Shown piece by piece: positions 1 through 59,077 of a stretch of DNA of 59,077 nucleotides; within the stretch, counting starts at the first letter, position 1, and each line of letters opens with the position of its first letter. The position numbers were made by a program, and so were the translations under genes. This stretch comes from Thermodesulfovibrionia bacterium (GTDB lineage Bacteria; Nitrospirota; Thermodesulfovibrionia; UBA6902; BMS3Bbin08): contig JAUXYI010000003.1 in assembly GCA_030694425.1 (NCBI GenBank), forward strand, positions 1 to 59,077. The letters are read 5' to 3'. The notes beneath the pieces are model-generated. The model did not search any database, was not told the origin of the DNA, and saw only the letters and a program-made list of their open reading frames with translations.

Positions 1-1
1 G

Positions 2-85
2 CTGCAAAAAGAAAACGCCAATCTCAAGGAGGATAGGGAAATCCTAAAAAAAGCGTTGGCCATCTTCTCAAAACACCCCAAATGA
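2..85 (+). CDS. IS3 transposase OrfA, C-terminal 27 residues
   Basis: The frame starting at base 2 reads a coiled, charged stretch ending ILKKALAIFSKHPK and a TGA at 83-85. This is the typical C-terminal leucine-zipper tail of IS3 OrfA (HTH protein that binds the IS ends). The N-terminal HTH lies outside the window. A run of seven A followed by G at 46-53 sits in the right phase for a -1 slip into the orfB frame, which is open from there. Confidence 0.8.
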   Translation: MQKENANLKEDREILKKALAIFSKHPK

Positions 86-945
86 AATACTGGTTTATGG
101 ACCAGTATCGCTCCTGGCATGGGGTGCAGAGGATGTGCCGAGTTATTGGAGCATCAAGGAGCGGGTATTACAGATGGAAGAGACAGCCTCAGAGCAGGAG
201 GCAGAAGGAAAATGAGAAAATACTCATGGAGATAAAAGAATCACATAAAAACAGTCGCAGGGCATATGGGAGTCCGAGGATTACCATGGATATACAGGCA
301 AAAGGAATGAGATGCAGTGAAAACCGTGTAGCCCGCTTAATGAAGGTTCATGGGATTGCAGGCAAGGCAAAAAAGAAGTTCAAGGCGACGACAAATTCAA
401 AGCATAACCTGCCGGTTGCTGAGAATCTCCTGAATCAGAACTTTGTGGCAGAGAAGCCAAACACTGTATGGGCCTCGGATATTACGTATATACCGACCTT
501 GGAAGGCTGGCTGTATTTGGTAGTGATTCTGGACCTCTATTCCCGACAGGTAGTCGGATGGGCCATGAGTGACCGACTGACATCGGGGTTTGTTGTCAAA
601 GCATTATATCAGGCTGTAGGGCGAAGGCGACCAGCTTCGGGATGTATACTTCACTCTGACAGAGGGGTTCAGTATGCAAGCGCTGATTTCCGGGATGTAC
701 TAAAGGCCTATGGCTTTATCCAGAGCATGAGCAGGAAGGGCAATTGTTATGATAACGCAGTTGCGGAGAGCTTTTTTCATACGTTAAAGATAGAGCATGT
801 GTATGATTACCGGTATGAAACACGGACAGAGGCTATACAAAGTGTTTTCGAATATATTGAAATGTTCTATAATCGTCAGAGGAGACATTCAGCCTTGGGA
901 TACCGTTCACCGGTATCATTTGAGCTGGAGACTATGGCAGCCTAA
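82..945 (+). CDS. IS3 transposase OrfB (DDE integrase core)
   Basis: A 287-residue DDE-type transposase. An HTH_21-like N-terminal part (about 1-60) precedes the rve integrase core. Catalytic residues are visible: D133 (WASDITYI), D193 (LHSDRGVQY) and E229 (NAVAESFFH), with the D-35-E spacing of the IS3 family. The C-terminal motif RRHSALGYRSPVSFE is also typical. Its ATG overlaps the orfA stop (ATGA), but the main product is probably an OrfAB fusion made by -1 frameshifting at 46-53. It appears intact and may be active. Confidence 0.93.
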   Translation: MKYWFMDQYRSWHGVQRMCRVIGASRSGYYRWKRQPQSRRQKENEKILMEIKESHKNSRRAYGSPRITMDIQAKGMRCSENRVARLMKVHGIAGKAKKKFKATTNSKHNLPVAENLLNQNFVAEKPNTVWASDITYIPTLEGWLYLVVILDLYSRQVVGWAMSDRLTSGFVVKALYQAVGRRRPASGCILHSDRGVQYASADFRDVLKAYGFIQSMSRKGNCYDNAVAESFFHTLKIEHVYDYRYETRTEAIQSVFEYIEMFYNRQRRHSALGYRSPVSFELETMAA

Positions 946-980
946 CTTAACTGAGTGTCCGAGAAATCGGGGGAAGATCA

Positions 981-1449
981 GAGTTCTTACTTGAAGTTCG
1001 CAAACGAGATTGCGAAGGTCATCGTAACGTGGGCCTTGGTACGACATGTGCAATCGGATAACGTAATGGTGTGCAGCATACCCAAATCTATCTTCTTCTA
1101 TATCTAGCTTGTTTACTGACTCAATAACTTCAAATGCTTGTGGAAGAAGTGTTTGTATTCGTCCAGTGTCTTCTCTATAAAGACAATTCACTCGAACACC
1201 CGCAATGTCAGACATCTGTGCGAAAGGAACATCGTAGTCCTTTCTTTGTACTTTATTGAGAAAACTCTCAATAGTTTTAGTACGATGTGTAATACTAGAA
1301 AATTTAATGCCTTTGCTTTTCAGGAACTTTTCAATAATATAACTGACCTCAGAGCAAAGCGCTTGATATGATGGCAGTAGTTGAAAATATTCCTGTATAA
1401 TTTTACTATGTTCAATCCAAACGTATCTGTTATCGATGGATTTGTTCAT
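981..1449 (-). pseudogene. RelA/SpoT-domain (p)ppGpp synthetase-like gene truncated by the IS3 element
   Basis: About 156 residues of a RelA_SpoT nucleotidyltransferase domain remain. Recognisable pieces are the substrate-binding region (DIAGVRVNCLYREDTGRI), a HHYVI segment matching the usual YRSLHYVI, and CELQVRT matching the conserved E-Q-R-T strand. The frame is cut right after QVRT where the IS begins, so the C-terminal part is lost or lies left of the window. The likely start is ATG at 1449, with AGGTG about 7 bases upstream; GTG at 1458 is an alternative. No HD or TGS domain is seen, so the intact gene was probably a small alarmone synthetase or a toxSAS-type toxin. The family call is fairly safe; the biological role is inferred. 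Confidence 0.75.
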
Positions 1450-1872
1450 TTTAGTCACCTAACTAGTTATTATAGGAACGGATAAGTAAAAATAGCACAA
1501 CTTTGAACGTGTGGTCAATGGAAAAAATGGCTTGACATATTTGATGAATTTTATAACACTTTCTCAGAGACTAATATGCAAAATTGAATGTTAGTCCGTG
1601 CTTCCCGCCACGCAACACAGGTTTTGAAATGCCAACTTTCAAATGAATTTCAGTGTAGCAATTTTGTAGCAGAAAGCATCCGATTTTACATAATATACAG
1701 AAAATATTGGAAAGGATAGAATTTTAATTTATCTTTCTGATTCAATCTCTTAACTAAATATCCAGACCAGAAGCCCACTTAGCAAAAATTGTTTTTAAGC
1801 GGATGGCATTCAAGAGGTCGTCCCGACGAATCGGGATCAGCTCCACCATCCCGCTCAAGTTTTATAGGGATT
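1450..1872. other. Non-coding stretch
   Basis: AT-rich sequence with no credible gene. A short inverted repeat, TCCCGACGAATCGGGA, lies near 1822-1837. Nothing else recognised. Confidence 0.5.
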
Positions 1873-2217
1873 TCATGTTGTTGGGGAAAGTTCACTTAAA
1901 AATTTCTCTAAAAATTGTTTTTCATTATCAGTTAATTCTAAGAATTTTAGTCCTACTTCATAAAAAGGAATTGTGTCATCACCCTGCCTCAGTGCTCCCC
2001 TTATGAATGATCTGACTACCTTGCCTGGCAGCGCTGCCTTTTCTTTGCTGCCTGAAATCATCTCAATTCTATAATTATTGTTAGTATTGAGGCGTTCCGA
2101 GGTTTCCACGCATATTCCGCTAATACTTATATCTTTTATTGTAACTGTGTTTGCAAGAATCAGCCTTCCCTTATACTCAACGCCAGCTTTGAGGCGTTCC
2201 CGTTCCCGTTTTTCCAT
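1873..2217 (-). CDS. Single-domain PilZ protein
   Basis: A 114-residue PilZ domain, the cyclic-di-GMP-binding fold. The arginine-rich N-terminal motif (RERERLKA) and the second motif DISISGICVET, equivalent to (D/N)xSxxG, are both visible. No output domain is attached, so it probably acts as a soluble adaptor. It lies alone, divergent from the SPOR/TPR gene and near a second PilZ protein, consistent with c-di-GMP control of surface or motility functions. The exact partner is unknown. Confidence 0.82.
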   Translation of the reverse strand: MEKRERERLKAGVEYKGRLILANTVTIKDISISGICVETSERLNTNNNYRIEMISGSKEKAALPGKVVRSFIRGALRQGDDTIPFYEVGLKFLELTDNEKQFLEKFLSELSPTT

Positions 2218-2405
2218 TGTATTTCTCCACAGGATAGGTTAATTAAGATTGCATATATTTATTAACTATTATAATAATATAAATAGATTTTTGTAACAAG
2301 TTTTATTTAATATAGTACTTAAACCCAATAAAAAAATGATATAATTTTGTTAATGGAAAATTCTGCCTTATCTAACAATAAACTTTATTAAAAGGAGGCT
2401 TTTAA

Positions 2406-3320
2406 TTGCTAAATATAAATTACAGATTAATAATATATTTTATATTATTCCTTTTTGTATCGTTTACACCTTTAACCTCTTATACAGCACAAACAATTTA
2501 TACAATCCAGACAGGGAGTTTTAGTGATGTTAAACCTGCTCAAAACCAATTTGATTCTATAGTGCAAGGGCTAAATGAGAAACAGCTTGACTATCTCAGG
2601 ATAGAAAAAATTGGAAACTTTTATTCTGTAAGACTTGGTAAATTTGAAGATAATGCTGCGGCAGAGAAATTCCTTGAAGGAGTTAAACCTCATTTTCCTA
2701 CGGCTATCGTAAGGGATGCCTATTTTATCGAGGAAAGAATTGTAAAAATATATAAGCCCTCCTTGCAAGGAAAGCCTAAAGTTGAAGAAAAACCCATATC
2801 AAGCCCGGTGACTGACAAGACAAAACCTCCAGCCGCTGAAAAACCTGTTGAAGCCAAAAAAGCAGAGCCTTTAGAAAAACAGATTAAAATAATATCAGAC
2901 CTGGTTGATAAAAAAGATTTTGAAAAAGCCCTGGAAGTGATAAAAACAGAAATAGCAACTCGGCATGATAGTCCTGAGATTAATGGCTGGTACGGAGCAG
3001 TTCTGCTTAAAATGAATCGCCCGGCTAATGCAATAACGTATTTCCAGAGGGCTGCGGAATTATCCCCGGAGGTATCTGACTACCATAATGGCATTGGATA
3101 CTGTTTATTTTATTTAAACAGGTTTAATGAAGCCATTGGTGAATTCAACAAGGTTTTAACCCTTGACCCTGCACATATTGATGCCCTTACCGGTCTGGGA
3201 GCCACTTACGTAAAAATCGGCAAAAAAGACAACGCTATGGATATTTATAACAAACTTAAAAACATCGACATGGATACAGCTAATAAATTACTTAAAGTAA
3301 TCGAAGGAAAAACATCATAA
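2406..3320 (+). CDS. Exported SPOR-domain and TPR-repeat protein
   Basis: 304 residues. An N-terminal hydrophobic segment (about 8-28) looks like a signal peptide or anchor. A SPOR domain follows (about 32-110; YTIQTGSFSDVKPAQNQ...FYSVRLGKF), the fold that binds glycan strands stripped of peptides at division sites. After a proline/lysine linker, about 140 residues of TPR repeats cover the C-terminus (WYGAVLLKMNRPANAITYF, YCLFYLNRFNEAIGEF). TTG at 2406 is chosen as start because AGGAGG lies about 8 bases upstream. It is convergent with the next gene, with only 9 bases between stops. Probably a periplasmic peptidoglycan-associated scaffold. Confidence 0.82.
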   Translation: MLNINYRLIIYFILFLFVSFTPLTSYTAQTIYTIQTGSFSDVKPAQNQFDSIVQGLNEKQLDYLRIEKIGNFYSVRLGKFEDNAAAEKFLEGVKPHFPTAIVRDAYFIEERIVKIYKPSLQGKPKVEEKPISSPVTDKTKPPAAEKPVEAKKAEPLEKQIKIISDLVDKKDFEKALEVIKTEIATRHDSPEINGWYGAVLLKMNRPANAITYFQRAAELSPEVSDYHNGIGYCLFYLNRFNEAIGEFNKVLTLDPAHIDALTGLGATYVKIGKKDNAMDIYNKLKNIDMDTANKLLKVIEGKTS

Positions 3321-3329
3321 GCTGTGTGG

Positions 3330-5555
3330 TTATCTCTCTTCAGATGCCTTGTTTGACATTTTCCTGAAAAGTTCATTACGAAATGAGGGTAGCTGTAATT
3401 TCTGCTCTGAAGCCTCTCTCAAAAGATTTTTGAAAAGTTCATCACGAAATGGAGGCAGCTGTAATCTTTTTTCTGTAACTGCCTGTATCTGACGTTGAGG
3501 TCCTTTATGGGAACTCTTATATATTACAAATGTAGCCGCAGTCAATATAATTACGATAATTATTACGATCGGCGTATATAACCGAGTTTTCTTTGTCTGC
3601 TTTTCCCCTGCGGTAACAACATAATCAGAAGTTGCCTGAACTGCTGCTAACTCCGGAACCTCTTCTTTAACCTCAACTACCTCATCGATGGTTTCTAACA
3701 CAGGAGCCTCTTCAGAAGGAGTAACCTCTTCCTGTACCGTTTCCCCTATTTGTTCTTCTTCCGGAGATATAGTTTCGCTACTTTCTGCCTGAACGGTTGC
3801 TAACTCTGGAACCTCTTCTTTAACCTCAACTCCCTCATCAATGGTTTCTAACACAGGAGCCTCTTCAGAAGGAGTAACCTCTTCCTGTACCGTTTCCCCT
3901 ATTTGTTCTTCTTCCGGAGATATAGTTTCGCTACTTTCTGCCTGAACTGCTGCTAACTCCGGAAACTCTTCTTTAGCTTTGACTTCCTCTTTTTCCATCT
4001 CATATGCGCGTTCAGGAACTTCCGCTGTCTCCTCTTGTTCTACAGCTTCTATCTCAGAGGTTATTTCGCCTTCGGTACTGCCGGGTTCACTCTCTGTCAT
4101 GGCAGCCTCAACGCTGCTGGGTATTTCGCTCTGTTCCGTCTCCTCAACATAAAAATCTTTTTCATCTTCTCTAACTGTCTCTAACGTCGGCACCTCTTCA
4201 GGAGCAGCAGCCTTCTCTTCTGTCATGTTAGCCATCCTTGAGTCTTTCAAGGAAAGCGATACATTATATTCCACTCTCTTCCCCGGATGAGATAGCGTTT
4301 CATATGCCTCAGTGGTATAGAAAAGAATTTTCATTAATTTCCCCTTTATATCATGGGCTGGGAAATAAAAATGCCTGTCCGGATGAAATTCTTTTGATAA
4401 TTTGTAATATGCCTTTTTAATTCCTTCGCTTGAAGCATCTTTTCCTACTCCTAAAACCTCATAATATCCAAGCGTTCCACATTTTTTATACATTTCTTCT
4501 ATTCTTCCTAAGAATTCATCCGGCGCTTTTTCTTCAGGCTCACCAAAAGTATATTCAATTGGAAGCTTGATAGGTGTCTCATCTTCTCTTTTTATCTTAA
4601 TAAGTCCTGCACTGAGCAGGGCACAGATAGTTTTGAGGGTTTCAAAATTTTTAACAGGAGAAAGCAGCAATATTATTTTTATTGAGTAAAGGCCATTTAT
4701 GTAAGAGAGAATATTTTTGTCAACATCTTCAAGAGTAAGAGCCTGAAAGATGTCCATGGGATTTGGAGAAATATTTAATACATAATCTATTGGCGGGCAC
4801 ATCTGTTTAATGTAAGAGAAATTAGTAATTCTTTTAATGCCGTGATAGATAATATTTGCCACACTAATACGAAGGGTTATTATTTCTTCTTGGGGGATGG
4901 GTTTTTCCTGAAGTTCAAACCTGCCTTCTTCAAGACTAAAGAGGCTTAAAATAATCTCCTCTGTTTGATGGCGCACTGCCTCAAAAAGTTCCTTTGGCGT
5001 CAAACAGCCAAGTTCTACAAGAATCTTCCCTAACCTCTCTCCTGTTTTTGTCAATAAGAGGGATGATTGATTATATTCTTCAAGGGTTATTTTCCCCTCT
5101 TTTACAAGAAGTTCTCCAAGTCGGTCATCTTCATTATTAGAGGTGGCAAATATCATATCTCCATTTTCGATAAAAATTTCTTTGACTGTCGAACCACTTT
5201 TAATATCAAGGATACCTGTTTTAGTGCTTCTCTGAAGGCCGATTAATATGTCAGCAAGTTGGAAATCTTTAAGCGAGCCGTTAAGTTTATCAACTCGCTT
5301 AACGCCTATCTTTACATCACTGCCCGATAATTTTATTACCCATATAATTTCTCCTTTGAACTCTATTTCCGAACCAAGGAATTTTATGTCTACAATGGTA
5401 CCAGATAAAAGCTGCGGGGCATTCTCAATCATTGCACAAGCTCCATCTGCTGAATAATCAATAATTGTACCGCTGCGGATATCTGCGTCCAGTCTTATTT
5501 CACACCTTGATAGGCTTTTATATCTTTTAAAACTTCTTTTTTCTTCGGCAGCCAT
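3330..5555 (-). CDS. PilZ-DUF4388-J-domain membrane protein with acidic repeats
   Basis: A 741-residue multidomain protein. PilZ-like domain at about 5-90 (RSFKRYKSLSR, DYSADGACAMI); DUF4388/PATAN-like region from about 91 to 240 (LNGSLKDFQLADILIGLQ); J-domain at about 363-431 with an intact HPD at 391-393. A very acidic Glu/Pro-rich region (about 435-650) contains a perfect-period 51-residue repeat. One transmembrane helix (PIVIIIVIILTAATFVIY) precedes a short basic tail with two copies of a QLP-FR-ELF motif. A J-domain with HPD should stimulate a DnaK partner; PilZ suggests c-di-GMP input. The combination suggests a membrane-linked signalling or chaperone adaptor. Function is inferred. Confidence 0.8.
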   Translation of the reverse strand: MAAEEKRSFKRYKSLSRCEIRLDADIRSGTIIDYSADGACAMIENAPQLLSGTIVDIKFLGSEIEFKGEIIWVIKLSGSDVKIGVKRVDKLNGSLKDFQLADILIGLQRSTKTGILDIKSGSTVKEIFIENGDMIFATSNNEDDRLGELLVKEGKITLEEYNQSSLLLTKTGERLGKILVELGCLTPKELFEAVRHQTEEIILSLFSLEEGRFELQEKPIPQEEIITLRISVANIIYHGIKRITNFSYIKQMCPPIDYVLNISPNPMDIFQALTLEDVDKNILSYINGLYSIKIILLLSPVKNFETLKTICALLSAGLIKIKREDETPIKLPIEYTFGEPEEKAPDEFLGRIEEMYKKCGTLGYYEVLGVGKDASSEGIKKAYYKLSKEFHPDRHFYFPAHDIKGKLMKILFYTTEAYETLSHPGKRVEYNVSLSLKDSRMANMTEEKAAAPEEVPTLETVREDEKDFYVEETEQSEIPSSVEAAMTESEPGSTEGEITSEIEAVEQEETAEVPERAYEMEKEEVKAKEEFPELAAVQAESSETISPEEEQIGETVQEEVTPSEEAPVLETIDEGVEVKEEVPELATVQAESSETISPEEEQIGETVQEEVTPSEEAPVLETIDEVVEVKEEVPELAAVQATSDYVVTAGEKQTKKTRLYTPIVIIIVIILTAATFVIYKSSHKGPQRQIQAVTEKRLQLPPFRDELFKNLLREASEQKLQLPSFRNELFRKMSNKASEER
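3634..3972 (-). repeat. 153-bp in-frame tandem repeat inside the PilZ/J-domain gene
   Basis: Two nearly identical 153-bp units (3634-3786 and 3787-3939) and the start of a third (3940-about 3972). Each encodes 51 acidic residues such as PELAAVQAESSETISPEEE. The period is a multiple of three, so copy-number change keeps the frame. Confidence 0.92.
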
Positions 5556-5605
5556 TTACTTAATTATACAAATAAATTGTCTTAAATCCAATATTAATAA
5601 TTATC

Positions 5606-5747
5606 TAGTGTACTGTCTCATAAATAAGTTTACACCATTTTGTCATTCCCGCTTGTCGGGAATCCTTCTTGTAAAAGGAGAAAGATTCTGGACAAGCCAG
5701 AATGACACTACTCGAAAATGTAAAGAACCAATTGGGACACTACACTA
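5606..5747. mobile_element. MITE-like nested palindrome, 142 bp
   Basis: The outer ends are imperfect inverted repeats: TAGTGTACTGTCTCATAAAT at the left and, read on the minus strand from the right, TAGTGTAGTGTCCCAATTGG; both run on to GTTTAC/CTTTAC. Inside lies a second inverted repeat, GTCATTCCCGCTTGTCGGGA against GTCATTCTGGCTTGTCCAGA. The whole unit can fold into one long hairpin and has no coding capacity. The source transposase is not in the window. Confidence 0.65.
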
Positions 5748-5858
5748 TCAGTAGAAAGATAAAATTAAAAACTTGACAAAAAAATAATATTTAGTAAAAT
5801 AGCATTAAATATTATCAAATAGTATCAAGACTTATTAAAATAAAGGTCTAACTTTATT

Positions 5859-6101
5859 ATGCCAGTTCTAATTGAAGGAAGGAAATACTACAAAACTAAT
5901 GAGGCATGTAAAAAAGCAGGGGTAAGCAGAGCAACTCTTTTCCGCTGGTTAAAGAACAACATATTTCGGGATGTCGCTCAAAAAGACAGAAGGGGCTGGC
6001 GGCTTTTTACAGAAGAAGACATCGGGCGATTAAAGAAGGAGGTTAACAAAATAAAGATATCACCTTCTCAACCAAGTTTGGATTTTAACAAAAAAACATA
6101 A
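5859..6101 (+). CDS. Small MerR-like HTH DNA-binding protein
   Basis: 80 residues. An N-terminal winged HTH of MerR/excisionase type (YYKTNEACKKAGVSRATLFRW, then a wing RRGWRLFTEEDIGRL) is followed by a short lysine-rich tail. No effector domain is present. It sits alone, 97 bases before the DUF882 gene. Likely a small transcription regulator; the target is unknown. Confidence 0.7.
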   Translation: MPVLIEGRKYYKTNEACKKAGVSRATLFRWLKNNIFRDVAQKDRRGWRLFTEEDIGRLKKEVNKIKISPSQPSLDFNKKT

Positions 6102-6197
6102 GGTTAAAACACTTAAATATAGATGACAATCACAAAAAATAACTGACGAGTACAGGATGTAAACCTGTACTGACTTTTTATATGCAGGAGAAATAAC

Positions 6198-6776
6198 ATG
6201 GATTTTTCTAAAGTAGGTAATAAATCCACTTGTAAACTCAGTCGCCGTCACTTTCTCAAGCTCGGAATTCTTGCTGCCATAGTAGGCGCAGCCCCATTTC
6301 GCTCTTTTGCAGCGATTCGTAACTATTCCCGTCTTGAGAAGTCTCTATCTTTTTACAATATCCATACCGGGGAAAGTCTCAATGCTGTTTATTGGGCCAA
6401 TGGGGACTATCTGCCTGATGTGCTAAATGAGATTAATTACATAATGCGTGACTACCGCTTCAATGAAATTAAACCAATAGATACCCGGCTGCTGGACCTG
6501 CTTTATGACATTCATAGCAACCTCGGAACTCGACAATCCTTTCATATCGTATCAGGTTTTCGCTGCCCTGCCACAAATACTTTCCTCTACAAATATACCA
6601 GCGGCGTAGATAAAAATAGTCTTCACATGTACGGTAAAGCTGTAGATATCCGCCTGCCAGGGCATGAACTCTCCTCACTTTATCAGGTGGCAGCAGGGCA
6701 GAAAGGCGGGGGAGTTGGTTATTATCCAGAGTCTGAATTTGTGCATATAGACGTTGGAAAAGTGCATTACTGGTGA
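6198..6776 (+). CDS. Tat-exported DUF882/YcbK-family M15-like peptidase
   Basis: 192 residues. A twin-arginine signal (SRRHFLKLGILAAIVGAAP) begins around residue 14. The rest is a DUF882 domain of the peptidase M15A fold. Zn-ligand motifs are visible: SLHMYGKAVDI (H-x6-D) and FVHIDVGKVHYW. Family members act as murein endopeptidases in the periplasm. Start ATG 6198 is preceded by AGGAG. Length is normal for the family. Confidence 0.87.
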   Translation: MDFSKVGNKSTCKLSRRHFLKLGILAAIVGAAPFRSFAAIRNYSRLEKSLSFYNIHTGESLNAVYWANGDYLPDVLNEINYIMRDYRFNEIKPIDTRLLDLLYDIHSNLGTRQSFHIVSGFRCPATNTFLYKYTSGVDKNSLHMYGKAVDIRLPGHELSSLYQVAAGQKGGGVGYYPESEFVHIDVGKVHYW

Positions 6777-6789
6777 AGGGGTGGTGTTT

Positions 6790-6861
6790 TTAAGCGAAGG
6801 AGCCTGCCTTTAATTACAAGGCTTAATGCCTGAGCGGAGAAATTTTGTGATAGTGTTAGGC
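6790..6861 (-). repeat. attC-like remnant downstream of the AbiE module
   Basis: Read on the minus strand it runs GCCTAAC (6861-6855), then CCGCTCAGGCATTAAGCC. It closely resembles 9371-9440 and the 3' half of the true attC at 57081 (TTCAGGCGTTAGAC). It lacks a good stem and has ATTAAGC instead of GTTRRRY, so it is at best a decayed attC. Confidence 0.4.
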
Positions 6862-6873
6862 AAACTCACACGG

Positions 6874-7731
6874 TCACACCTCATTAATCCCCAGTTGTAA
6901 TTTTTCGAGTTGCATCAATATGTAATCAAATTTCTCTTCAATTGCGTGTGTGCCTCGTAGCATGTCTGAAACCAACCTGTATTGCGACTGTTCCCCTGTT
7001 TCACCATCTAATATGTTCCTGACTATCCTCAAGGTATCGGGATCAGATATTCTTGCCATGTCACGGCCAAGTAGTCTAATACCTGCCAGCCTGGTATCAA
7101 AATTCTCTTCTTGTAGCAATTCCTGCTCTTTTTCGTACAGTCGATCAATATTACCAGCTTCCTCATACTTATGCATAACAAGCAATAAATCCTCAGCATC
7201 TTTTTTCCGCTCAGGATATTTCTCTTTCCATGAGATAATTTTCATAAGTGCCAATCCCGCCAGAGTAGGCAGTTTGATATCGATATCAGGATTAGAGTTT
7301 AGTCTGACTGTAATTGAGGATTCATAAGCCTCCTTAAAACCCACCATGCTCATGAAGATTTCATGTTCCGGCGGCCAACTTATCCTTCTTTTTTCATCAG
7401 TAATGAGGCCAAAGGGAACGATATCAACAAGGACAGTATTAAAGCGAAGTCTCTGAGGTTCTGCAGTAAAAGAGAATTTTCCTGTTGCTATGAGTGATTC
7501 TTTTAATTGTCTGAATTGTTCCCAAGTTGCAACTTCTACACCTAAATCTATGTCTGTAGTCATCCTGTGGGTCTCTATGCCATAACAATGTTTGAGAATG
7601 AAGTCTCTTGCTGAAGCGCCAACAACAAAAAACGAGATTTCCAAAGAGTCTGTAACAGCCTTTACAATCAAAAGGGCTTCTACTATTTTTTGTTCAATCT
7701 TCTCTGATAAGTCGAATAATATTTTGCTCAT
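6874..7731 (-). CDS. AbiEii-like nucleotidyltransferase, putative toxin of a type IV TA pair
   Basis: 285 residues with a polymerase-beta-type nucleotidyltransferase core near the N-terminus: FVVGASARDF (GS/GA motif) and TDIDLGV (DxD metal site). A helical C-terminal part follows. In the AbiE family the nucleotidyltransferase is the toxin and its activity is blocked through the AbiEi partner. Its start lies inside the end of the upstream gene (38-base overlap), showing translational coupling. It is followed by an attC-like remnant. Family assignment is by motif and partner; the target RNA is unknown. Confidence 0.75.
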   Translation of the reverse strand: MSKILFDLSEKIEQKIVEALLIVKAVTDSLEISFFVVGASARDFILKHCYGIETHRMTTDIDLGVEVATWEQFRQLKESLIATGKFSFTAEPQRLRFNTVLVDIVPFGLITDEKRRISWPPEHEIFMSMVGFKEAYESSITVRLNSNPDIDIKLPTLAGLALMKIISWKEKYPERKKDAEDLLLVMHKYEEAGNIDRLYEKEQELLQEENFDTRLAGIRLLGRDMARISDPDTLRIVRNILDGETGEQSQYRLVSDMLRGTHAIEEKFDYILMQLEKLQLGINEV

Positions 7732-8734
7732 AGATTATTTTCGCTATTTCTATGTTTCTCTGGTTTCCTGTTGCAATGAGATCTGCATAAACGAGGATGG
7801 GATGTACCAGATCCGCATATTGCAACGTCTCAACAGGCTTCCAGAATCTTTCAAGCACTTCAACATCTCCGGCAGGATCTTTCCTGAGTCTGTTCTCAAG
7901 TAACAGTTGGTTGATCTGCTGCGCCGTTGTATAAATCGTTATCAACTCGGGTTTCAGATATTGTGTGAGCCTTGCTGCAGCCACTTCTCCACCCCACTGC
8001 GCTTTTAATGGGTCCAGTTTTTTCTGTTGCCACCAGCCATATTCACCTCTGTAGCGCCCAAGCATCTGCTTCGGCCTTAACTGCTCTGGATATGCAGTTA
8101 CCCAGCGCTGTAATAAGTTTTCTTTATGTATCAGCTTTTGTCCTTGTTTCCCCATGTCCAGAAGAAAACCCAGTTCTTTTAATTCTTTCATTATCCAGGC
8201 AACAGTTCCAAGTGCCACATCTGTCTCAGCAGCAATTTCCCTATAGGTCTTATTTTCTAAGCCAGGATTGCATAAAAAGGCATAAATCATTCTAAGCCCT
8301 GTAGGCTTAAATGCTCTCTTGAGAGGCGCTTTTCTAATTGCCTCCGGAGGTCTATTCCCTTTTATAAAGATGTACAGCGGCGGCTGATTGAAAAATGCAT
8401 TACCTGCTGTATCAATAAATTCTACGCCATCCTGCCTTAACTGTTCCGCCATATATGTATTTACATATTTTGTGATTAATAGGAGTGGATAGGTCAGTTT
8501 CTCTTTGTGCAGGAGCAATAAGAGCTTGTTGGCTTTCGTAACCGTAGTTTTAACTTCAGCATAGTAATGGAGCTCTTTGCCTTGAATTACCATTCGCAAG
8601 AGCATATCTGGCCGTTTAAATCCTGGTAACGGCTGAATTGCCTCAGCCTCGACCTGTACCGGAACAATCTTTCTTAATGCCTCAAAGGCAAGTTGAAAGA
8701 TTTCCTGTTCAATATTTTTGTTGAGCACATTCAT
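7694..8734 (-). CDS. AbiEi-family antitoxin/regulator (type IV TA)
   Basis: 346 residues. The N-terminal part resembles a nuclease-fold region (GFKRPDMLLRM...YYAEVKTT). A winged HTH follows (NKTYREIAAETDVALGTVAWIMKELKELGFL, about 183-213). The C-terminal region with RRGEYGWW-like and PVETLQ motifs fits AbiEi_3-type antitoxins. It overlaps the toxin gene and is preceded by a set of GTTCAT/ATGAAC palindromes, the expected arrangement for an autoregulating antitoxin. The N-terminal nuclease-like portion is longer than in minimal AbiEi proteins. Confidence 0.75.
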   Translation of the reverse strand: MNVLNKNIEQEIFQLAFEALRKIVPVQVEAEAIQPLPGFKRPDMLLRMVIQGKELHYYAEVKTTVTKANKLLLLLHKEKLTYPLLLITKYVNTYMAEQLRQDGVEFIDTAGNAFFNQPPLYIFIKGNRPPEAIRKAPLKRAFKPTGLRMIYAFLCNPGLENKTYREIAAETDVALGTVAWIMKELKELGFLLDMGKQGQKLIHKENLLQRWVTAYPEQLRPKQMLGRYRGEYGWWQQKKLDPLKAQWGGEVAAARLTQYLKPELITIYTTAQQINQLLLENRLRKDPAGDVEVLERFWKPVETLQYADLVHPILVYADLIATGNQRNIEIAKIIYEQNIIRLIRED

Positions 8735-8755
8735 ATGCGTTCACCTTTTTATAAA

Positions 8756-8918
8756 GTTCATTTATTATGAACATAACAAAAATATGAACAAAAGTCAAGT
8801 CAGCATTTCTAAAATAAATGGGCTATAAGTTTAAAATACAAATTTTACAATAAGTTATAGTTGTTTGTTCATTAAATATTAATGTTCATTATTTATGAAC
8901 ATGCCAGAGAATGAACAT
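8756..8918. promoter_or_regulatory. Cluster of GTTCAT-N5-ATGAAC operators upstream of the AbiE pair
   Basis: Two palindromes with the same 5-base spacer, GTTCATTTATTATGAAC (8756-8772) and ATGTTCATTATTTATGAACAT minus its last base (8882-8902). Extra half-sites lie at 8784-8789, 8867-8872 and 8911-8918. Their place directly upstream of the antitoxin start suggests cooperative autorepression by its HTH. Confidence 0.7.
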
Positions 8919-9370
8919 ATCACGGTTGGCAAGAGGATGTCCAAGTAATGAATTACTTCCTCAATTATGTTAGATTCTAACAAAATCGTTTACATGTAAA
9001 CCAGCAGGGAAACCGACTTGTGAGAAAATCTCATAAAACAGGAAATACACAGGTAAGAAATCTTACCTGAAAGAGGTGGCAGATAAAGAAGGCAGGAACA
9101 TAATCATGTGCTTGGCATATGAGAAAGTAAATGAACTTCTTGATTTACTCAAGAGTGGCTTATGGGTGCATAATACCTACCAAACGTAATATTCCAATTG
9201 CAAAAAAGCGCAAACATTAATTACGACACAAAATTGTCGGCAAGGGCTACGTCTTGTCTACGACTTGTAGAGAGGGGCAGATGGGAAATTGCAAGGAGCG
9301 TGACTGACATGGTGTCGCATGGACTCCTTGACAGGCACGACCGTTGCATATGGGGTGGGCGGGGTGAATA
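8919..9370. other. Non-coding stretch with a possible short ORF remnant
   Basis: No full gene seen. A frame from about 9040 to 9189 (+) reads KSYLKEVADKEGRNIIMCLA and continues to NTYQT then stop. It has no convincing start and may be debris. A palindrome AGGTAAGAAATCTTACCT lies near 9053-9070. Confidence 0.35.
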
Positions 9371-9440
9371 TTGAGCGAAGGCATGGACTTGCCCTTAATA
9401 GCAAGGATTAATGCCTGAGCGGACTAATTTAGTGCGAGGC
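9371..9440 (-). repeat. Second attC-like remnant, downstream of the PIN module
   Basis: On the minus strand it reads CCGCTCAGGCATTAATCC and then a tail with CCTTCGCTCAA, matching 6790-6861 over about 60 bases (TTRAGCGAAGG and AATGCCTGAGCGGA on the plus strand). The two copies bracket the AbiE pair, with one after each minus-strand module, as expected for cassette-associated sites. Confidence 0.4.
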
Positions 9441-9494
9441 TTTTGATGCCGATACATCGGGCATGAAAAGCCGAAGCGATTCCTTAATTATTTC

Positions 9495-9677
9495 TTAATG
9501 TGCGCGTACCTGTTCTTTGGGTTCGACAATTTTCAACCCCAGTGACTTAATGGTATTTTCTGTTGCCTTGCGGGTTTTTTCAATTAACTCACTCGGTAAT
9601 AGGTCTTTTGTATTGTTATAGTCTTCTTCTCTTACCTTGTGAATCCATTCAAGGGATTTATACTTCCATTTCTCCAT
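9495..9677 (-). CDS. Small conserved third gene of the UPF0175-PIN module
   Basis: 60 residues, highly charged, no domain I can name: motif VREEDYNNTKDLLPSELIEK. It starts 20 bases inside the PIN gene. A homologue at 30302-30484 (VRDRHYEQTKGLSAKEQIEF) also starts exactly 20 bases inside a PIN reading frame. Conservation of sequence and overlap in two loci suggests a functional part of the module. Its role is unknown. Confidence 0.65.
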   Translation of the reverse strand: MEKWKYKSLEWIHKVREEDYNNTKDLLPSELIEKTRKATENTIKSLGLKIVEPKEQVRAH

Positions 9678-10143
9678 CTGCTGTTACCTCCTCTGGAGAT
9701 ATTATCTCAATGGGATTATATCCCATCTTCAGGTTAGTACTATTAATCAACCTTCTCACAGCGATATTGACCATATGTTTGTAATTCCATGAGACTATAT
9801 AATCCAGTTCGTGAAAAACACCAATAGCAATATGTCTCGCATCATTCCGATTCTTCTCCGGAATTGCACCATCATTTACATAGGCGTTCGATAAATTTAT
9901 GGTTTCTTCAGTCTCCTCCAGGACCTTAAAACCTGTCCCTGAGACTTTATTTTTCAGTTCCTCGTTAATCTTATTTGGGGCTTTTAAGATTTCCTCAACT
10001 GTCAAACGGGAGATATAACCTTCATAAACTCCGTCTTTGATTAACTGAAGAAGCCTCTCTACCGTGTTTACCCTTATTGGTTCTTCTGTATCAAAGAGTC
10101 CACCCAATACTGATGTATCTATGTAAAGCCGTAATTTTTTCAT
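9658..10143 (-). CDS. PIN-domain ribonuclease toxin (VapC-like)
   Basis: 161 residues. PIN acidic residues are visible: LYIDTSV near the start, TVEEIL in the middle and RNDARHIAI followed by VSWNYKH near the end. PIN toxins cleave RNA with Mg2+/Mn2+. It begins directly at the end of the UPF0175 gene and overlaps the small downstream gene, giving a three-gene operon. A decayed relative lies at 30100-30321. Confidence 0.85.
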   Translation of the reverse strand: MKKLRLYIDTSVLGGLFDTEEPIRVNTVERLLQLIKDGVYEGYISRLTVEEILKAPNKINEELKNKVSGTGFKVLEETEETINLSNAYVNDGAIPEKNRNDARHIAIGVFHELDYIVSWNYKHMVNIAVRRLINSTNLKMGYNPIEIISPEEVTADGEMEV

Positions 10144-10403
10144 TACTCTATGCTCGGAAATTCTTCCTCAAGTTCATCAGGGGTCATTCTTATGTAAGGT
10201 ATTCCTTTCATGCCTGAATAGCGGATAAATTCAAACCTTTCCATACCAAGTATTTCTGCTGCCTTTCCGCTTGATATCTTCCCTTCCCTGTATAATTCGA
10301 GTACTGCTGCTTCTTTTATTACATCACTGCTAGTCTGATAAGTCGTTGCTATCATAGCCAAAACCTCAGATGGGAAAGAAAGTTCTAACTTTTTTAAAGA
10401 CAT
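10143..10403 (-). CDS. UPF0175-family antitoxin
   Basis: 86 residues. The motif EGKISSGKAAEILGMERFEF is the HTH-like core of UPF0175 proteins, the usual partner of PIN-domain toxins. It is the first gene of the operon, with a strong GGAGGG site before ATG 10403 and a 1-base stop/start overlap with the PIN gene. It should bind DNA and neutralise the toxin. Confidence 0.85.
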   Translation of the reverse strand: MSLKKLELSFPSEVLAMIATTYQTSSDVIKEAAVLELYREGKISSGKAAEILGMERFEFIRYSGMKGIPYIRMTPDELEEEFPSIE

Positions 10404-10571
10404 TTTAAACCCTCCTTTAACATCCCTATCTTACAAATTCTTTATTTTATAAAATTTTAACATATTCTATGTAAAATAAAGTAAATAATTCGGTAGACAA
10501 ACAGAGATGTGACGATGACTACTAAGGCGAGGTTAAGGCAGACAATCCTATGGTGCCAGGATATCGGCAGG

Positions 10572-10745
10572 TCAAGGTAAATGTCGGTTCTCTCTTAGGC
10601 GATTAACATACTTCTGTGCATCCTCTTTCCATAAACCTTTTCCAAGACCGTATAGGTTCTTCCAATCGAGAGCTTTTTTCGTGTCCGGCGATTTCTTCCT
10701 GACCTGATCTGTGGTTTTCCTCCTATCCTTTATAATAATGTCTAT
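10572..10745 (-). pseudogene. Antitoxin-like fragment without a start codon
   Basis: The frame ending at TGA 10574-10572 encodes RRKTTDQVRKKSPDTKKALD then WKNLYGLGKGLWKEDAQKYV and NRLRENRHLP. It resembles the C-terminal part of small antitoxins paired with PIN toxins (WKKLYGLGKGLW type; family resemblance from memory). No ATG/GTG/TTG opens the frame and no partner follows. The rest of the gap (10404-10571 and 10746-10951) shows no gene. Confidence 0.4.
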
Positions 10746-10951
10746 TTTATCATTTTCGGCGGAAACGCGCCCCGGTCTTCTCTTTCAAGGGCGGTGCTTG
10801 GGTGGAGAGGGTCTACGACTCACAGAGGACGCGCTTTGCTGAATCCTGAGCAAAGTCGAAGTGGGAAGGCAATATGCAGGGGTGAGGAAGGGGCGGGCGG
10901 ATGCATAAGACGTTATTGTCTATTTAATGTCACATGAATAATAACAAAGGG

Positions 10952-11464
10952 TTAACTATAATATGATATTGGAATAAAATTGTCGTCTCCAAACCGCGCC
11001 GAGTCATAGAGTTGTAACCAGTTTGTTCTTATTACATATAATTTAGTCTCAATAATACCTTTAGCAAAATCCTTTGGATGTTTAATCCATTCTCCTAAAG
11101 CGGCAAATCTTTTTAAATAAAGTGTTGTTCCCTCTATTAGCTTCTTGCCTATAGCTAATTCACATTCACCACGTAATTGTAAGCCTTTTACATCTTCTGT
11201 CCAAGGTTGGTGACTATCAAAAATTGCTAAGGCTACCGATTTATTCGAAAGAAGATTACAACAATGTTGAGACTTTGAATTTGTTAAAATATAAAACTCT
11301 AAGTATTTGTTATAACAAAAATATGCAGTATTTATATAACTCTGATTTCCATCTTTGATAGTAGCCATTGAAAGAAGAATGTTCTCTTCTAAAATTTCCA
11401 AAACGCTATCATGTAATTCCTTAATTGGATAATTAGGATGACTTAGTTGAACTTTCAAGCTCAT
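10952..11464 (-). CDS. Pyridoxamine 5'-phosphate oxidase-like, FMN-binding split-barrel protein
   Basis: 170 residues. N-terminal helix then a split-barrel core: ILLSMATIKDGNQSYINTAYF and CCNLLSNKSVALAIFDSH are typical of PNPOx-like proteins that bind FMN, F420 or heme. Substrate cannot be predicted. It is transcribed away from the five-gene operon that starts at 11648, sharing a 183-base AT-rich promoter region. It may be functionally linked to that operon as an oxidoreductase; this is inference. Confidence 0.75.
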   Translation of the reverse strand: MSLKVQLSHPNYPIKELHDSVLEILEENILLSMATIKDGNQSYINTAYFCYNKYLEFYILTNSKSQHCCNLLSNKSVALAIFDSHQPWTEDVKGLQLRGECELAIGKKLIEGTTLYLKRFAALGEWIKHPKDFAKGIIETKLYVIRTNWLQLYDSARFGDDNFIPISYYS

Positions 11465-11594
11465 TGGATAACCCCTCCTTCTTTTCTTACTATAAAGAAG
11501 TCAATTTTTACAGATTATTAAATTTATTAATATCTTCTTCTAAAGTCAAGTCATTTATAAACTTGAATATATTAACAAAAGTTATTAAAATTTA

Positions 11595-11606
11595 TGATAA
11601 TTATCA
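11595..11606. promoter_or_regulatory. 12-bp perfect palindrome between divergent genes
   Basis: TGATAATTATCA lies 42 bases before the SDR start, within the shared divergent promoter region. It has a Fur-box-like GATAAT/ATTATC flavour, but only one partial unit is present. A regulatory role is a guess. Confidence 0.3.
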
Positions 11607-11647
11607 ATGATTACCGTTAAATCAATAAATTAATAAGGGAGAGAGCG

Positions 11648-12394
11648 TTGAAAAAAGGACATGAACCAAGAAATATATTTATTACCGGAGGAACAGGTTC
11701 GGTCGGACAAGCACTTGTGTCCGCCTTTTGTAATAGTAATGATAAGGTCACATTTCAGTATTTTAAAAATAAGACTATTGCAAAGGAACTTGAAGGAAAA
11801 ACTGGTGCGAGAGGAATACTAATTGATTTCACAAAGAATAATATTGAATTGCCGGAGACTGAATTTCAAGTTATTGTAAATAATGCAGGCATAAACATAA
11901 CAAGTGCTCTTTCACACGATGTTTCTATAGAAGATTGGGAAAAAACAATTACTGTAAATTTATTTTTGCCATTTTTAATTATTAAAAAGTACTTACCTCC
12001 AATGATTAAAAAAAGATGGGGAAGAATAATAAATATTTCTTCAATTTGGGGACTCCGTGGGACTGAAAATAACTTACCATATACCGTTTCAAAACATGGC
12101 ATGTCAGGCTTAACCAAAACAATAGCTAAAGAAAATGCACAATACGGAATTACATGTAATGAAATTTGCCCTGGTGCTATTGATTCAGAATTAATAAAAA
12201 AAATTGCTTTTGATAATCAAAAAAAGACGGGCCAAAGCATTGAGGAATATTTAAAAGAAGTATGTGAAGAAATTCCAGCTGGACGTATGGCAAAACCAGT
12301 TGAAATTGCTGAATTAGCCGTTTATCTTTCTTCAGAGAATGCTGACTATCTGAATGGTGCTTCTATTCAACTGGACGGTGCACTAATATGTTAA
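11648..12394 (+). CDS. Short-chain dehydrogenase/reductase (FabG-like), first gene of orphan operon
   Basis: 248 residues, classical SDR. Nucleotide-binding motif TGGTGSVGQAL near the N-terminus, NNAGI, catalytic Ser in INISSIWG, and YTVSKHG (YxxxK). The tail ENADYLNGASIQLDGA fits 3-oxoacyl-ACP-reductase-like SDRs. Start TTG 11648 follows GGGAGAG. Five genes follow in the same direction with gaps of 3-41 bases. Not linked to other fatty-acid genes here, so it probably reduces a ketone in a dedicated pathway. Confidence 0.87.
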   Translation: MKKGHEPRNIFITGGTGSVGQALVSAFCNSNDKVTFQYFKNKTIAKELEGKTGARGILIDFTKNNIELPETEFQVIVNNAGINITSALSHDVSIEDWEKTITVNLFLPFLIIKKYLPPMIKKRWGRIINISSIWGLRGTENNLPYTVSKHGMSGLTKTIAKENAQYGITCNEICPGAIDSELIKKIAFDNQKKTGQSIEEYLKEVCEEIPAGRMAKPVEIAELAVYLSSENADYLNGASIQLDGALIC

Positions 12395-12417
12395 TCCTTT
12401 TTTCATAAAAATATCAT

Positions 12418-13260
12418 ATGTATCACAAAGCATCGATAGGAAAACAATATCGTCTAAATCGCATAATTGACCCTAAAAGCGGGAAAACTGTAATTGTTCC
12501 CATTGATGATAGCCTAATTTATGGCCCCTTTGAGGGATTATCTAATATTCCCAATAAACTTAAACAAATTGTTAAGGGTAAGCCAAACGCAGTTTTAGCT
12601 TTTTTGGGTATCTTTCGAAATAACAGTGTTTTACTTAAGGGTATATCAGGGATTATGAATGTTACTGCAAGTACGGTGAATTCTTTCCATACAAGAAAAG
12701 TTCTTGTAGGGAATGTGAAACAAGCGGTACAAATGGGTATGGATGCTGTGGCTGTTCACTTGAATTTGACATCAAAATACGAGCCTGAAATGCTTCAAAA
12801 TATGGGGGTTATTTCACGAGAATGTGAGGAATATGGAATGCCTTTGATGACAATTGTGTATCCACGGAAAGAAACAAAAGGCGCAGACGAAAACTATGAG
12901 GAAATGAAAATCAAAAATCGAAAAAAATATACAAGTTTGGTTGCACATGCTTGCCGTGTCGGTGTTGATTTGGGCGCCGATATTGTTAAAACGCAGTTTA
13001 CAGGTGATGCTGAAACTTTTTTAAAAGTTGTAGAGGTTTGTTTACCAGTTCCAGTTGTTATTGCAGGGGGACCATTAATTGAACCGATAAAAATGTTTCA
13101 TAATGCTTATGAAGCAGTGAGTGCCGGTGGATCTGGTGTGAGTTTTGGCAGGAATGTATTTAATCGTGATAATTCAACAGCTTTCATAAAAGCTTTAAGA
13201 CAAATTGTTCATAACGGGCTTGATCCAAAAGCTGCATTAAAAATATTGAATAGTAAATAG
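12418..13260 (+). CDS. DhnA/DeoC-LacD-type class I aldolase
   Basis: 280 residues. The TIM-barrel aldolase signatures are seen: IVPIDDSLIYGPFEG (FBP-aldolase/ADH-synthase N-terminal motif), ADIVKTQFTGD with the Schiff-base lysine, and PVVIAGGP plus GGSGVSFGRNVF for phosphate binding. Relatives are archaeal-type fructose-bisphosphate aldolase, LsrF and 2-amino-3,7-dideoxy-threo-hept-6-ulosonate synthase. It lies 23 bases after the SDR. Together they could make and reduce a keto-sugar or keto-acid. Exact substrate unknown. Confidence 0.83.
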   Translation: MYHKASIGKQYRLNRIIDPKSGKTVIVPIDDSLIYGPFEGLSNIPNKLKQIVKGKPNAVLAFLGIFRNNSVLLKGISGIMNVTASTVNSFHTRKVLVGNVKQAVQMGMDAVAVHLNLTSKYEPEMLQNMGVISRECEEYGMPLMTIVYPRKETKGADENYEEMKIKNRKKYTSLVAHACRVGVDLGADIVKTQFTGDAETFLKVVEVCLPVPVVIAGGPLIEPIKMFHNAYEAVSAGGSGVSFGRNVFNRDNSTAFIKALRQIVHNGLDPKAALKILNSK

Positions 13261-13301
13261 ATAATTTTCATGTTATATGATGGAAGCTTTATTTAAATAA
13301 A

Positions 13302-14105
13302 ATGGAAACATGGGATTTAATACAACAATGGAATCTTGTTCTTCCACCTTCCCGACCTACAGAAGCACAATTATCTTTAATTAAAAATCAAATAAACGTT
13401 ATTGATCGGTCAAAATCTGTTGCAGTTCTCGGAAGTACCCCTGAATTTCTTGATGTATTTCATGAATATGACTTTCGGAAAATCTACGTGCTTGAAAAGA
13501 ATATGAACTTTTATAAGGCAATGTTAGAACTTCGTATTTTTCAAAAGACCGAACAAGTTGTGGAAGGAGACTGGTTGGAAACTTTACCAAACCTAAAAGA
13601 CCATTTTTCTCTAATTTTGTCTGATTTAACTATTGGTAATGTTCCCTATGAGAAACGTAACAGATTTTATAGGCTAATTACGGAGGCATTAAAAGAAGGC
13701 GGTATTTTCTGCGACAAAGTTCTCACTCATGTTGGTCAAAATCTATCAGTTGATAGTTTAATAAAAAAATATTCACTTTTGCCTCTAAATCTTTTATATA
13801 TTAATTACTTCTCATGTGAAATGCTTTTTTGCAGTGAATTACTTGATATAAATAACGTCGTAGACACGACTCTTTTTTACTCTATTTTAGAAGAACGGAT
13901 AACAAATAAAAGGGTGAGAGCCTTTGTTCAGCACGCCAAAAAAATTACACCGCCTGATTGTTTGTGGTATTATGGTCGAAAATGGGAAGAAGTGAAGACT
14001 GAATATTGCCCAGATTTGAAACTAATCGATGCCAACGATGACGAGCTATCGAGTCCTTATTATAAGCGACTCAAGTTTTTTACATTTATTAAAAAAACCG
14101 GTTAA
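13302..14105 (+). CDS. SAM-dependent methyltransferase-like protein
   Basis: 267 residues. A Rossmann methyltransferase core is suggested by SVAVLGSTPEFLDVF (glycine loop), IYVLEKN (acidic ribose-binding residue), EGDWLETL and FSLILSDLTIGNVP, then EALKEGGIFCDKVL. The N-terminal WNLVLPPSRPTEAQ motif precedes the fold. No known specific family is recognised. Third gene of the operon, 3 bases before the next start. Acceptor unknown. Confidence 0.65.
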   Translation: METWDLIQQWNLVLPPSRPTEAQLSLIKNQINVIDRSKSVAVLGSTPEFLDVFHEYDFRKIYVLEKNMNFYKAMLELRIFQKTEQVVEGDWLETLPNLKDHFSLILSDLTIGNVPYEKRNRFYRLITEALKEGGIFCDKVLTHVGQNLSVDSLIKKYSLLPLNLLYINYFSCEMLFCSELLDINNVVDTTLFYSILEERITNKRVRAFVQHAKKITPPDCLWYYGRKWEEVKTEYCPDLKLIDANDDELSSPYYKRLKFFTFIKKTG

Positions 14106-14108
14106 AAC

Positions 14109-15047
14109 ATGTATGAACTTAAAAAACAAATAATAGTTCTTGCTATACAACTTGCAGTATCTATCATATTCAGCTTTGTTCCGGGTTGGACTACTATTGA
14201 GCTAACATTATATGAACAAATATTATTTTCAATTTCTTTGTTCATCGTATTTCTTTTATTAGATATATTATGGATTGTAGCACATAGATTAAATCTCTTA
14301 TCAAGAGAGGCTGAGCTTTGGTTACTGCGTAATAATGGTGACTGGGAGCTTTCAAATATTCGTACTTCCTTTGCTAAGATTATCCAAAATTCATATGGAA
14401 AGAGAGACCTTTTTATAGCACATTTTATGAAAGAATTCCAACGCTTATCGAATAAAATTAAAGACGTAACCGAAAAACAAGAGTTACGAGTCGCGGCAGA
14501 TCATTTTCTAAGTGTTGAGAATGTTCTTGACGCATTTTCCGGTGATGATGAACGGATCTGGCGATATACATGGCCTTTAAGCGCTGGACAGAAATTATTT
14601 GATGACCTTCCATGGAAGCGTTACTTTGAAGCGACTACTAAAATGGTGATTGAAAAAAAGATTGAATGTATTCGTTCCATTCTTATTTTAGATAACGCTT
14701 CCTTAATAAATGATTCCGGAATTAAGAAGTTGATGGATTTTTTTCATTCAAATGAAAGAATGGATTGTCGGCTTATTTTATATGACGTTTATAAAAAAAT
14801 TTGCTCTGATAATGAACTTCCTCCACATTATATAGATTTTGGTATCTATGGTCGACGATTGCTTTTTAGAACAGAACAATACGAGCCTGAAATTATTGGT
14901 ACTTTTTCTAAAGATGCAAATCTGATTAATAACTATGTCAATTTATTTGATGCAATGTGGAACGCTGATAGCGTTACAATAAAAAATCCATCTACAGTTA
15001 CTGAAATTGTGACTCTTGAAGAGTTATTCAAATTTGACAATGACTGA
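14109..15047 (+). CDS. Unrecognised membrane-anchored protein
   Basis: 312 residues. Two N-terminal hydrophobic helices (about 8-28 and 38-60) form a hairpin anchor; the remaining about 250 residues are predicted cytoplasmic. SILILDNASLINDSGIKKLM and CRLILYDVYKKI look like alternating beta/alpha elements, loosely reminiscent of phospholipase-D-like or MEDS-like folds, but no catalytic motif is seen. Fourth gene of the operon, start 3 bases after the methyltransferase stop, so co-translated. Function unknown. Confidence 0.6.
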   Translation: MYELKKQIIVLAIQLAVSIIFSFVPGWTTIELTLYEQILFSISLFIVFLLLDILWIVAHRLNLLSREAELWLLRNNGDWELSNIRTSFAKIIQNSYGKRDLFIAHFMKEFQRLSNKIKDVTEKQELRVAADHFLSVENVLDAFSGDDERIWRYTWPLSAGQKLFDDLPWKRYFEATTKMVIEKKIECIRSILILDNASLINDSGIKKLMDFFHSNERMDCRLILYDVYKKICSDNELPPHYIDFGIYGRRLLFRTEQYEPEIIGTFSKDANLINNYVNLFDAMWNADSVTIKNPSTVTEIVTLEELFKFDND

Positions 15048-15073
15048 TTGGTAAGAAGTATGAAGTATAAATA

Positions 15074-15946
15074 ATGCATAGATATAAGATTCTTGGTGAA
15101 CTTATAACTTTCAATAATACTCAAGGATTAGACCTCGATGGAATCCTATATCAAAATGATACTAACAAAACTACCATTATTCATATCCATGGTAGCCTTG
15201 GAAATTTCTATCAGAATCAATTCCTACGCTTAATGGCAAAGCATTATCTTAATGTTGGTATTAATTTATTATCATTTAATTTAGGGTGTCACGATGGTGT
15301 CGGTGAGGGTTATCTTTACGAGAATGATTTTAAATATATAGGTGGTTCCATAACAGATTTTTCAACATGTATTTTTGATATTGAAGGTGCAATAAACTTT
15401 ACGAGTCAATTTAGTGAGAGAATCATTTTGCAGGGCCACAGTCTTGGGTGTGATAGAATTTTACATTTTCTGATAAGCCAAAAAAAGAATTATGATTTTA
15501 TTTTACTTGCCCCATGTGACAGTTATCAACTGCAGGCAAACTGGATTGCTCCTGAGACCGTGGAAGCGCAAATTGAACGACTAAAAGCAGAGGCAAAATC
15601 AGAAGATATATTTGACTGGCTACCAAGTCGTGAATACGGAATTCGCGGAAACGGTGAAAATTATGTTATCCCAATTACTCGAAAAGCTTTACTCTCGATA
15701 ATACAAGGACCTCCATATAGATTAATCAGAATCGGCAATCCCTCAAAATTTTCACTAAAGCAGCGAGCATTAATTTATATTGGTGGTAAAGATGCTCTTC
15801 AAACTGAACCATCTGAAGTGATGTTTAAATACCTCGAGGAACGTATTCATGATGTTACAAGGGTATATGTGCCTCAAGGTGCCCACAGCCTCGAAGGATG
15901 CGAATATGAAGTAATTGAGAAGATTATAAAATGGACTATGATTTAA
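15074..15946 (+). CDS. Alpha/beta-hydrolase
   Basis: 290 residues. Oxyanion motif HIHGSLGNF, nucleophile elbow GHSLGCDR (G-x-S-x-G) and a C-terminal GAHSLEG carrying the likely catalytic His; YIGGKDAL before it could supply the acid. No signal peptide. Last gene of the five-gene operon, where it may act as thioesterase, esterase or lactonase on the product of the preceding enzymes. Substrate unknown. Confidence 0.78.
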   Translation: MHRYKILGELITFNNTQGLDLDGILYQNDTNKTTIIHIHGSLGNFYQNQFLRLMAKHYLNVGINLLSFNLGCHDGVGEGYLYENDFKYIGGSITDFSTCIFDIEGAINFTSQFSERIILQGHSLGCDRILHFLISQKKNYDFILLAPCDSYQLQANWIAPETVEAQIERLKAEAKSEDIFDWLPSREYGIRGNGENYVIPITRKALLSIIQGPPYRLIRIGNPSKFSLKQRALIYIGGKDALQTEPSEVMFKYLEERIHDVTRVYVPQGAHSLEGCEYEVIEKIIKWTMI

Positions 15947-16157
15947 TCTAAAATAGATAGCCTTGCGGTATAATTCCTGCCAGATTCTTCACTCAGCATT
16001 GAGACTGAAAGGGTCAAGGATTACGGAGATAATATTTTTTTCTCCTCTATAGTCATTGGGTATTGGTCTCTCAGAAAAACTTAAACCTGTTCTCGTAATA
16101 CTCCTTTCCTGTCAATAACCCCTGTTCATACATAGCCTTCCAGTCCTTTTTTAAGTT

Positions 16158-16892
16158 TCAAAGGGTAATTCCGTAAACCTTTTTCATCTCATCTGTACAT
16201 TCACTGCCTTTTTCATAGATATAAAAAGGAGGCTCGATTTTCAGCCAGGCGCCTGAACCTTTTACAGCCTCAATTAACACCATCTTTGCTTCTTCGCCTA
16301 TCCTTGAATGCACAAACCTCATCCGTTTCGGCTCAAGCTGTGCCTTATGAAGCAGGCCGATTAATTCTATCAGCCTGAATGGATGATAAATCAAATAAAA
16401 CCTGCCTGTATTCTTGAGCAGATATGATGCGGTGGTAATAATGTCATTGAGGGTTATTTTTATTTCGTGTCTTGCCACTGCGCGTTCTTCATCAACACTC
16501 AGACGTCCTGATTTTGTTTTCCTGAACGGGGGGTTTGAAAATACAAAATCAAATTTGTTTGCAGGGAAATGCTCTTTCAGGTTTTTGATATCTTGATTCA
16601 GGATTTCGACCCCGTCGCCAAGCTTATTCAGTTCTACGTTTCTTTTTGCGCATTGAACAAGGGATTTTTGAATTTCAACTGCAATTATTTTTGTGGTTTT
16701 AAGTCTTTTTGCAAGGAGAATAGATATTATCCCGGAACCTGCGCCCAGTTCAATGCCAGTATTAAGCCGTTTTGCTGAAATGAAATCTTCAAGCAAAAGC
16801 GCATCCACGCTAAAACGATACCCTCTTTTGGGCTGAAACAGCTTTATGTCTTTTATGCTGTCCAGCGTGAATTCCAATATTTCTCCTTTCAA
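16158..16892 (-). CDS. trmN6: tRNA1(Val) adenine-N6-methyltransferase-like (TrmN6/YfiC family)
   Basis: 244 residues. RGYRFSVDALLLEDF, the glycine-rich IELGAGSGIISILLAKR and the NPPF motif (FVFSNPPFRKTKSG) identify an N6-adenine methyltransferase of the YfiC/TrmN6 group. Length is typical. It follows hisD on the same strand by 15 bases and may be part of its operon. After the TGA at 16160-16158 the frame stays open for about 27 more codons (KDWKAMYEQGLLTGKEYY), probably leftover sequence. Confidence 0.8.
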   Translation of the reverse strand: MKGEILEFTLDSIKDIKLFQPKRGYRFSVDALLLEDFISAKRLNTGIELGAGSGIISILLAKRLKTTKIIAVEIQKSLVQCAKRNVELNKLGDGVEILNQDIKNLKEHFPANKFDFVFSNPPFRKTKSGRLSVDEERAVARHEIKITLNDIITTASYLLKNTGRFYLIYHPFRLIELIGLLHKAQLEPKRMRFVHSRIGEEAKMVLIEAVKGSGAWLKIEPPFYIYEKGSECTDEMKKVYGITL

Positions 16893-16907
16893 TACCGCAA
16901 TTAATAT

Positions 16908-18185
16908 TCATTGCATCCTTACTCTTATCGTATTCCCATGTGCCTCTAAGCCCTCGGCGTCTGCAAAAACTTGAACTGCCCTGGCGAGTTTTAGAAAGCC
17001 CTCTTTTTTGAAATTAAGCAGACTGGTCCTCTTTATAAAATCATAGACACCAAGCGGTGAGGAGAACCTTGCTGTGCTGCCCGTTGGAAGTGTGTGGTTA
17101 GGGCCTGCGGTATAATCTCCCAGCGGCTCTGGAGTCCATTCGCCCAAAAATACTGCTCCTGCGTTTTTTATCTTTGGCAGAAACCTTGCAGGCACTTTGG
17201 TCATTATCTCCAGATGCTCAGGCGCTATATTATTTGCTATATCAACCGCCGTGTTAAGGTCTTTTATGATAATTATAGCGCCGTATTTATCAAGGGATTT
17301 TTTGGCAATATCTCTTCTCTTAAGATTTTTCAACTGGGCGCCAATTTCCATGTTAACTTTTTGAGCCAGTGATTCTGAGTTTGTAATTAAAACTGCTGAT
17401 GCCATTTCATCATGCTCTGCCTGACTCAAAAGGTCTGCTGCAATGAATGACGGGTTAGCAGATGCATCAGCAATTATTAATACCTCGCTTGGGCCTGCAA
17501 TCATATCAATTCCTACGTCTCCGAATACCATCTTTTTAGCTGCGGCAACATAGACGTTCCCGGGTCCAACGATTTTATCAACTTTTTTTATCGTCTTTGT
17601 ACCATAAGCCATGGCAGCTATTGCCTGAGCCCCTCCTACCCTATAAACTTCCTTTAAGCCAAGAAGCTTTATCGCGGCAGCTACTGAAGGGTTAATCTTG
17701 CCGCCTCCTGCAGGGACACAAAGGGCTATTTCTTTTACTCCTGCAACCTGTGCCGGTATTACATTCATCAGCACAGTTGAAGGGTAAGAAGCCTTGCCTC
17801 CCGGAACATAAACCCCCACTCTCTCAATAGGTTTAATTATCTGACCAAGCAGAATATTATCTTCTGAGAAATACCATGATTCTTCTTTCTGAAGTTCATG
17901 AAATGCCTTTATCCTTTTAGCTGAAAGTTTTATTGCACTCAAAAGTTCTCTGCTTGCCTTTTTAGCAGAAGATTCTATTTCTTTCCTGTCTATTGAAAGC
18001 CGCCTTAATTTTATTGAGTCATATTTTTCAGTGTATTTTTTAACAGCCTTATCACCGTTTCTCCTGACATCATTTATAATTTTCCCGACTATATTTTGAA
18101 TGCCGCCTCTTTTGTCATTGGCAGACGACCTTTCCCGCAGAGACTTTATAAATGTTTTAAGCTGCGGCTCTCTGATTAGCCTCAT
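16908..18185 (-). CDS. hisD: Histidinol dehydrogenase
   Basis: 425 residues, full length. Catalyses the two-step NAD-dependent oxidation of histidinol to histidine. Visible motifs: [38 protein letters not shown], the Zn/substrate region [14 protein letters not shown] and the signature [20 protein letters not shown]. Its ATG overlaps the murA stop (4 bases), so the two are translationally coupled, an arrangement seen in several delta-proteobacterial and Nitrospirota genomes. Confidence 0.96.
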
Positions 18186-19432
18186 TTAATTCTCCTTATC
18201 CTTGCTCCTAATGGTTTGAGTTTCTCTTCTATTTTTTCATAACCTCTGTCAAGATGATATACCCTGTCCACAACAGTTGTCCCTTCAGCAGCAAGTCCCG
18301 CAATTATCAATGATGCACTTGCCCTTAAATCAGTTGCCATGACAGGCGCGCCCTTAAGCGATTTCACTCCTCTGACAGTCGCAGCAGCGCCTTCTACTTT
18401 TATATCCGCTCCCATCCTTCTAAGTTCTGCTACGTGCATAAATCTGTTTTCAAATATATTTTCTGTGATAAAACTCGTGCCTTCTGAAAGAGACATCAAG
18501 GCCATAAATTGTGCCTGCATGTCAGTAGGGAAACCAGGATAAGGCATGGTCTTAACATCTATAGATGTCAATCTTTCACTGCCTTCAGCAATTAATCCAT
18601 CTTTTTCTTTGGTTATCTTAAGTCCGGCTTTCCCGAGTTTAATTATCACGGCATCCATATGCTCTGAATTGCAGCCCTTAATCTTTATTTTGCCTCTTGT
18701 TATCCCTGCAGCGGCAAGAAATGTCCCTGCCTCTATTCTATCGGGTATTATATGATAGTCAAGCGGTCTAAGATTATTTACTCCTTTTATCTTAATAATG
18801 TTCGTTCCGGCGCCCTGAATATCTGCTCCCATTGATATCAATGCATTTGCAAGGTCAACGACTTCAGGCTCGCATGCGGCATTTTCAATAACAGTCTCTC
18901 CGTCTGCAAGAACAGCAGCCATCATCAGGTTTTCAGTGCCTGTAACAGTCGGGATATCAAAATAAACAGATGCCCCTCTAAGTTTTTTTACTTTAGCTTC
19001 TATATAGCCTTCTGAGAGAATTATATCAGCGCCCATTTTTTTAAGCCCCATTAGATGAAGATTTATTCCCCTTGCTCCAATGGCACATCCTCCGGGAAGA
19101 GAAACCCTTGCCTTTCCCATTCTCGCAAGCAGTGGACCAAGCACAAGTACAGAGGCGCGCATTGTTTTTACTAATTCATATGGAGCTTCTATAGAATTTA
19201 TTCCGTGAGTTCTAAGAAAAATCCTGTTATCCTCAGCCTGGAAATTAATGCCAAGCCTTGTGAGCAGGTTGCCCATTGTTGTTATGTCTCTTAATAGCGG
19301 GGTATTGGATATGATATTTTCCCCGGAGCTAAGTATGGAGGCTGCCATTATAGGAAGGGCTGCGTTCTTTGCACCGCTTATTGATACCTCTCCTTTTAAA
19401 CTTACACCGCCATCTATTGCTATCTTTTCCAT
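18182..19432 (-). CDS. murA: UDP-N-acetylglucosamine 1-carboxyvinyltransferase
   Basis: 416 residues. First committed step of peptidoglycan synthesis, PEP transfer to UDP-GlcNAc. N-terminal [20 protein letters not shown] with the substrate-binding Lys-Asn pair, [18 protein letters not shown] carrying the catalytic Cys, and [11 protein letters not shown] are all present. It overlaps prmC by 13 bases upstream and hisD by 4 bases downstream. Confidence 0.97.
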
Positions 19433-20364
19433 CTTGCCTTTATTATCCTCTCAATCCCTGCATAATCTTTTATAATTTCTATCTGTGCGTATCCTGCTGA
19501 TTCAAATATATCAACGACATCACTGGATTGACCAAAGCCGAGTTCAAGCATAATAATTCCATTGTCTTTAAGAAAACTCCTTGCAGAAGGTATCAACACT
19601 CTGTAAAAATCAAGCCCGTCAACACCGCCGTTAAGGGCATCTATAGGCTCCCATTCTTTAATTTCAGGCTGAAGATTTTTTATGTCATCTGTTCTTATGT
19701 AAGGTGGATTTGAGATGATTAGGTCAAAAGTTGGAAGTTGGAAGTTGGAAGTAGGAAGTTTTTCAATTGGCTCGAATAAATTACCTTTTAAGAAGATTAC
19801 ATTTTTTATTCCATTTATTTCTGCATTTTTAATTGCACATCCTATAGCAACCCCTGAAATATCCGTGCCGTAAACCTTAAAATCAGGAAACTCTCTGGCA
19901 AGGGCAAGAGCCAGACACCCGGAGCCAGTGCAAAGGTCTAAAATACTCAGTGACGAGTGACGAGTGACGCCCTGTACCATACGGTGCAGGGTGACGAGTG
20001 ACGAGTCTTTGTTTTTACTTGTAACTTGTAACTTGTAACTTATAACTGCCTTTATAGCCTGTTCAGCCATAAGTTCTGTCTCTGTCCTCGGGATTAAAAC
20101 ACCATGCTTTACAAGGATTTTCATGCCCAGAAATTCTTCATGCCCAAGAACATACTGGATTGGCTCATGCTTAAGCCTTCTACTAAGCATGCTCTCTAAA
20201 GTTTTTATTTGTTTTTCACTGGGTTCGGGGTTATCTCTGTATATTTCTACCGTGTTTAAACCAAAGCTATGCCTTACAAGCATCTCAGCCTCTTTCTCAG
20301 CAGCTTCAATACCCGAGCTTTCAAATAATCTTGCAACTTCTTTTAATTTTTCAATTGCCTTCAT
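19420..20364 (-). CDS. prmC: Release factor glutamine methyltransferase with repeat-derived insertions
   Basis: 314 residues, about 25-30 more than usual. Methylates the GGQ glutamine of release factors; partner prfA lies directly upstream. Typical motifs: [27 protein letters not shown] and the catalytic ISNPPYI. Between the N-terminal domain and LDLCTGSG an insertion ([20 protein letters not shown] and on) is translated from heptanucleotide repeats; a second insertion, [13 protein letters not shown], precedes NPPY. Both keep the frame and sit at loop positions, so the enzyme may still work. Confidence 0.93.
19730..19760. repeat. Heptanucleotide array GTTGGAA inside prmC
   Basis: Three GTTGGAA units and one GTAGGAA, period 7, at 19730-19757, read in frame on the minus strand as [10 protein letters not shown]. 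Confidence 0.85.
19950..20046. repeat. Compound heptanucleotide array inside prmC
   Basis: GTGACGA units flank a central inverted repeat (CCCTGTACCATACGGTGCAGGG, 22 bases less its ends), followed by ACTTGTA units up to 20046. All arrays have period 7. The block is translated in frame on the minus strand. Confidence 0.85.
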
Positions 20365-20374
20365 GCTATTTACT

Positions 20375-21442
20375 TTAAACTTCCTTCAGCATTTCAGCCT
20401 GATAATAAGTGATAAGACTGTCAATTATCCCATCAAGGTCGCCATCAATCACCTCAGCAAGCTTGTGAAGAGAAAGTCCAATCCTGTGGTCAGTCATCCT
20501 GTTCTGTGGAAAATTATAGGTTCGGATTTTTTCGCTTCTGTCGCCTGTGCCTACCTGGGTTTTTCTTTCTAACGCCCTTTCTTTTTCCTGCCTTTCAATC
20601 TCAATCTCATACAATCTTGAACGCAAAACCTTCATTGCCTTTTCCCTGTTCTTTATCTGTGAACGCTCGTCCTGACATTTAACAATTATTCCTGTTGGTA
20701 TATGTGTAATCCTTACTGCTGAATATGTGGTGTTTACTCCCTGTCCGCCTGGTCCTGATGCACAAAACGTATCTATGCGCAAATCTTTTTCTTCAACTTT
20801 TATATCCACGTCTTCTGCTTCCGGGAGAACCGCTACTGTTGCTGCTGAGGTATGAATCCTGCCGGATGTTTCGGTTAATGGAACCCTCTGGACGCGATGA
20901 ACACCGCTTTCATATTTTAAACGGCTGTATGCTCCTTTGCCCTGTATGGATGCAACCACCTCTTTTATGCCGCCAATCCCAGTGGCGTTAATATCTATTA
21001 TCTCAACTTTCCAGCGCTTGCTTTCCGCATATTTGCTGTACATCCTGAAAAGTTCTGCTGCAAAAAGCGCTGCCTCTTCCCCGCCTGTTCCCGCCCTTAT
21101 TTCAAGGATGATATTTTTTTTGTCACGCGGGTTAGCGGGAAGGAGCATTAATTTTAATTCATTCTCAATTTTAGGCTTTTTCTCATTTAACTCGTCAATC
21201 TCAGCGCTGGCAAGCTCTTTTAACCCTTCATCTTTGCCTGTGCTTAAAATCTCTTCAGCCTCTTTTATGTCCGCAAGTATTTTTTTATACTCTCTGAATT
21301 TTTTTACAATATCTGCAATATTCGCCTGTTCCTTGGAATATTTCTGATATTTTGAGAAATCAGAAAATACCTCAGGGTCTGACAAAAGCGCTATAAGCTC
21401 GTTATATTTATCCTCAATTGTTTGAAGTTTTTCTATCAACAT
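20375..21442 (-). CDS. prfA: Peptide chain release factor 1
   Basis: 355 residues, normal RF1 length. Terminates translation at UAA/UAG. The peptidyl-hydrolysis motif GPGGQGVN is intact, as are [16 protein letters not shown] and the family segment [18 protein letters not shown]. The tripeptide anticodon region is part of domain 2 near SGVHRVQ. Located between the DUF1385 gene and prmC, whose product modifies it. Confidence 0.97.
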
Positions 21443-21454
21443 TGTTTTAATTCC

Positions 21455-22330
21455 TTACATTATCACGGATTCCATTTTTAAGACTTCTCTGAGCGCCTCA
21501 ATAGCCACCTCTATCTGGTCCCGGGAAGGCTCCTTTGCAGTAAGCCTCTGCAGCCAGAGACCGGGCGCTATCATTAGTCTAACAAAGGGATTGTTAATCT
21601 TTTTTGAAGAAAATCTTATAAATTCATAGGAGCACCCTGCGGCAAGAGGCACAAGGACAATCCTTGATAAAAACTTCTCCACAAAAGACCATTCTTTCGG
21701 GATAAAAGAAAAAATCAGTATGCTTAAAATCATCACAACGAACAGAAAACTTGTTCCGCATCTCGGGTGAAGGATGCTGTAACCTTCAATATTTCCAGGC
21801 GTAAGCTCAACACCTGCCTCGTAAGCGTGTACTACTTTATGTTCTGCGCCGTGATATTGAAAAACTCTTCTGATATCCTTGTTCATATTAATCAGCAGAA
21901 TATACACGAGAAAAAAGATTATTCTGATCATCCCATCAACAAGATTAAATAAGATTTGATTTTCACTTACAGATTTTAAAGCCATCCCTATAAGTTTAGT
22001 GCTGTAAAGAGGAAGCAGTAAAAAGATTACGAGCCCGATTACAAAAGAAATAAAAACGGTGATTCCCATTGAAAAGGGGGAGGGCTTTTCTTCTTCGGCT
22101 GGCATTGCTTTTTCTGCTGAAAAGGCAAGCGCTTTAATGCCGATAAGCATTGCCTGCACAAGCGCTACAAAACCTCTTAATATGGGTTTTTTCAGAAGTT
22201 TTGGCAACTCTGTAAGACTGTTCTTTTGAAAAAAAATCTCCTTATTAGGCCCCCTCACTGCCACAGTCCATGCCTTTGGAGACTTCATCATTACTCCTTC
22301 AATTACAGCCTGTCCGCCTATGTTTTTCAT
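21455..22330 (-). CDS. DUF1385 membrane protein
   Basis: 291 residues. N-terminal GGQAVIEGVMMKSP is the family hallmark. Several transmembrane helices (about 95-120, 130-150, 190-215) and the conserved YHGAEHKVVHAYE and HPRCGTSF motifs, which look like a metal site. Commonly found between rpmE and prfA. Biochemical role not established. Confidence 0.9.
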   Translation of the reverse strand: MKNIGGQAVIEGVMMKSPKAWTVAVRGPNKEIFFQKNSLTELPKLLKKPILRGFVALVQAMLIGIKALAFSAEKAMPAEEEKPSPFSMGITVFISFVIGLVIFLLLPLYSTKLIGMALKSVSENQILFNLVDGMIRIIFFLVYILLINMNKDIRRVFQYHGAEHKVVHAYEAGVELTPGNIEGYSILHPRCGTSFLFVVMILSILIFSFIPKEWSFVEKFLSRIVLVPLAAGCSYEFIRFSSKKINNPFVRLMIAPGLWLQRLTAKEPSRDQIEVAIEALREVLKMESVIM

Positions 22331-22518
22331 ATTACTTCTGAAAGCATGTTTTTAATGATGTAGATGTTGCGATCCCGATGCTTCGGGACGATACCTTAGT
22401 GTACTTATAATAAAATGTCTGCATATATTTTAAGGCAATTACCACTTGCTTAATTTAATAATAAAGTCTATCGAGTTAAATAAATTTTTGAGCAATGTCT
22501 ACATCATTTTTCAACCAC

Positions 22519-22566
22519 AAAAATAAAAAAGGAAACTCACTCCAAGTCTATTTGAGCAAGTCCCCT
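22519..22566 (-). terminator. Probable intrinsic terminator downstream of rpmE
   Basis: On the minus strand GGGGACTTGCTCAA pairs, with several G-U contacts, with TTGGAGTGAGTTTCC and is followed by TTTTTTATTTTTG. It lies 17 bases after the rpmE stop. Confidence 0.5.
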
Positions 22567-22582
22567 TTAAGCTTTTAAACAG

Positions 22583-22807
22583 CTACTTTTTATTCTTTGC
22601 GTATTTCTTCTTGAATTTCTCGACCCTTCCCTCAGCATCAACGAGTTTCTGTCTGCCGGTAAAGAAGGGGTGACACTTAGAACAAATATCTACATGAATT
22701 GATGGCGTTGTTGACTTTGTGGTAAAGGTTTCCCCACAGGCGCAAACCACCTTAGCTTCTTTATACGCTGGATGAATGTTCTCTTTCAAGTTAACCTCCG
22801 TATTCAA
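22583..22807 (-). CDS. rpmE: 50S ribosomal protein L31 (zinc-binding type)
   Basis: 74 residues. [19 protein letters not shown] and [17 protein letters not shown] are diagnostic. Cysteines in CACG and CSKC form the C+ zinc ribbon. Start is preceded by a GGAGGTTAA-type site. Begins the rpmE-DUF1385-prfA-prmC-murA-hisD run, although about 250 bases and a terminator separate it from DUF1385. Confidence 0.95.
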
Positions 22808-22887
22808 AAACTTAGCATATTAATATAGCAGAAATGAAAAGGAGTTTTCAATGTTATCGTTTTTTTTACTTACTTATCTAAAACCGG

Positions 22888-22925
22888 TACTGCTAAAATG
22901 GTAACATCAACTGCTAAAATGGTAC
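22888..22925. repeat. Short direct repeat ACTGCTAAAATGGTA
   Basis: Two copies of ACTGCTAAAATGGTA about 21 bases apart upstream of the parvulin gene. Purpose unknown; could be an operator or slippage product. Confidence 0.5.
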
Positions 22926-22996
22926 TTGTAAAATTTGCAGATGATATGTTATAAAGAAATGCAACTAAAAATAAAAACAATAATAAGGAGAATTTA

Positions 22997-23872
22997 ATGA
23001 AGAAACTATGGGTTTTAATCCTGATATGCGGGTTGTTTATTATTGGGTGTTCTCCAAAAGGGACATCCAATGGTCCAGTTCTTGCAAAAATTGATGGAGC
23101 AGTGATAACAAAGGAAGAATTTATTAATAAAATTAATCGCGTGCCTGAATGGGCAAGGGCTAATTTTAAGACAGAAGAGGGGAAAAAGGAGTTTCTCAAC
23201 GAGCTTATTAAGGAGCAACTCATTTATCAGGATGCAATAAAGAATGGACTGCAGAGGGACAAGGAAGTTGAGAAAGAAATTGAGGCATTTAAAAAGATGA
23301 CCCTTATAAAAGGAATACTTGAGAAAGAAATAGAGAAAAAGGCGAAAGTAGACCCTAAAGAGGTCAGGGATTTTTATGACAAAAATACTGACAGGTTTGT
23401 GATAGGAACTGAGGTAAGGGCAAAACATATTTTAGTTGATACTGAGGAGCAGGCAAAAGATATTCTTAAAAGAATCCGTCAAAAAGAAGATTTTTCTAAG
23501 CTCGCAGAGCGGTATTCAAAAGATAAAGGGTCTGCAAAAAATGGCGGAGACCTTGGTTCCTTTAGTCGCGGCAGGATGGTGCCCCAGTTTGAGGCTGCTG
23601 CGTTCAGTCTTAAAGTGGGAGAGGTAAGCGGTCCGGTCAGGACCCAGTTTGGGTATCATATTATTCAGGTCACGGATAAAAAGGAAGGCAAAATCGGGAC
23701 ATTTGAAGAAGTAAAAGGCGGGATTGAAAAACAGCTTATGATTGAGAAGCAAAAAGCCCTTTTTGATTCATACATTGAAAAGCTGAAGAAAAATTCTAAG
23801 ATAGAGACCGCTGCTTACGAATCAGAACTAAAGGCGCTGAAATTAGATTTAGATAAAGAAAAAACACCATAA
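22997..23872 (+). CDS. Parvulin-type peptidyl-prolyl isomerase lipoprotein (PrsA/SurA-like)
   Basis: 291 residues. Lipoprotein signal with lipobox FIIGC (Cys about residue 18). SurA-N-like helical region (about 30-130) and a rotamase domain (about 132-235; VRAKHILVDTEEQAKDIL, GGDLGSFSRGRMVPQFE, TQFGYHIIQV). A periplasmic chaperone helping outer-membrane or secreted proteins fold. RBS AAGGAG lies before ATG. Placed upstream of rpsO with its own spacing. Confidence 0.9.
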   Translation: MKKLWVLILICGLFIIGCSPKGTSNGPVLAKIDGAVITKEEFINKINRVPEWARANFKTEEGKKEFLNELIKEQLIYQDAIKNGLQRDKEVEKEIEAFKKMTLIKGILEKEIEKKAKVDPKEVRDFYDKNTDRFVIGTEVRAKHILVDTEEQAKDILKRIRQKEDFSKLAERYSKDKGSAKNGGDLGSFSRGRMVPQFEAAAFSLKVGEVSGPVRTQFGYHIIQVTDKKEGKIGTFEEVKGGIEKQLMIEKQKALFDSYIEKLKKNSKIETAAYESELKALKLDLDKEKTP

Positions 23873-24037
23873 GCAGAGAAGTAAACGTACATTTTAATAT
23901 CTGATAGGGTTTACACAAACCTTCTTGTTATGTTAATCTTTAAGTGAAAGTTGTTTGATGACTTATGGAGTGGGTGTCCTCTGAGTTTTAGTGAAGAGAT
24001 TTGCATACTTAAAAATTTTATAAATTAAGGTGGAAAA

Positions 24038-24307
24038 ATGTCTTTAGAGAAGGATAAGAAACACGGGATAATTAAGCAGTTTCAGCTGCATGATGTTGAC
24101 ACAGGTTCACCTGAAGTCCAAGTAGCTATTATAAGTGAACGGCTGAACTACCTTACAACACATTTTCAGACGCATAAAAAAGACCATCACTCTCGCAGAG
24201 GGCTGTTAAAACTCGTGGGACAGAGGCGGAGCTTGTTAGGATATCTAAAAAAACATGATAATACGAGGTACGGCAAGCTCATTGAGCAGCTCGGATTAAG
24301 AAAATAG
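24038..24307 (+). CDS. rpsO: 30S ribosomal protein S15
   Basis: 89 residues, standard length. Motifs [38 protein letters not shown] and [12 protein letters not shown] are diagnostic. Binds 16S rRNA early in small-subunit assembly. Followed 7 bases later by pnp, the widespread rpsO-pnp operon. The 165-base leader may carry S15 autoregulation, but I could not identify a structure. Confidence 0.97.
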
Positions 24308-24314
24308 CTTATAA

Positions 24315-26411
24315 ATGACAAAAGTTGAACTTGAGGTTAAGGGTAAAACCCTTATTATTGAAACAGGACTTCTTGCGAAGCAGGCTGATGGGTCGGCAGT
24401 TGTAAGATATGGCGATACCGTTGTATTAGCTACAGCCGTTGCAGCCAAGGAAGCAAAAAAAGACCTCGATTTTTTCCCTCTCAGAATAGATTATCAGGAG
24501 AAGGCTTATGCAGCCGGCAAAATCCCGGGAGGCTTTTTTAAGAGGGAAGGACGGCCTACCGAAAAAGAGGTTCTTACCTCCAGATTGATTGACAGACCCA
24601 TAAGACCGCTTTTCCCCGATGGTTTTTATTCAGAGACACAGGGAATAGTGTCAGTGCTGTCCTACGGCGACGAGAACATAGCAGATGTCCTTGGAATTGT
24701 CGGAATGTCTGCTGCCCTTGGTGTATCTGATATCCCGTTTGAGGGGGTAGTGGGAGCTGTAAGAGTGGGAATAATAGAAAGTTCTTTTGTTGTAAACCCC
24801 GACCTCAAGGAGACAGAAGAATGTGATTTCAATCTCGTTGTAGCGGGCACAGACGAAGCAGTCCTCATGGTAGAGGGTGGAGGACTTGAGATTAAGGAAT
24901 CAACATTGCTTGAAGCTATAGATATTGCACATAAAGAGATAAAACGAATTGTAGATATCCAGAAGCAATTTATAAAGCTGATCGGGAAAAATAAAAGGCC
25001 CGTTGCCCCGCCTGTAATCAATAAAGAGTTGGAAAATGCAGTTTCAAATCTTTCTTTAGAAAAAATAAAAGGAGCTGTTACAATCCCGGATAAATTAAGA
25101 AGGCAGGAAGCGCTCAATAATATCCTTAAAGAAATTATTGATGTTCTGAATGTCGGCGAAAACGATATATCAAGGGATATTGCCAATGTATTTGATGGAA
25201 TTGAAAAGACACTTGTACGGAACATGATTTTGGAGAAAAACTTAAGAGCAGACGGCCGCAAGCCGGAGGAAATAAGAAATATCATATGTAATGTTGGGAT
25301 ACTTCCAAGGACGCATGGCTCTGCTTTGTTTATAAGGGGTGAGACACAGTGTCTTGCGGTTGTTACATTGGGAACGTCTGAGGATGAACAGAGGATAGAC
25401 TCGCTTGAAGGAGAATCAAAAAAAACATTCATGCTGCACTATAATTTCCCGCCCTTCAGCGTTGGAGAGGTGAAGCCTCTGAGGTCGCCAGGCCGAAGAG
25501 AAATCGGGCACGGCATGTTAGCGGAGAGGGCATTAAAGGCATTAATCCCGCAAAAATCTGACTTCCCATATACTATAAGAATCGTTGCCGATATACTTGA
25601 GTCAAACGGTTCGTCTTCAATGGCTACTGTATGCGGTGGTTCGCTTGCCCTTATGGACGCTGGCGTACCTATAAAAACGCCGGTAGCGGGTATCGCAATG
25701 GGGCTTATAAAAGAAGGAGAAAAAGTTATCATTCTTACAGATATACTTGGACTTGAAGACCATCTCGGAGATATGGATTTTAAAGTTACAGGCACAGAGG
25801 ACGGTATTACAGCATTCCAGATGGATGTTAAGATAAGCGGTGTAAGCAGGCAGATAATGGAGCAGGGATTAGAGCAGGCAAGGCACGGCAGACTGCATAT
25901 CCTTGGTAAGATGGCAGAGGCGCTTGCAGGCCCGCGTGACAATCTGGCAACACATGCACCGCGAATCTATAACATGAAAATAAAAACTGACAAGATAAGG
26001 GACGTTATAGGAACAGGCGGTAAGGTCATAAGGGGAATAATAGAGCAGACAGGAGTAAAAATAAATATTGATGATGACGGCAATATAAATATAGCGTCTG
26101 CAGATGAGACAGCGGCTCAGAAGGCTATGGATATTATAAAAGGAATCATTGCAGAGGCAGAGCTTGGAAGGCTCTATATGGGCAAGGTAAAGAGGATAAT
26201 GGATTTCGGTGCATTTGTTGAGATACTGCCTGGCACCGAGGGGCTGCTTCACATATCTCAGATTTCAGACAGGCGGATAGACAAGGTTTCAGATGTGCTT
26301 AAGGAGGGAGAAGAAGTCCTTGTGAAGGTTATTGAGATAGATAAAACAGGGAGAATACGCCTCAGCAGAAAAGAAGCAGAGAAAGAACAATTATCAAAAG
26401 AATCTGTGTAG
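24315..26411 (+). CDS. pnp: Polyribonucleotide nucleotidyltransferase
   Basis: 698 residues. Two RNase PH domains, the first with FFKREGRPTEKEVLTSRLID, the second with LRSPGRREIGHGMLAERAL. KH domain (IRDVIGTGGKVIRGIIEQTG) and S1 domain (GKVKRIMDFGAFVEILPGTE) at the C-terminus. Phosphorolytic 3'-5' exonuclease of the degradosome. Coupled to rpsO. Confidence 0.97.
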   Translation: MTKVELEVKGKTLIIETGLLAKQADGSAVVRYGDTVVLATAVAAKEAKKDLDFFPLRIDYQEKAYAAGKIPGGFFKREGRPTEKEVLTSRLIDRPIRPLFPDGFYSETQGIVSVLSYGDENIADVLGIVGMSAALGVSDIPFEGVVGAVRVGIIESSFVVNPDLKETEECDFNLVVAGTDEAVLMVEGGGLEIKESTLLEAIDIAHKEIKRIVDIQKQFIKLIGKNKRPVAPPVINKELENAVSNLSLEKIKGAVTIPDKLRRQEALNNILKEIIDVLNVGENDISRDIANVFDGIEKTLVRNMILEKNLRADGRKPEEIRNIICNVGILPRTHGSALFIRGETQCLAVVTLGTSEDEQRIDSLEGESKKTFMLHYNFPPFSVGEVKPLRSPGRREIGHGMLAERALKALIPQKSDFPYTIRIVADILESNGSSSMATVCGGSLALMDAGVPIKTPVAGIAMGLIKEGEKVIILTDILGLEDHLGDMDFKVTGTEDGITAFQMDVKISGVSRQIMEQGLEQARHGRLHILGKMAEALAGPRDNLATHAPRIYNMKIKTDKIRDVIGTGGKVIRGIIEQTGVKINIDDDGNINIASADETAAQKAMDIIKGIIAEAELGRLYMGKVKRIMDFGAFVEILPGTEGLLHISQISDRRIDKVSDVLKEGEEVLVKVIEIDKTGRIRLSRKEAEKEQLSKESV

Positions 26412-26501
26412 ATTTGTCTTAAACAGACTCCAGATTTCAAAACCCAAATCTTTCAGTATCTTTAATCAAAAAATTTCTCGGAGTTCTTCCGGGTTAAAAA
26501 G

Positions 26502-26600
26502 GTCATTCCTGCCCCGTATCAGAGTACGGGATAAACTCCAGCAGGAATCCAGATAAAAAAGACTGGATTCCGCATTCCCGAAGCATCGGGACGGAATGAC
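26502..26600. repeat. GTCATTCC palindromic repeat, 99 bp
   Basis: Begins GTCATTCCTGCCCCGT and ends CATCGGGACGGAATGAC, with inner complements such as CAGGAATCCAG/CTGGATTCC. Same family as the core of 5641-5706 and the fragment at 27920-27946. Confidence 0.7.
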
Positions 26601-26630
26601 ACATTAATCTGTCGTTTGAGAGTTTATTGC

Positions 26631-27872
26631 ATGTATAAAAAAATAATTCTTGAAAATGGTATTCCACTGCTTACCGAGGCAAGCAAGGAAACACGGTCAG
26701 TATCTATCGGTATCTGGATAAAGGTCGGGGCAAGGAAGGAATCCGTTAAGAAGAACGGTATCTCCCATTTTCTTGAGCATATGTTTTTTAAGGGAACTAA
26801 AAAAAGGACAGCAAAGGATATTGCTGTTGAAATAGATTCACTCGGGGGGGAGTTAAATGCCTTTACCTCCCGGGAGACTACAACTTTTTATATAAAGGTC
26901 CTTGATGAGCATATTGAAAAGGCAGTTGAACTTATCATGGATATTTTTCTGAATTCAACTTTTCCGGAAGAAGAGATAGAGAAAGAAAAAGGGATTATAT
27001 TTGAAGAGATTAAAATGGTTGAAGACACACCCGAGGATTATCTACATGATTTGTTTAATAAAAACATCTGGGGCGAAAGCGGGTTAGGGCAGCATGTGCT
27101 TGGCAGCAAAGAAACTATCGGGACATTTACAAGAGATGTAATTCTTGAGCATATAGAAAAATATTACACTACAAAAAATATGGTTATAGCCTGCAGCGGC
27201 AATTTCAATGAGGAAATGTTGATTAAAAAACTCAACTCCAGTATTGGCACTATAAAAAGAGACTCTACATTTGGCAAGGACATATGTCCTGAGTTCAACG
27301 GCCAAATCAATATTATTCCTAAAAAACTGTCAGAGGTTCACATATGTCTCGGTCTCAAGGGAATTCAGCAGGCAAGCGAAGACCGTTATAAGATGTACTT
27401 GCTTAATACAATTCTCGGAGCAGGCGTCAGTTCAAGGCTTTTTCAGGAGATCAGGGAAAAGAGAGGGCTTGCCTATTCAATATATTCGTTTAATGTTTCT
27501 TATGTTGATACAGGGGCATGGACAGTTTATGCTGGCACAGACAAAAAACAAGTGAGTGAGGTTATTGATATCATAATAAATCAGATTAAAGGGCTTCCCG
27601 ATTCAGTTACTATCGATGACCTTGAAAGGTCAAAAAAACAGCTTAAGGGAAATCTGATACTCGCCCTCGAATCTACAAGCAGTAAAATGATTAATATAGC
27701 CAAACAGGAGATATATTACGGCAGGTATTTTTCTCCAGAAGATATAATCAATGCAGTAGAGGCTGTTACCCTTGAAGGGCTTAAAGAGTTCTCCAGAGGA
27801 CTTATAGAGAATAGTCCTTTTGCCCTGACTGTTTACGGCCCTGTAAGGAAATTAAAAACCCTTTCCATATAA
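26631..27872 (+). CDS. M16-family zinc peptidase (processing-peptidase-like)
   Basis: 413 residues from ATG 26631. Inverted zinc motif HFLEH (H46-x2-E49-H50) with a downstream glutamate in EKEKGIIFEEIKM. The second half carries the R/Y-type substrate region (GVSSRLFQEIREKRGLAYSI) seen in catalytic beta-type M16 peptidases. A TTG at 26616 would extend it by five residues, but ATG is typical for YKKIILENGIPLL. Often follows pnp in this gene order. Confidence 0.9.
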   Translation: MYKKIILENGIPLLTEASKETRSVSIGIWIKVGARKESVKKNGISHFLEHMFFKGTKKRTAKDIAVEIDSLGGELNAFTSRETTTFYIKVLDEHIEKAVELIMDIFLNSTFPEEEIEKEKGIIFEEIKMVEDTPEDYLHDLFNKNIWGESGLGQHVLGSKETIGTFTRDVILEHIEKYYTTKNMVIACSGNFNEEMLIKKLNSSIGTIKRDSTFGKDICPEFNGQINIIPKKLSEVHICLGLKGIQQASEDRYKMYLLNTILGAGVSSRLFQEIREKRGLAYSIYSFNVSYVDTGAWTVYAGTDKKQVSEVIDIIINQIKGLPDSVTIDDLERSKKQLKGNLILALESTSSKMINIAKQEIYYGRYFSPEDIINAVEAVTLEGLKEFSRGLIENSPFALTVYGPVRKLKTLSI

Positions 27873-28211
27873 AACTGATATTCACCTTACAATTCATAGC
27901 TTGCTGAGGTTTTCTTACGTCATTCCTGCGGATGCAGGAATCCAGCTCGAATATCCTCTATCTTCCCCTCTTAAAAATCTTGACAACCCAAAGGGTTTGA
28001 TAGATAATTAAGCCATAATAAACTCTCATTTTTCCTAATAACCCGATAACCTATAGAGGGTATTAAGGGGGTGAGAAGTGACAAAATTTGTCAACAACAC
28101 GAGATTCCGGTGCGTCAGCCAGAATCGGGATATACGAAACAGGTTCGTCTATAACCCCGGAATCGAGAATATATACGAAACAAAAGTTCGTATAAGTGCA
28201 TCAACACCGAA
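27873..28211. other. Intergenic region upstream of the DUF262-HEPN unit, with repeats
   Basis: No gene. A GTCATTCC fragment lies at 27920-27946 (GTCATTCCTGCGGATGCAGG). Two similar hairpins follow: TATACGAA-N5-TTCGTCTATA at 28131-28153 and a perfect TATACGAA-N7-TTCGTATA at 28172-28194. These may be an attachment site for the adjacent cassette-like unit. Confidence 0.5.
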
Positions 28212-28222
28212 GTTATAAGAAA

Positions 28223-28252
28223 TTGTGCCGAGATATTATTTTGCTTTATAAT
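28223..28252 (+). promoter_or_regulatory. Putative promoter of the DUF262-HEPN operon
   Basis: TTGTGC (28223-28228) and a perfect TATAAT (28247-28252), 18 bases apart, inside the proposed cassette. AAGGAG precedes ATG 28280. Confidence 0.5.
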
Positions 28253-28279
28253 GTTAAAACCTGAATAAAGGAGTCTTCA

Positions 28280-29350
28280 ATGAAAACATTTGATATTACT
28301 ACAACTCAATATAAGGTAAGTGATTTTCTCAGTTGGCAAAAAGCAGGAACACTCATATTAAGCCCCAGCTTTCAGAGAAGATCTGTTTGGAAAAAAGGAG
28401 CAAAATCATATCTTATCGACACTGTAGTTAGAGGGTTGCCTATACCAATCATATTTATTCGTGAGCGAAGAACTGATTTGAAAACTTTCGAGCCTCTACG
28501 AGAAGTTGTAGATGGTCAACAGAGAATAAGGACATTAATTTCATATATTTCTCCTAACTTATTAACTGACATAGATAAAAATAGGGATATATTTACAGTA
28601 TTACCTAGCCATAATAAAGAAATAACTGGATATATATTTGAAAAATTGTCCGAAGATATAAAGAATAAAATTCTTGATTATAAATTTAGTGTCCATGTTC
28701 TTCCTCCTAATGTTGACGACCAGGATGTCTTACAAATATTTGCAAGGATAAATTCAACTGGCATGAAATTAAATGGCCAAGAATTGAGAAATGCTGAATA
28801 TTATGGTGAATTCAAAACACTGATGTACAATCTTGCTTTGAAAAATCTTAATAGATGGCGGAAATGGAAAATATTTACCGAGGACGATATCTCACGTATG
28901 TTGGAAGTTGAACTGACAAGTGAACTCTGCATTTTCATGCTCAATGGCATTACTGCAAAAAAACAGAAGGCTATTGATGGAATATATGAAAAGTATGATC
29001 CATCTTTTAAAGAAAAAAGTGGAATCGAAAAAAGATTTGACTTTGTTATGGAAGCTATTGATGAAAATCTTGGCGATAAACTACAATTTTCCGCTTACAA
29101 AAATAAAACATTATTTTATGGCTTGTTCGGGATAATTTATGAGCTTACTTATGGTGAAAAAGCTAGTTTAGAAAAACTTCAGCCCCAAAAAACAACAAGA
29201 AAACAATGGTCAAATTTGATTGGCGAATCAGAGAAATTTGAAAAAAAGAAAGTCCCGATAAAGGTTATTGGAGCCATAACAAGAAGAACAACTGACTTAT
29301 TATCCAGAAAAATATTATTTGATCACTTACGAAAAATTGTAAATGGCTAA
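28280..29350 (+). CDS. DUF262-domain protein (GmrSD N-terminal-like)
   Basis: 356 residues. LSPSFQRRSVWKKGAKSYLI and the hallmark VVDGQQRIRTLISYI place it in DUF262, the ParB-like NTP-sensing domain of type IV restriction enzyme GmrS. The C-terminal DUF1524 HNH nuclease domain of GmrSD is absent; the remaining 200 residues are helical, with a second motif FARINSTGMKLNGQELRNAE. The last 8 bases overlap the HEPN start. The gene is AT-rich compared with neighbouring core genes. Likely the sensor or regulatory half of a two-gene defence module. Confidence 0.85.
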   Translation: MKTFDITTTQYKVSDFLSWQKAGTLILSPSFQRRSVWKKGAKSYLIDTVVRGLPIPIIFIRERRTDLKTFEPLREVVDGQQRIRTLISYISPNLLTDIDKNRDIFTVLPSHNKEITGYIFEKLSEDIKNKILDYKFSVHVLPPNVDDQDVLQIFARINSTGMKLNGQELRNAEYYGEFKTLMYNLALKNLNRWRKWKIFTEDDISRMLEVELTSELCIFMLNGITAKKQKAIDGIYEKYDPSFKEKSGIEKRFDFVMEAIDENLGDKLQFSAYKNKTLFYGLFGIIYELTYGEKASLEKLQPQKTTRKQWSNLIGESEKFEKKKVPIKVIGAITRRTTDLLSRKILFDHLRKIVNG

Positions 29351-29960
29351 GCATTCAAGTGCATATTTTTTCCAATTTATTAGTCATCTTAATAATGTCG
29401 AACATACTAGAAAAAAGATGGAGTTTTTATATGAACAGAAACTAATTGTTGAAAGGGATTTAAATTTTGTCTATTCCGGGCTTTTTCTCGATGTGATTAC
29501 AAATTTTGAAAATATGATTGAAGATCTTTTTACTGATTTATTAACGGGTAATACAAAACATCTTTCAAGAAAAGTGCAAACTAAAATTATTTTCCCAACT
29601 ATTAATATTTGCCGTGATATAGTTTATGGAACTAAGTCATACATTGATTGGTTCCCATATGACCAAACATTAAAAAGATCAAACATATTTTTTAAAAACG
29701 GATTGCCTTTCAGTTCGCTTGAAAAACAAAATAAAACGATATTACAAGAAATGGTATATATTAGAAATGCGCTAGCTCATAAAAGTAGGCATGCTTTAAA
29801 AATGTTTAACCGGGAAGTAATTAAAGATAAAGTTCTTATTCCTAAAGAAAAATCCCCGATAGGTTATCTTAGAAGGATCGTTGCTTTAGCACCTCGTCAA
29901 ACACAGTATGAAGTTTATATATCAGAAATAGCAAATATCGCGAAGATTTTATGCCACTAA
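29343..29960 (+). CDS. HEPN-domain protein, putative ribonuclease partner of DUF262
   Basis: 205 residues, all-helical. The HEPN signature R-N-x4-H appears as RNALAHK near residue 140, preceded by conserved acidic helices (FENMIEDLFTDLL). It resembles the MAE_28990-type HEPN group. HEPN proteins with RNxxxH are metal-independent RNases in toxin-antitoxin, CRISPR and abortive-infection systems. ATG overlaps the DUF262 stop (8 bases), so the two are stoichiometrically coupled. Catalytic role is inferred. Confidence 0.72.
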   Translation: MAKHSSAYFFQFISHLNNVEHTRKKMEFLYEQKLIVERDLNFVYSGLFLDVITNFENMIEDLFTDLLTGNTKHLSRKVQTKIIFPTINICRDIVYGTKSYIDWFPYDQTLKRSNIFFKNGLPFSSLEKQNKTILQEMVYIRNALAHKSRHALKMFNREVIKDKVLIPKEKSPIGYLRRIVALAPRQTQYEVYISEIANIAKILCH

Positions 29961-29966
29961 AATTTG

Positions 29967-30046
29967 CTCGGCACAACTTATTATAACACAATGCAAAAGA
30001 CTGACGTCCAAACCCTTCGGGCTTCTTTTCCACCAAGAACGTTATC
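29967..30046 (+). other. attC-like recombination site after the HEPN gene
   Basis: R'' box TTATAAC (29981-29987), AAAAGA arm (29995-30000), central CCCTTCGGG loop, TCTTTTCCACCA arm (30024-30035) and GTTATC box (30041-30046). The 3' half is nearly identical to the site at 39237-39312 (CTTCTTTTCC-CCAAGAACGTTATC). Size and layout fit attC. Confidence 0.55.
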
Positions 30047-30099
30047 TGCAATTGAACGCTGAAAGTGGTAAAATGTATATATGAAGAAAATCCGCATAT

Positions 30100-30321
30100 A
30101 TCGGACACAATATTTTATCTCCCAACTTTCGTAATGATGCCAGACATATTGCTATGGCTACAGTAGCAGGGGCAGATTTATTGGTCAGTTGGAATTTCAA
30201 GCATGTTGTGCATTTTGAGAAGATTCAAAAATTCAATGCTGTAAACATAGAGATGGGCTATAAACCCATCTTGATTTATTCACCGAGGGAGGTGACAACA
30301 TATGGCCGTCAAGGCAGTTGA
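30100..30321 (+). pseudogene. C-terminal fragment of a PIN-domain toxin
   Basis: An open frame encodes RNDARHIAMATVAGADLLVS then WNFKHVVHFEKI and IEMGYKPILIYSPREV, clearly related to the PIN toxin at 9658-10143 (RNDARHIAI, VSWNYKH, KMGYNPIEIISPEEV). The N-terminal two thirds with the first PIN acids is missing; sequence before about 30125 is unrelated. Confidence 0.75.
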
Positions 30322-30484
30322 AATGGTTCGCAAAGTTCGGGATAGGCACTATGAGCAAACAAAAGGTCTTTCAGCAAAAGAGCAAATAGAATTTATTAGA
30401 AAGAAGTCAGAGGAGTTACAGAAGAAGCTTAAAATTATTCAGCGTTCAACTGCAGATAACACAGCACAAACGACCAAAGTCTAA
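30302..30484 (+). CDS. Small protein, paralogue of the third gene of the UPF0175-PIN module
   Basis: 60 residues: MVRKVRDRHYEQTKGLSAKE and on, related to the 60-residue product of 9495-9677. It begins 20 bases inside the PIN frame, exactly as there. GGGAGG precedes the ATG. Its C-terminal codons (TADNTAQTTKV) run into the attC-like site, so its natural end may differ. It survives although the toxin is broken. Confidence 0.6.
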   Translation: MAVKAVEMVRKVRDRHYEQTKGLSAKEQIEFIRKKSEELQKKLKIIQRSTADNTAQTTKV

Positions 30485-30521
30485 ATTGCTCCACAACTTC
30501 GTCTGTACCGCAAACGTTATC
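30445..30521 (+). other. attC-like site after the PIN remnant
   Basis: TTCAACTGCAGATAAC (30445-30460) complements the preceding unit start GTTATCTGCAATTGAA (30041-30056) at 15 of 16 positions, then ACAGCACAAACGA can pair with TCGTCTGTACCG before a GTTATC box (30516-30521). This repeats the cassette logic of the previous unit. Confidence 0.5.
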
Positions 30522-30648
30522 TGCCAGTATTCCCCCCCTTATTTATCAATGAGTTTTTCCATTGGCGTATAGATTAATTTTAAGTTCTGACATGCTTATT
30601 GAATATGGTAAAAAGTCGGGGGAAAGATTGTGCAGAAATTTTTATTGC

Positions 30649-30705
30649 TTGACAAATGAAAAGGTATAACCATAGTATAAAGTATAACTTTTTAGAGAGG
30701 TATAA
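30649..30705 (+). promoter_or_regulatory. Promoter/operator of the VapBC pair
   Basis: TTGACA (30649-30654) and TAGTAT (30673-30678), 18 bases apart. GTATAAC occurs three times between 30664 and 30705, and CCATAGTATAA is inverted against GGTATAACTATGG over the start codon. Likely autorepressor sites. Confidence 0.55.
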
Positions 30706-30707
30706 CT

Positions 30708-30965
30708 ATGGAATATATTCTGAAAGTTTCACCAAAGGGGCAGGTTACCCTGCCAAAAAAATTAAGAGAGGCGCTTAAAGTAAATGACCTCATTGAGATT
30801 GAACTAAAAAACCGCAGGGGAATTGTTAAAAAGCCTGAGAGCATAACAGATGACCTTGCCGGGTGCTTCAGGAAATATGCCCTTAAAAGGAAAATACCAG
30901 TAGGAAAGGCTTTGGAAAAAGCCAGAGACATGGTTGCTCATGAAATTGCCAAAAAAAATAATTGA
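30708..30965 (+). CDS. AbrB/MazE-type antitoxin (VapB)
   Basis: 85 residues. SpoVT/AbrB swapped-hairpin DNA-binding domain (LKVSPKGQVTLPKKLREALKV) and a C-terminal toxin-binding tail. Overlaps the toxin start by 26 bases. Autoregulation is suggested by repeated GTATAAC sites over its promoter. Confidence 0.85.
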   Translation: MEYILKVSPKGQVTLPKKLREALKVNDLIEIELKNRRGIVKKPESITDDLAGCFRKYALKRKIPVGKALEKARDMVAHEIAKKNN

Positions 30966-31353
30966 TGCCAATGTAATTCTGAGATTTTTTCTTGCCGATG
31001 ACGAAGAAAAATTTCTAAAGACAAAGGAGTTTTTCAGAAAGCTTGAGTTCGGAGAAGATGAGGCGCTGCTGACGGAAATTGTCTTTGCCGAGGTTATATG
31101 GGTTTTGCATAAAGTCTATAATATACCCCGTGAAGAAATTTGTTCAAAATACCTGAAATTGCTTAATTACAGCGGCATAAAAACTGTTTTCGACAAAGAG
31201 ATATTTACAGAAAGCTTAAATCTGTATTCCAGTCACACAATAGATATTCAGGATATTTTTTTGGCGGTTTTAGCAAAATTTAAAGACAGCAGTATTATTT
31301 CATTTGATAAAACAGATTTTAAGAAATTAAAAGCTAATTTTACAGAGCCATAA
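30940..31353 (+). CDS. PIN-domain toxin (VapC)
   Basis: 137 residues from ATG 30940; a TTG at 30934 is possible. PIN acids: IIDANVILRFFLADD, TEIVFAEVIWVL, DIQDIFLAVLAK and ISFDKTDFKKL. Mg2+-dependent RNase, neutralised by the preceding VapB. The stop is 16 bases from the convergent rapZ stop. Confidence 0.88.
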   Translation: MKLPKKIIDANVILRFFLADDEEKFLKTKEFFRKLEFGEDEALLTEIVFAEVIWVLHKVYNIPREEICSKYLKLLNYSGIKTVFDKEIFTESLNLYSSHTIDIQDIFLAVLAKFKDSSIISFDKTDFKKLKANFTEP

Positions 31354-31369
31354 CTTCTAACCAAATAAC

Positions 31370-32236
31370 TTAACCGTGCATATCCCTATGAATCACTGAG
31401 ACATCCAGTTTCTGTTTTTTAAGATGTTTCTTGATCTCTTCGACCAGGGCGGGAGAGCGGTGTTTTCCGCCTGTGCATCCTATGCCGATTGTCAGATAAT
31501 TCCGTCCTTCCTCTTTGTATTGCGGGATAAGAAATTCAAGGAAAGATGAAAGTTTAGCGAGGAAATGCCTTGTTTCTTTTTTTTCCATAAGGAATGTCTT
31601 TACTTTTGAATTTGTTCCATCTAATGGTTTCAATTTTTTTATAAAGTTTGGATTTGGCAGGAATCTTACATCAAACAGGAGGTCTGCTTCAGCAGGAGGC
31701 CCGTATTTGTATCCAAAAGAGATGAGCGTAACTGACATTGATTTTTCTTTTTCCCCCGAGTAGTTCTGTATAATAATTTTCCTCAACTGGTGAGGTGTTA
31801 AAGAGGTTGTATCTATAATTCTATCTGCCGCATTCCGTATGGCTGACAATATTTTCTTTTCCTGGTGAATTGCTTTCTTAAGGTCTTTATAACCGAGTGG
31901 ATGAGGTCGTCTTGTTTCCTTAAAACGCCTTATCAGCGCATCTTCTTCTGCCTCAAGAAATATTATTTCTATATCTTGAGTTTTTCTTAAAGAAGTAATG
32001 GTTTCAGACAGGTTAGCGAAAAATTTTCTTTCTCTTATGTCAACGCCTATAGCAATTTTTGATATATCAGGGGTCTTATAACACAGGTGGACAAAAGTTT
32101 TTATAAGTGAAGCAGGAAGGTTATCTACGCAGAAGTAATTGCTGTCTTCAAATGCATTAAGGGCTACTGTTTTTCCAGAGCCTGAAATGCCTGTCAGGAT
32201 AATTGTGAAAAGCTGGTTTCTTTTAGGGCTTTTCAT
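31370..32236 (-). CDS. rapZ: RNase adapter/nucleotide-binding protein RapZ (YvcJ family)
   Basis: 288 residues. P-loop GISGSGKTVALNAFED, then YFCVDNLP, and the C-terminal GIGCTGGKHRSPALVEEI typical of RapZ. In E. coli RapZ directs RNase E to the GlmZ sRNA; elsewhere it is a UDP-GlcNAc-linked regulator. Start overlaps the hpf stop. Last gene of the lptC-lptA-lptB-rpoN-hpf-rapZ run. Confidence 0.95.
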   Translation of the reverse strand: MKSPKRNQLFTIILTGISGSGKTVALNAFEDSNYFCVDNLPASLIKTFVHLCYKTPDISKIAIGVDIRERKFFANLSETITSLRKTQDIEIIFLEAEEDALIRRFKETRRPHPLGYKDLKKAIHQEKKILSAIRNAADRIIDTTSLTPHQLRKIIIQNYSGEKEKSMSVTLISFGYKYGPPAEADLLFDVRFLPNPNFIKKLKPLDGTNSKVKTFLMEKKETRHFLAKLSSFLEFLIPQYKEEGRNYLTIGIGCTGGKHRSPALVEEIKKHLKKQKLDVSVIHRDMHG

Positions 32237-32748
32237 TTTATTGGTTCTATAAGCCCAAAGTTTCCATCTTTTCGTTTGTATAACACATTAATATCGCCAG
32301 AAGACGCATTAGTGAAGACGAAGAAATTTTTTTCAAGCAGTTCTATCTGCATTACTGCCTCTTCCGGCGTCATGGGTTTAATATCAAACGACTTCTTTTT
32401 TATAATCGCAGGAGAAAGCATTTCTGTCTCGGCTGTAACGGCTGTTTTTTCTTCCCCTTTTCTGTGTGAAACCTGTTTTTCTTTGTGTTTTTTTACCTGG
32501 CGTTCAAGTTTTTCCACTACCTCGTCGATAGAGGAGTACATTTCTCCTGTAATGCTTTCTGCCTGTATCATGAAGCCATTAACCCTTAGAATGACTTCTG
32601 CCTTGTGTCTGTATTTTTCTACGCTCAGGGTTACTGCTGCTTCGGTAATATTATTAAGATATTTTTTGAATTTTTTTATCTTTTCTTCTGCGTAATTCTT
32701 TAAATTATTTGTCAACTCCAAATGTCTTCCTGTAATAATTATGTTCAT
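32233..32748 (-). CDS. hpf: Ribosome hibernation promoting factor, long form
   Basis: 171 residues from ATG 32748 (GGAGG 7 bases upstream; a TTG at 32763 is less likely). N-terminal S30AE domain (IITGRHLELTNNLKNYAEEK) binds the ribosome; the C-terminal domain (SFDIKPMTPEEAVMQIELLE) mediates 100S dimers, defining the long HPF type. Downstream of rpoN as in many Gram-negatives. Confidence 0.93.
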   Translation of the reverse strand: MNIIITGRHLELTNNLKNYAEEKIKKFKKYLNNITEAAVTLSVEKYRHKAEVILRVNGFMIQAESITGEMYSSIDEVVEKLERQVKKHKEKQVSHRKGEEKTAVTAETEMLSPAIIKKKSFDIKPMTPEEAVMQIELLEKNFFVFTNASSGDINVLYKRKDGNFGLIEPIK

Positions 32749-32766
32749 AGCCTCCTCCTTCAAAGA

Positions 32767-32822
32767 AATTCAAAATACAAACATCAAAATGCAAAATTAA
32801 GGAATTTTTTATCTAAATTTAA
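32767..32822 (+). repeat. AT-rich interspersed repeat, partial copy
   Basis: ATTCAAAATACAAACATC then AAAATGCAAAATTAAGGA, the left half of the roughly 105-bp repeat also found at 42860, 47594 and 54319. Confidence 0.7.
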
Positions 32823-32845
32823 TTCACCTCCATAATTTTGTTTTT

Positions 32846-34312
32846 TTAAGTCCATTTTTTACGCCTCGTATGGGATGGGATTTTAAGTTCCTCTCTATAT
32901 TTTGCCACAGTTCTACGGGCGATATTTATATTCATTAGATTGTTAAGCGCCTCAGATAATTCTTTATCACTAAGTGGAGTTTGCTGATTTTCTCTGGATA
33001 TTAATTCCCTTATAGAATCTTTGACAATTGATGATGAAACCTCTCCCTCTACACCCTGAATCGCATTGCTGAAGAAGAATTTAAAATCAAAAAGACCCCG
33101 CGGGCACTGTAAATATTTGCTGGACGTTACCCTGCTTATTGTGCTTTCATGCATTCCCAGGTCCATAGCAACATCCTTGAGATTTAGAGGCTTAAGGTTT
33201 TTTATCCCTTGTCTGAAAAATTCTTCTTGAAATTTGAGGATGCTTTCTGTTACCCGGTAAATTGTTTTATTCCTCTGGTCAAGGCTTTTAAGTAACCATA
33301 CTGCAGAGCGGAGTTTTTCCTCAAGGAATTGTCTCTCTTCGGGTCCCAGAGCATTTTTTTTTGCAAGGAGTTTTCGGTAATAGTTTGAAAGCCTGATCCT
33401 TGGAATACCTTCATCATTAAGCAATATGATAAATTTTCCCTCGGAATCTTCAGTAACGTACACATCAGGCACTATGTGTATGATTTCTTCATTTGAATAG
33501 TTTCTGCCCGGCCTTGGTTCGAGACCTTCAATAATCTTAACAGATGCTAAGATTTCATCAATGGTTATTTTGAACTTGGCAGAAAGTTTCTTATATTTTT
33601 TTTTCTCCAGCTCTTCAAAACCTTCAATCAGGATTTTTTCTACAAGGGTGTTCTCAAGGTTTAGAGGCTTTAGCTGCAAAAGTAGACATTCCTGTATATT
33701 TTTTGCCCCTACTCCTGGCGGGTCAAACCCATGGATAATTGAAAGAGCGTTTTCAACTGTCCCGGTATCGACATTTGACATCTTCGCAATTTCTTCAATA
33801 GATGCCAGTAGGTATCCGTCGTCATTCAGGTTGCCTATAATTATTTCTGCTGTTCTCCCGACGGACTCGGGTGTGCGTAAAAAACCAAGCTGCCAGAGTA
33901 AATATTCATATATGTCCATCTTTCTGGTATTTCGTTCAAATAGGGCAGGGGATTCAGTGTCATATGAAAAGTAACCAAGGTCTCTTCCATCACTTCCCCT
34001 TTCCTCAAAATACTCATCTGCGGTAAACCCGAACATTTTTTCGAGTGGGGCCTCTATGTCTTCACGAAATGCCTGCTCTGATTCTTCTGCTGTTGCGGTA
34101 TCAGAAGGTTTGTCTTTTTCCTGGGCCGCTTTTTCTTCAGGTTCTCTTTCTACGACTTCTTCTTCAAGGAAAGGATTTTCCATAAGATGTTGGTTTAATG
34201 TGAGAGAGAGTTCAAGCTGCGGCAGCTGCAAAAGTTTGATTGACTGCTGAAGCTGAGGGGTGAGGATTAATTTTTGGCTTAATCTAAGTTCAAGTTTATG
34301 TTCCATTGCCAT
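32846..34312 (-). CDS. rpoN: RNA polymerase sigma-54 factor
   Basis: 488 residues. Region I (LELRLSQKLILTPQLQQSIK) for activator interaction, an acidic region II, core-binding domain, an HTH (MDLGMHESTISRVTSSKYLQ) and the RpoN box (ARRTVAKYREELKIPSHTRR) recognising -24. Start overlaps the lptB stop. Implies enhancer-dependent promoters in this genome. Confidence 0.97.
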   Translation of the reverse strand: MAMEHKLELRLSQKLILTPQLQQSIKLLQLPQLELSLTLNQHLMENPFLEEEVVEREPEEKAAQEKDKPSDTATAEESEQAFREDIEAPLEKMFGFTADEYFEERGSDGRDLGYFSYDTESPALFERNTRKMDIYEYLLWQLGFLRTPESVGRTAEIIIGNLNDDGYLLASIEEIAKMSNVDTGTVENALSIIHGFDPPGVGAKNIQECLLLQLKPLNLENTLVEKILIEGFEELEKKKYKKLSAKFKITIDEILASVKIIEGLEPRPGRNYSNEEIIHIVPDVYVTEDSEGKFIILLNDEGIPRIRLSNYYRKLLAKKNALGPEERQFLEEKLRSAVWLLKSLDQRNKTIYRVTESILKFQEEFFRQGIKNLKPLNLKDVAMDLGMHESTISRVTSSKYLQCPRGLFDFKFFFSNAIQGVEGEVSSSIVKDSIRELISRENQQTPLSDKELSEALNNLMNINIARRTVAKYREELKIPSHTRRKKWT

Positions 34313-35034
34313 TAGAGTGTAAAGTCCTCTCCAAGATAGGTTTTCCTTACGCTTGCGTCAGAAACGAGTTCACGGGGGATGCCATGTGCAAATATGCAGC
34401 CGTCACTTATTATGTAAGCCCTGTCTGTTATTGAAAGGGTTTCTCTAACATTGTGGTCAGTGATTATCAGCCCGATTCCCTTATTCCTAAGCTGCTCAAT
34501 AGTCTTTTTCAGTTCTATAACAGAGATAGGGTCTATCCCTGCAAAAGGCTCGTCAAGTAATATAAAAAGAGGGTTTACAGCTATAGCCCTTGCAATCTCT
34601 ACTTTCCGACGTTCTCCCCCTGATAATTGGTGGCCCTGCCTTTTGGCAAGGGGGGTAAGTTTGAACTCCTCAAGGATGTCTTCAAGTTTTTTTTGCCTTT
34701 CTTCCTGTGGAATATCAATTATTTCAAGAACTGCTTTTATATTGTCTTGAACAGTTAGTTTTCTAAAGATTGAAGGTTCCTGAGGCAGATAACCAATGCC
34801 CTTTTGGGCTCTTTTGTACATCGGCGAGTTACTTAAATTCTCTCCATCAAGGAATATTTCCCCGGCGTCCGGGGTTATAAGCCCCAGTATCATATAAAAA
34901 GTAGTGGTCTTCCCCGCGCCGTTTGGACCGAGAAGCCCTACAATCTCGTCTGAATTTATATTTAAGCTTATATCAGTTACAACACTTTTACCGTTGTAAC
35001 TTTTTTTAAGATTTTTAATTTGAAGGCAATGCAT
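34312..35034 (-). CDS. lptB: LPS export ABC transporter ATP-binding protein
   Basis: 240 residues. Walker A GPNGAGKTT, ABC signature LSGGERRKVEIARA, Walker B PLFILLDEPFAGIDP and switch His in ITDHNVRET. Powers LPS extraction by LptFG. Overlaps lptA by 20 bases and touches rpoN. Confidence 0.97.
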   Translation of the reverse strand: MHCLQIKNLKKSYNGKSVVTDISLNINSDEIVGLLGPNGAGKTTTFYMILGLITPDAGEIFLDGENLSNSPMYKRAQKGIGYLPQEPSIFRKLTVQDNIKAVLEIIDIPQEERQKKLEDILEEFKLTPLAKRQGHQLSGGERRKVEIARAIAVNPLFILLDEPFAGIDPISVIELKKTIEQLRNKGIGLIITDHNVRETLSITDRAYIISDGCIFAHGIPRELVSDASVRKTYLGEDFTL

Positions 35035-35533
35035 TTTTTATTCCTGTTTGTTTTTTTAAAATTACGCGGCTGCCTTTTACTACTGTACGATTTTCTTTTA
35101 GAAAATAGACTATCTCTGTTCCTGTAATCACATTTTTGCCGTCAACAGCCTTAGGTTTGCCGGTGAAGACGATTTTTTCTTCCTGCCCTGAATATGTTGC
35201 TTCATTTGAGAAAATGGCATAGTCATTTTTGATTGCCTTTACATTCCCACGCGCGTATATTTTTGTAATTTGCTTCAGGGAATTATTATAAAAAACTTCC
35301 ATCTTATCAGAATAGATTGTCAGGTCTTCACTTTTTGCCACTACTGAACCTTCAAAGGTAACAATATTATTCTTATTGTCAGCAGTAAGCATTTGAGAGG
35401 TTATAATTATAGGTTTTTCTTCTGGACGCTTAGCGTCCTCTGCTGCCATGGCAGCAGAGGCAGATATGCCAAAAAGTATGAAAAATATTATTAAAAGTTT
35501 ATTAACGGTAAAAAATACCTTTGACATTTTCAA
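35015..35533 (-). CDS. lptA: LPS transport periplasmic protein LptA
   Basis: 172 residues. N-terminal signal peptide (about 10-31, cleavage after AMA). OstA-fold beta-jellyroll with repeated strands: ITSQMLTADNKNNIVTFEGS, IYSDKMEVFYNN, YARGNVKAIKND. Forms the periplasmic LPS bridge. Overlaps lptB and lptC. Confidence 0.9.
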   Translation of the reverse strand: MKMSKVFFTVNKLLIIFFILFGISASAAMAAEDAKRPEEKPIIITSQMLTADNKNNIVTFEGSVVAKSEDLTIYSDKMEVFYNNSLKQITKIYARGNVKAIKNDYAIFSNEATYSGQEEKIVFTGKPKAVDGKNVITGTEIVYFLKENRTVVKGSRVILKKQTGIKNALPSN

Positions 35534-36014
35534 GTATTTTTATCTGCTGATTTTCGGTTTTTGCAATAAGCCCGATGCCCTCTATTATGAAATTTTTGCC
35601 TTCAAACTTGATTGCGTCTTTTGTGCTTATTAATTCCTTGTCGCCGTTCCACATGAGCGAATCCGTGGTCAGCTTATTTCCATCTATATCTATTTTTATC
35701 GGCCTGTTAATAATAAGATTTTTATCCTGAATGTTATATGTCCCGCTGCCGCCTGTTAAGGCAATTTTATATTCATGTATCTTCATTGTCAGGTCTTTAA
35801 GTATGACTTCTCTATTACCTTCTGGAAATGTTGCATTCTCGGATATAAGTTCCCATTTAATTTTATTGCCATCTTTATGGGTTAAATGAAACCCGCGCAT
35901 AGAAGATGTTTTATATGACGGATATGTCTTTATTCCATTCTCTCTGTAACTGAGAACAATTAAAATCCCGACAGCCAGTATTGTTAGTAAAACTACGAAA
36001 AATTTGCTTCTCAT
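35502..36014 (-). CDS. lptC: LPS export protein LptC
   Basis: 170 residues. A single N-terminal transmembrane helix (VVLLTILAVGILIVLSY) and a periplasmic jellyroll (MRGFHLTHKDGNKIKWELIS, DLTMKIHEYKIALTGGSGTY). Transfers LPS from LptBFG to LptA. First gene of the operon as visible; 32-base overlap with lptA. Confidence 0.88.
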   Translation of the reverse strand: MRSKFFVVLLTILAVGILIVLSYRENGIKTYPSYKTSSMRGFHLTHKDGNKIKWELISENATFPEGNREVILKDLTMKIHEYKIALTGGSGTYNIQDKNLIINRPIKIDIDGNKLTTDSLMWNGDKELISTKDAIKFEGKNFIIEGIGLIAKTENQQIKILENVKGIFYR

Positions 36015-36155
36015 TTAGCTATTTGCCTCTAATTAATTGGTATAATTTAAGTCTATCACAAAGGGTATACCTTGTAAAGAGTCATAAAAAATGTAAAGAA
36101 ATATAACACCTTAAAATACTTGACTACTAACAACCTTTAATTTTATCCTTAGTCC

Positions 36156-37544
36156 ATGAGTAGTAGAGCTGTTGTGAAAAAACCATGGGCAGGAAGATTT
36201 AAAGAAAAAACAGAAAAGACAGTAGAAACCTTTACATCTTCTGTGTCTTTTGATAAACGCCTTTGGAAATATGATATTCAGGGGTCTATGGCACATGTAA
36301 AAATGCTTAAAAAGCAGAAAATTGTGTCAGCAAAAGATGCGGAATCAATCATGAGCGGCCTTAAAAAGATAGAACAAGCAATTCAAAAAGGGAAATTTAA
36401 GTTCAGAGATGAACTGGAAGATGTCCATATGAACATTGAATACTCACTTATTAAAGAGATAGGGACGACCGGAGGGAAGCTCCACACAGCAAGAAGCCGT
36501 AACGACCAGATTGCCCTTGACATCAGGCTTTTCCTCAGAGATGAGATAACGGGAATACTGGAGCTAATTAAGAATTTTCAAACGGTTCTTGTAGGTTTGG
36601 CTGAAAAATATATAGATGTTGTTATGCCGGGGTATACACATCTTCAAAAGGCGCAGCCGGTGCTTCTGTCCCACTGGCTGCTTGCATACTTTGAGATGTT
36701 CGAACGGGATAGAAGCCGGTTTGAGGACTGCATGAAAAGGGTTAATGTACTGCCGCTGGGTTCCGGAGCTCTGGCAGGAACTACACTGCCGATTGACAGG
36801 GGCTATACTGCCCAGATTTTAGGATTTCCTGAAATATCAAGAAACAGTATGGACGCTGTATCAGACAGGGATTTTGTAGTTGAATTTCTATCTGCGGCAA
36901 GCTTGGTCATGGTTCATTTGTCTCGGCTTTCTGAAGAACTTGTACTGTGGAACAGCGGCGAGTTTGGCTTTATTGAACTGCCCGATGCATTTTCTACAGG
37001 CTCCAGCATCATGCCGCAGAAGAAAAATCCTGATGTCATGGAACTTGTGCGTGGAAAGGCCGGCAGGGTATTTGGACATTTAATAGCAGTGCTTGTTGTA
37101 TTAAAAGGGCTTCCGCTTGCATACAACAGGGATTTACAGGAGGACAAGGAACCCTTATTTGACGCTGTTGATACTGTAAGGGCATGCCTGTCTGTGCTGA
37201 CAGGAACAATGCCAAAACTTAAATTTAATAAACTTATAATGAGGAAAGCTGCTGAAGAAGGATTTTCAACTGCCACGGACCTTGCAGAATATCTTGTAAG
37301 AAAGGGTGTGCCTTTCAGAGAGGCACACGAAATTACAGGTAAAATCGTTCGATATTGTCTTGAAAATAAAAAGACTTTGTTAGATTTAAATTTGAATGAA
37401 TTAAAAAGATTCTCAAAAATAATTAAAAAGGATGTTTTTGGCTGTCTTACAGTAGATGCCTCTGTAAATAAAAAAGATTCTTTTGGCGGAACTGCAAAAA
37501 AAAGCGTCCTCGGCCGTATCAGAGAAATTAAAAGTGGGAAGTGA
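36156..37544 (+). CDS. argH: Argininosuccinate lyase
   Basis: 462 residues. Last step of arginine synthesis. KPWAGRFKEKTEKTVETF at the N-terminus, HTARSRNDQIALDIRLFL, TAQILGFPEISRNSMDAVSD and the fumarase-superfamily signature GSSIMPQKKNPD. The final codons fall inside a heptanucleotide array. argB is elsewhere in the window (56177). Confidence 0.96.
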   Translation: MSSRAVVKKPWAGRFKEKTEKTVETFTSSVSFDKRLWKYDIQGSMAHVKMLKKQKIVSAKDAESIMSGLKKIEQAIQKGKFKFRDELEDVHMNIEYSLIKEIGTTGGKLHTARSRNDQIALDIRLFLRDEITGILELIKNFQTVLVGLAEKYIDVVMPGYTHLQKAQPVLLSHWLLAYFEMFERDRSRFEDCMKRVNVLPLGSGALAGTTLPIDRGYTAQILGFPEISRNSMDAVSDRDFVVEFLSAASLVMVHLSRLSEELVLWNSGEFGFIELPDAFSTGSSIMPQKKNPDVMELVRGKAGRVFGHLIAVLVVLKGLPLAYNRDLQEDKEPLFDAVDTVRACLSVLTGTMPKLKFNKLIMRKAAEEGFSTATDLAEYLVRKGVPFREAHEITGKIVRYCLENKKTLLDLNLNELKRFSKIIKKDVFGCLTVDASVNKKDSFGGTAKKSVLGRIREIKSGK

Positions 37545-37617
37545 GAAATGAGAAGTAAGAAATGGAGGATAGAAAATAAAAATTTACTTCTTACTTCTTA
37601 CTTCTTACTTCTTATTT
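37532..37617. repeat. Inverted heptanucleotide arrays spanning the argH end and the next start
   Basis: Left array of AAGTGAG-like units (37532-about 37565), right array TTACTTC repeated four times (about 37583-37613). The two arms are complementary and can fold as a hairpin. The left arm forms the argH C-terminus, the right arm the hydrophobic core of a signal peptide. Confidence 0.85.
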
Positions 37618-38300
37618 TTGTTAGTGCATGCGGCAGAAGGGGAGACCCTATAGCGGTGACACCTTATACCGAAGTTGGTGTTGTAAAAAAATTAAAGGCA
37701 TCAATAGTGAATGACAACGTGTACCTTACATGGGGAATGCCCGAAGGTAAAAATTTTCCTGAAAAGGCTCTTAAAGGGTTTACAATTTTCAGGGCAGAGG
37801 TTCCCGAGGGGGTAAGTGCAGAGGAATGCAAGTGTGAGTTCAGGTCGCTTGATTTTATTGTGCCTGATAGACAAAAAACCTTTAACTATCTTGATAAAAA
37901 TGCAATTAAGGGACAGTCATATATATATAAAATAATTGTTATGGATAAAAATAACAAAATGAGTAAAGATTCAGACAGTGTTTTTGTAAGCTGGGCTAAA
38001 CCAAAGTTAGAGGATGTGGTAGTACCGCTCAATGCCCCAGCAGGATTTATAGCGCTTTATGCCCAGAACAGCGTTATTCTTACATGGGATGAGATTCAGG
38101 AGCAGGAGGTAAAATTTTACAGGGTCTATCGCTCTGAAGGCAAAGATTTTGTTGCTATAGGAGAGACAGCTACCCCTGCATTTACTGATAAAAACATAGA
38201 GCCTTCAAAGAAATATTATTACAGGGTAACTGCTGTAGGTAAAGTTGAAGGTCTGCCTTCTAAAGAAATTGAGGTTGTAACAAAAGGCTATCAGCCCTGA
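37548..38300 (+). CDS. Lipoprotein with fibronectin type III-like domains
   Basis: 250 residues. A signal peptide (LLLTSYFLLLIFVSACG, lipobox VSAC) whose hydrophobic core is encoded by TTACTTC heptads. Two FN3-like domains follow (about 45-145 and 155-248; IVNDNVYLTWGMPEGKNFPE, NSVILTWDEIQEQEVKFYRV, KYYYRVTAVGKVEGLPSKEI). Starts 3 bases after argH. A lipoprotein of unknown role in the periplasm or outer membrane. Confidence 0.82.
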   Translation: MRSKKWRIENKNLLLTSYFLLLIFVSACGRRGDPIAVTPYTEVGVVKKLKASIVNDNVYLTWGMPEGKNFPEKALKGFTIFRAEVPEGVSAEECKCEFRSLDFIVPDRQKTFNYLDKNAIKGQSYIYKIIVMDKNNKMSKDSDSVFVSWAKPKLEDVVVPLNAPAGFIALYAQNSVILTWDEIQEQEVKFYRVYRSEGKDFVAIGETATPAFTDKNIEPSKKYYYRVTAVGKVEGLPSKEIEVVTKGYQP

Positions 38301-38345
38301 AAATTATCTGCCCATCCCGTGATGGGCATTATAAAGGAGCAGAAA

Positions 38346-38516
38346 ATGGAAAAATGGGAATGCAGTATTTGCGGTTATATTTATGACCCTGCAATTGGAG
38401 ACCCTGACGGTAATATTCCGCCAAACACCCCTTTTGAAAAACTTTTAGATGACTGGGTCTGTCCTGTTTGCGGGGCCCCAAAAGACCAATTTGAAAAAAT
38501 CGGACAAGGTTTTTAA
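38346..38516 (+). CDS. Rubredoxin
   Basis: 56 residues from ATG 38346 (AAGGAG upstream); an in-frame ATG at 38319 gives a non-conserved extension. Two CxxCG knuckles, [18 protein letters not shown] and [16 protein letters not shown], bind one iron. Electron carrier common in anaerobes, often for oxygen or superoxide reduction. Confidence 0.96.
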
Positions 38517-38665
38517 CTGCGTTTTTAATAATATTAGTTATCTGGTAATCGCTCCGATGATTTTAAAATAAGAAAATAGGGACAGCGACCATTTAAAATG
38601 AATTTGCCCACAGCGGCAGATAACATGTTAAAATAGAAAGTGGATAAAAAAGGATAATTGATTGA

Positions 38666-38944
38666 GTGAGTAAGATAGGACAAATTCAAGCACTTGTTCG
38701 TAACGGGTTATTTTACCTAACAGAACATGCTGATGATGAGGCAGGCATTGATGGTTTTGACATCTATGACATTGAACATGGTATTTTGAGTGGTAAAATT
38801 CGTAGAACGTGGCCCAGAGAGGGAAAACATGAAGTAGTTGGCATTTCTTTAGATAGGCGGCCTATCGGTATAGTTTGTCGTATAACAGTAACTGGAAAAG
38901 TAAGAGTAATAACTGTTTATGAAGACAAACCCAAAGGGAAGTGA
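38666..38944 (+). CDS. DUF4258 protein, putative toxin
   Basis: 92 residues, GTG start. LFYLTEHADDEAGIDGFDIY and EVVGISLDRRPIGIVCRITV fit DUF4258, a RelE-like group found with YgiT-type zinc-finger antitoxins. It overlaps the next gene by 4 bases, as typical for such pairs. Probable mRNA-targeting toxin; not proven. Confidence 0.8.
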   Translation: MSKIGQIQALVRNGLFYLTEHADDEAGIDGFDIYDIEHGILSGKIRRTWPREGKHEVVGISLDRRPIGIVCRITVTGKVRVITVYEDKPKGK

Positions 38945-39198
38945 AAGGAGGTATTAAAATGGGATTTTGGGAAGGGGAGCAATGCGAATATTGCAATGGT
39001 CCAATTGTTGAAAAAATAATTGACCTGCCCAGAAAAGTAGGAGATAGGTATGTTCTTATTAGGAATGTGCCAGTTGGTGTATGCAAGAAGTGCGGTACTA
39101 AATATTATGCAGCCAATGTCCTTAAGACCATAGAATCAAGTGTCTGTGGTAGAAGAAAAGCAGAAAGAAAAATCCCTATGGCTGTGTACTCTCTATAA
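38941..39198 (+). CDS. YgiT-type zinc-finger antitoxin (MqsA N-terminal-like)
   Basis: 79-85 residues. Two CxxC pairs (EQCEYCNGPIVEK and GVCKKCGTKYY) form the YgiT/MqsA zinc domain. The likely start is ATG 38959 (MGFWEGEQ), with GGAGG upstream, rather than 38941. No C-terminal HTH. Partner of the preceding DUF4258 protein. Followed by an attC-like hairpin. Confidence 0.82.
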   Translation: MKGGIKMGFWEGEQCEYCNGPIVEKIIDLPRKVGDRYVLIRNVPVGVCKKCGTKYYAANVLKTIESSVCGRRKAERKIPMAVYSL

Positions 39199-39236
39199 AA
39201 TCACCTTAAATATATTTGATTTTTTGCCCGCACCAG

Positions 39237-39312
39237 CAGATAACATGGCGGAAAAGACTGTCGTGCAAATCCCGACTATTCGGGGCTTCTTTTCCGCCAA
39301 GAACGTTATCAA
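39237..39312 (+). other. attC-like hairpin after the DUF4258/YgiT pair
   Basis: GATAAC (39239-39244) and TGGCGGAAAAGA (39246-39257) are exactly complementary to TCTTTTCCGCCA (39288-39299) and GTTATC (39305-39310), with unequal spacers of 1 and 5 bases and a CCCGA-loop-TCGGG tip. TTTGCCCGCACCAGCAGATA before it repeats TTTGCCCACAGCGGCAGATA at 38604. Confidence 0.55.
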
Positions 39313-39505
39313 TCTCTTTTCTCAATAAACGCATCCTTAAGAAGCTTACTCCGTCTCTCAAAAGTCTGCCTTACATACGGCACGGCAAATTCAACGGCAT
39401 GAGCAAAAGAGACTGGAAAATTTTCACCGGCAGTCTGATAAGCCTCTGGCTTACAAAGGAGAATGAAAATACGAATGGGGGTCTTGTTTCTTGCAATTCT
39501 GAATA
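39311..39505 (-). pseudogene. Gene fragment, C-terminal end of an unrecognised protein
   Basis: A minus-strand frame of about 64 codons reads RNKTPIRIFILLCKPEAYQT then AGENFPVSFAHAVEFAVPYV and RQTFERRSKLLKDAFIEKRD before the stop. Composition is protein-like, but no start codon or RBS is present and a stop lies just upstream. Probably the remnant of a displaced gene. Confidence 0.4.
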
Positions 39506-39562
39506 GAATTTAATAATTTCAACGAAACGGATGACACTTAAACGCAGGAGGCGAAAGAAAAA

Positions 39563-39784
39563 ATGAAAAAAAGTAGATTTCCGAAAGGATGGGATGAAAA
39601 AAGGGTAAAGAGAGTTCTTGCCCATTACGAAAAACAGACCGAAGAAGAAGCCTTGGCCGAGGATGAAGCAACATATGAAGATAAGTCGCAAGCCATAATA
39701 GAAATTCCTGTTCAGTTAGTATCTACCGTTAGAGAACTTATAGCAAAACATCAGGGTCGTCATTTAAAGACAACTGCCAGATAA
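39563..39784 (+). CDS. Small antitoxin-like protein
   Basis: 73 residues: FPKGWDEKRVKRVLAHYEKQ, an acidic middle (EEEALAEDEATYED) and IEIPVQLVSTVRELIAKHQG. It resembles CopG-like or BrnA-like small proteins that accompany RelE/ParE toxins. GGAGG precedes the ATG. No intact toxin is adjacent, so it looks orphaned. It ends at an attC-like CCAGATAACAGCG. Confidence 0.65.
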   Translation: MKKSRFPKGWDEKRVKRVLAHYEKQTEEEALAEDEATYEDKSQAIIEIPVQLVSTVRELIAKHQGRHLKTTAR

Positions 39785-40044
39785 CAGCGACTAAAGGGCT
39801 TCTTTACGTGAAAAAGGGGATAGTTCTGAAAAAAATACCCGCAACTTCATATAACTCGCCTGCTATACGGGAATAACGCTGTTTGAGTGGGTATGGTAAA
39901 TAATTGCTAAGATATAAGCCCTATTGCAATTTTTAGCGCTTCATAAATCTGCCTGATAAGATAAGACATCCGCTGCTTTCTTATTGAGGATATTAAGGTC
40001 TTTCATATCCCTTAATGTCAACTGATTGATTTATTCTTTAAGTT
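39785..40044. other. Non-coding stretch
   Basis: Starts with a possible decayed attC half (GCCAGATAACAGCGACTAAA at about 39776). No gene recognised. Confidence 0.4.
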
Positions 40045-40101
40045 TCATCTGCCCTTGAAATCTTCTTCTGCCTCTTTTACAAGCTCTTCAGGAGCATCTA
40101 T
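40045..40101 (-). pseudogene. Detached duplicate of the 3' end of the MBL-fold gene
   Basis: Encodes IDAPEELVKEAEEDFKGR then stop, against IDAPEELVKEAAEEFRR at the end of the gene at 40818. A 32-bp exact repeat (40070-40101 and 40840-40871) underlies it; the rest has diverged. The unit between the copies carries a toxin-antitoxin pair. Confidence 0.75.
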
Positions 40102-40233
40102 TAGTTACTACGTCTGGCCCGTGCGTGGTGGACAGTAGGTAATTTAAGGATTTGGTTATTTTTTAAAATAAGACATGAACAAAGTCCTGTTGTGTGTTTG
40201 ACTTAGGATTTTTGGATGTGATAGAGTAGCACT

Positions 40234-40455
40234 ATGCAGACAGTTACTATTTCTAAAAAAGAATACCAGGAATTAATTGAAAAAAAACTTAGGTATGAAT
40301 ATCTACACCAGATAATTGAGGATGATATATTTTCCCCACCTCCAACAAAAGATACTAAAGAAATCATTTATGCCTTCAAAAAGACAGGTCTTTACAATCA
40401 GAAGTTCATTGATAGCCTTGAAAAAGGACTTAAGCACTCCTCGTATTTTAAATGA
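40234..40455 (+). CDS. Putative antitoxin of a RelE-type pair
   Basis: 73 residues. VTISKKEYQELIEKKLRYEY at the N-terminus resembles small helical antitoxins; the tail FIDSLEKGLKHSSYFK is likely toxin-binding. No clear DNA-binding motif. Overlaps the toxin by 4 bases (ATGA). Confidence 0.7.
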   Translation: MQTVTISKKEYQELIEKKLRYEYLHQIIEDDIFSPPPTKDTKEIIYAFKKTGLYNQKFIDSLEKGLKHSSYFK

Positions 40456-40700
40456 GAATTCTCCCTATTCATCCTGAAATAGAGAAATATCTTAAAATCA
40501 GAAAATTAGAAAAGAAGTTTGAAAAACAGATAAATCTTTTTAAAGAAAATCCTTTTCATCCCGGCTTAAGAACGGAATTGCTTGAACCGAGAAAGATGAA
40601 AATCTGGAGTTTCAGGATTGACAGAAAATACAGGGCGCTGTTTATTTTTCTTGAGAAAGATGTTATTGAGATTATTGATGTAAATGATCATTATCAGTAG
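40452..40700 (+). CDS. RelE/YoeB-like toxin
   Basis: 82 residues. HPEIEKYLKIRKLEKKFEKQ, HPGLRTELLEPRKMKIWSFR and RKYRALFIFLEKDVIEIIDV have the RelE pattern of a basic core and a C-terminal strand; NDHYQ provides a terminal His-Tyr. Would cleave mRNA in the ribosome. Located between the direct repeats at 40070 and 40840. Confidence 0.78.
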   Translation: MRILPIHPEIEKYLKIRKLEKKFEKQINLFKENPFHPGLRTELLEPRKMKIWSFRIDRKYRALFIFLEKDVIEIIDVNDHYQ

Positions 40701-40817
40701 CAGAACAAAGCGCAACTTGAGTACAGCTATATTTTTAAATATGCTTTAACGCATTAAGGGAAAAAATTTACAGGGATTTTAAATCAGAACTTGAGGCAAG
40801 ATTAAAAGGATAATTCA

Positions 40818-41783
40818 TCACCTCCTGAATTCTTCCGCCGCCTCTTTTACAAGCTCTTCAGGAGCATCTATATATTTTGGAGAGAAGTGAAAAACTTCTA
40901 ATTTCTTTACACCTGCTTCTCTTGCGATTTTCCCTGCCTGTTTGGCAGTCAGGTGGTAACGCTGCTCTGCCCGCCCTTTATCCTTATCAAGAAAATAAGC
41001 CTCTATATAAAGGACGTCAGAGCCTTTTACAAGTTCTATGACCTTTTTTATATTTCCCTCGCTTCCAATGATATCAGCTACATAAGAAAGCTTCTGCCCC
41101 TCTGTTATATTTGCTATGCCTTTGAGTTCTGCAAAGGTAAACTCTTTGTCTCCGATTGTAATAGCGGTATTCAAATCATTTTCTCTTATAGCCTTTTTAA
41201 GCTTATTAAGCCATGGTCCAACCGGAAGATTTAATTTTTTAAGTTTAGCCTTGTCAATATTTATATGGTAATCTTCTTCAAGGCTGAAAGACAGGCATGG
41301 TATCTGGTGATCAAGCACTGCAGTTGAAATACTAAAGAAAGAATCTTTTAGAAGAATGCCGTCAAAAAGCACGGTATCCATGTTTTCTCGCTTAAAAGAA
41401 TTCTCTGCTTTAAAAACGGCCCTTTTGATAGTCTTTTCATTAATTTCTGCAACTTCAATAATAATCGGGTATTCTCCTATAAGGTTCCATGTATAACCTT
41501 TGAGTTTGCCTTCTACGCGGTCTATAAATTTTTCGGGGCCATAAAACCTCAAAGGGCTATCCTTTTTGAGACTGATCCTTAAAATATTGTCAAAACCAAT
41601 GAAGTGGTCAACATGAGTATGTGAGACAAATATATCGCTTGTTTTGAGGATATCCCTTGGAGAAAGGTTTGCAGTAAATCCTATATCGAACAGTAAGGCT
41701 CTGCTTTCTCTGAGAAGCCTTACATATAAGCAAGGGTCTTCGAAAGGACCGTTAAGAAGTCTTGCATGGAAAGACGGTTTCAT
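40818..41783 (-). CDS. MBL-fold hydrolase, ribonuclease Z-like
   Basis: 321 residues. Metallo-beta-lactamase motif HTHVDHFIG (HxHxDH), LFDIGF before it, and later HLTAKQAGKIAREAGVKKLE with FHFSPKY. Resembles RNase Z/ElaC tRNA 3' processing enzymes, but the N-terminal GT motif is altered, so another phosphodiesterase activity is possible. Its 3' end matches a duplicated fragment at 40045-40101. Confidence 0.8.
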   Translation of the reverse strand: MKPSFHARLLNGPFEDPCLYVRLLRESRALLFDIGFTANLSPRDILKTSDIFVSHTHVDHFIGFDNILRISLKKDSPLRFYGPEKFIDRVEGKLKGYTWNLIGEYPIIIEVAEINEKTIKRAVFKAENSFKRENMDTVLFDGILLKDSFFSISTAVLDHQIPCLSFSLEEDYHINIDKAKLKKLNLPVGPWLNKLKKAIRENDLNTAITIGDKEFTFAELKGIANITEGQKLSYVADIIGSEGNIKKVIELVKGSDVLYIEAYFLDKDKGRAEQRYHLTAKQAGKIAREAGVKKLEVFHFSPKYIDAPEELVKEAAEEFRR

Positions 41784-41867
41784 AGAGAATTATAGCTTAA
41801 ATAGTGATATAATATTAACCAATTTAAAAATTTCAAATTTTTAAATTTAAATTTTTAGGGGGTTTTG

Positions 41868-42860
41868 ATGTCTGAGTTAAGGAAAGACCCTGTTTCCGGC
41901 GGATGGGTCATAATATCTGTAGAGCGAGGCAAAAGACCTACTGATTTCGGAATGAGAGTGTCTCCTAAAAAAGGAGGATTTTGTGCATTCTGTAAAGGGA
42001 ATGAATACACGACACCGCCTGAGATAGCAGCCATTAGACCTGACGGCAGCAGTCCCAATACCCCGGGATGGAGCACAAGGGTTGTGCCTAATAAATTTCC
42101 CGCCCTGCATATTGAATCAGAATTAGATAAAATTGCCGATGGTGTATATCACAAAATGGGCGGTGTTGGCGCGCATGAGGTAATAATAGAGAGTCCGGAC
42201 CACGATGTTACTCTTTCAACGCTGCCTTTAAAATCTTTAGAAGACGTTCTCCGGATGTTTCACTGCCGGATATCTGACCTCAAAAAAGACAAGAGGCTCA
42301 AATATGTCCTTATATTCAAAAACGAAGGCGCTGCTGCCGGTGCATCTCTTGAGCATTCTCATACGCAGCTTATTGCCCTTCCAATAGTGCCAAAGCTTGT
42401 GCATGAGGAAATTGTTAATGCCCGGCTGTATCATGAGCATAAGGGACAATGTATTTTCTGCGATATCATCCAGCAGGAAAAAATGGCTAACATAAGGGTT
42501 GTCTCTGAGAATGAATGTTATCTCTGTCTGTCTCCATATGCCCCGAGGTCGCCGTTTGAGACATGGATTTTGCCTAAAAAACATGAATGCGGTTTTGCGC
42601 CTGACGGGAGTTTTTCTCTGTTAGCGCAAATCCTTCAGCAAACACTGAAGCAAATAGATAAGATACTCAACCTCCCGCCTTATAATATGATGATTCATAT
42701 CTCTCCCTTTGAAAATGAAATAAACGAATATTATCACTGGCACATAGAGATAAAACCATTGCTTACGAAAATTGCTGGTTTTGAGTGGGGCTCAGGTTTT
42801 TATATAAACCCGACCCCCCCTGAAGAAGCAGCAAAATTTATGAGGGAAGCACAGATATGA
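41868..42860 (+). CDS. galT: Galactose-1-phosphate uridylyltransferase-type enzyme
   Basis: 330 residues from ATG 41868 (AGGGGG upstream; a TTG three bases earlier is ignored). LRKDPVSGGWVIISVERGKR, zinc cysteines in FCAFCKGN, catalytic HIT-type HSHTQLIALPIVP where classic GalT has HPH, and YHWHIEIKP. Transfers a nucleotidyl group between sugar phosphates. Next to glgA, so possibly feeding glycogen metabolism; an ADP-sugar phosphorylase activity is an alternative. Confidence 0.88.
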   Translation: MSELRKDPVSGGWVIISVERGKRPTDFGMRVSPKKGGFCAFCKGNEYTTPPEIAAIRPDGSSPNTPGWSTRVVPNKFPALHIESELDKIADGVYHKMGGVGAHEVIIESPDHDVTLSTLPLKSLEDVLRMFHCRISDLKKDKRLKYVLIFKNEGAAAGASLEHSHTQLIALPIVPKLVHEEIVNARLYHEHKGQCIFCDIIQQEKMANIRVVSENECYLCLSPYAPRSPFETWILPKKHECGFAPDGSFSLLAQILQQTLKQIDKILNLPPYNMMIHISPFENEINEYYHWHIEIKPLLTKIAGFEWGSGFYINPTPPEEAAKFMREAQI

Positions 42861-42965
42861 AAATAGAAAATTCAAAAATAAAAAATCAAAGTTCAAAATT
42901 GTGGAAGAAAAAATTAATTAAAATTTTAAATCCTTAATTTTGCATTTTGCATTTTAAATTTTACT
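42860..42965 (-). repeat. AT-rich interspersed repeat, full copy (minus)
   Basis: Minus strand reads AAAATGCAAAATTAAGGATT, then TTTTTTCTTCCACAATTTTG and a TTTTTGAATTTTC end. Homologous to 47594-47700 and 54319-54425. Confidence 0.8.
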
Positions 42966-42984
42966 TAAGAGAGGGTATTTTAAA

Positions 42985-44436
42985 ATGAAAATACTGATTG
43001 CTGCCTCAGAGGCCGTTCCATTTGTAAAGACAGGAGGTCTTGGAGATGTTACAGGTGCGCTTGTTAATGAATATAAGAAAATGGGAGTTGAGGCCGCCCT
43101 TATACTGCCTTTTTACAGGGAAATTAAAAAATCTGCCAAAGACTTTGGCATTAAACCATTAAAAAAAGAAATAACCATTCCTCTTGGCGACCGGTTTGAA
43201 ACAGGAAAACTGTGGGAAGGGAAAACCTCTGAAGGTGCGATTGCGTATTTTATAGAAAACGATAAATTTTATGATAGGGATAATATATATGGAACGCCTG
43301 AAGGCGATTTTCCTGACAATGTCTCCAGGTTTACATTTTATGACCGTGCTGTATGCGAGACCTTAAAGACATTAAAATTGAATTTTGACGTTATACACTG
43401 TCATGATTGGCAGACAGGGTTAATCCCTGTTTATATAAAGACCCTCTATATGAATGACTTTTCAAAAACTGCGACATTACTGACAATACATAATATTGGG
43501 TATCAGGGATTGTTCTGGTCGTTTGACATGCCGATTACAGGGCTTGGCTGGGAATTATTCAATATAAATGGATTAGAATTCTACGGTAGAATAAATTTTT
43601 TAAAAGGGGGAATTTTATTTGCGGACATAATAAACACAGTGAGTAAAAATTATGCAAAAGAAATTCTCACTAAGGAGTACGGATTTAGTCTTGATGAAGT
43701 ATTAAAGAAAAGGAGTAAAGACCTTTATGGAATTGTTAACGGGATAAACTATAGTGAATGGGACCCGGAGCATGACAGTTTAATCCCTGCAAATTACAGT
43801 ATAGAAGACCTGTCAGGAAAGACCAAATGCAAAAAATCACTGCAAAAGGCATGCGCACTCCCTCTGAGTAAATCCATGCTCGTTGGAATGGTCGCAAGAC
43901 TTTCATCCCAGAAAGGTATTAATTTTGTGGCAGAAGCCATGAAGGAAATTATAAAGTTAGGGTTGGAAGTGGTAATCCTCGGCAAGGGCGATAAATCTTT
44001 TCAGAATATCCTTTTAGACCTTCAAAAAAAGTACAGCAAACGGCTTTCGGTTACAATAGGCTTTGACGATGTGCTTGCACACAAAATTTATGCAGGAGCC
44101 GATATTTTCTTAATGCCCTCAGAATATGAGCCATGCGGGCTTGGGCAGCTTATTGCCCTTTGTTACGGTACAATTCCTGTGGGAAGGAAAACAGGCGGCA
44201 TTGTTGATACAATATCCGAATATAATCCTTCTAAAGGGACCGGCACAGGGTTTTTATTTAACGGATCTTCTCCTGAAGAATTCCTTATAACAATTAAACG
44301 GGCAAATGAATTTTTCAATGATAAACAACATTGGGTGAAGATTCAAAAAAATGCTATGTCCCAGAATTTTTCGTGGCGCCGTTCAGCTGAAGAGTACCTG
44401 TCTCTCTATCAAAAAGCTTTAAAGAAAAAGTATTAG
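42985..44436 (+). CDS. glgA: Glycogen synthase (ADP-glucose type)
   Basis: 483 residues, GT5 family. N-terminal EAVPFVKTGGLGDVTGAL with the KTGGL ADP-glucose motif, VIHCHDWQTGLIPVY, TIHNIGYQG, and C-terminal MPSEYEPCGLGQLIALCYGT. Elongates alpha-1,4-glucan. RBS GAGGG before ATG. Followed 4 bases later by the kinase gene. Confidence 0.95.
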   Translation: MKILIAASEAVPFVKTGGLGDVTGALVNEYKKMGVEAALILPFYREIKKSAKDFGIKPLKKEITIPLGDRFETGKLWEGKTSEGAIAYFIENDKFYDRDNIYGTPEGDFPDNVSRFTFYDRAVCETLKTLKLNFDVIHCHDWQTGLIPVYIKTLYMNDFSKTATLLTIHNIGYQGLFWSFDMPITGLGWELFNINGLEFYGRINFLKGGILFADIINTVSKNYAKEILTKEYGFSLDEVLKKRSKDLYGIVNGINYSEWDPEHDSLIPANYSIEDLSGKTKCKKSLQKACALPLSKSMLVGMVARLSSQKGINFVAEAMKEIIKLGLEVVILGKGDKSFQNILLDLQKKYSKRLSVTIGFDDVLAHKIYAGADIFLMPSEYEPCGLGQLIALCYGTIPVGRKTGGIVDTISEYNPSKGTGTGFLFNGSSPEEFLITIKRANEFFNDKQHWVKIQKNAMSQNFSWRRSAEEYLSLYQKALKKKY

Positions 44437-44440
44437 CGAT

Positions 44441-47400
44441 ATGACTGAGAAAATTGAAAATAAGAAGACCGGAGAATTTCTCTCAGGAACTGAGATATTA
44501 ATAATGGTTGCGCAGGTAGTTAATTCAAACCTTGAGCTTAAAGAAATGCTTGATGCAATTACGCATATTGTTGCAGAGCGCCTTAATAAAGATACCTGCA
44601 CTGTCTATCTTATCAAGCCTGATACAAAGGTAATATATATTGAAGCCTCAAAGGGACTGGAAAAAGAGGCTGCAGGCATGGCATCTCTTACTCCCGGCGA
44701 AGGGGTAATTGGCTGGGTAGCGCAGCAGCTTCAGCCTCTTGGGATTGAAGATATAAGAAAAGAACCTCGGTTTAAAAAGATTGCGCTGACAGGCGAGGGC
44801 AATTTCCTTTCAATGCTTGCCGTGCCAATTTCAAGGGATAATGAACCATTAGGCGTTTTAACCGTTCAGACCATAGAACCCTATATGTACAGCGAGGATG
44901 AGATTAATCTCCTTAATATAATTTCGCATAACATAAGCGCTGCGATAAGAAATGCAGAGCTCTATAGAAGCTTCAAAATACAAGTTGATGAATTGAAAAC
45001 TCTAAATGAAATTGGTAAGGCTATAACATCCATTCTGAGTATAGACAAACTCCTTCCGTATATATGCGAAGAAGTATCAAAACTTTTCCATGCTAAAGGA
45101 TGTATCCTCAGGCTTTTAGAGGATGATATTCTTCAGATTAAAGCATCTTATGGATTACCGGATAAGATTAAGCAGGCAATGAATCTGCGCCTTGGCGAGG
45201 GGATAGCAGGCTGGGTAGCGCAAACGGGTAAACCACTATTAGTTGATGATGCCGCAAAAATGCCTGAAAATTTGCGCATTCCTGTAATTGAGGCAACCTC
45301 TGCGCTTTGCGTCCCGCTCAAAATAGGTGAGCGCACAATCGGGACATTAGGTCTTTACGACAAGGAAGATGAATGGGGGACTACAACAACCTTTACTCAG
45401 GCAGACCTCGCTATATTAAACACATTTGCATCGGCATCATCTATTGCTATTGAAAACGCAAGGCTTTATAAAACAGAGGTAGAGAAGGAGAGGAAGATTC
45501 TATCCCTTTACTGGGAGGTAACACAAACAAAAGATTATCTTGAGAGCCTGATAGATAACTCTGCAGATGCTATTGTAGTGTCAGATACAAACGGCTCAAT
45601 TATCTCATGGAATAAGGGCGCTGAAAAGATCTACGGCTATGCAGAAGAAGAGGTGCTGGGTAAATTTCTTCCAATGGTGCCTTATTTTTTGGTACAAGAT
45701 GAGAAAAATTTTATAAATAAAATCATTCAAAAGGAAACAATAAAAAACATAGAGACAATAAGACAAACAAAAATAGGGGAACTTATAGAGGTGAGTCTAA
45801 CGCTTTCTCCGATACTTGATGCATCAGGCAATGTTACAGGCATAAGCGGGATTTCCAGGGATATATCAGAGAAGAAAAGGGTTGAGAAAGAGTTAATAAG
45901 AAAAAACCAGGAACTATCAAGGCTGTTTTTTATTAATTCCGTTATTAGAAGCACCCTTGATTTAGAAAAACTCTTAAGGATGGTTCTGACCGTTGTAACA
46001 ATGAGTGACGGGCTTGGATTTAACAGGGCAATTCTCTTCCTTGTTGATGAAACACAGAATACTGTCAAAGGGGTAATGGGCGTTGGCCCGGCAAATGCTG
46101 AGGAAGCAGGATATATATGGCTTTCCCTTGAAAATAAGACATTGGAAACTATTATTGAGGAGATAGAGCGCGGTCCGCTTGACAAGGACTCATATCTTGA
46201 TAGACTAAGTAAAAATATAAATATAAATTTTTCTGGAGATTGTATTATCTCGCGCTGTGTGAAAGAGAAAAGGCCGTTCAACATTAAGGACGCAAAAGCA
46301 GAACCTCAGGTAAATCCTATTATAATTCAACAAATAGGGACAGAGGCTTTCGGTGTTGTCCCGCTTATTACAAGGGATAAGGCAATAGGTCTAATATTAG
46401 TTGATAATCTTTTCACCGGGAAAGAGATTAAAGATAGTGATTTACAGTTTATAATGGGATTCACAAGCCATATAGCGTTTGCTATTGAAAATGCAAAACT
46501 TTTTGAGGAGGTATCTCTTGCCAGGGCTGAACTTGATAATATATTTGAGTCAATAACTGATATGGTCTATTTTAATGACAAAGACTTTAATATAAAGCAC
46601 GTCAACCAGGCAGTATTGAAAAAGATTGGCAAACCAGCAGGAGAAATTATAGGCAAAAAGTGCTATGAAATTTTTCATGGAAAAAATAAGCCATGGGATA
46701 AATGCCCTCATTCAAGAACAATAGAGACAAATAAAGCCTTTGTAGAAGAAATAAAAGACCCTTTCCTTGGCGGGACTTACGTTATATCAAGCTCTCCGAT
46801 TTTTGATTCAGCCGGAAATCTTGTAGGGACCGTCCATATTTCACGCAATATAACTGAGCTTCAGGCGCTAAGAGAGGAACTCGCCACATCTCAACGTATG
46901 GCTGCACTTGGAGAAATGGCTGCAAGGGTAGCGCATGAGATAAGAAATCCCCTGATTTCCGTAGGCGGTTTTGCACGAAGACTTGCAAAAAAACTAAGCA
47001 GCGACGCAGAAACTTATGATTATGCAAAAATTATTATTGAGGAGGTCAGTCGATTAGAGAGGATATTAAAAGAAATCCTAATCTTTGTTAAAGGGTCAAA
47101 AATAAGCAAAAATAAAACAAACCTGAATGAATTGCTCAACAATACTCTAAATCTAATAATGCCTGAAATAATGGAAAGAGGAAATAATCTAATTACTGAT
47201 TTGCCGGAACAACCAATAATAGTTGTTGTCGATGCTGACAGAATAAAAGAAGCGATATTAAACATTATTACCAATGCTAATCAGGCGACAGACTCTGGAA
47301 CAATAATTGTGAAGGCGAGATATGAAGGCAAAGGCGCCTTTATGGAAATTTCTGATAACGGCTGCGGCATTAAACAGGAAGAACTCAATAGGATTTTTAC

Positions 47401-47593
47401 CCCGTTCTTTACAACAAGACCTCACGGGACAGGCCTTGGTCTTGCAATAGCTCAGAGAATTGTCCATGAACACGGAGGAAGAATTGATGTGGAAAGTGTA
47501 TGGGGCGGTCTGAGGGAAGACGACGAAGACATCACTGCAAAAGGGGGAGGAGGTACAACATTTAGAATCTATCTGCCGTTAGATGAGGTATAA
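44441..47593 (+). CDS. Multi-sensor histidine kinase (GAF-GAF-PAS-GAF-PAS-HisKA-HATPase)
   Basis: 1050 residues, no transmembrane helix seen, so probably cytoplasmic. GAF domains at about 20-165, 185-340 and 500-690; PAS at about 365-485 (IDNSADAIVVSDTNGSIISW) and 700-810. Phospho-acceptor His near 832 in AHEIRNPLISVGGF; N-box NIITNANQA; G-boxes DNGCGIKQEE and GTGLGLAIAQRI. Likely partner is the CheY-like protein at 47754, in the same direction beyond a repeat. Signal unknown. Confidence 0.93.
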   Translation: MTEKIENKKTGEFLSGTEILIMVAQVVNSNLELKEMLDAITHIVAERLNKDTCTVYLIKPDTKVIYIEASKGLEKEAAGMASLTPGEGVIGWVAQQLQPLGIEDIRKEPRFKKIALTGEGNFLSMLAVPISRDNEPLGVLTVQTIEPYMYSEDEINLLNIISHNISAAIRNAELYRSFKIQVDELKTLNEIGKAITSILSIDKLLPYICEEVSKLFHAKGCILRLLEDDILQIKASYGLPDKIKQAMNLRLGEGIAGWVAQTGKPLLVDDAAKMPENLRIPVIEATSALCVPLKIGERTIGTLGLYDKEDEWGTTTTFTQADLAILNTFASASSIAIENARLYKTEVEKERKILSLYWEVTQTKDYLESLIDNSADAIVVSDTNGSIISWNKGAEKIYGYAEEEVLGKFLPMVPYFLVQDEKNFINKIIQKETIKNIETIRQTKIGELIEVSLTLSPILDASGNVTGISGISRDISEKKRVEKELIRKNQELSRLFFINSVIRSTLDLEKLLRMVLTVVTMSDGLGFNRAILFLVDETQNTVKGVMGVGPANAEEAGYIWLSLENKTLETIIEEIERGPLDKDSYLDRLSKNININFSGDCIISRCVKEKRPFNIKDAKAEPQVNPIIIQQIGTEAFGVVPLITRDKAIGLILVDNLFTGKEIKDSDLQFIMGFTSHIAFAIENAKLFEEVSLARAELDNIFESITDMVYFNDKDFNIKHVNQAVLKKIGKPAGEIIGKKCYEIFHGKNKPWDKCPHSRTIETNKAFVEEIKDPFLGGTYVISSSPIFDSAGNLVGTVHISRNITELQALREELATSQRMAALGEMAARVAHEIRNPLISVGGFARRLAKKLSSDAETYDYAKIIIEEVSRLERILKEILIFVKGSKISKNKTNLNELLNNTLNLIMPEIMERGNNLITDLPEQPIIVVVDADRIKEAILNIITNANQATDSGTIIVKARYEGKGAFMEISDNGCGIKQEELNRIFTPFFTTRPHGTGLGLAIAQRIVHEHGGRIDVESVWGGLREDDEDITAKGGGGTTFRIYLPLDEV

Positions 47594-47700
47594 TATTGCA
47601 AAATTCAAAATGCAAAGAGCAAAATGCAAAATTAAGGAATTTTTAAAAAATAATTTTTTCTTCCGCAATTTTAATTTTTTATTTTTAAACTTTGAATTTG
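47594..47700 (+). repeat. AT-rich interspersed repeat, full copy
   Basis: AAAATGCAAAATTAAGGAAT, then TTTTTTCTTCCGCAATTTTA and CTTTGAATTT; same family as 42860-42965 and 54319-54425. Confidence 0.8.
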
Positions 47701-47753
47701 TTTGGGATTATCGTCTCTTTTGATAATATTAACCTTAACATAAGGAGGAAACC

Positions 47754-48101
47754 ATGAAGATACTCATTGTTGATGATGATCAGCATATCCAGCGTCTTTA
47801 TAAAGAAGAGTTGGAAGAAGAGGGATATGAAACAGTTGTTGCCAGCACCGGAAAAGATGCATTAAAACTATTTGAGACTGAAAACCCTGATATTGTTACG
47901 CTGGACATACTTATGCCTGATATTGACGGGATAAGCCTTTTAAGGATGATGAAGGAACAACGGCCTAAAACCCCCATTATCATGTCGACAGCATATGACT
48001 ACAGAGATGATTTTGCAGTGTGGGCATCCGAGGCTTATATCGTAAAATCAGCTGACATGGATGAACTAAAAAGAACAATTAAAAAGCTCATAAAAGAGTG
48101 A
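47754..48101 (+). CDS. CheY-like response regulator receiver
   Basis: 115 residues, receiver only. Acid pocket VDDD (7-9), phosphorylated D51 in TLDILMPDIDG, T79 in MSTAYD and K98 in VKSADM. GGAGGAA precedes ATG. A stand-alone receiver probably phosphorylated by the upstream kinase, with the HEAT and HD-GYP proteins as possible outputs. Confidence 0.93.
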   Translation: MKILIVDDDQHIQRLYKEELEEEGYETVVASTGKDALKLFETENPDIVTLDILMPDIDGISLLRMMKEQRPKTPIIMSTAYDYRDDFAVWASEAYIVKSADMDELKRTIKKLIKE

Positions 48102-48126
48102 CATAATTGTCTGCAATTTGTAAGGA

Positions 48127-49788
48127 ATGGATAAAACATTAAAATCAGAAGCCCACAGCGGCAATGCCGAGCTTGCAAGAGACGTAATACAGGGGATACT
48201 GAAAGCTAAAAAGATATTAAAGATGTATCCGCCCAATAATCCCATATATATTAAAACCGCTGATGAAATCTACAATAAATTCAAAAATTTCTTAGAGCTC
48301 AATAACGAACTCTCGTTGAAAATATCTCAGAATGAAATCCTGTTTAATGATGAAGAGGTTTATTATAATCCGGAGAAAGAGGACAACATGGCTCTATTTT
48401 TCTTTAAAGACGGCATTAGAGAAATAACATTCTTAAGAGGTTTCAGCCAGAATGAATTTAAGGATTTTATTGGAATTCTAAACGCAGACTTTGAAAGTAC
48501 CGCGGTTGAAGATGATTTGGTAACGCTTTTATGGGAAAGGGATTTTGAACATATAAAGTATATAGCAACAGAGGAATTCCTCTCTGATGAAGACTATCAG
48601 GAGAGCAGAGTATATGTGAAGGCTGAAGATAAAGCTTACTCTGATGACAATTTTGCAAAAGCTTATAGTGACGGCTTAAAAGAGCCGATAAGGCGGGCAA
48701 GCGCGCCGGTTTTTCTGGGCGAAGATGATTTCAAATACATAACTAAAGAAATAGAAGAAAAGGGAATCTATCCGCAGATAGAGAAAATCATAGCGCTCGT
48801 ATTTGAATTAATTTACCAGACAAGGGAAGATATTATTTTCTCTGAAGTAGTTGGTTTTATTGAGAATATAATAAATTATTGTATAAAAAACGGAGACTTT
48901 CAAAAAGTTTGTTTCATCCTTGATTCAATAAAATCATTTACTGAAGATGGCAGCTTAGAGGCGAGAAATATAGAGATATTAAAAGGGGCCTATAATGTAA
49001 TCAACAATAAACTATTTATACGGGAAGTCGGCAAAACTTTGGAAAGCGACTTAATAATAGAAGAAAATGAATTTACAGCCTTTGCAGAACATCTCGATAA
49101 AACCTCTATCCCCTATCTTATTCAGCTGTTAGGGGAATTGCAACGCATTAGAAGCAGACGTTTCGTGATAAACGCCTTAACAGTTGTTGGAAAATTTGAT
49201 GTGAAAACGCTTGCAGAAGGACTCCATAGCGATAAATGGTATGTAGTAAGAAACATAATCGTAGTTTTAGGCAAGATAGCTGATTCATGGTCCCTGGAGT
49301 ATTTAACTAAGACCTTAACCCATCCTGACCCGAGAGTAAGGAAAGAAGTTATTAAAACATTAGCGGGCATTGGCGGTGCAAATATGCTCCGCCATTTCAA
49401 GAATGCACTAAATGATGACATAGTATCGGTTCGAATAGCTGCTGCAAGAGAGATGGGCAGTATAAAAACAGAGGCTGCAAAAAATATACTTCTGACAGAA
49501 TTAGCTAAAAAAGATTTTTTACTAAAGGATTTTACCGAAAAAAAGGAATTTTATGAGGCTGTTGCCCACTGGGATGACCAACAAGTAAGAGATTTTTTCC
49601 ACACAGCGCTTAAAAAGAAAAAGTTTTGGAAAAAAACAAAGAATGACGAAACCAGAGCATGTGCTGCATATGCCCTGGGAATTATTGGAGATAAAGAATC
49701 TGTCCCATATCTGGAAAAAGCAAAACACTCAAAAAATAAATTGCTTAACGCATTCGCTTCTGCTGCGCTTAGAAGGCTGACGAATTAA
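48127..49788 (+). CDS. HEAT-repeat protein
   Basis: 553 residues. An N-terminal region of about 180 residues (ILKAKKILKMYPPNNPIYIK) is followed by a C-terminal array of HEAT/PBS-lyase-like repeats (WYVVRNIIVVLGKIADSWSL, DPRVRKEVIKTLAGIGGANM, DETRACAAYALGIIGDKESV). Lies between the receiver and HD-GYP genes (25 bases and 1 base gaps). Likely a scaffold in that signalling unit. Confidence 0.82.
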   Translation: MDKTLKSEAHSGNAELARDVIQGILKAKKILKMYPPNNPIYIKTADEIYNKFKNFLELNNELSLKISQNEILFNDEEVYYNPEKEDNMALFFFKDGIREITFLRGFSQNEFKDFIGILNADFESTAVEDDLVTLLWERDFEHIKYIATEEFLSDEDYQESRVYVKAEDKAYSDDNFAKAYSDGLKEPIRRASAPVFLGEDDFKYITKEIEEKGIYPQIEKIIALVFELIYQTREDIIFSEVVGFIENIINYCIKNGDFQKVCFILDSIKSFTEDGSLEARNIEILKGAYNVINNKLFIREVGKTLESDLIIEENEFTAFAEHLDKTSIPYLIQLLGELQRIRSRRFVINALTVVGKFDVKTLAEGLHSDKWYVVRNIIVVLGKIADSWSLEYLTKTLTHPDPRVRKEVIKTLAGIGGANMLRHFKNALNDDIVSVRIAAAREMGSIKTEAAKNILLTELAKKDFLLKDFTEKKEFYEAVAHWDDQQVRDFFHTALKKKKFWKKTKNDETRACAAYALGIIGDKESVPYLEKAKHSKNKLLNAFASAALRRLTN

Positions 49789-49789
49789 T

Positions 49790-51187
49790 ATGCCCCTGAC
49801 TGACAAGGAAAAAGAACCAAAGGATTTGATAAACCAGCTATCTGTAATGATAAAGACAGCGCAGTTGCATCATACTGATAATATTGCTGTAATTAACGCA
49901 ATAAAAAAATTTTCTGATATACTCAGCCCTATTGTATCAGAAGGCGAGGCCGCACTTGAATTAGTAGGTGAATTTTTTCATTTAAATGGCAGCAGAATTC
50001 GGTATTCAATGGAGTATGTCTTCAATTATGATTTTCTTGTTAGAGAATTTAGAAAAAATGAACTGGGCAGTATAACTTTTACAAATGTCCTGCATGAAGA
50101 TGAGATTAAAAGTCTGCTCGCAGCATTAATATCAGCAGATCATTCTGATATTCCTTTTGAAACGCTTCAGGAAGCCGCTAAAAACATAAAAAATATAAGC
50201 ATTGGGAAATTAAGAAAGATAGCGCAGGAAAGCGATGAGCTTAACCGTAAAAAAATAATAAAAAGGAATTATTTTAATACTGTATCGCTAGTTAAAAACA
50301 TATCAAATAAAATAAGCATGGGTGAGAAGACAAACCTCAAGAAAGCTAAAAGATTAATGGAAATAATTGCAGACCAGATAGTCGAGAATGAATCCCTGCT
50401 TATTAGTATGACTACCCTGAAAGATTATGATGAATATACATATTATCATTCGGTTAATGTGTGTATTTTATCTTTATCGCTTGGGCATAGATTAGGTCTT
50501 TCAAGAAAGGTTCTCACAGAGCTTGGCTTATCAGCCGTGCTTCATGATATAGGGAAGATTGAGGTGCCAAAAGAAATTTTGAATAAACCTTCTGAATTCT
50601 CAGAAGAAGAATGGAGAATCGTGAGGAAGCATCCTACATGGGGTGCATGGGCTATTCTTAAAATTCAGGGGATAAACCCTTCTTCCATGAACGCTGCAGT
50701 ATCAGCCTTTGAACATCATCTTTATTATGACCTTTCAGGGTATCCAAAAATAAAAGGTAAGATAATACTTGACCTTTTTTCAAAAATTATAACGATAGCA
50801 GACCAGTATGATGCAATGACGTCTTCAAGGGTCTATTCAAGAATGCCGCAGCCGCCTGACAAGGCTTTGAGCATAATGGTTGAAAGGAGCGGCACGCAAT
50901 TAGACCCTTATTTTCTGAAAATATTTATCAATATGATTGGTGTTTATCCTATAGGCACTCTTGTAATGCTCGACACCAATGAATTAGGTTTAGTATTTGA
51001 AAGCAGTACAAACCCGGATTTTATTGACAGACCAAGGGTAATCGTGCTCGTTGACAGCACTGGTAAAAATGTAAAATATACAGTTGACATGATGGAAAAA
51101 GATGATAAAGGGAATTTTAAAAGAAATATTCTAAAAACCCTTGACCCCAACCAGTATAAGATAAACCTTGCAGAGTATCTCCTCTAA
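49790..51187 (+). CDS. HD-GYP-domain protein, putative c-di-GMP phosphodiesterase
   Basis: 465 residues. N-terminal half has no named domain but resembles the N-terminal region of the HEAT protein upstream. HD-GYP core at about 215-370: YHSVNVC, VLHDIGKIEVPKEILNKP, HPTWGAWAI, FEHHLYYDLSGYP and DQYDAMTSSRVY. The usual HHE-x2-DG-x-GYP reads HHLYYDLSGYP, an altered form, so activity needs testing. The PilZ proteins at 1.9-5.5 kb could read the same messenger. Confidence 0.88.
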   Translation: MPLTDKEKEPKDLINQLSVMIKTAQLHHTDNIAVINAIKKFSDILSPIVSEGEAALELVGEFFHLNGSRIRYSMEYVFNYDFLVREFRKNELGSITFTNVLHEDEIKSLLAALISADHSDIPFETLQEAAKNIKNISIGKLRKIAQESDELNRKKIIKRNYFNTVSLVKNISNKISMGEKTNLKKAKRLMEIIADQIVENESLLISMTTLKDYDEYTYYHSVNVCILSLSLGHRLGLSRKVLTELGLSAVLHDIGKIEVPKEILNKPSEFSEEEWRIVRKHPTWGAWAILKIQGINPSSMNAAVSAFEHHLYYDLSGYPKIKGKIILDLFSKIITIADQYDAMTSSRVYSRMPQPPDKALSIMVERSGTQLDPYFLKIFINMIGVYPIGTLVMLDTNELGLVFESSTNPDFIDRPRVIVLVDSTGKNVKYTVDMMEKDDKGNFKRNILKTLDPNQYKINLAEYLL

Positions 51188-51280
51188 CTCTTTTAATTTA
51201 CTGCTGAATATGTCTAAAATTCTAAATTCAAAATGTAAGACAGGGTTTACAAATCAAATTCCTAACTGGTAATATTTAAA

Positions 51281-51406
51281 AGACAGTGAGCAGTGAATAG
51301 TGTTTAGTGAACAGTTTTATGAACAATAAAATTAAATATTTCTATTTCAACCGTAGTAAGAAGTAGTTTAGTTTTTAATTTTTCACTAATCACTATTCAC
51401 TGTCTA
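51281..51406. repeat. Inverted heptanucleotide arrays before tRNA-Ser
   Basis: GTGAGCA, GTGAATA, GTGTTTA, GTGAACA (51285-51313) and, at the far side, CACTAAT, CACTATT, CACTGTC (51384-51404). Both arms have period 7 and are complementary. Confidence 0.8.
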
Positions 51407-51408
51407 AT

Positions 51409-51497
51409 GGAGAGGTGGCCGAGTGGTCGAAGGCAGCCGCCTGCTAAGCGGTTGTGGGAGTAAAATCTCACCCAGGGTTCAAATCCCTGCCTCTCCG
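51409..51497 (+). tRNA. tRNA-Ser (GCT)
   Basis: 89 bases. Acceptor GGAGAGG pairs with CCTCTCC; D-arm GCCGAGTGGTCGAAGGC; anticodon loop CTGCTAA with GCT; long variable arm typical of serine tRNAs; T-arm GGGTTCAAATCCC. No encoded CCA. Confidence 0.96.
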
Positions 51498-51631
51498 CTC
51501 TACGAGTCATAGACCAGGGAATTTGCTCAGGAGATAAAGCCTCAACGAGTTAACAAAACAGAAAAAATAATGGATTATATGTATAATTACTGTCAGAAGT
51601 TCCAAGCAATTAATTAAACAGGGGGAAAATT

Positions 51632-52180
51632 ATGAAGAAATTTTTATCTGTAGCAATGATAGCAGTTCTTTTGTTGTTCGGGGCATGCAGTAAAAAGGAG
51701 GAACAGCCTCAACCAACTCCGCAGGCTCCTATGATGAAACAGGGACCGATTGTGGAGACCCCGTCCCAAGCATTACCGCCAAGTCATGAGGCAACCGGGC
51801 AAAAGGTTGAATATAATGTAGTTGTGCCGCCGGATGTAAAAGATAAGTGGTCTGGAGTAAAATTGATAATAGAAGATAAACAAACAAACAAAATACAGGA
51901 ATATACAGTCAAACTCAGCAGCGAATTTAAAATACCCGATTCAAAATTAACTATCAAGTTAGGGGATTTTCTTCCGGATTTCAAACTGGGCGCACAGGTT
52001 ATCACATCAGCCTCAAACAACTTAGTCAATCCTGCTGTTGGAGTAGTGATTTATGAAGATGGTTCGCAAATATTTCCTGAATCAGGGGAATGGGGATGGC
52101 TTTATGCAAAACATCCAACCATGCATCCGTTTCAACACAGCCGCTTTAGCGTGTTGTTAAAAGAGGGAATAGCAAAATAA
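51632..52180 (+). CDS. Lipoprotein, DUF2155-like
   Basis: 182 residues. Lipobox LLFGAC with a short tail rich in Gln/Pro. The conserved part (VVVPPDVKDKWSGVKLIIED, DFLPDFKLGAQVITSASNN, HPTMHPFQHSRFSVLL) resembles DUF2155 proteins of Nitrospirota and delta-proteobacteria; that name is from memory. Periplasmic, role unknown. Lies between two tRNA genes. Confidence 0.7.
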   Translation: MKKFLSVAMIAVLLLFGACSKKEEQPQPTPQAPMMKQGPIVETPSQALPPSHEATGQKVEYNVVVPPDVKDKWSGVKLIIEDKQTNKIQEYTVKLSSEFKIPDSKLTIKLGDFLPDFKLGAQVITSASNNLVNPAVGVVIYEDGSQIFPESGEWGWLYAKHPTMHPFQHSRFSVLLKEGIAK

Positions 52181-52213
52181 AGTCAGCACAACTTTATTTT
52201 GGGGGTAAAAACT

Positions 52214-52290
52214 GCGCCCTTAGCTCAGTTGGATAGAGCGTCGGACTACGAATCCGTAGGTCGGGGGTTCGAATCCCTCAGGGCGCGCCA
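52214..52290 (+). tRNA. tRNA-Arg (ACG)
   Basis: Acceptor GCGCCCT pairs with AGGGCGC; D-arm AGCTCAGTTGGATAGAGC; anticodon loop CTACGAA (ACG, read as ICG); T-arm GGGGGTTCGAATCCCTC; discriminator G and an encoded CCA at 52288-52290. Confidence 0.97.
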
Positions 52291-52396
52291 TCTTGGGAAT
52301 TTAACTTTTAAAGATAGCAATAAATAGATAAAAATCAATTGAAATTTTTGTTGGTTTCATTTATATTGTTAAAGCAAAAAGGATAGTGATGCGAAA

Positions 52397-53413
52397 ATGA
52401 AAATACTATATTCTTTATTTATCTTTGTTTTTTCTTTAGTAATAAGCACACAGGCATGGGCTGACAAAGCATATGTCATTAAAAAAGGGGACAGCCTTTA
52501 CAGTATATCTAAAAAATTTAAAATTGAAATTGACAGCATTAAAAAAGCTAATGAAATCGTCTCTGATAAATTAATGCCTGGCACAAAACTCATAATCCCA
52601 TCAGCAGAATCTAATATTAATATTAAAGAAAGTATTCATGAAGATACAGTGTTAACGGCCGGGAAAAATCCATCAGTAGCTAACTCATCTTATAAAGATC
52701 CTACAGAAGTAAAAAGTCCAGAGGATAATTCAGAATATAAGACTACGCAGCAGCCTTCAGATGAAACAAAACCGAGGACATATACAGTAAAAAAAGGTGA
52801 TAATCTCTGGAGCATAGCAAAAAAATTCTCTATCAGTGTAAAAGAGTTAAGAAAACTTAATAATATAAAGTCAAACAAGCTGAAACCAGCGCAAAAACTT
52901 CTCCTTGAGCCGCGGGTTCTACAGGCTGATGTGAAAACCCCTGCAATAAAAGCGTCTGGATCGGATTTTGCTGAAAAAATAAAGACATTATCTGATTCTC
53001 CTGAGTTTCAGACTACTACATTGAGAGAACGGTTGGTCCTTTTTGCTCAAAATATGCTTGGCATCCCCTACAAGTTTGGCAGTAACACATTTATGGGAAT
53101 TGATTGCTCAGCTTTTGTGCAAAAAGCCTTTAGTCTTGTTGGCATACCCCTTCCAAGAACAGCAAGAGAACAGTTTGATATCGGTGAACCAGTGGATAAG
53201 GGAAACCTTTCCGTGGGCGACCTCGTCTTTTTCAAAACATATGCATCTTTTCCTTCCCACGTAGGAATTTATCTTGGCAACAACCTCTTTATACATGCTT
53301 CACGTATGACCAGAAAGGTTGCTATTGACAGACTGGACGCTCCGTATTATCTGAGAAGATTTATAGGCGCTAAAAGAATAGAACTTGGTGAAGTTGAAGA
53401 AAAATCTTTATAG
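52397..53413 (+). CDS. LysM-NlpC/P60 peptidoglycan hydrolase
   Basis: 338 residues. Signal peptide (about 1-22, cleavage after AWA), two LysM motifs (YVIKKGDSLYSISKKFKIEI and YTVKKGDNLWSIAKKFSISV) joined by an acidic linker, then NlpC/P60 from about 215. Catalytic Cys in GIDCSAFVQKAF and His in PSHVGIYLG, with FIHAS after it. A secreted endopeptidase for cell-wall growth or separation. Confidence 0.93.
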   Translation: MKILYSLFIFVFSLVISTQAWADKAYVIKKGDSLYSISKKFKIEIDSIKKANEIVSDKLMPGTKLIIPSAESNINIKESIHEDTVLTAGKNPSVANSSYKDPTEVKSPEDNSEYKTTQQPSDETKPRTYTVKKGDNLWSIAKKFSISVKELRKLNNIKSNKLKPAQKLLLEPRVLQADVKTPAIKASGSDFAEKIKTLSDSPEFQTTTLRERLVLFAQNMLGIPYKFGSNTFMGIDCSAFVQKAFSLVGIPLPRTAREQFDIGEPVDKGNLSVGDLVFFKTYASFPSHVGIYLGNNLFIHASRMTRKVAIDRLDAPYYLRRFIGAKRIELGEVEEKSL

Positions 53414-53438
53414 CCGTACAAAGTGGTAAGATTATCGG

Positions 53439-54329
53439 GTGTCAGATAAAACTAAATCTTTTCTCAAGATAGGAAAAATCCCATACGCTAATTTGTTCCC
53501 GGTTTACCACTGTCTGGAAAAAGGGAATAAGCATTCAATCTATAGATTTGTTAATGGTGTGCCTTCTTCTCTAAATAAAATGTTAAGGGATGGCAAGCTT
53601 GATGTAAGCCCATCATCATCCATAGAATATTTAAGGCATAAGGATAAATATTCAATTATACCCTGGTTCTCTGTAAGCTCAGAGGGTCCGGTAGGCAGTA
53701 TATTTTTGTTTTCAAAACTCCCGATAGAAGCGCTTGATAAAAAAACCATTGCTGTATCTTCTCACTCTGAAACCTCTGTAGCGCTCCTGAAAATTGTGTT
53801 GAAGGATTTCCTTTCATTGCATTGCAAATTTAGAAAGGTTGAGGGCGGGTCCTCTAAAAAAAACCTCAAATCTTTTTTAGCATGTCTTCTTATAGGAGAC
53901 GAAGCCATGAAAGAGGCAAAAATGATCAGAGCACAGAGCACAGAGCACAGATTACAGAAAATAAAGAATCTGAGTTCTGAGTTCTGCGTTCTGGGTTCTG
54001 AATCAGTAACCTATATTTATGACCTTGGAGAATTATGGTTTAAGCATACAGGACTGCCTTTTGTATTTGCTTTATGGATAGTCAGGAAAAAATCCCTTTC
54101 ACAAAAAAGAGAGCTTATCAAAAAACTCTTTTTAGATTTAATTGCTGCAAAGAGATACGCTTCTAAAAAATTCTCTTTAATAGCCCGTCATGCACCGCAG
54201 CGAAAATGGCTGAGCGCAAAAGAACTTATAAATTACTGGAAAGGCATATCTTATGATTTTACTGATAAACATATAGAAGGGCTTAGGCTGTTTGAGAAGT
54301 ACGCATTTAAAGACAAAATCAAAAGTTAA
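53439..54329 (+). CDS. mqnA: MqnA/MqnD-family menaquinone biosynthesis protein (chorismate dehydratase-like)
   Basis: 296 residues, GTG start. KIGKIPYANLFPVYHCLEKG, VNGVPSSLNKMLRDGKLDVS and PSSSIEYLRH are characteristic of MqnA, the first enzyme of the futalosine menaquinone route. LWFKHTGLPFVFALWIVRKK follows. Between IGDEAM and YDLGELW the chain contains an unusual segment (MIRAQSTEHRLQKIKNLSSE and on) translated from heptanucleotide arrays. This lengthens the protein by about 25 residues. Confidence 0.88.
   Translation: MSDKTKSFLKIGKIPYANLFPVYHCLEKGNKHSIYRFVNGVPSSLNKMLRDGKLDVSPSSSIEYLRHKDKYSIIPWFSVSSEGPVGSIFLFSKLPIEALDKKTIAVSSHSETSVALLKIVLKDFLSLHCKFRKVEGGSSKKNLKSFLACLLIGDEAMKEAKMIRAQSTEHRLQKIKNLSSEFCVLGSESVTYIYDLGELWFKHTGLPFVFALWIVRKKSLSQKRELIKKLFLDLIAAKRYASKKFSLIARHAPQRKWLSAKELINYWKGISYDFTDKHIEGLRLFEKYAFKDKIKS
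53927..54001. repeat. Inverted heptanucleotide arrays inside mqnA
   Basis: CAGAGCA three times plus CAGATTA (53927-53954), then TGAGTTC, TGAGTTC, TGCGTTC, TGGGTTC (53971-53998). Arms are complementary and both have period 7; all read in frame. Confidence 0.85.
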
Positions 54330-54425
54330 AATGTAAAATGCAAAATTAAGGATTTTTTATTTATTAAATTTTTATTAATTTTTCTTCCACAATTTTGATT
54401 TTTAATTTTTGAATTTTAATTTTTT
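54319..54425 (+). repeat. AT-rich interspersed repeat, full copy
   Basis: AAAATGCAAAATTAAGGATT, then TTTTTCTTCCACAATTTTGA and TTTTTGAATTTTAA; lies in the gap between mqnA and the convergent barrel gene. Confidence 0.8.
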
Positions 54426-55236
54426 AAAATGCGTAAGTAAGATTGGCAACTCCAAGCAAAATTTCTGTCTTACTATTTGGAAAAACAACCTGTTTTGAAC
54501 CGCTTCTCATTATATTGCTCTCATCAAGTTCTATCAGCGTGTAACTAACACCTGCATAAAAATTTATGCGTTTAGTAATTTCCCTTGCTATTCCAATCCC
54601 CATGTCCATGCAGGTCCCATTTGTATCAAATGTAATAGCAGGATAAGAGCTGTTTTTTACACTGCCCATGGGATAATAGGAATATGCCATCCTTCCGTCG
54701 AGAGCCCATTTACCTGGTTTATATCCAAGTCCAAATCCTGCACCAGTCCGCCACAGACTGAAATCTTCAGTGACTGTACCTGATACAGCAGTACCGCTTA
54801 CAACAAAATTACTCCTTCTAAAGTGTAATCCATCCCATCCTCCTGACACATAAAATCTGTAGTAAAAACTATCGACGCTATCCTTGTAGCCGAATCTGAA
54901 ATCATAGAACTGGCTAAAGATTCTCATATCGTTTGTTTGAGATTTGGTGCCGTTGTTTTTCCATGTTTCCTCATTTTCTAATCCTACTGCCCAGTCAGTT
55001 GTAATGCCTGCATAAAAATTTTCAGGTTTAGGAAAGGAATATTCTCCTGATACTCCAAAAAGAAATACATTTTGTTTAGACTCTGCTTCATGATTTGTGC
55101 CGAGTGCAGCGCTGTGCTCTTCATATTTGATAACACCATAGCCGCTGTGTACACCAAAGCCAAGATTGCCCGCATAAGCCTTACAGCAGCTGACAAAAAG
55201 AATAAAGAGAATAAGAAGTATTCTGCCCGTTATCAT
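54424..55236 (-). CDS. Outer-membrane beta-barrel protein
   Basis: 270 residues from ATG 55236 (MITGRILLILFILFVSCCKA); a TTG at 55275 would add 13 residues before the signal. Signal peptide then alternating amphipathic strands rich in Gly/Tyr (NLGFGVHSGYGVIKYEEHSA, YRFYVSGGWDGLHFRRSNFV, RINFYAGVSYTLIEL) ending in a terminal strand LGVANLTYAF with final Phe, the BAM signal. Opacity/OmpA-like barrel; function unknown. Confidence 0.82.
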   Translation of the reverse strand: MITGRILLILFILFVSCCKAYAGNLGFGVHSGYGVIKYEEHSAALGTNHEAESKQNVFLFGVSGEYSFPKPENFYAGITTDWAVGLENEETWKNNGTKSQTNDMRIFSQFYDFRFGYKDSVDSFYYRFYVSGGWDGLHFRRSNFVVSGTAVSGTVTEDFSLWRTGAGFGLGYKPGKWALDGRMAYSYYPMGSVKNSSYPAITFDTNGTCMDMGIGIAREITKRINFYAGVSYTLIELDESNIMRSGSKQVVFPNSKTEILLGVANLTYAF

Positions 55237-55324
55237 ATGGAATTGTAGCCTAAAATAATTTATTTCAGCAACCAAACTTTTTCTTGCTTGAAAAAAGAGT
55301 TCTCTTTCTTTAGAATTCTGCTAA

Positions 55325-56119
55325 ATGGGCATACTTCAAGAAATTCTGCGGCATAAGGGAGAATGGCTAAAACAGAGAAAAAGCGACATGCCCCTGAAAG
55401 AAATAAAGGCGAGACTAAAAGATATTTTACCGACAAAACATTTCAAGGCAGCCATAAAAAGAAAGCAGAAAGAGCCTATAAAATTGATTGCTGAAATCAA
55501 AAAGGCATCTCCGTCTAAGGGCTTAATAAGAGAGGATTTTAACCTGCCCGAGGTCGTCTCTATTTATAACGGTAAAGATGTTGATGCAATATCAGTTTTG
55601 ACAGAGGAGCGTTTTTTCCATGGCAGTCTTGATTACCTTAATAAAGTTAGAGAATTAACTCAAAAACCTTTACTTAGAAAGGATTTTATTTTTGATGAGT
55701 ATCAGGTTTATGAATCAAGGGCAAACGGGGCAGATGCAGTCTTATTAATAGTGGCTGCGCTTGATAAATTACAGCTGACTGACTTGCTTGGATTATCAAA
55801 GGAATTATCCCTTGAATGTCTTGTAGAAGTTCATAACTTAAAAGAACTTGATACAGCGTTGTATTCAGGAGCTGATATAATAGGTATAAATAACAGAGAT
55901 TTAAATACGTTGAAGGTTGACTTAAATACAACTTTTGAGTTGCTAAAAGATATCCCGGATGACAAGATTATAATTAGTGAGAGCGGGATAAACACACGAA
56001 ATGATGTTGAAGCCATTGAATCCACAAGGGTAGATGCCATGCTTGTCGGCACTGCTATTATGAAGGTTAAAGATATTGGAGCTAAAATTGAAGAGTTAAG
56101 GGGCAAAAAGCTATCTTAA
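55325..56119 (+). CDS. trpC: Indole-3-glycerol phosphate synthase
   Basis: 264 residues, TIM barrel. IAEIKKASPSKGLIREDF (substrate-binding), VLTEERFFHGSLDYL, LLRKDFIFDEYQVYESRANG with the catalytic Lys, IGINNRDLNTLKVDL and ISESGINTRNDV. Closes the indole ring in tryptophan synthesis. Other trp genes are absent here. Confidence 0.96.
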   Translation: MGILQEILRHKGEWLKQRKSDMPLKEIKARLKDILPTKHFKAAIKRKQKEPIKLIAEIKKASPSKGLIREDFNLPEVVSIYNGKDVDAISVLTEERFFHGSLDYLNKVRELTQKPLLRKDFIFDEYQVYESRANGADAVLLIVAALDKLQLTDLLGLSKELSLECLVEVHNLKELDTALYSGADIIGINNRDLNTLKVDLNTTFELLKDIPDDKIIISESGINTRNDVEAIESTRVDAMLVGTAIMKVKDIGAKIEELRGKKLS

Positions 56120-56176
56120 AAGACATTAGATATGTTAATTATCTAATGTCCTAAATATTATGTCAGGAGAAAGATA

Positions 56177-57058
56177 ATGAAAACCCTTATTGAAAAAGCA
56201 AATGTTTTAAATGAAGCGCTGCCGTACATAAGAAAATTCTATGGTAAAACATTTGTCATTAAATACGGCGGCGCTGCTATGGTTGAAGAAAAACTAAAGG
56301 ATATTTTTGCGCAGGACATAGTGCTTTTAAATTTTATCGGCATTAAGCCAGTGATTATACACGGCGGAGGGCCGATGATAAACGAGATAATGAAAAAAAT
56401 GGGCAAGAAGCCGACCTTTATTCACGGACAGCGGGTTACAGACAAGGAAACAATTGATATTGTGGAAATGGTTCTCGGAGGTCTTATCAATAAAGAGATT
56501 GTTGCTCTGATAAACAGCCATGGCGGACGTGCTATTGGCTTAAGCGGGAAAGACGGAAGTCTTATAAATGCAAAAAAGAAGGTTGTAAGAAAATTATCAG
56601 CAGATACAGGGGTATCTGAGATTATAGACCTTGGTCTTGTTGGAGAGGTAGAAAAGATTAACCCCGGCATTATCCTGTCTATTGAAAAAGACGGGTTTAT
56701 TCCTGTGATTGCTCCTATCGGGGCAGGGCATAAAAATGAGACCCTCAATATAAATGCAGATTATGTTGCAGGCGCAGTTGCAGCAGCATTAAAGGCTGAA
56801 AAATTAATCCTGCTGACCGACACTCCTGGGATACTTGATAAAAATAAAAAATTAATTTCAACATTGAATAAAACAAAAATCAAATCCCTTGTTTCAAAAA
56901 ATATAATTTCAGGCGGCATGCTGCCGAAAGTTCAGGCATGTCAGAATGCCATTGCCGGAGGCGTAAAGAAAACACATATAATTGACGGCAGAATCCCGCA
57001 TGCACTGCTTTTAGAGATATTTACACAAAAAGGAATTGGGACGGAAATAGTGAAATGA
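56177..57058 (+). CDS. argB: Acetylglutamate kinase
   Basis: 293 residues. KYGGAAM, VIIHGGGPMINEIMKKMGKK, GKDGSLI, INADYVAGAVAAALKAEKLI and GGMLPKVQACQNAIAGGV match ArgB. An N-terminal helix (TLIEKANVLNEALPYIRKFY) suggests the hexameric, arginine-inhibited form. Second step of arginine synthesis. RBS AGGAG before ATG. Confidence 0.96.
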   Translation: MKTLIEKANVLNEALPYIRKFYGKTFVIKYGGAAMVEEKLKDIFAQDIVLLNFIGIKPVIIHGGGPMINEIMKKMGKKPTFIHGQRVTDKETIDIVEMVLGGLINKEIVALINSHGGRAIGLSGKDGSLINAKKKVVRKLSADTGVSEIIDLGLVGEVEKINPGIILSIEKDGFIPVIAPIGAGHKNETLNINADYVAGAVAAALKAEKLILLTDTPGILDKNKKLISTLNKTKIKSLVSKNIISGGMLPKVQACQNAIAGGVKKTHIIDGRIPHALLLEIFTQKGIGTEIVK

Positions 57059-57080
57059 AAATTGAATAATTTTATTTTTT

Positions 57081-57138
57081 GTCTAACGCCTGAACTGTGC
57101 GGTGGCGATTCGCCATCCGCACGAGTGATTTGTTATGG
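57081..57138 (-). other. Integron attC site (58 bp)
   Basis: On the minus strand: R'' CCATAAC, AAATCACTC, stem GTGCGGATGGCGA with TCGCCACCGCAC containing one unpaired base, then AGTTCAGGC and R' GTTAGAC (GTTRRRY). Length, box spacing and the extrahelical base are those of a 59-base element. It directly follows the ParE gene (57144). Confidence 0.75.
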
Positions 57139-57143
57139 GGTCT

Positions 57144-57455
57144 CTATTTTTCTCTATTTTGGAGTTCTGCATTTATAGCTTGTGGGTTGCGCGCGCAATG
57201 AAAGAGCCCGAATACAATAATCTGCTCGTTTTCTATCGTAAAATAGATAGCGTATGGAAATCGCCTGAGCAGACGGCGCCGAAAGTTCTGATAAACTTTC
57301 GGGTAAAGCAAGGGATTCCATGGAATTTCATTTGCACAGGCATAGAACATACGAAGGAAATCTTCACCGAGACCTCTGGATTTTGTTTCATACCACACAT
57401 AACCGTTGATTACATCCTCTTCAATTTCAGGAATGAACTGCAGGGTGTATGTCAT
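57144..57455 (-). CDS. ParE/RelE-family toxin
   Basis: 103 residues. LQFIPEIEEDVINGYVWYET, GLGEDFLRMFYACANEIPWN and RRRLLRRFPYAIYFTIENEQ fit the ParE branch (gyrase or mRNA targets). Coupled to the upstream antitoxin by ATGA and followed at once by attC, as in toxin-antitoxin gene cassettes. Confidence 0.88.
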   Translation of the reverse strand: MTYTLQFIPEIEEDVINGYVWYETKSRGLGEDFLRMFYACANEIPWNPLLYPKVYQNFRRRLLRRFPYAIYFTIENEQIIVFGLFHCARNPQAINAELQNREK

Positions 57456-57673
57456 TTCCTTGATTCTATTTTTGTTCGAAGTTCATCCAGAGATAAGAGT
57501 GCTCCCGGACTGGATTTGTGCCTTGCAAGCCTTCTATCCAGCTCCTTCATATGACTCTGGGGGATAGGGATGGCAGATTCTTCAGAAGATATACTATCCC
57601 ATATATCCTCGACCAGAAGAATCTTTTCTGCTACACCTAATTTTTCAATTTGTGGAATATCTATTACGCGCAT
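57452..57673 (-). CDS. Addiction-module component antitoxin
   Basis: 73 residues. IDIPQIEKLGVAEKILLVED, IWDSISSEESAIPIPQSHMK and ELDRRLARHKSSPGALLSLD match the putative addiction-module component family that pairs with ParE. RBS GGGAGG. Its ATG lies in GTTATGCG, a GTTRRRY-like box, which may be the cassette boundary. Confidence 0.85.
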   Translation of the reverse strand: MRVIDIPQIEKLGVAEKILLVEDIWDSISSEESAIPIPQSHMKELDRRLARHKSSPGALLSLDELRTKIESRK

Positions 57674-57860
57674 AACCTCCCTCCTTTCTGAGAACTAATT
57701 AAATGATAACATTTTTGTCTTTATTTATTCCGAGGGCAACAGCCCTTGCAAAAAACCACAGAGGCTTATTCCCGGTAGGGTTGATTTTTTGGTTATGGGC
57801 ATTTATTCAAGCGTCCATTGTGGAGAAAATCAGGAGAAAATCAGAAAATCAGAAAAAATC

Positions 57861-57972
57861 AGTGTCAGGTCTGGACTTAATACTTATTTTTCTTTTGCTC
57901 ACTTATGTATGTATCATGTCAAGACCTGACACATTTACACATGACACATTTACACATTTTGATGGGGAAACC
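57861..57972. repeat. REP-like inverted repeat
   Basis: GTGTCAGGTCTGGACTTAAT (57861) is inverted against TCATGTCAAGACCTGACAC (about 57916), followed by two copies of CATTTACACATGACA-like units. The gap 57674-58033 holds no other feature I trust. Confidence 0.5.
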
Positions 57973-58033
57973 ATATTGCCACACCCCTCGATATTCTCGG
58001 CATAATGCATTTTAATTATTGAGTTGTTTTATG

Positions 58034-58405
58034 TCAAGAAATATGGGATGTGTCCCTAATTAAAAATTCTCTAATTAAATTACTAATTAAATTACTAATT
58101 AAATTACCTTCTTCACTATTGGAGGTTAAATATTCATTAAATGCTTTTTGAATTGGCTCCATGTTTTGATAAGTGCCTTTTTCTCCAAAATATTCTCTCC
58201 ATCTTTGAGGGGTAACAACCGCATGACATAAATAACAAAGCGTTATTAAATTATCTATTCTATTCCTTCCTCCTTCATATCGAGGAATAATGTGATGAAC
58301 CTGAAGCAAAACCGTTACGCCAGAAGAATATATTTTCCCTTGGTAGTCACCACATATTTGGCATTGAGAACGATCGATTTGTTTTCTCCTGTTTTTTGAA
58401 CTCAT
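58034..58405 (-). CDS. HNH endonuclease domain protein
   Basis: 123 residues. CQICGDYQGKIY, the HNH core VHHIIPRYEGGRNRIDNLIT and LCYLCHAVVTP give a zinc-stabilised beta-beta-alpha-metal fold. The C-terminus NLISNLISNLIREF comes from a 12-bp tandem repeat (58073-58106). Minus strand, as all genes in the cassette region. Possible restriction-like or homing function; not proven. Confidence 0.85.
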   Translation of the reverse strand: MSSKNRRKQIDRSQCQICGDYQGKIYSSGVTVLLQVHHIIPRYEGGRNRIDNLITLCYLCHAVVTPQRWREYFGEKGTYQNMEPIQKAFNEYLTSNSEEGNLISNLISNLIREFLIRDTSHIS

Positions 58406-58434
58406 AATTTATATATTTCATTAAACCTAACGAG

Positions 58435-58587
58435 CCTGTAGAATAAGTCCCCTTGAGTTCGAAATCCACAGTTTTCGGGGGTCACTTTACCCCTCACGGT
58501 CATGCGATCGTTCAATACAGCGCATTTTACGCATTCAATTTTCTGCTCGTTCACTCACAATTCTTCAGTGAGGACTTTTTCTACAGG
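58435..58587. mobile_element. 153-bp MITE-like unit between attC-type boxes
   Basis: Ends CCTGTAGAATAAGTCC (58435-58450) and GGACTTTTTCTACAGG (58572-58587) are inverted repeats with one mismatch; no ORF inside. On the minus strand it is preceded by CGTTGAA and followed by CGTTAGG (R'-like boxes), so it behaves like an ORF-less cassette or sits in a split attC. Confidence 0.55.
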
Positions 58588-58646
58588 TTCAACGACTAAA
58601 ATCAGCGGCGGCGTATCACTCCGTCCGCTTGAGTGATTTGTTAGGC
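58587..58646 (-). other. Integron attC site (60 bp)
   Basis: Minus strand: R'' GCCTAAC (58646-58640), AAATCACTC, arms AGCGG and CCGCT around a variable centre, then R' GTTGAAC (58593-58587, GTTRRRY). It shares AACAAATCACTC with the attC at 57081 and follows the antitoxin-like gene by 8 bases. Confidence 0.7.
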
Positions 58647-58653
58647 ATTATTA

Positions 58654-58959
58654 TCATTTAGGATGTGCAACTATTCGCCTCTTTGATGGAATAATAGCAA
58701 TCAATGACCTGAGCGCCTTGTTGACTGATTCCGAATTTGGAAAGTATTTTTTAACGTCAGGCTCCAACATAACCGCTCCTTCCACAAGCTTAAAATATTG
58801 GACTGAAGTCGTGCCATCCGCTTTGTTAATTTCCACTTTATGTCCAGCACGATAAGCTTTATAATATTTACCTCTCACGCTGCCTTTCATATTTAAAAAA
58901 TCATATTCCGATTTCATGTCTTCTTGTTCTACTTTGCCTTTAAACTCTATCTTCTTCAT
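58654..58959 (-). CDS. Small antitoxin-like protein in a gene cassette
   Basis: 101 residues from ATG 58959, supported by AAGGAGATTTT upstream; the longer start at 59016 lacks support. MKGSVRGKYYKAYRAGHKVE, YFKLVEGAVMLEPDVKKYFP and SESVNKALRSLIAIIP resemble small conserved proteins found with RelE- or BrnT-like toxins. The toxin, if any, is not in view. Ends 8 bases before attC. Confidence 0.65.
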   Translation of the reverse strand: MKKIEFKGKVEQEDMKSEYDFLNMKGSVRGKYYKAYRAGHKVEINKADGTTSVQYFKLVEGAVMLEPDVKKYFPNSESVNKALRSLIAIIPSKRRIVAHPK

Positions 58960-59077
58960 AAAATCTCCTTTCACTCGCAGTTGCTTTCCTGCAACTGATA
59001 ATACGTATTTTATCATGTCGTTCAGTATGAGTCAAAACCAATACACGGCCATTCGCAGAAATGCCGATATTTATATA

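What the first reader, a model, noticed from the sequence alone, without database searches (positions are those of the whole stretch)
11648..15946. Orphan five-gene operon: SDR, DhnA aldolase, methyltransferase, membrane protein, hydrolase
Gaps are 3-41 bases, gene composition is AT-rich, and a split-barrel flavoprotein-like gene is divergent from it. I know no pathway with this set. An aldolase plus reductase plus methylase plus hydrolase could build and release a small modified keto-sugar or keto-acid, with the membrane protein for localisation or export. The only putative operator is a GATAAT-type palindrome.
Basis: inference. Interest (0 to 1): 0.6.

Follow-up and report, generated by a model that had tools for sequence, protein, structure and literature searches.

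The report
Foreign orphan enzyme operon, function unknown
Five adjacent genes that look acquired from elsewhere encode a reductase, an unusual aldolase, a likely methyltransferase, a membrane protein and a likely hydrolase; they probably make or modify a small molecule, but no relative of the set was found, so its product is unknown.

Summary
Five long same-strand ORFs (248, 280, 267, 312, 290 aa; gaps 23, 41, 3, 26) lie exactly at 11648-15946, with a divergent PNPOx-type gene 183 bases away. All six have GC3 of 0.20-0.27, below all 31 core genes compared (minimum 0.295). They sit beside a conserved hisD-murA-prmC-prfA block, at a place whose content differs in the one relative that keeps this block. 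The DNA was found only in the window's own genome among 47 of its order.

Only the SDR and the aldolase can be placed. The aldolase belongs to the MJ0400/ADH-synthase subfamily (NF005556), with Schiff-base Lys191, Asp30 and Tyr148. It fails the ADH-synthase equivalog model, has Asp where 93 of 93 relatives have the phosphate-contacting His, and carries an insert. The genome has no dehydroquinate synthase II. So it is not the archaeal aromatic or the 3,4-AHBA pathway. The methyltransferase, membrane protein and hydrolase match no Pfam or NCBIfam family above cut-off.

Most likely this is a transferred small-molecule cassette, probably biosynthetic. Product, substrate and the role of the membrane protein are inference. 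Co-occurrence elsewhere could be neither shown nor excluded.

The parts
10952..11464 (-). Divergent PNPOx-type split-barrel (FMN-binding-like) protein, 170 aa; same foreign base composition as the operon
   Evidence: Pfam PNPOx_N 30.7 bits, cut-off 28.1; weak YhbP / F420-PPOX / HutZ hits below cut-off; GC3 0.222
11572..11606 (+). Candidate promoter (TTAACA-18-GATAAT) overlapped by the 12-base palindrome TGATAATTATCA (11595-11606): putative operator
   Evidence: consensus match only
11648..12394 (+). SDR oxidoreductase, FabG-like, 248 aa, TTG start; TGGTGSVG and NNAG motifs, S132-Y145-K149
   Evidence: PF13561 123 bits and PF00106 121 bits; NF009466 167 bits, cut-off 222; PDB SDRs; motif positions
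12418..13260 (+). DeoC/LacD-family class I aldolase of the MJ0400/ADH-synthase (DhnA) subfamily, 280 aa; Lys191, Asp30, Tyr148 kept; Asp31 in place of the phosphate-contacting His; insert near 153-163
   Evidence: PF01791 124.6 bits; NF005556 257.7 bits, cut-off 241; PDB 2qjg E 6e-52; columns
13302..14105 (+). Probable class I SAM-dependent methyltransferase, 267 aa, orphan sequence
   Evidence: VAVLGSTPEF at 40, YVLEKN at 62, DLTIGN at 108, LKEGG at 130; sub-threshold methyltransferase hits over about residues 59-145 in several libraries
14109..15047 (+). Membrane protein, 312 aa: two N-terminal transmembrane helices (from about residues 8 and 38) and a cytosolic-looking domain of about 240 aa, orphan sequence
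   Evidence: hydropathy; no family above cut-off
15074..15946 (+). Probable alpha/beta serine hydrolase, 290 aa; GHSLG (Ser123), candidate Asp240 and His271
   Evidence: motifs; DUF1749 E 7.7e-4, below cut-off; 26.8% identity over 58% to an alpha/beta hydrolase on a Klebsiella plasmid

Best explanation
A horizontally acquired, co-transcribed enzyme cassette that makes (less likely degrades) a small specialised metabolite. SHOWN: five adjacent ORFs, foreign base composition together with the divergent PNPOx gene, a class I aldolase with its Schiff-base machinery intact but an altered substrate pocket, and an SDR with a complete catalytic triad. INFERRED: the aldolase forms a C-C bond from a ketose-phosphate-type donor and an unknown aldehyde; the SDR reduces the resulting ketone; the methyltransferase methylates it; the hydrolase removes an ester or thioester group or releases the product; the two-helix membrane protein holds the step at the membrane or handles the product; a repressor at the palindrome controls the operon. 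Biosynthesis is preferred over breakdown because the set has no transporter and no sugar kinase, unlike the catabolic-looking cluster around the related aldolase on a Rhizobium plasmid.
For: (genes, families, motifs, spacing). GC3 of all six genes below all 31 core genes. DNA absent from the other 46 of 47 genomes of the order searched. Neighbouring sequence differs in the one relative that keeps the flanking block. Asp30, Lys191, GG 217-218 and Arg245 identical in 93 of 93 relatives and Tyr148 in 86 of 93. Contrast with the Rhizobium cluster that has a TRAP transporter, dehydrogenases and an FGGY kinase.
Against: No homologous cassette was found, so natural selection on the set as a unit is not shown. 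Co-occurrence of the aldolase with the other genes was 0 of 98 loci for the methyltransferase, membrane protein, hydrolase and PNPOx gene; the SDR gave only two distant hits. Methyltransferase and hydrolase assignments are sub-threshold. Codon choice does not depart from the core. Four of the five operon genes lack a four-base Shine-Dalgarno match, but 19 of 31 core genes do too. No transcript data.
Confidence: 0.42

Rival explanations
1. Breakdown cassette: the SDR oxidises, the aldolase cleaves a ketose-phosphate-like substrate, the hydrolase first removes an ester, the methyltransferase protects or detoxifies.
For: Related aldolases occur in catabolic-looking clusters with dehydrogenases; the distant hydrolase relative on a Klebsiella plasmid lies among oxidoreductases and a tautomerase.
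Against: No transporter or kinase in the set; a methyltransferase is unusual in a breakdown route (general knowledge).
Confidence: 0.2
2. Archaeal-type aromatic (ADH synthase / DHQ synthase II) or 3,4-AHBA (GriI/GriH) chemistry.
For: Aldolase passes the ADH-synthase subfamily model NF005556; best solved structure is MJ0400; 55 of 80 related loci have a DHQS-II homologue in the DNA held.
Against: No PF01959 in the genome or in any of 47 genomes of the order, while the control search rang in 3 of 14 known genomes, all archaea; equivalog model TIGR01949 failed (218 of 299.45 bits) and BagB_FevI failed (128 of 500); pocket His lost.
Confidence: 0.04
3. Signal-and-effector cassette: the enzymes make or modify a small ligand and the two-helix membrane protein, with its large cytosolic domain, senses it or acts on the membrane, perhaps in phage or plasmid conflict.
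For: Two helices plus a soluble domain; variable site; AbiE, PIN/UPF0175 and GmrSD_N (DUF262) genes elsewhere in the window.
Against: No PADLOC hit for four of the five operon proteins, and only a 55-residue methyltransferase-type hit for the fifth; neighbouring toxin-antitoxin genes have normal GC3, so they need not have come with it; no structure of the domain (pLDDT 44).
Confidence: 0.1
4. Chance assembly: genes brought by separate transfers into a variable site, without a common function.
For: Site is variable; no conserved relative of the set found.
Against: Same strand, gaps of 3-41 bases, and similar low GC3 in all six genes.
Confidence: 0.14

Closest known systems
ADH synthase (2-amino-3,7-dideoxy-D-threo-hept-6-ulosonate synthase), MJ0400 type
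   Same: Closest solved relative (E 6e-52); subfamily model NF005556 passed; Schiff-base Lys, catalytic Asp and proton-donor Tyr positions kept
   Different: Fails equivalog TIGR01949; Asp in place of the His that 93 of 93 compared relatives have; HKG to FLG and PRG to PRK changes; insert of about 11 residues; no DHQ synthase II in the genome
GriI / BagB / FevI DhnA-type aldolases of 3,4-AHBA pathways
   Same: Same aldolase superfamily (127.7 bits, E 4e-37)
   Different: Model cut-off 500 not reached; no GriH-type partner
LsrF (phospho-AI-2 thiolase) and the LsrF-like aldolases of this phylum
   Same: Same fold family; LsrF 91 bits; 12 other genomes of the 290 sampled from the phylum have relatives at 31-37% identity
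   Different: Separate branch in the tree; window protein keeps the Tyr and the TGD stretch that the seven compared rows lack; NF006081 cut-off failed
FabG-like SDR reductases
   Same: Full-length match, catalytic S-Y-K
   Different: No equivalog cut-off reached among the 25 families shown

Membership tests
ADH synthase (archaeal aromatic pathway) | Subfamily model NF005556 above cut-off | tested here: met
   257.7 bits, cut-off 241
ADH synthase (archaeal aromatic pathway) | Equivalog model TIGR01949 above cut-off | tested here: not met
   218.2 bits, cut-off 299.45
ADH synthase (archaeal aromatic pathway) | Catalytic Lys, Asp and Tyr | tested here: met
   Lys191 and Asp30 identical in 93 of 93 relatives compared; Tyr148 in 86 of 93; roles from PMC4162585 (passages) and PMC2728841 (section 9)
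ADH synthase (archaeal aromatic pathway) | Phosphate-contacting His after the catalytic Asp | tested here: not met
   Asp31; His in 93 of 93. E. coli FBPA has Glu at this position and still binds phosphorylated ligand
ADH synthase (archaeal aromatic pathway) | DHQ synthase II (PF01959) in the genome | tested here: not met
   0 of 47 genomes of the order, own included
3,4-AHBA DhnA-type aldolase (GriI/BagB/FevI) | Model NF041223 above cut-off and GriH-type partner | tested here: not met
   127.7 of 500 bits; no PF01959
LsrF | Model NF006081 above cut-off | tested here: not met
   145.4 of 297 bits
SDR superfamily | TGxxxGxG, NNAG, catalytic S-Y-K | tested here: met
   TGGTGSVG at 13, NNAG at 78, S132/Y145/K149; PF13561 and PF00106 above cut-off
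Class I SAM-dependent methyltransferase | Family model above cut-off, or fold | tested here: inconclusive
   Only sub-threshold hits; structure model too poor to use (pLDDT 35)
Alpha/beta serine hydrolase | Nucleophile elbow and family model above cut-off | tested here: inconclusive
   GHSLG present, DUF1749 19.1 of 24 bits
PNPOx-type split barrel (divergent gene) | PF01243 above cut-off | tested here: met
   30.7 bits, cut-off 28.1
Known anti-phage defence system | PADLOC models for the operon proteins | tested here: not met
   None for SDR, aldolase, membrane protein, hydrolase; methyltransferase 22.8 bits over 55 residues of mad2
Operon (single transcript) | Co-transcription | not testable with these tools
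   Only spacing and strand

The most novel reading that the evidence does not exclude
A new kind of small-molecule signalling cassette: a repurposed ADH-synthase-like aldolase, an SDR and a methyltransferase build a diffusible or intracellular ligand, the hydrolase destroys or releases it, and the two-helix membrane protein, whose soluble domain resembles (by my recollection of the sequence pattern only) a degenerate phospholipase-D-like sensor, is its receptor or membrane-acting effector.
Probability: 0.06. Interest if true: 0.75.

Novelty: new variant of a known kind. Interest (0 to 1): 0.3.

Why it matters
If real as a unit, it is a compact transferred cassette built around an aldolase whose active site has moved away from the aromatic pathway: catalytic residues are kept and a pocket residue invariant among 93 compared relatives is changed. 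It also includes a methyltransferase and a membrane protein without recognised family. It would offer a defined place to look for a new C-C bond-forming specificity in little-cultured bacteria. As it stands it is one more uncharacterised metabolic island.

Tried and rejected
Aromatic / 3,4-AHBA pathway: rejected for lack of PF01959 and failed models. Defence system in PADLOC: no match beyond a short methyltransferase-type hit. Phage origin: no match for the methyltransferase or membrane protein in phage records and no locus from viral-contig scans with four of the five proteins and two aldolase alignments.

Fur/iron control: considered because of the GATAAT palindrome and a faint HutZ hit of the PNPOx gene. 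Matches to TGATAATNATTATCA number 13 against 8.8 +/- 3.0 by chance; not supported. SD-poor donor (Bacteroidota-like): not supported, because 19 of 31 core genes also lack a four-base SD match. Codon-choice test of foreignness: no signal.

Structure route: single-sequence AlphaFold models of the methyltransferase and membrane protein were too poor (mean pLDDT 35 and 44), so no fold search was run. The phospholipase-D-like resemblance of the membrane protein's soluble part is recalled from pattern only; Pfam gave nothing for that part even at E 10.

Homologue hunt for the methyltransferase: own genome only in 295 phylum genomes; 0 of 297 at E 1e-5 in a second phylum; 1 of 326 at E 1e-3, a 64-residue match at E 4.7e-4; 0 of 324 in a third; short weak matches in 1 of 21 and 1 of 7. 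One search was meant for another phylum but nearly all of its printed handles are the same as, so it is largely a repeat. The tool itself warns that empty answers without a positive control show little. The genome-contig scan with the single methyltransferase needs 8 identical residues and so reaches only close relatives.

Paper searches for a matching cluster; none listed one (listings only). Passages read: PMC4162585, PMC2728841 (passages, section 9), PMC6692506.
Full report
WHAT IS THERE. They are 248, 280, 267, 312 and 290 aa long. Shuffled versions of the same stretch give a longest open run of 78 codons on average and 119 at most in 200 trials, so these are not chance frames. A divergent gene (10952-11464, -) starts 183 bases upstream of the first ORF and passes Pfam PNPOx_N. 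The window is contig 19 of a 2.4 Mb, 101-contig genome (96.4% complete, 3.35% contamination).

FOREIGN ORIGIN. GC at third codon positions is 0.201-0.272 for the five genes and 0.222 for the PNPOx gene. In 31 genes of the same window that I chose as core it is 0.354 +/- 0.032 with a minimum of 0.295. The low composition therefore includes the divergent gene. The AbiE, PIN and UPF0175 genes to the left have ordinary GC3 (0.33-0.41) and look like separate arrivals. A DUF262 gene and its neighbour at 28-30 kb have the same low GC3 (0.246, 0.223). Against this, a codon-choice score relative to the core shows no departure for the operon. The region's DNA matched only the own genome among 47 genomes of the order. 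To the right lies a conserved block. In a same-family genome (G295) the order DUF1385-PrfA-PrmC-MurA-HisD-YfiC is kept at 54-77% identity, but beyond YfiC none of the window's left-hand genes is found in the remaining 13 kb. A 433-aa ORF there reads to me as a site-specific recombinase, which I did not test. Of the nine stretches fetched, all nine have the YfiC relative, but only this one keeps the block; in the other eight only YfiC, and in three a weak PrfA match, were found.

THE ALDOLASE. It is a DeoC/LacD-family protein (PF01791, 124.6 bits). NF005556, the ADH-synthase subfamily, is passed (257.7 bits, cut-off 241), while the equivalog TIGR01949 (218 of 299), archaeal FBP aldolase (154 of 430), LsrF-type thiolase (145 of 297) and BagB/FevI (128 of 500) are all failed. 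MJ0400 is the closest solved protein. I compared it with 93 relatives: 80 from the genome scan, 6 of the 10 plasmid hits, and 7 of the 12 phylum hits. The Schiff-base Lys (191), the acid/base Asp (30), GG 217-218 and Arg245 are invariant; Tyr148 is kept in 86 of 93. The residue after the Asp is His in 93 of 93 relatives and Asp31 here. In LsrF the corresponding His hydrogen-bonds the substrate phosphate (PMC2728841, passages of section 6; the paper prints it as His58 there and as His54 in section 9). The same section says E. coli FBP aldolase has Glu there, so an acidic residue does not by itself exclude a phosphorylated substrate. Further changes at positions conserved in at least 90% of the 80 genome-scan rows include HKG to FLG and PRG to PRK, and there is an insert of about 11 residues after the PRK. 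In a quick tree the protein is a lone long branch (1.75 changes per column) that no well-supported set of up to half the rows contains. MJ0400-type roles of Asp33 and Lys184 are as stated in PMC4162585 (passages).

NOT THE KNOWN PATHWAYS. DHQ synthase II (PF01959), the partner in the archaeal aromatic route, is absent from all 47 genomes of the order, own included; the same search rang in 3 of 14 control genomes, all archaea. GriH is called the 3,4-AHBA synthase and GriI the DhnA-type aldolase of one cluster in PMC6692506 (passages); on three plasmids here DHQ-synthase-II-type genes adjoin related aldolases. Of the 80 related loci 55 have a DHQS-II homologue within the DNA held. The window operon has none.

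THE OTHER GENES. The SDR is FabG-like with S132, Y145 and K149; among the 25 best NCBIfam models shown none reaches its cut-off, so its substrate is open. The methyltransferase call rests on four motif-like stretches and on sub-threshold methyltransferase hits in Pfam, PADLOC, PHROGs and NCBIfam that fall on roughly the same region, residues 59-145. The hydrolase has GHSLG with Ser123 and plausible Asp240 and His271, with DUF1749 just under its cut-off; its only plasmid relative at E 1e-3 is a 26.8% match over 58% of its length. The membrane protein has two strong hydrophobic helices near its N-terminus and no recognised family. AlphaFold without an alignment gave unusable models for it and for the methyltransferase. 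My impression that its soluble part follows a degenerate phospholipase-D-like pattern is recollection, not a test.

DO RELATIVES CO-OCCUR? This could not be settled. The methyltransferase was found in 1 of 295 and the membrane protein in 1 of 290 sampled genomes of the phylum, the own genome in both cases. Further samples gave at most short weak matches (largely repeats the sample). A search of 98 loci that hold relatives of the aldolase (12 with flanks of up to 1.5 kb, 6 with 6 kb, 80 with up to 8 kb, some cut short by contig ends) found no homologue of the methyltransferase, membrane protein, hydrolase or PNPOx gene at E 0.01, and two distant SDRs on haloarchaeal plasmids. Plasmid and phage records hold no match to the methyltransferase or the membrane protein.

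HOW IT PROBABLY WORKS. The best reading is a transferred cassette for a small molecule. The aldolase step is the firmest: Schiff-base C-C chemistry on a ketone, probably phosphorylated since Arg and the Gly contacts remain, but with a changed pocket. Reduction by the SDR, methylation, and hydrolytic trimming or release are inferred from family. The membrane protein's role is open. Absence of transporter and kinase favours biosynthesis over breakdown, weakly. Expression control at the 12-base palindrome over a promoter-like site is plausible but rests on consensus matches in AT-rich DNA.

VERDICT. Observation confirmed. The interpretation 'orphan operon of unknown pathway' is fair, and the specific chemistry is speculation. 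Interest is moderate to low: an unusual aldolase and two proteins without recognised family in one foreign cassette, but no evidence yet that the set is conserved or what it makes.

Noticed in passing
6874-8734 (-): AbiEi/AbiEii-type toxin-antitoxin pair (PF09952, PF08843 above cut-off) left of the operon.
   Followed up: partly
9658-10403 (-): PIN-domain-like and UPF0175 pair, likely a toxin-antitoxin module; UPF0175 is above cut-off, PIN is not.
   Followed up: partly
28280-29960 (+): GmrSD_N/DUF262 gene, which also hits PADLOC NsnA (146 bits), with an unassigned 205-aa neighbour; both have low GC3 like the operon. A candidate second foreign defence-type pair.
   Followed up: partly
10404-10951: Apparent remnant reading frame on the - strand (...LDWKNLYGLGKGLWKEDAQKYVNRLRENR...), which by recollection resembles an antitoxin C-terminus.
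   Followed up: no
15948-16157 (-): Short broken frame (DWKAMYEQGLLTGKEYYENRFKFF then stop) between the operon and the YfiC-like gene, possibly a gene remnant.
   Followed up: no
10844-10861 (-): Single copy in the window of CTTCGACTTTGCTCAGGA, which by recollection resembles a dispersed repeat; one match in the window against 0.08 expected.
   Followed up: no
916-1458 (-): Short RelA/SpoT-domain protein beside an integrase-like IS ORF at 82-945 (the IS reading is from the sequence, untested).
   Followed up: no

Follow-up and report, generated by a model that had tools for sequence, protein, structure and literature searches.

A probable integron gene cassette with a candidate DUF262-HEPN anti-phage module in a Thermodesulfovibrionia genome

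DUF262 proteins bind and hydrolyse NTP, and in GmrSD-type enzymes they sense DNA modification; HEPN proteins with an RNxxxH motif are typically RNases. Vassallo et al. 2022 (PMC9519451) showed that PD-T4-2 protects against T4, both in K-12 and in the strain from which it comes, and its domains, as given in a review, include DUF262 and the PF18735 HEPN (PMC10952713). A Ribo L-PSP-HEPN in an operon with ParB was recorded in the 2013 survey of HEPN proteins (Anantharaman 2013, PMC3710099). Integrons were reported as reservoirs of defence genes in 2025, for Vibrio and for mobile integrons, as far as this work is discussed in PMC12409362 and PMC12444791. The combination of DUF262 with HEPN is an architecture already known through PD-T4-2, and the family described here is a diverged variant of it. 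The first-pass annotation of the locus, whose reading as a defence module is supported in outline, had missed both the PD-T4-2 precedent and the 2013 ParB and Ribo L-PSP-HEPN operons.

The window, that is, the whole stretch of DNA analysed, comprises 59,077 nucleotides of contig JAUXYI010000003.1 (GCA_030694425.1), a 2.4 Mb Thermodesulfovibrionia assembly whose order also includes a groundwater 'Nitrospirae' MAG (locus L030). We consider it probable that the locus in Table 1 is an integron cassette whose two genes form a candidate DUF262-HEPN (PD-T4-2-like) anti-phage module.

Table 1. Features of the locus in coordinates of the window
Feature	Position	Strand	Basis
Possible preceding attC or attI, short palindromes, uncertain	28145..28222	+	fold z -1.6
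Cassette 1 start, R'-like arm GTTATAAGAAATTGTGCCGAG	28212..28232	+	complementarity to 29967-29987
Predicted integron gene cassette 1, 1829 bp	28213..30041	+	complementary ends; junction with cassette 2; joined-end fold
Possible -10 box TATAAT of the cassette's own promoter, position approximate	28249..28254	+	read directly
DUF262 / GmrSD_N protein, 356 aa	28280..29350	+	PF03235 E 2.7e-23
HEPN-like protein, 205 aa, candidate RNase effector	29343..29960	+	R141-N-A-L-A-H146, E56 conserved
attC-like site of cassette 1 (R''-like arm 29967-29987 to AACG)	29967..30041	+	complementarity, fold
Predicted integron gene cassette 2, 475 bp	30042..30516	+	complementary ends
attC-like site of cassette 2 (GCAGATAAC ... 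GTTATCTGC)	30438..30516	+	bottom-strand fold

The two genes overlap by 8 bases, ATGGCTAA, and this overlap, the presence of DGQQR without HNH or DUF1524 in the upstream product (PF03235 is the sole Pfam domain found) and the RNxxxH motif (RNALAH) in the downstream product all agree with the first-pass annotation. By eye, no Shine-Dalgarno sequence is seen upstream of the second ATG, which makes translational coupling of the pair likely. The ATG of the DUF262 gene is preceded by a good Shine-Dalgarno sequence (AAGGAG) and by a TATAAT that may be the -10 box of the internal promoter proposed earlier. The -35 element of this putative promoter is poor (TTGTGC), and the list returned by a consensus promoter scan contains no promoter at about 28249; a promoter of the cassette's own is plausible.

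The DUF262 protein contains QR and DGQQR motifs (the latter as VVDGQQR), and D78-G79-Q80-Q81 and Q32-R33 are invariant across its relatives. Its structure was modelled at a pLDDT of 93, with a purely helical C-terminal half and no HNH, and the top structural matches of the model in the PDB are SspE, BrxU and CDP-bound ParB (best E about 1e-3, probability about 1); a sequence search of the PDB gave a weak match to BrxU. The model shows a predicted ParB/Srx-type nucleotide-binding fold without a nuclease domain.

For the second protein, R141 and H146 are the two most conserved residues and are invariant in 75 of 75 homologues, followed by E56 (95%) and N142 (92%). Its model (pLDDT 97) is essentially all-helical, with the motif at the end of helix 128-146, so that the protein combines an Rx4-6H motif, an all-alpha model and a conserved acidic residue, E56, as HEPN superfamily proteins do. 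The best Pfam match of the window protein is PF18735 (E 0.02), which fails to reach the cut-off, and the same family matches 12 of 67 relatives (best 6.6e-6). When the family was compared by hhalign with ten HEPN-type proteins gathered with PF18735, one PD-T4-2_B among them, the alignment had an E value of 5e-5 and a probability of 67%, with the motif in register. A PDB sequence search gave no match, and a fold search of the model against PDB and BFVD gave no significant one; the insignificant Foldseek matches include HepT-type HEPN toxins. The HEPN label given earlier has the motif behind it and falls short of the Pfam cut-off and of a confident fold match. We call the product of gene 2 HEPN-like on the strength of the motif, the remote profile similarity and the operon order, being confident of the active-site motif and moderately confident of superfamily membership.

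The pair resembles PD-T4-2 in that a DUF262 gene is followed by an adjacent or overlapping RNxxxH HEPN gene, and the window's gene A matches the PADLOC PD-T4-2_A model (1.9e-28), though the NsnA model scores better (3.4e-43). Unlike PD-T4-2, its gene B matches no PD-T4-2_B model and indeed no PADLOC model at all, and the PD-T4-2_B models match one of 67 members of the HEPN-like family (E 0.0067). The same bacterial class holds a bona fide PD-T4-2 (locus L156, 344-2022; A 1.3e-152, B 4.1e-49) with the same layout as the window pair. The two A proteins are 27% identical over 299 aligned columns, BLAST found no similarity between the two B proteins, and the window HEPN is longer (205 aa against 180). 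An assignment to PD-T4-2 proper was rejected because gene B fails PD-T4-2_B. NsnA belongs to Menshen (NsnABC). This is the PADLOC system to which gene A is closest, but no other Nsn model matched among the HEPN members and no recurrent third gene lies near the pair; with NsnA alone matched and its partners absent, Menshen was rejected too. A literature search for 'NsnA' or 'NsnB' found nothing relevant. Since the PD-T4-2_B models failed and gene A is nearest to NsnA, we file the pair as a diverged, unnamed PD-T4-2-like family. Because the PADLOC models call gene A only, such pairs are probably under-annotated.

The Ribo L-PSP-HEPN/ParB operons likewise place a HEPN in the PF18735 range with a gene of ParB fold (DUF262-type), and in the window's class PF18735 HEPNs directly follow a DUF262 gene in several loci, L156 being one. 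The window protein differs in scoring below the PF18735 cut-off and is related to those HEPNs by remote profile comparison only. With GmrSD, BrxU and SspE the window pair shares a DUF262 containing DGQQR, and they are the closest solved folds. Type IV GmrSD systems are defined by DUF262 plus DUF1524 (HNH), whereas neither window gene encodes an HNH and the effector is a separate HEPN-like protein.

Conservation of the pairing was surveyed in 84,980 species genomes, where a profile built from six DUF262 proteins that have a HEPN partner found 80 loci. Neither of two outcomes that would have told against the first-pass reading, a lack of pairing elsewhere and a variable RNxxxH motif, was obtained. 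A HEPN-like gene lies directly downstream of DUF262 in 71 of these; because all the seeds were themselves HEPN-paired, this near-universal rate holds for close relatives within this clade and not for DUF262 at large. Spacing in 70 of the 71 ranges from a 19-nt overlap to a 32-nt gap, with one partner 206 nt away, and five loci have the same 8-bp overlap. Of the remaining nine loci, four are cut by contig ends, and in four of the other five the next gene downstream codes for an RNxxxH protein of equal size. Distances in the DUF262 and HEPN-like families covary (Mantel rho 0.805, null maximum 0.25), although this null ignores shared descent, which alone can contribute to covariation. The paired loci come from at least 14 phyla that are strongly mixed on the tree, which fits horizontal spread. 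Plasmids and temperate phages carry similar pairs; in the case of an E. coli plasmid, the DUF262 partner is annotated 'HEPN domain-containing protein' and matches PD-T4-2_B at E 4.4e-4. For the window's HEPN-like protein itself, one homologue was found on a plasmid and none in viral contigs.

No gene family accounts for more than three of the 95 genes that adjoin the pair, so that no third gene of the system was recognised there and the pair looks like a complete, autonomous two-gene module. Individual adjoining genes match restriction enzymes, DRT-type reverse transcriptases, AbiV, PD-Lambda-2_B and other candidates, a purely descriptive tally that makes no claim of enrichment.

The claim that the pair is packaged as an integron cassette is supported by two abutting cassettes in the window and by independent cassette copies elsewhere. 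The 19/21 complementarity between the two ends of the first element was reproduced, and 0 of 3000 Markov-shuffled regions reached it in a comparison of one fixed 21-mer with a 400-nt target. Cassette 1 begins with the TTATAAG that follows a G^TT junction, and its last base is the G of the AACG^TT that comes next; this refines the limits of 28212-30046 given at first. Cassette 2 starts at that junction (30041) and ends again at AACG^TT, and its own ends (30041-30063 and 30438-30460) are complementary at 22 of 23 positions. A second adjacent element with its own complementary ends and the common AACG^TT junction points to a short integron cassette array; that each element has a distinct end sequence is as expected, since a cassette's own first bases supply one half of its attC. 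The terminal attC-like hairpin described earlier depends on the form that is folded: the bottom strand of attC1 folds weakly as integrated (z -0.5) and strongly once the start and end of the cassette are joined in the way they would be in the excised circle (z -4.6). By contrast, attC2 folds well either way, with bottom-strand values of z -2.6 in the array form and z -5.2 in the circle form.

In the source genome, which is 96% complete, no integron integrase exceeds the TIGR02249 cut-off, while a full one over that cut-off is present in 73 of 231 genomes of the class, a rich integron population, and in two of three genomes of the same family. The locus is therefore best named an attC cluster without integrase, or one whose integrase was lost or not assembled. 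Elsewhere in the source genome (L110, 3388-4230), a Xer/integron-like tyrosine recombinase lies beside an IS3-type transposase; its match to the integron-integrase profile is interrupted by a gap, and it scores below the integron cut-off.

Cassette-type ends directly flank the pair in four further loci, from a Flavobacteriaceae MAG (L025), Olleya (L042), Aquimarina (L044) and Formosa (L051). Those of Aquimarina and Formosa sit in clear multi-cassette arrays with 6 to 8 attC-like repeats, and one cassette start is common to L042, L044 and L051. The window and L025 fall in a different main clade from these three, which suggests that the pair was probably recruited into integrons at least twice. 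Cassette ends were not found in L030 or in L019 (79% identical DUF262), the closest relatives, and two further loci (L062, L096) have weak terminal complementarity and no attC arrays. The closest relative of all, L019 (2538-4227), is on a 10-kb contig of a 'Planctomycetota' MAG, by recent transfer or misbinning. Integron defence cassettes (Darracq 2025, Kieffer 2025, Getz 2025), as far as the citing papers describe them, are likewise compact, each cassette carrying one or two candidate defence genes. We found no published account of a DUF262-HEPN cassette, the 2025 studies being known through the papers that cite them, and none of the papers searched mentions PD-T4-2 together with integrons. 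The recurrence of this pair as an integron cassette is the new element here, of modest novelty.

The terminal inverted repeats could instead mark a small transposon or MITE-like element. Complementarity over 21 and 23 nt is longer than the short R boxes that attC sites typically have, in cassette 1 and cassette 2 alike, and the missing integrase agrees with such an origin. The long-arm signature was not seen in the regions around the relatives' integrases, so that long complementarity is not a general rule for integrons of this class; together with the long arms themselves, this keeps a transposon-like origin alive at low probability. Several findings speak against it. No target-site duplication was found on reading the flanks; the shared AACG^TT is the meeting point of two different elements, each bounded by ends of its own; attC2 has the fold of an attC; Flavobacteriaceae carry this gene pair as a cassette within multi-attC arrays; and integron integrases are common in the class. 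Weighing these, we regard a transposon as quite improbable and an integron cassette as the preferred reading.

As to function, toxin-antitoxin modules are common cassette cargo, and the pair might be one, with the HEPN protein as toxin and DUF262 as antitoxin, kept mainly as an addictive module that stabilises the cassette or array, phage defence being secondary or absent. The two small overlapping genes and a VapBC-like pair next door fit this, and there are MNT-HEPN precedents (PMC3710099). A large DUF262 with a conserved NTPase-type pocket, its DGQQ invariant, nevertheless exceeds what a simple antitoxin needs, and PD-T4-2, the relative whose function is proven, acts in defence, so we judge an addiction role unlikely. 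The neighbouring pair lies just after the cassettes (30708-31353) and is a toxin-antitoxin system of the VapBC type, in which a PIN-domain gene (PF01850) comes second and overlaps the gene for a MazE-type antitoxin (PF04014). Modification-dependent restriction, in which DUF262 would recognise modified DNA and the HEPN protein would cleave DNA or invader transcripts directly while the host survives, draws on the role of DUF262 as sensor or NTPase part of GmrSD, BrxU, SspE, TgvAB and GrwAB. No DUF1524/HNH or other DNase domain is present, however, the C-terminal half of the modelled DUF262 protein being purely helical, and the RNase activity typical of RNxxxH HEPN domains also speaks against direct restriction of DNA, which makes this account very unlikely.

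Defence is the likely candidate function of the pair. The DUF262 protein would bind and hydrolyse NTP and sense some sign of infection, which might be modified phage DNA as for GmrSD, BrxU and SspE, and in complex would keep the translationally coupled HEPN RNase silent. Once triggered, the HEPN protein would cut RNA and phage replication would stop, probably with the loss of the host cell, while the cassette would supply mobility between integron arrays. More tentatively, and with a greater chance of being wrong than right, we propose an unnamed DUF262-HEPN defence family that is neither PD-T4-2 nor Menshen. Its sensor would depend on NTP, respond to modified phage DNA and license an RNase rather than a DNase, and the family would have been recruited into integron cassettes more than once (Nitrospirota, Flavobacteriaceae). 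The candidate system would extend the range of DUF262 defence proteins by a module that is compact, widespread and horizontally mobile and in which an RNase-type effector replaces the HNH nuclease. Since a single 1.8-kb cassette holds the two genes and perhaps a promoter of its own, it should be easy to clone and test.

Cassette 2 contains an ORF of 60 aa (30302-30484) and, by eye, the 3' remnant of a PIN-like ORF; the two may be a toxin-antitoxin pair in decay. In an E. coli prophage, where the pair lies beside the integrase, and in two P2-like phages (L103-L105), DUF262 and a small downstream gene occupy accessory positions; the small partner in L105 is without the RNxxxH motif. Some related DUF262 proteins pair otherwise: on a Pseudanabaena plasmid (L006, 3989-6245) a PD-T4-6-like protein kinase gene stands in the place of HEPN and is overlapped by the DUF262 gene by 8 bases.
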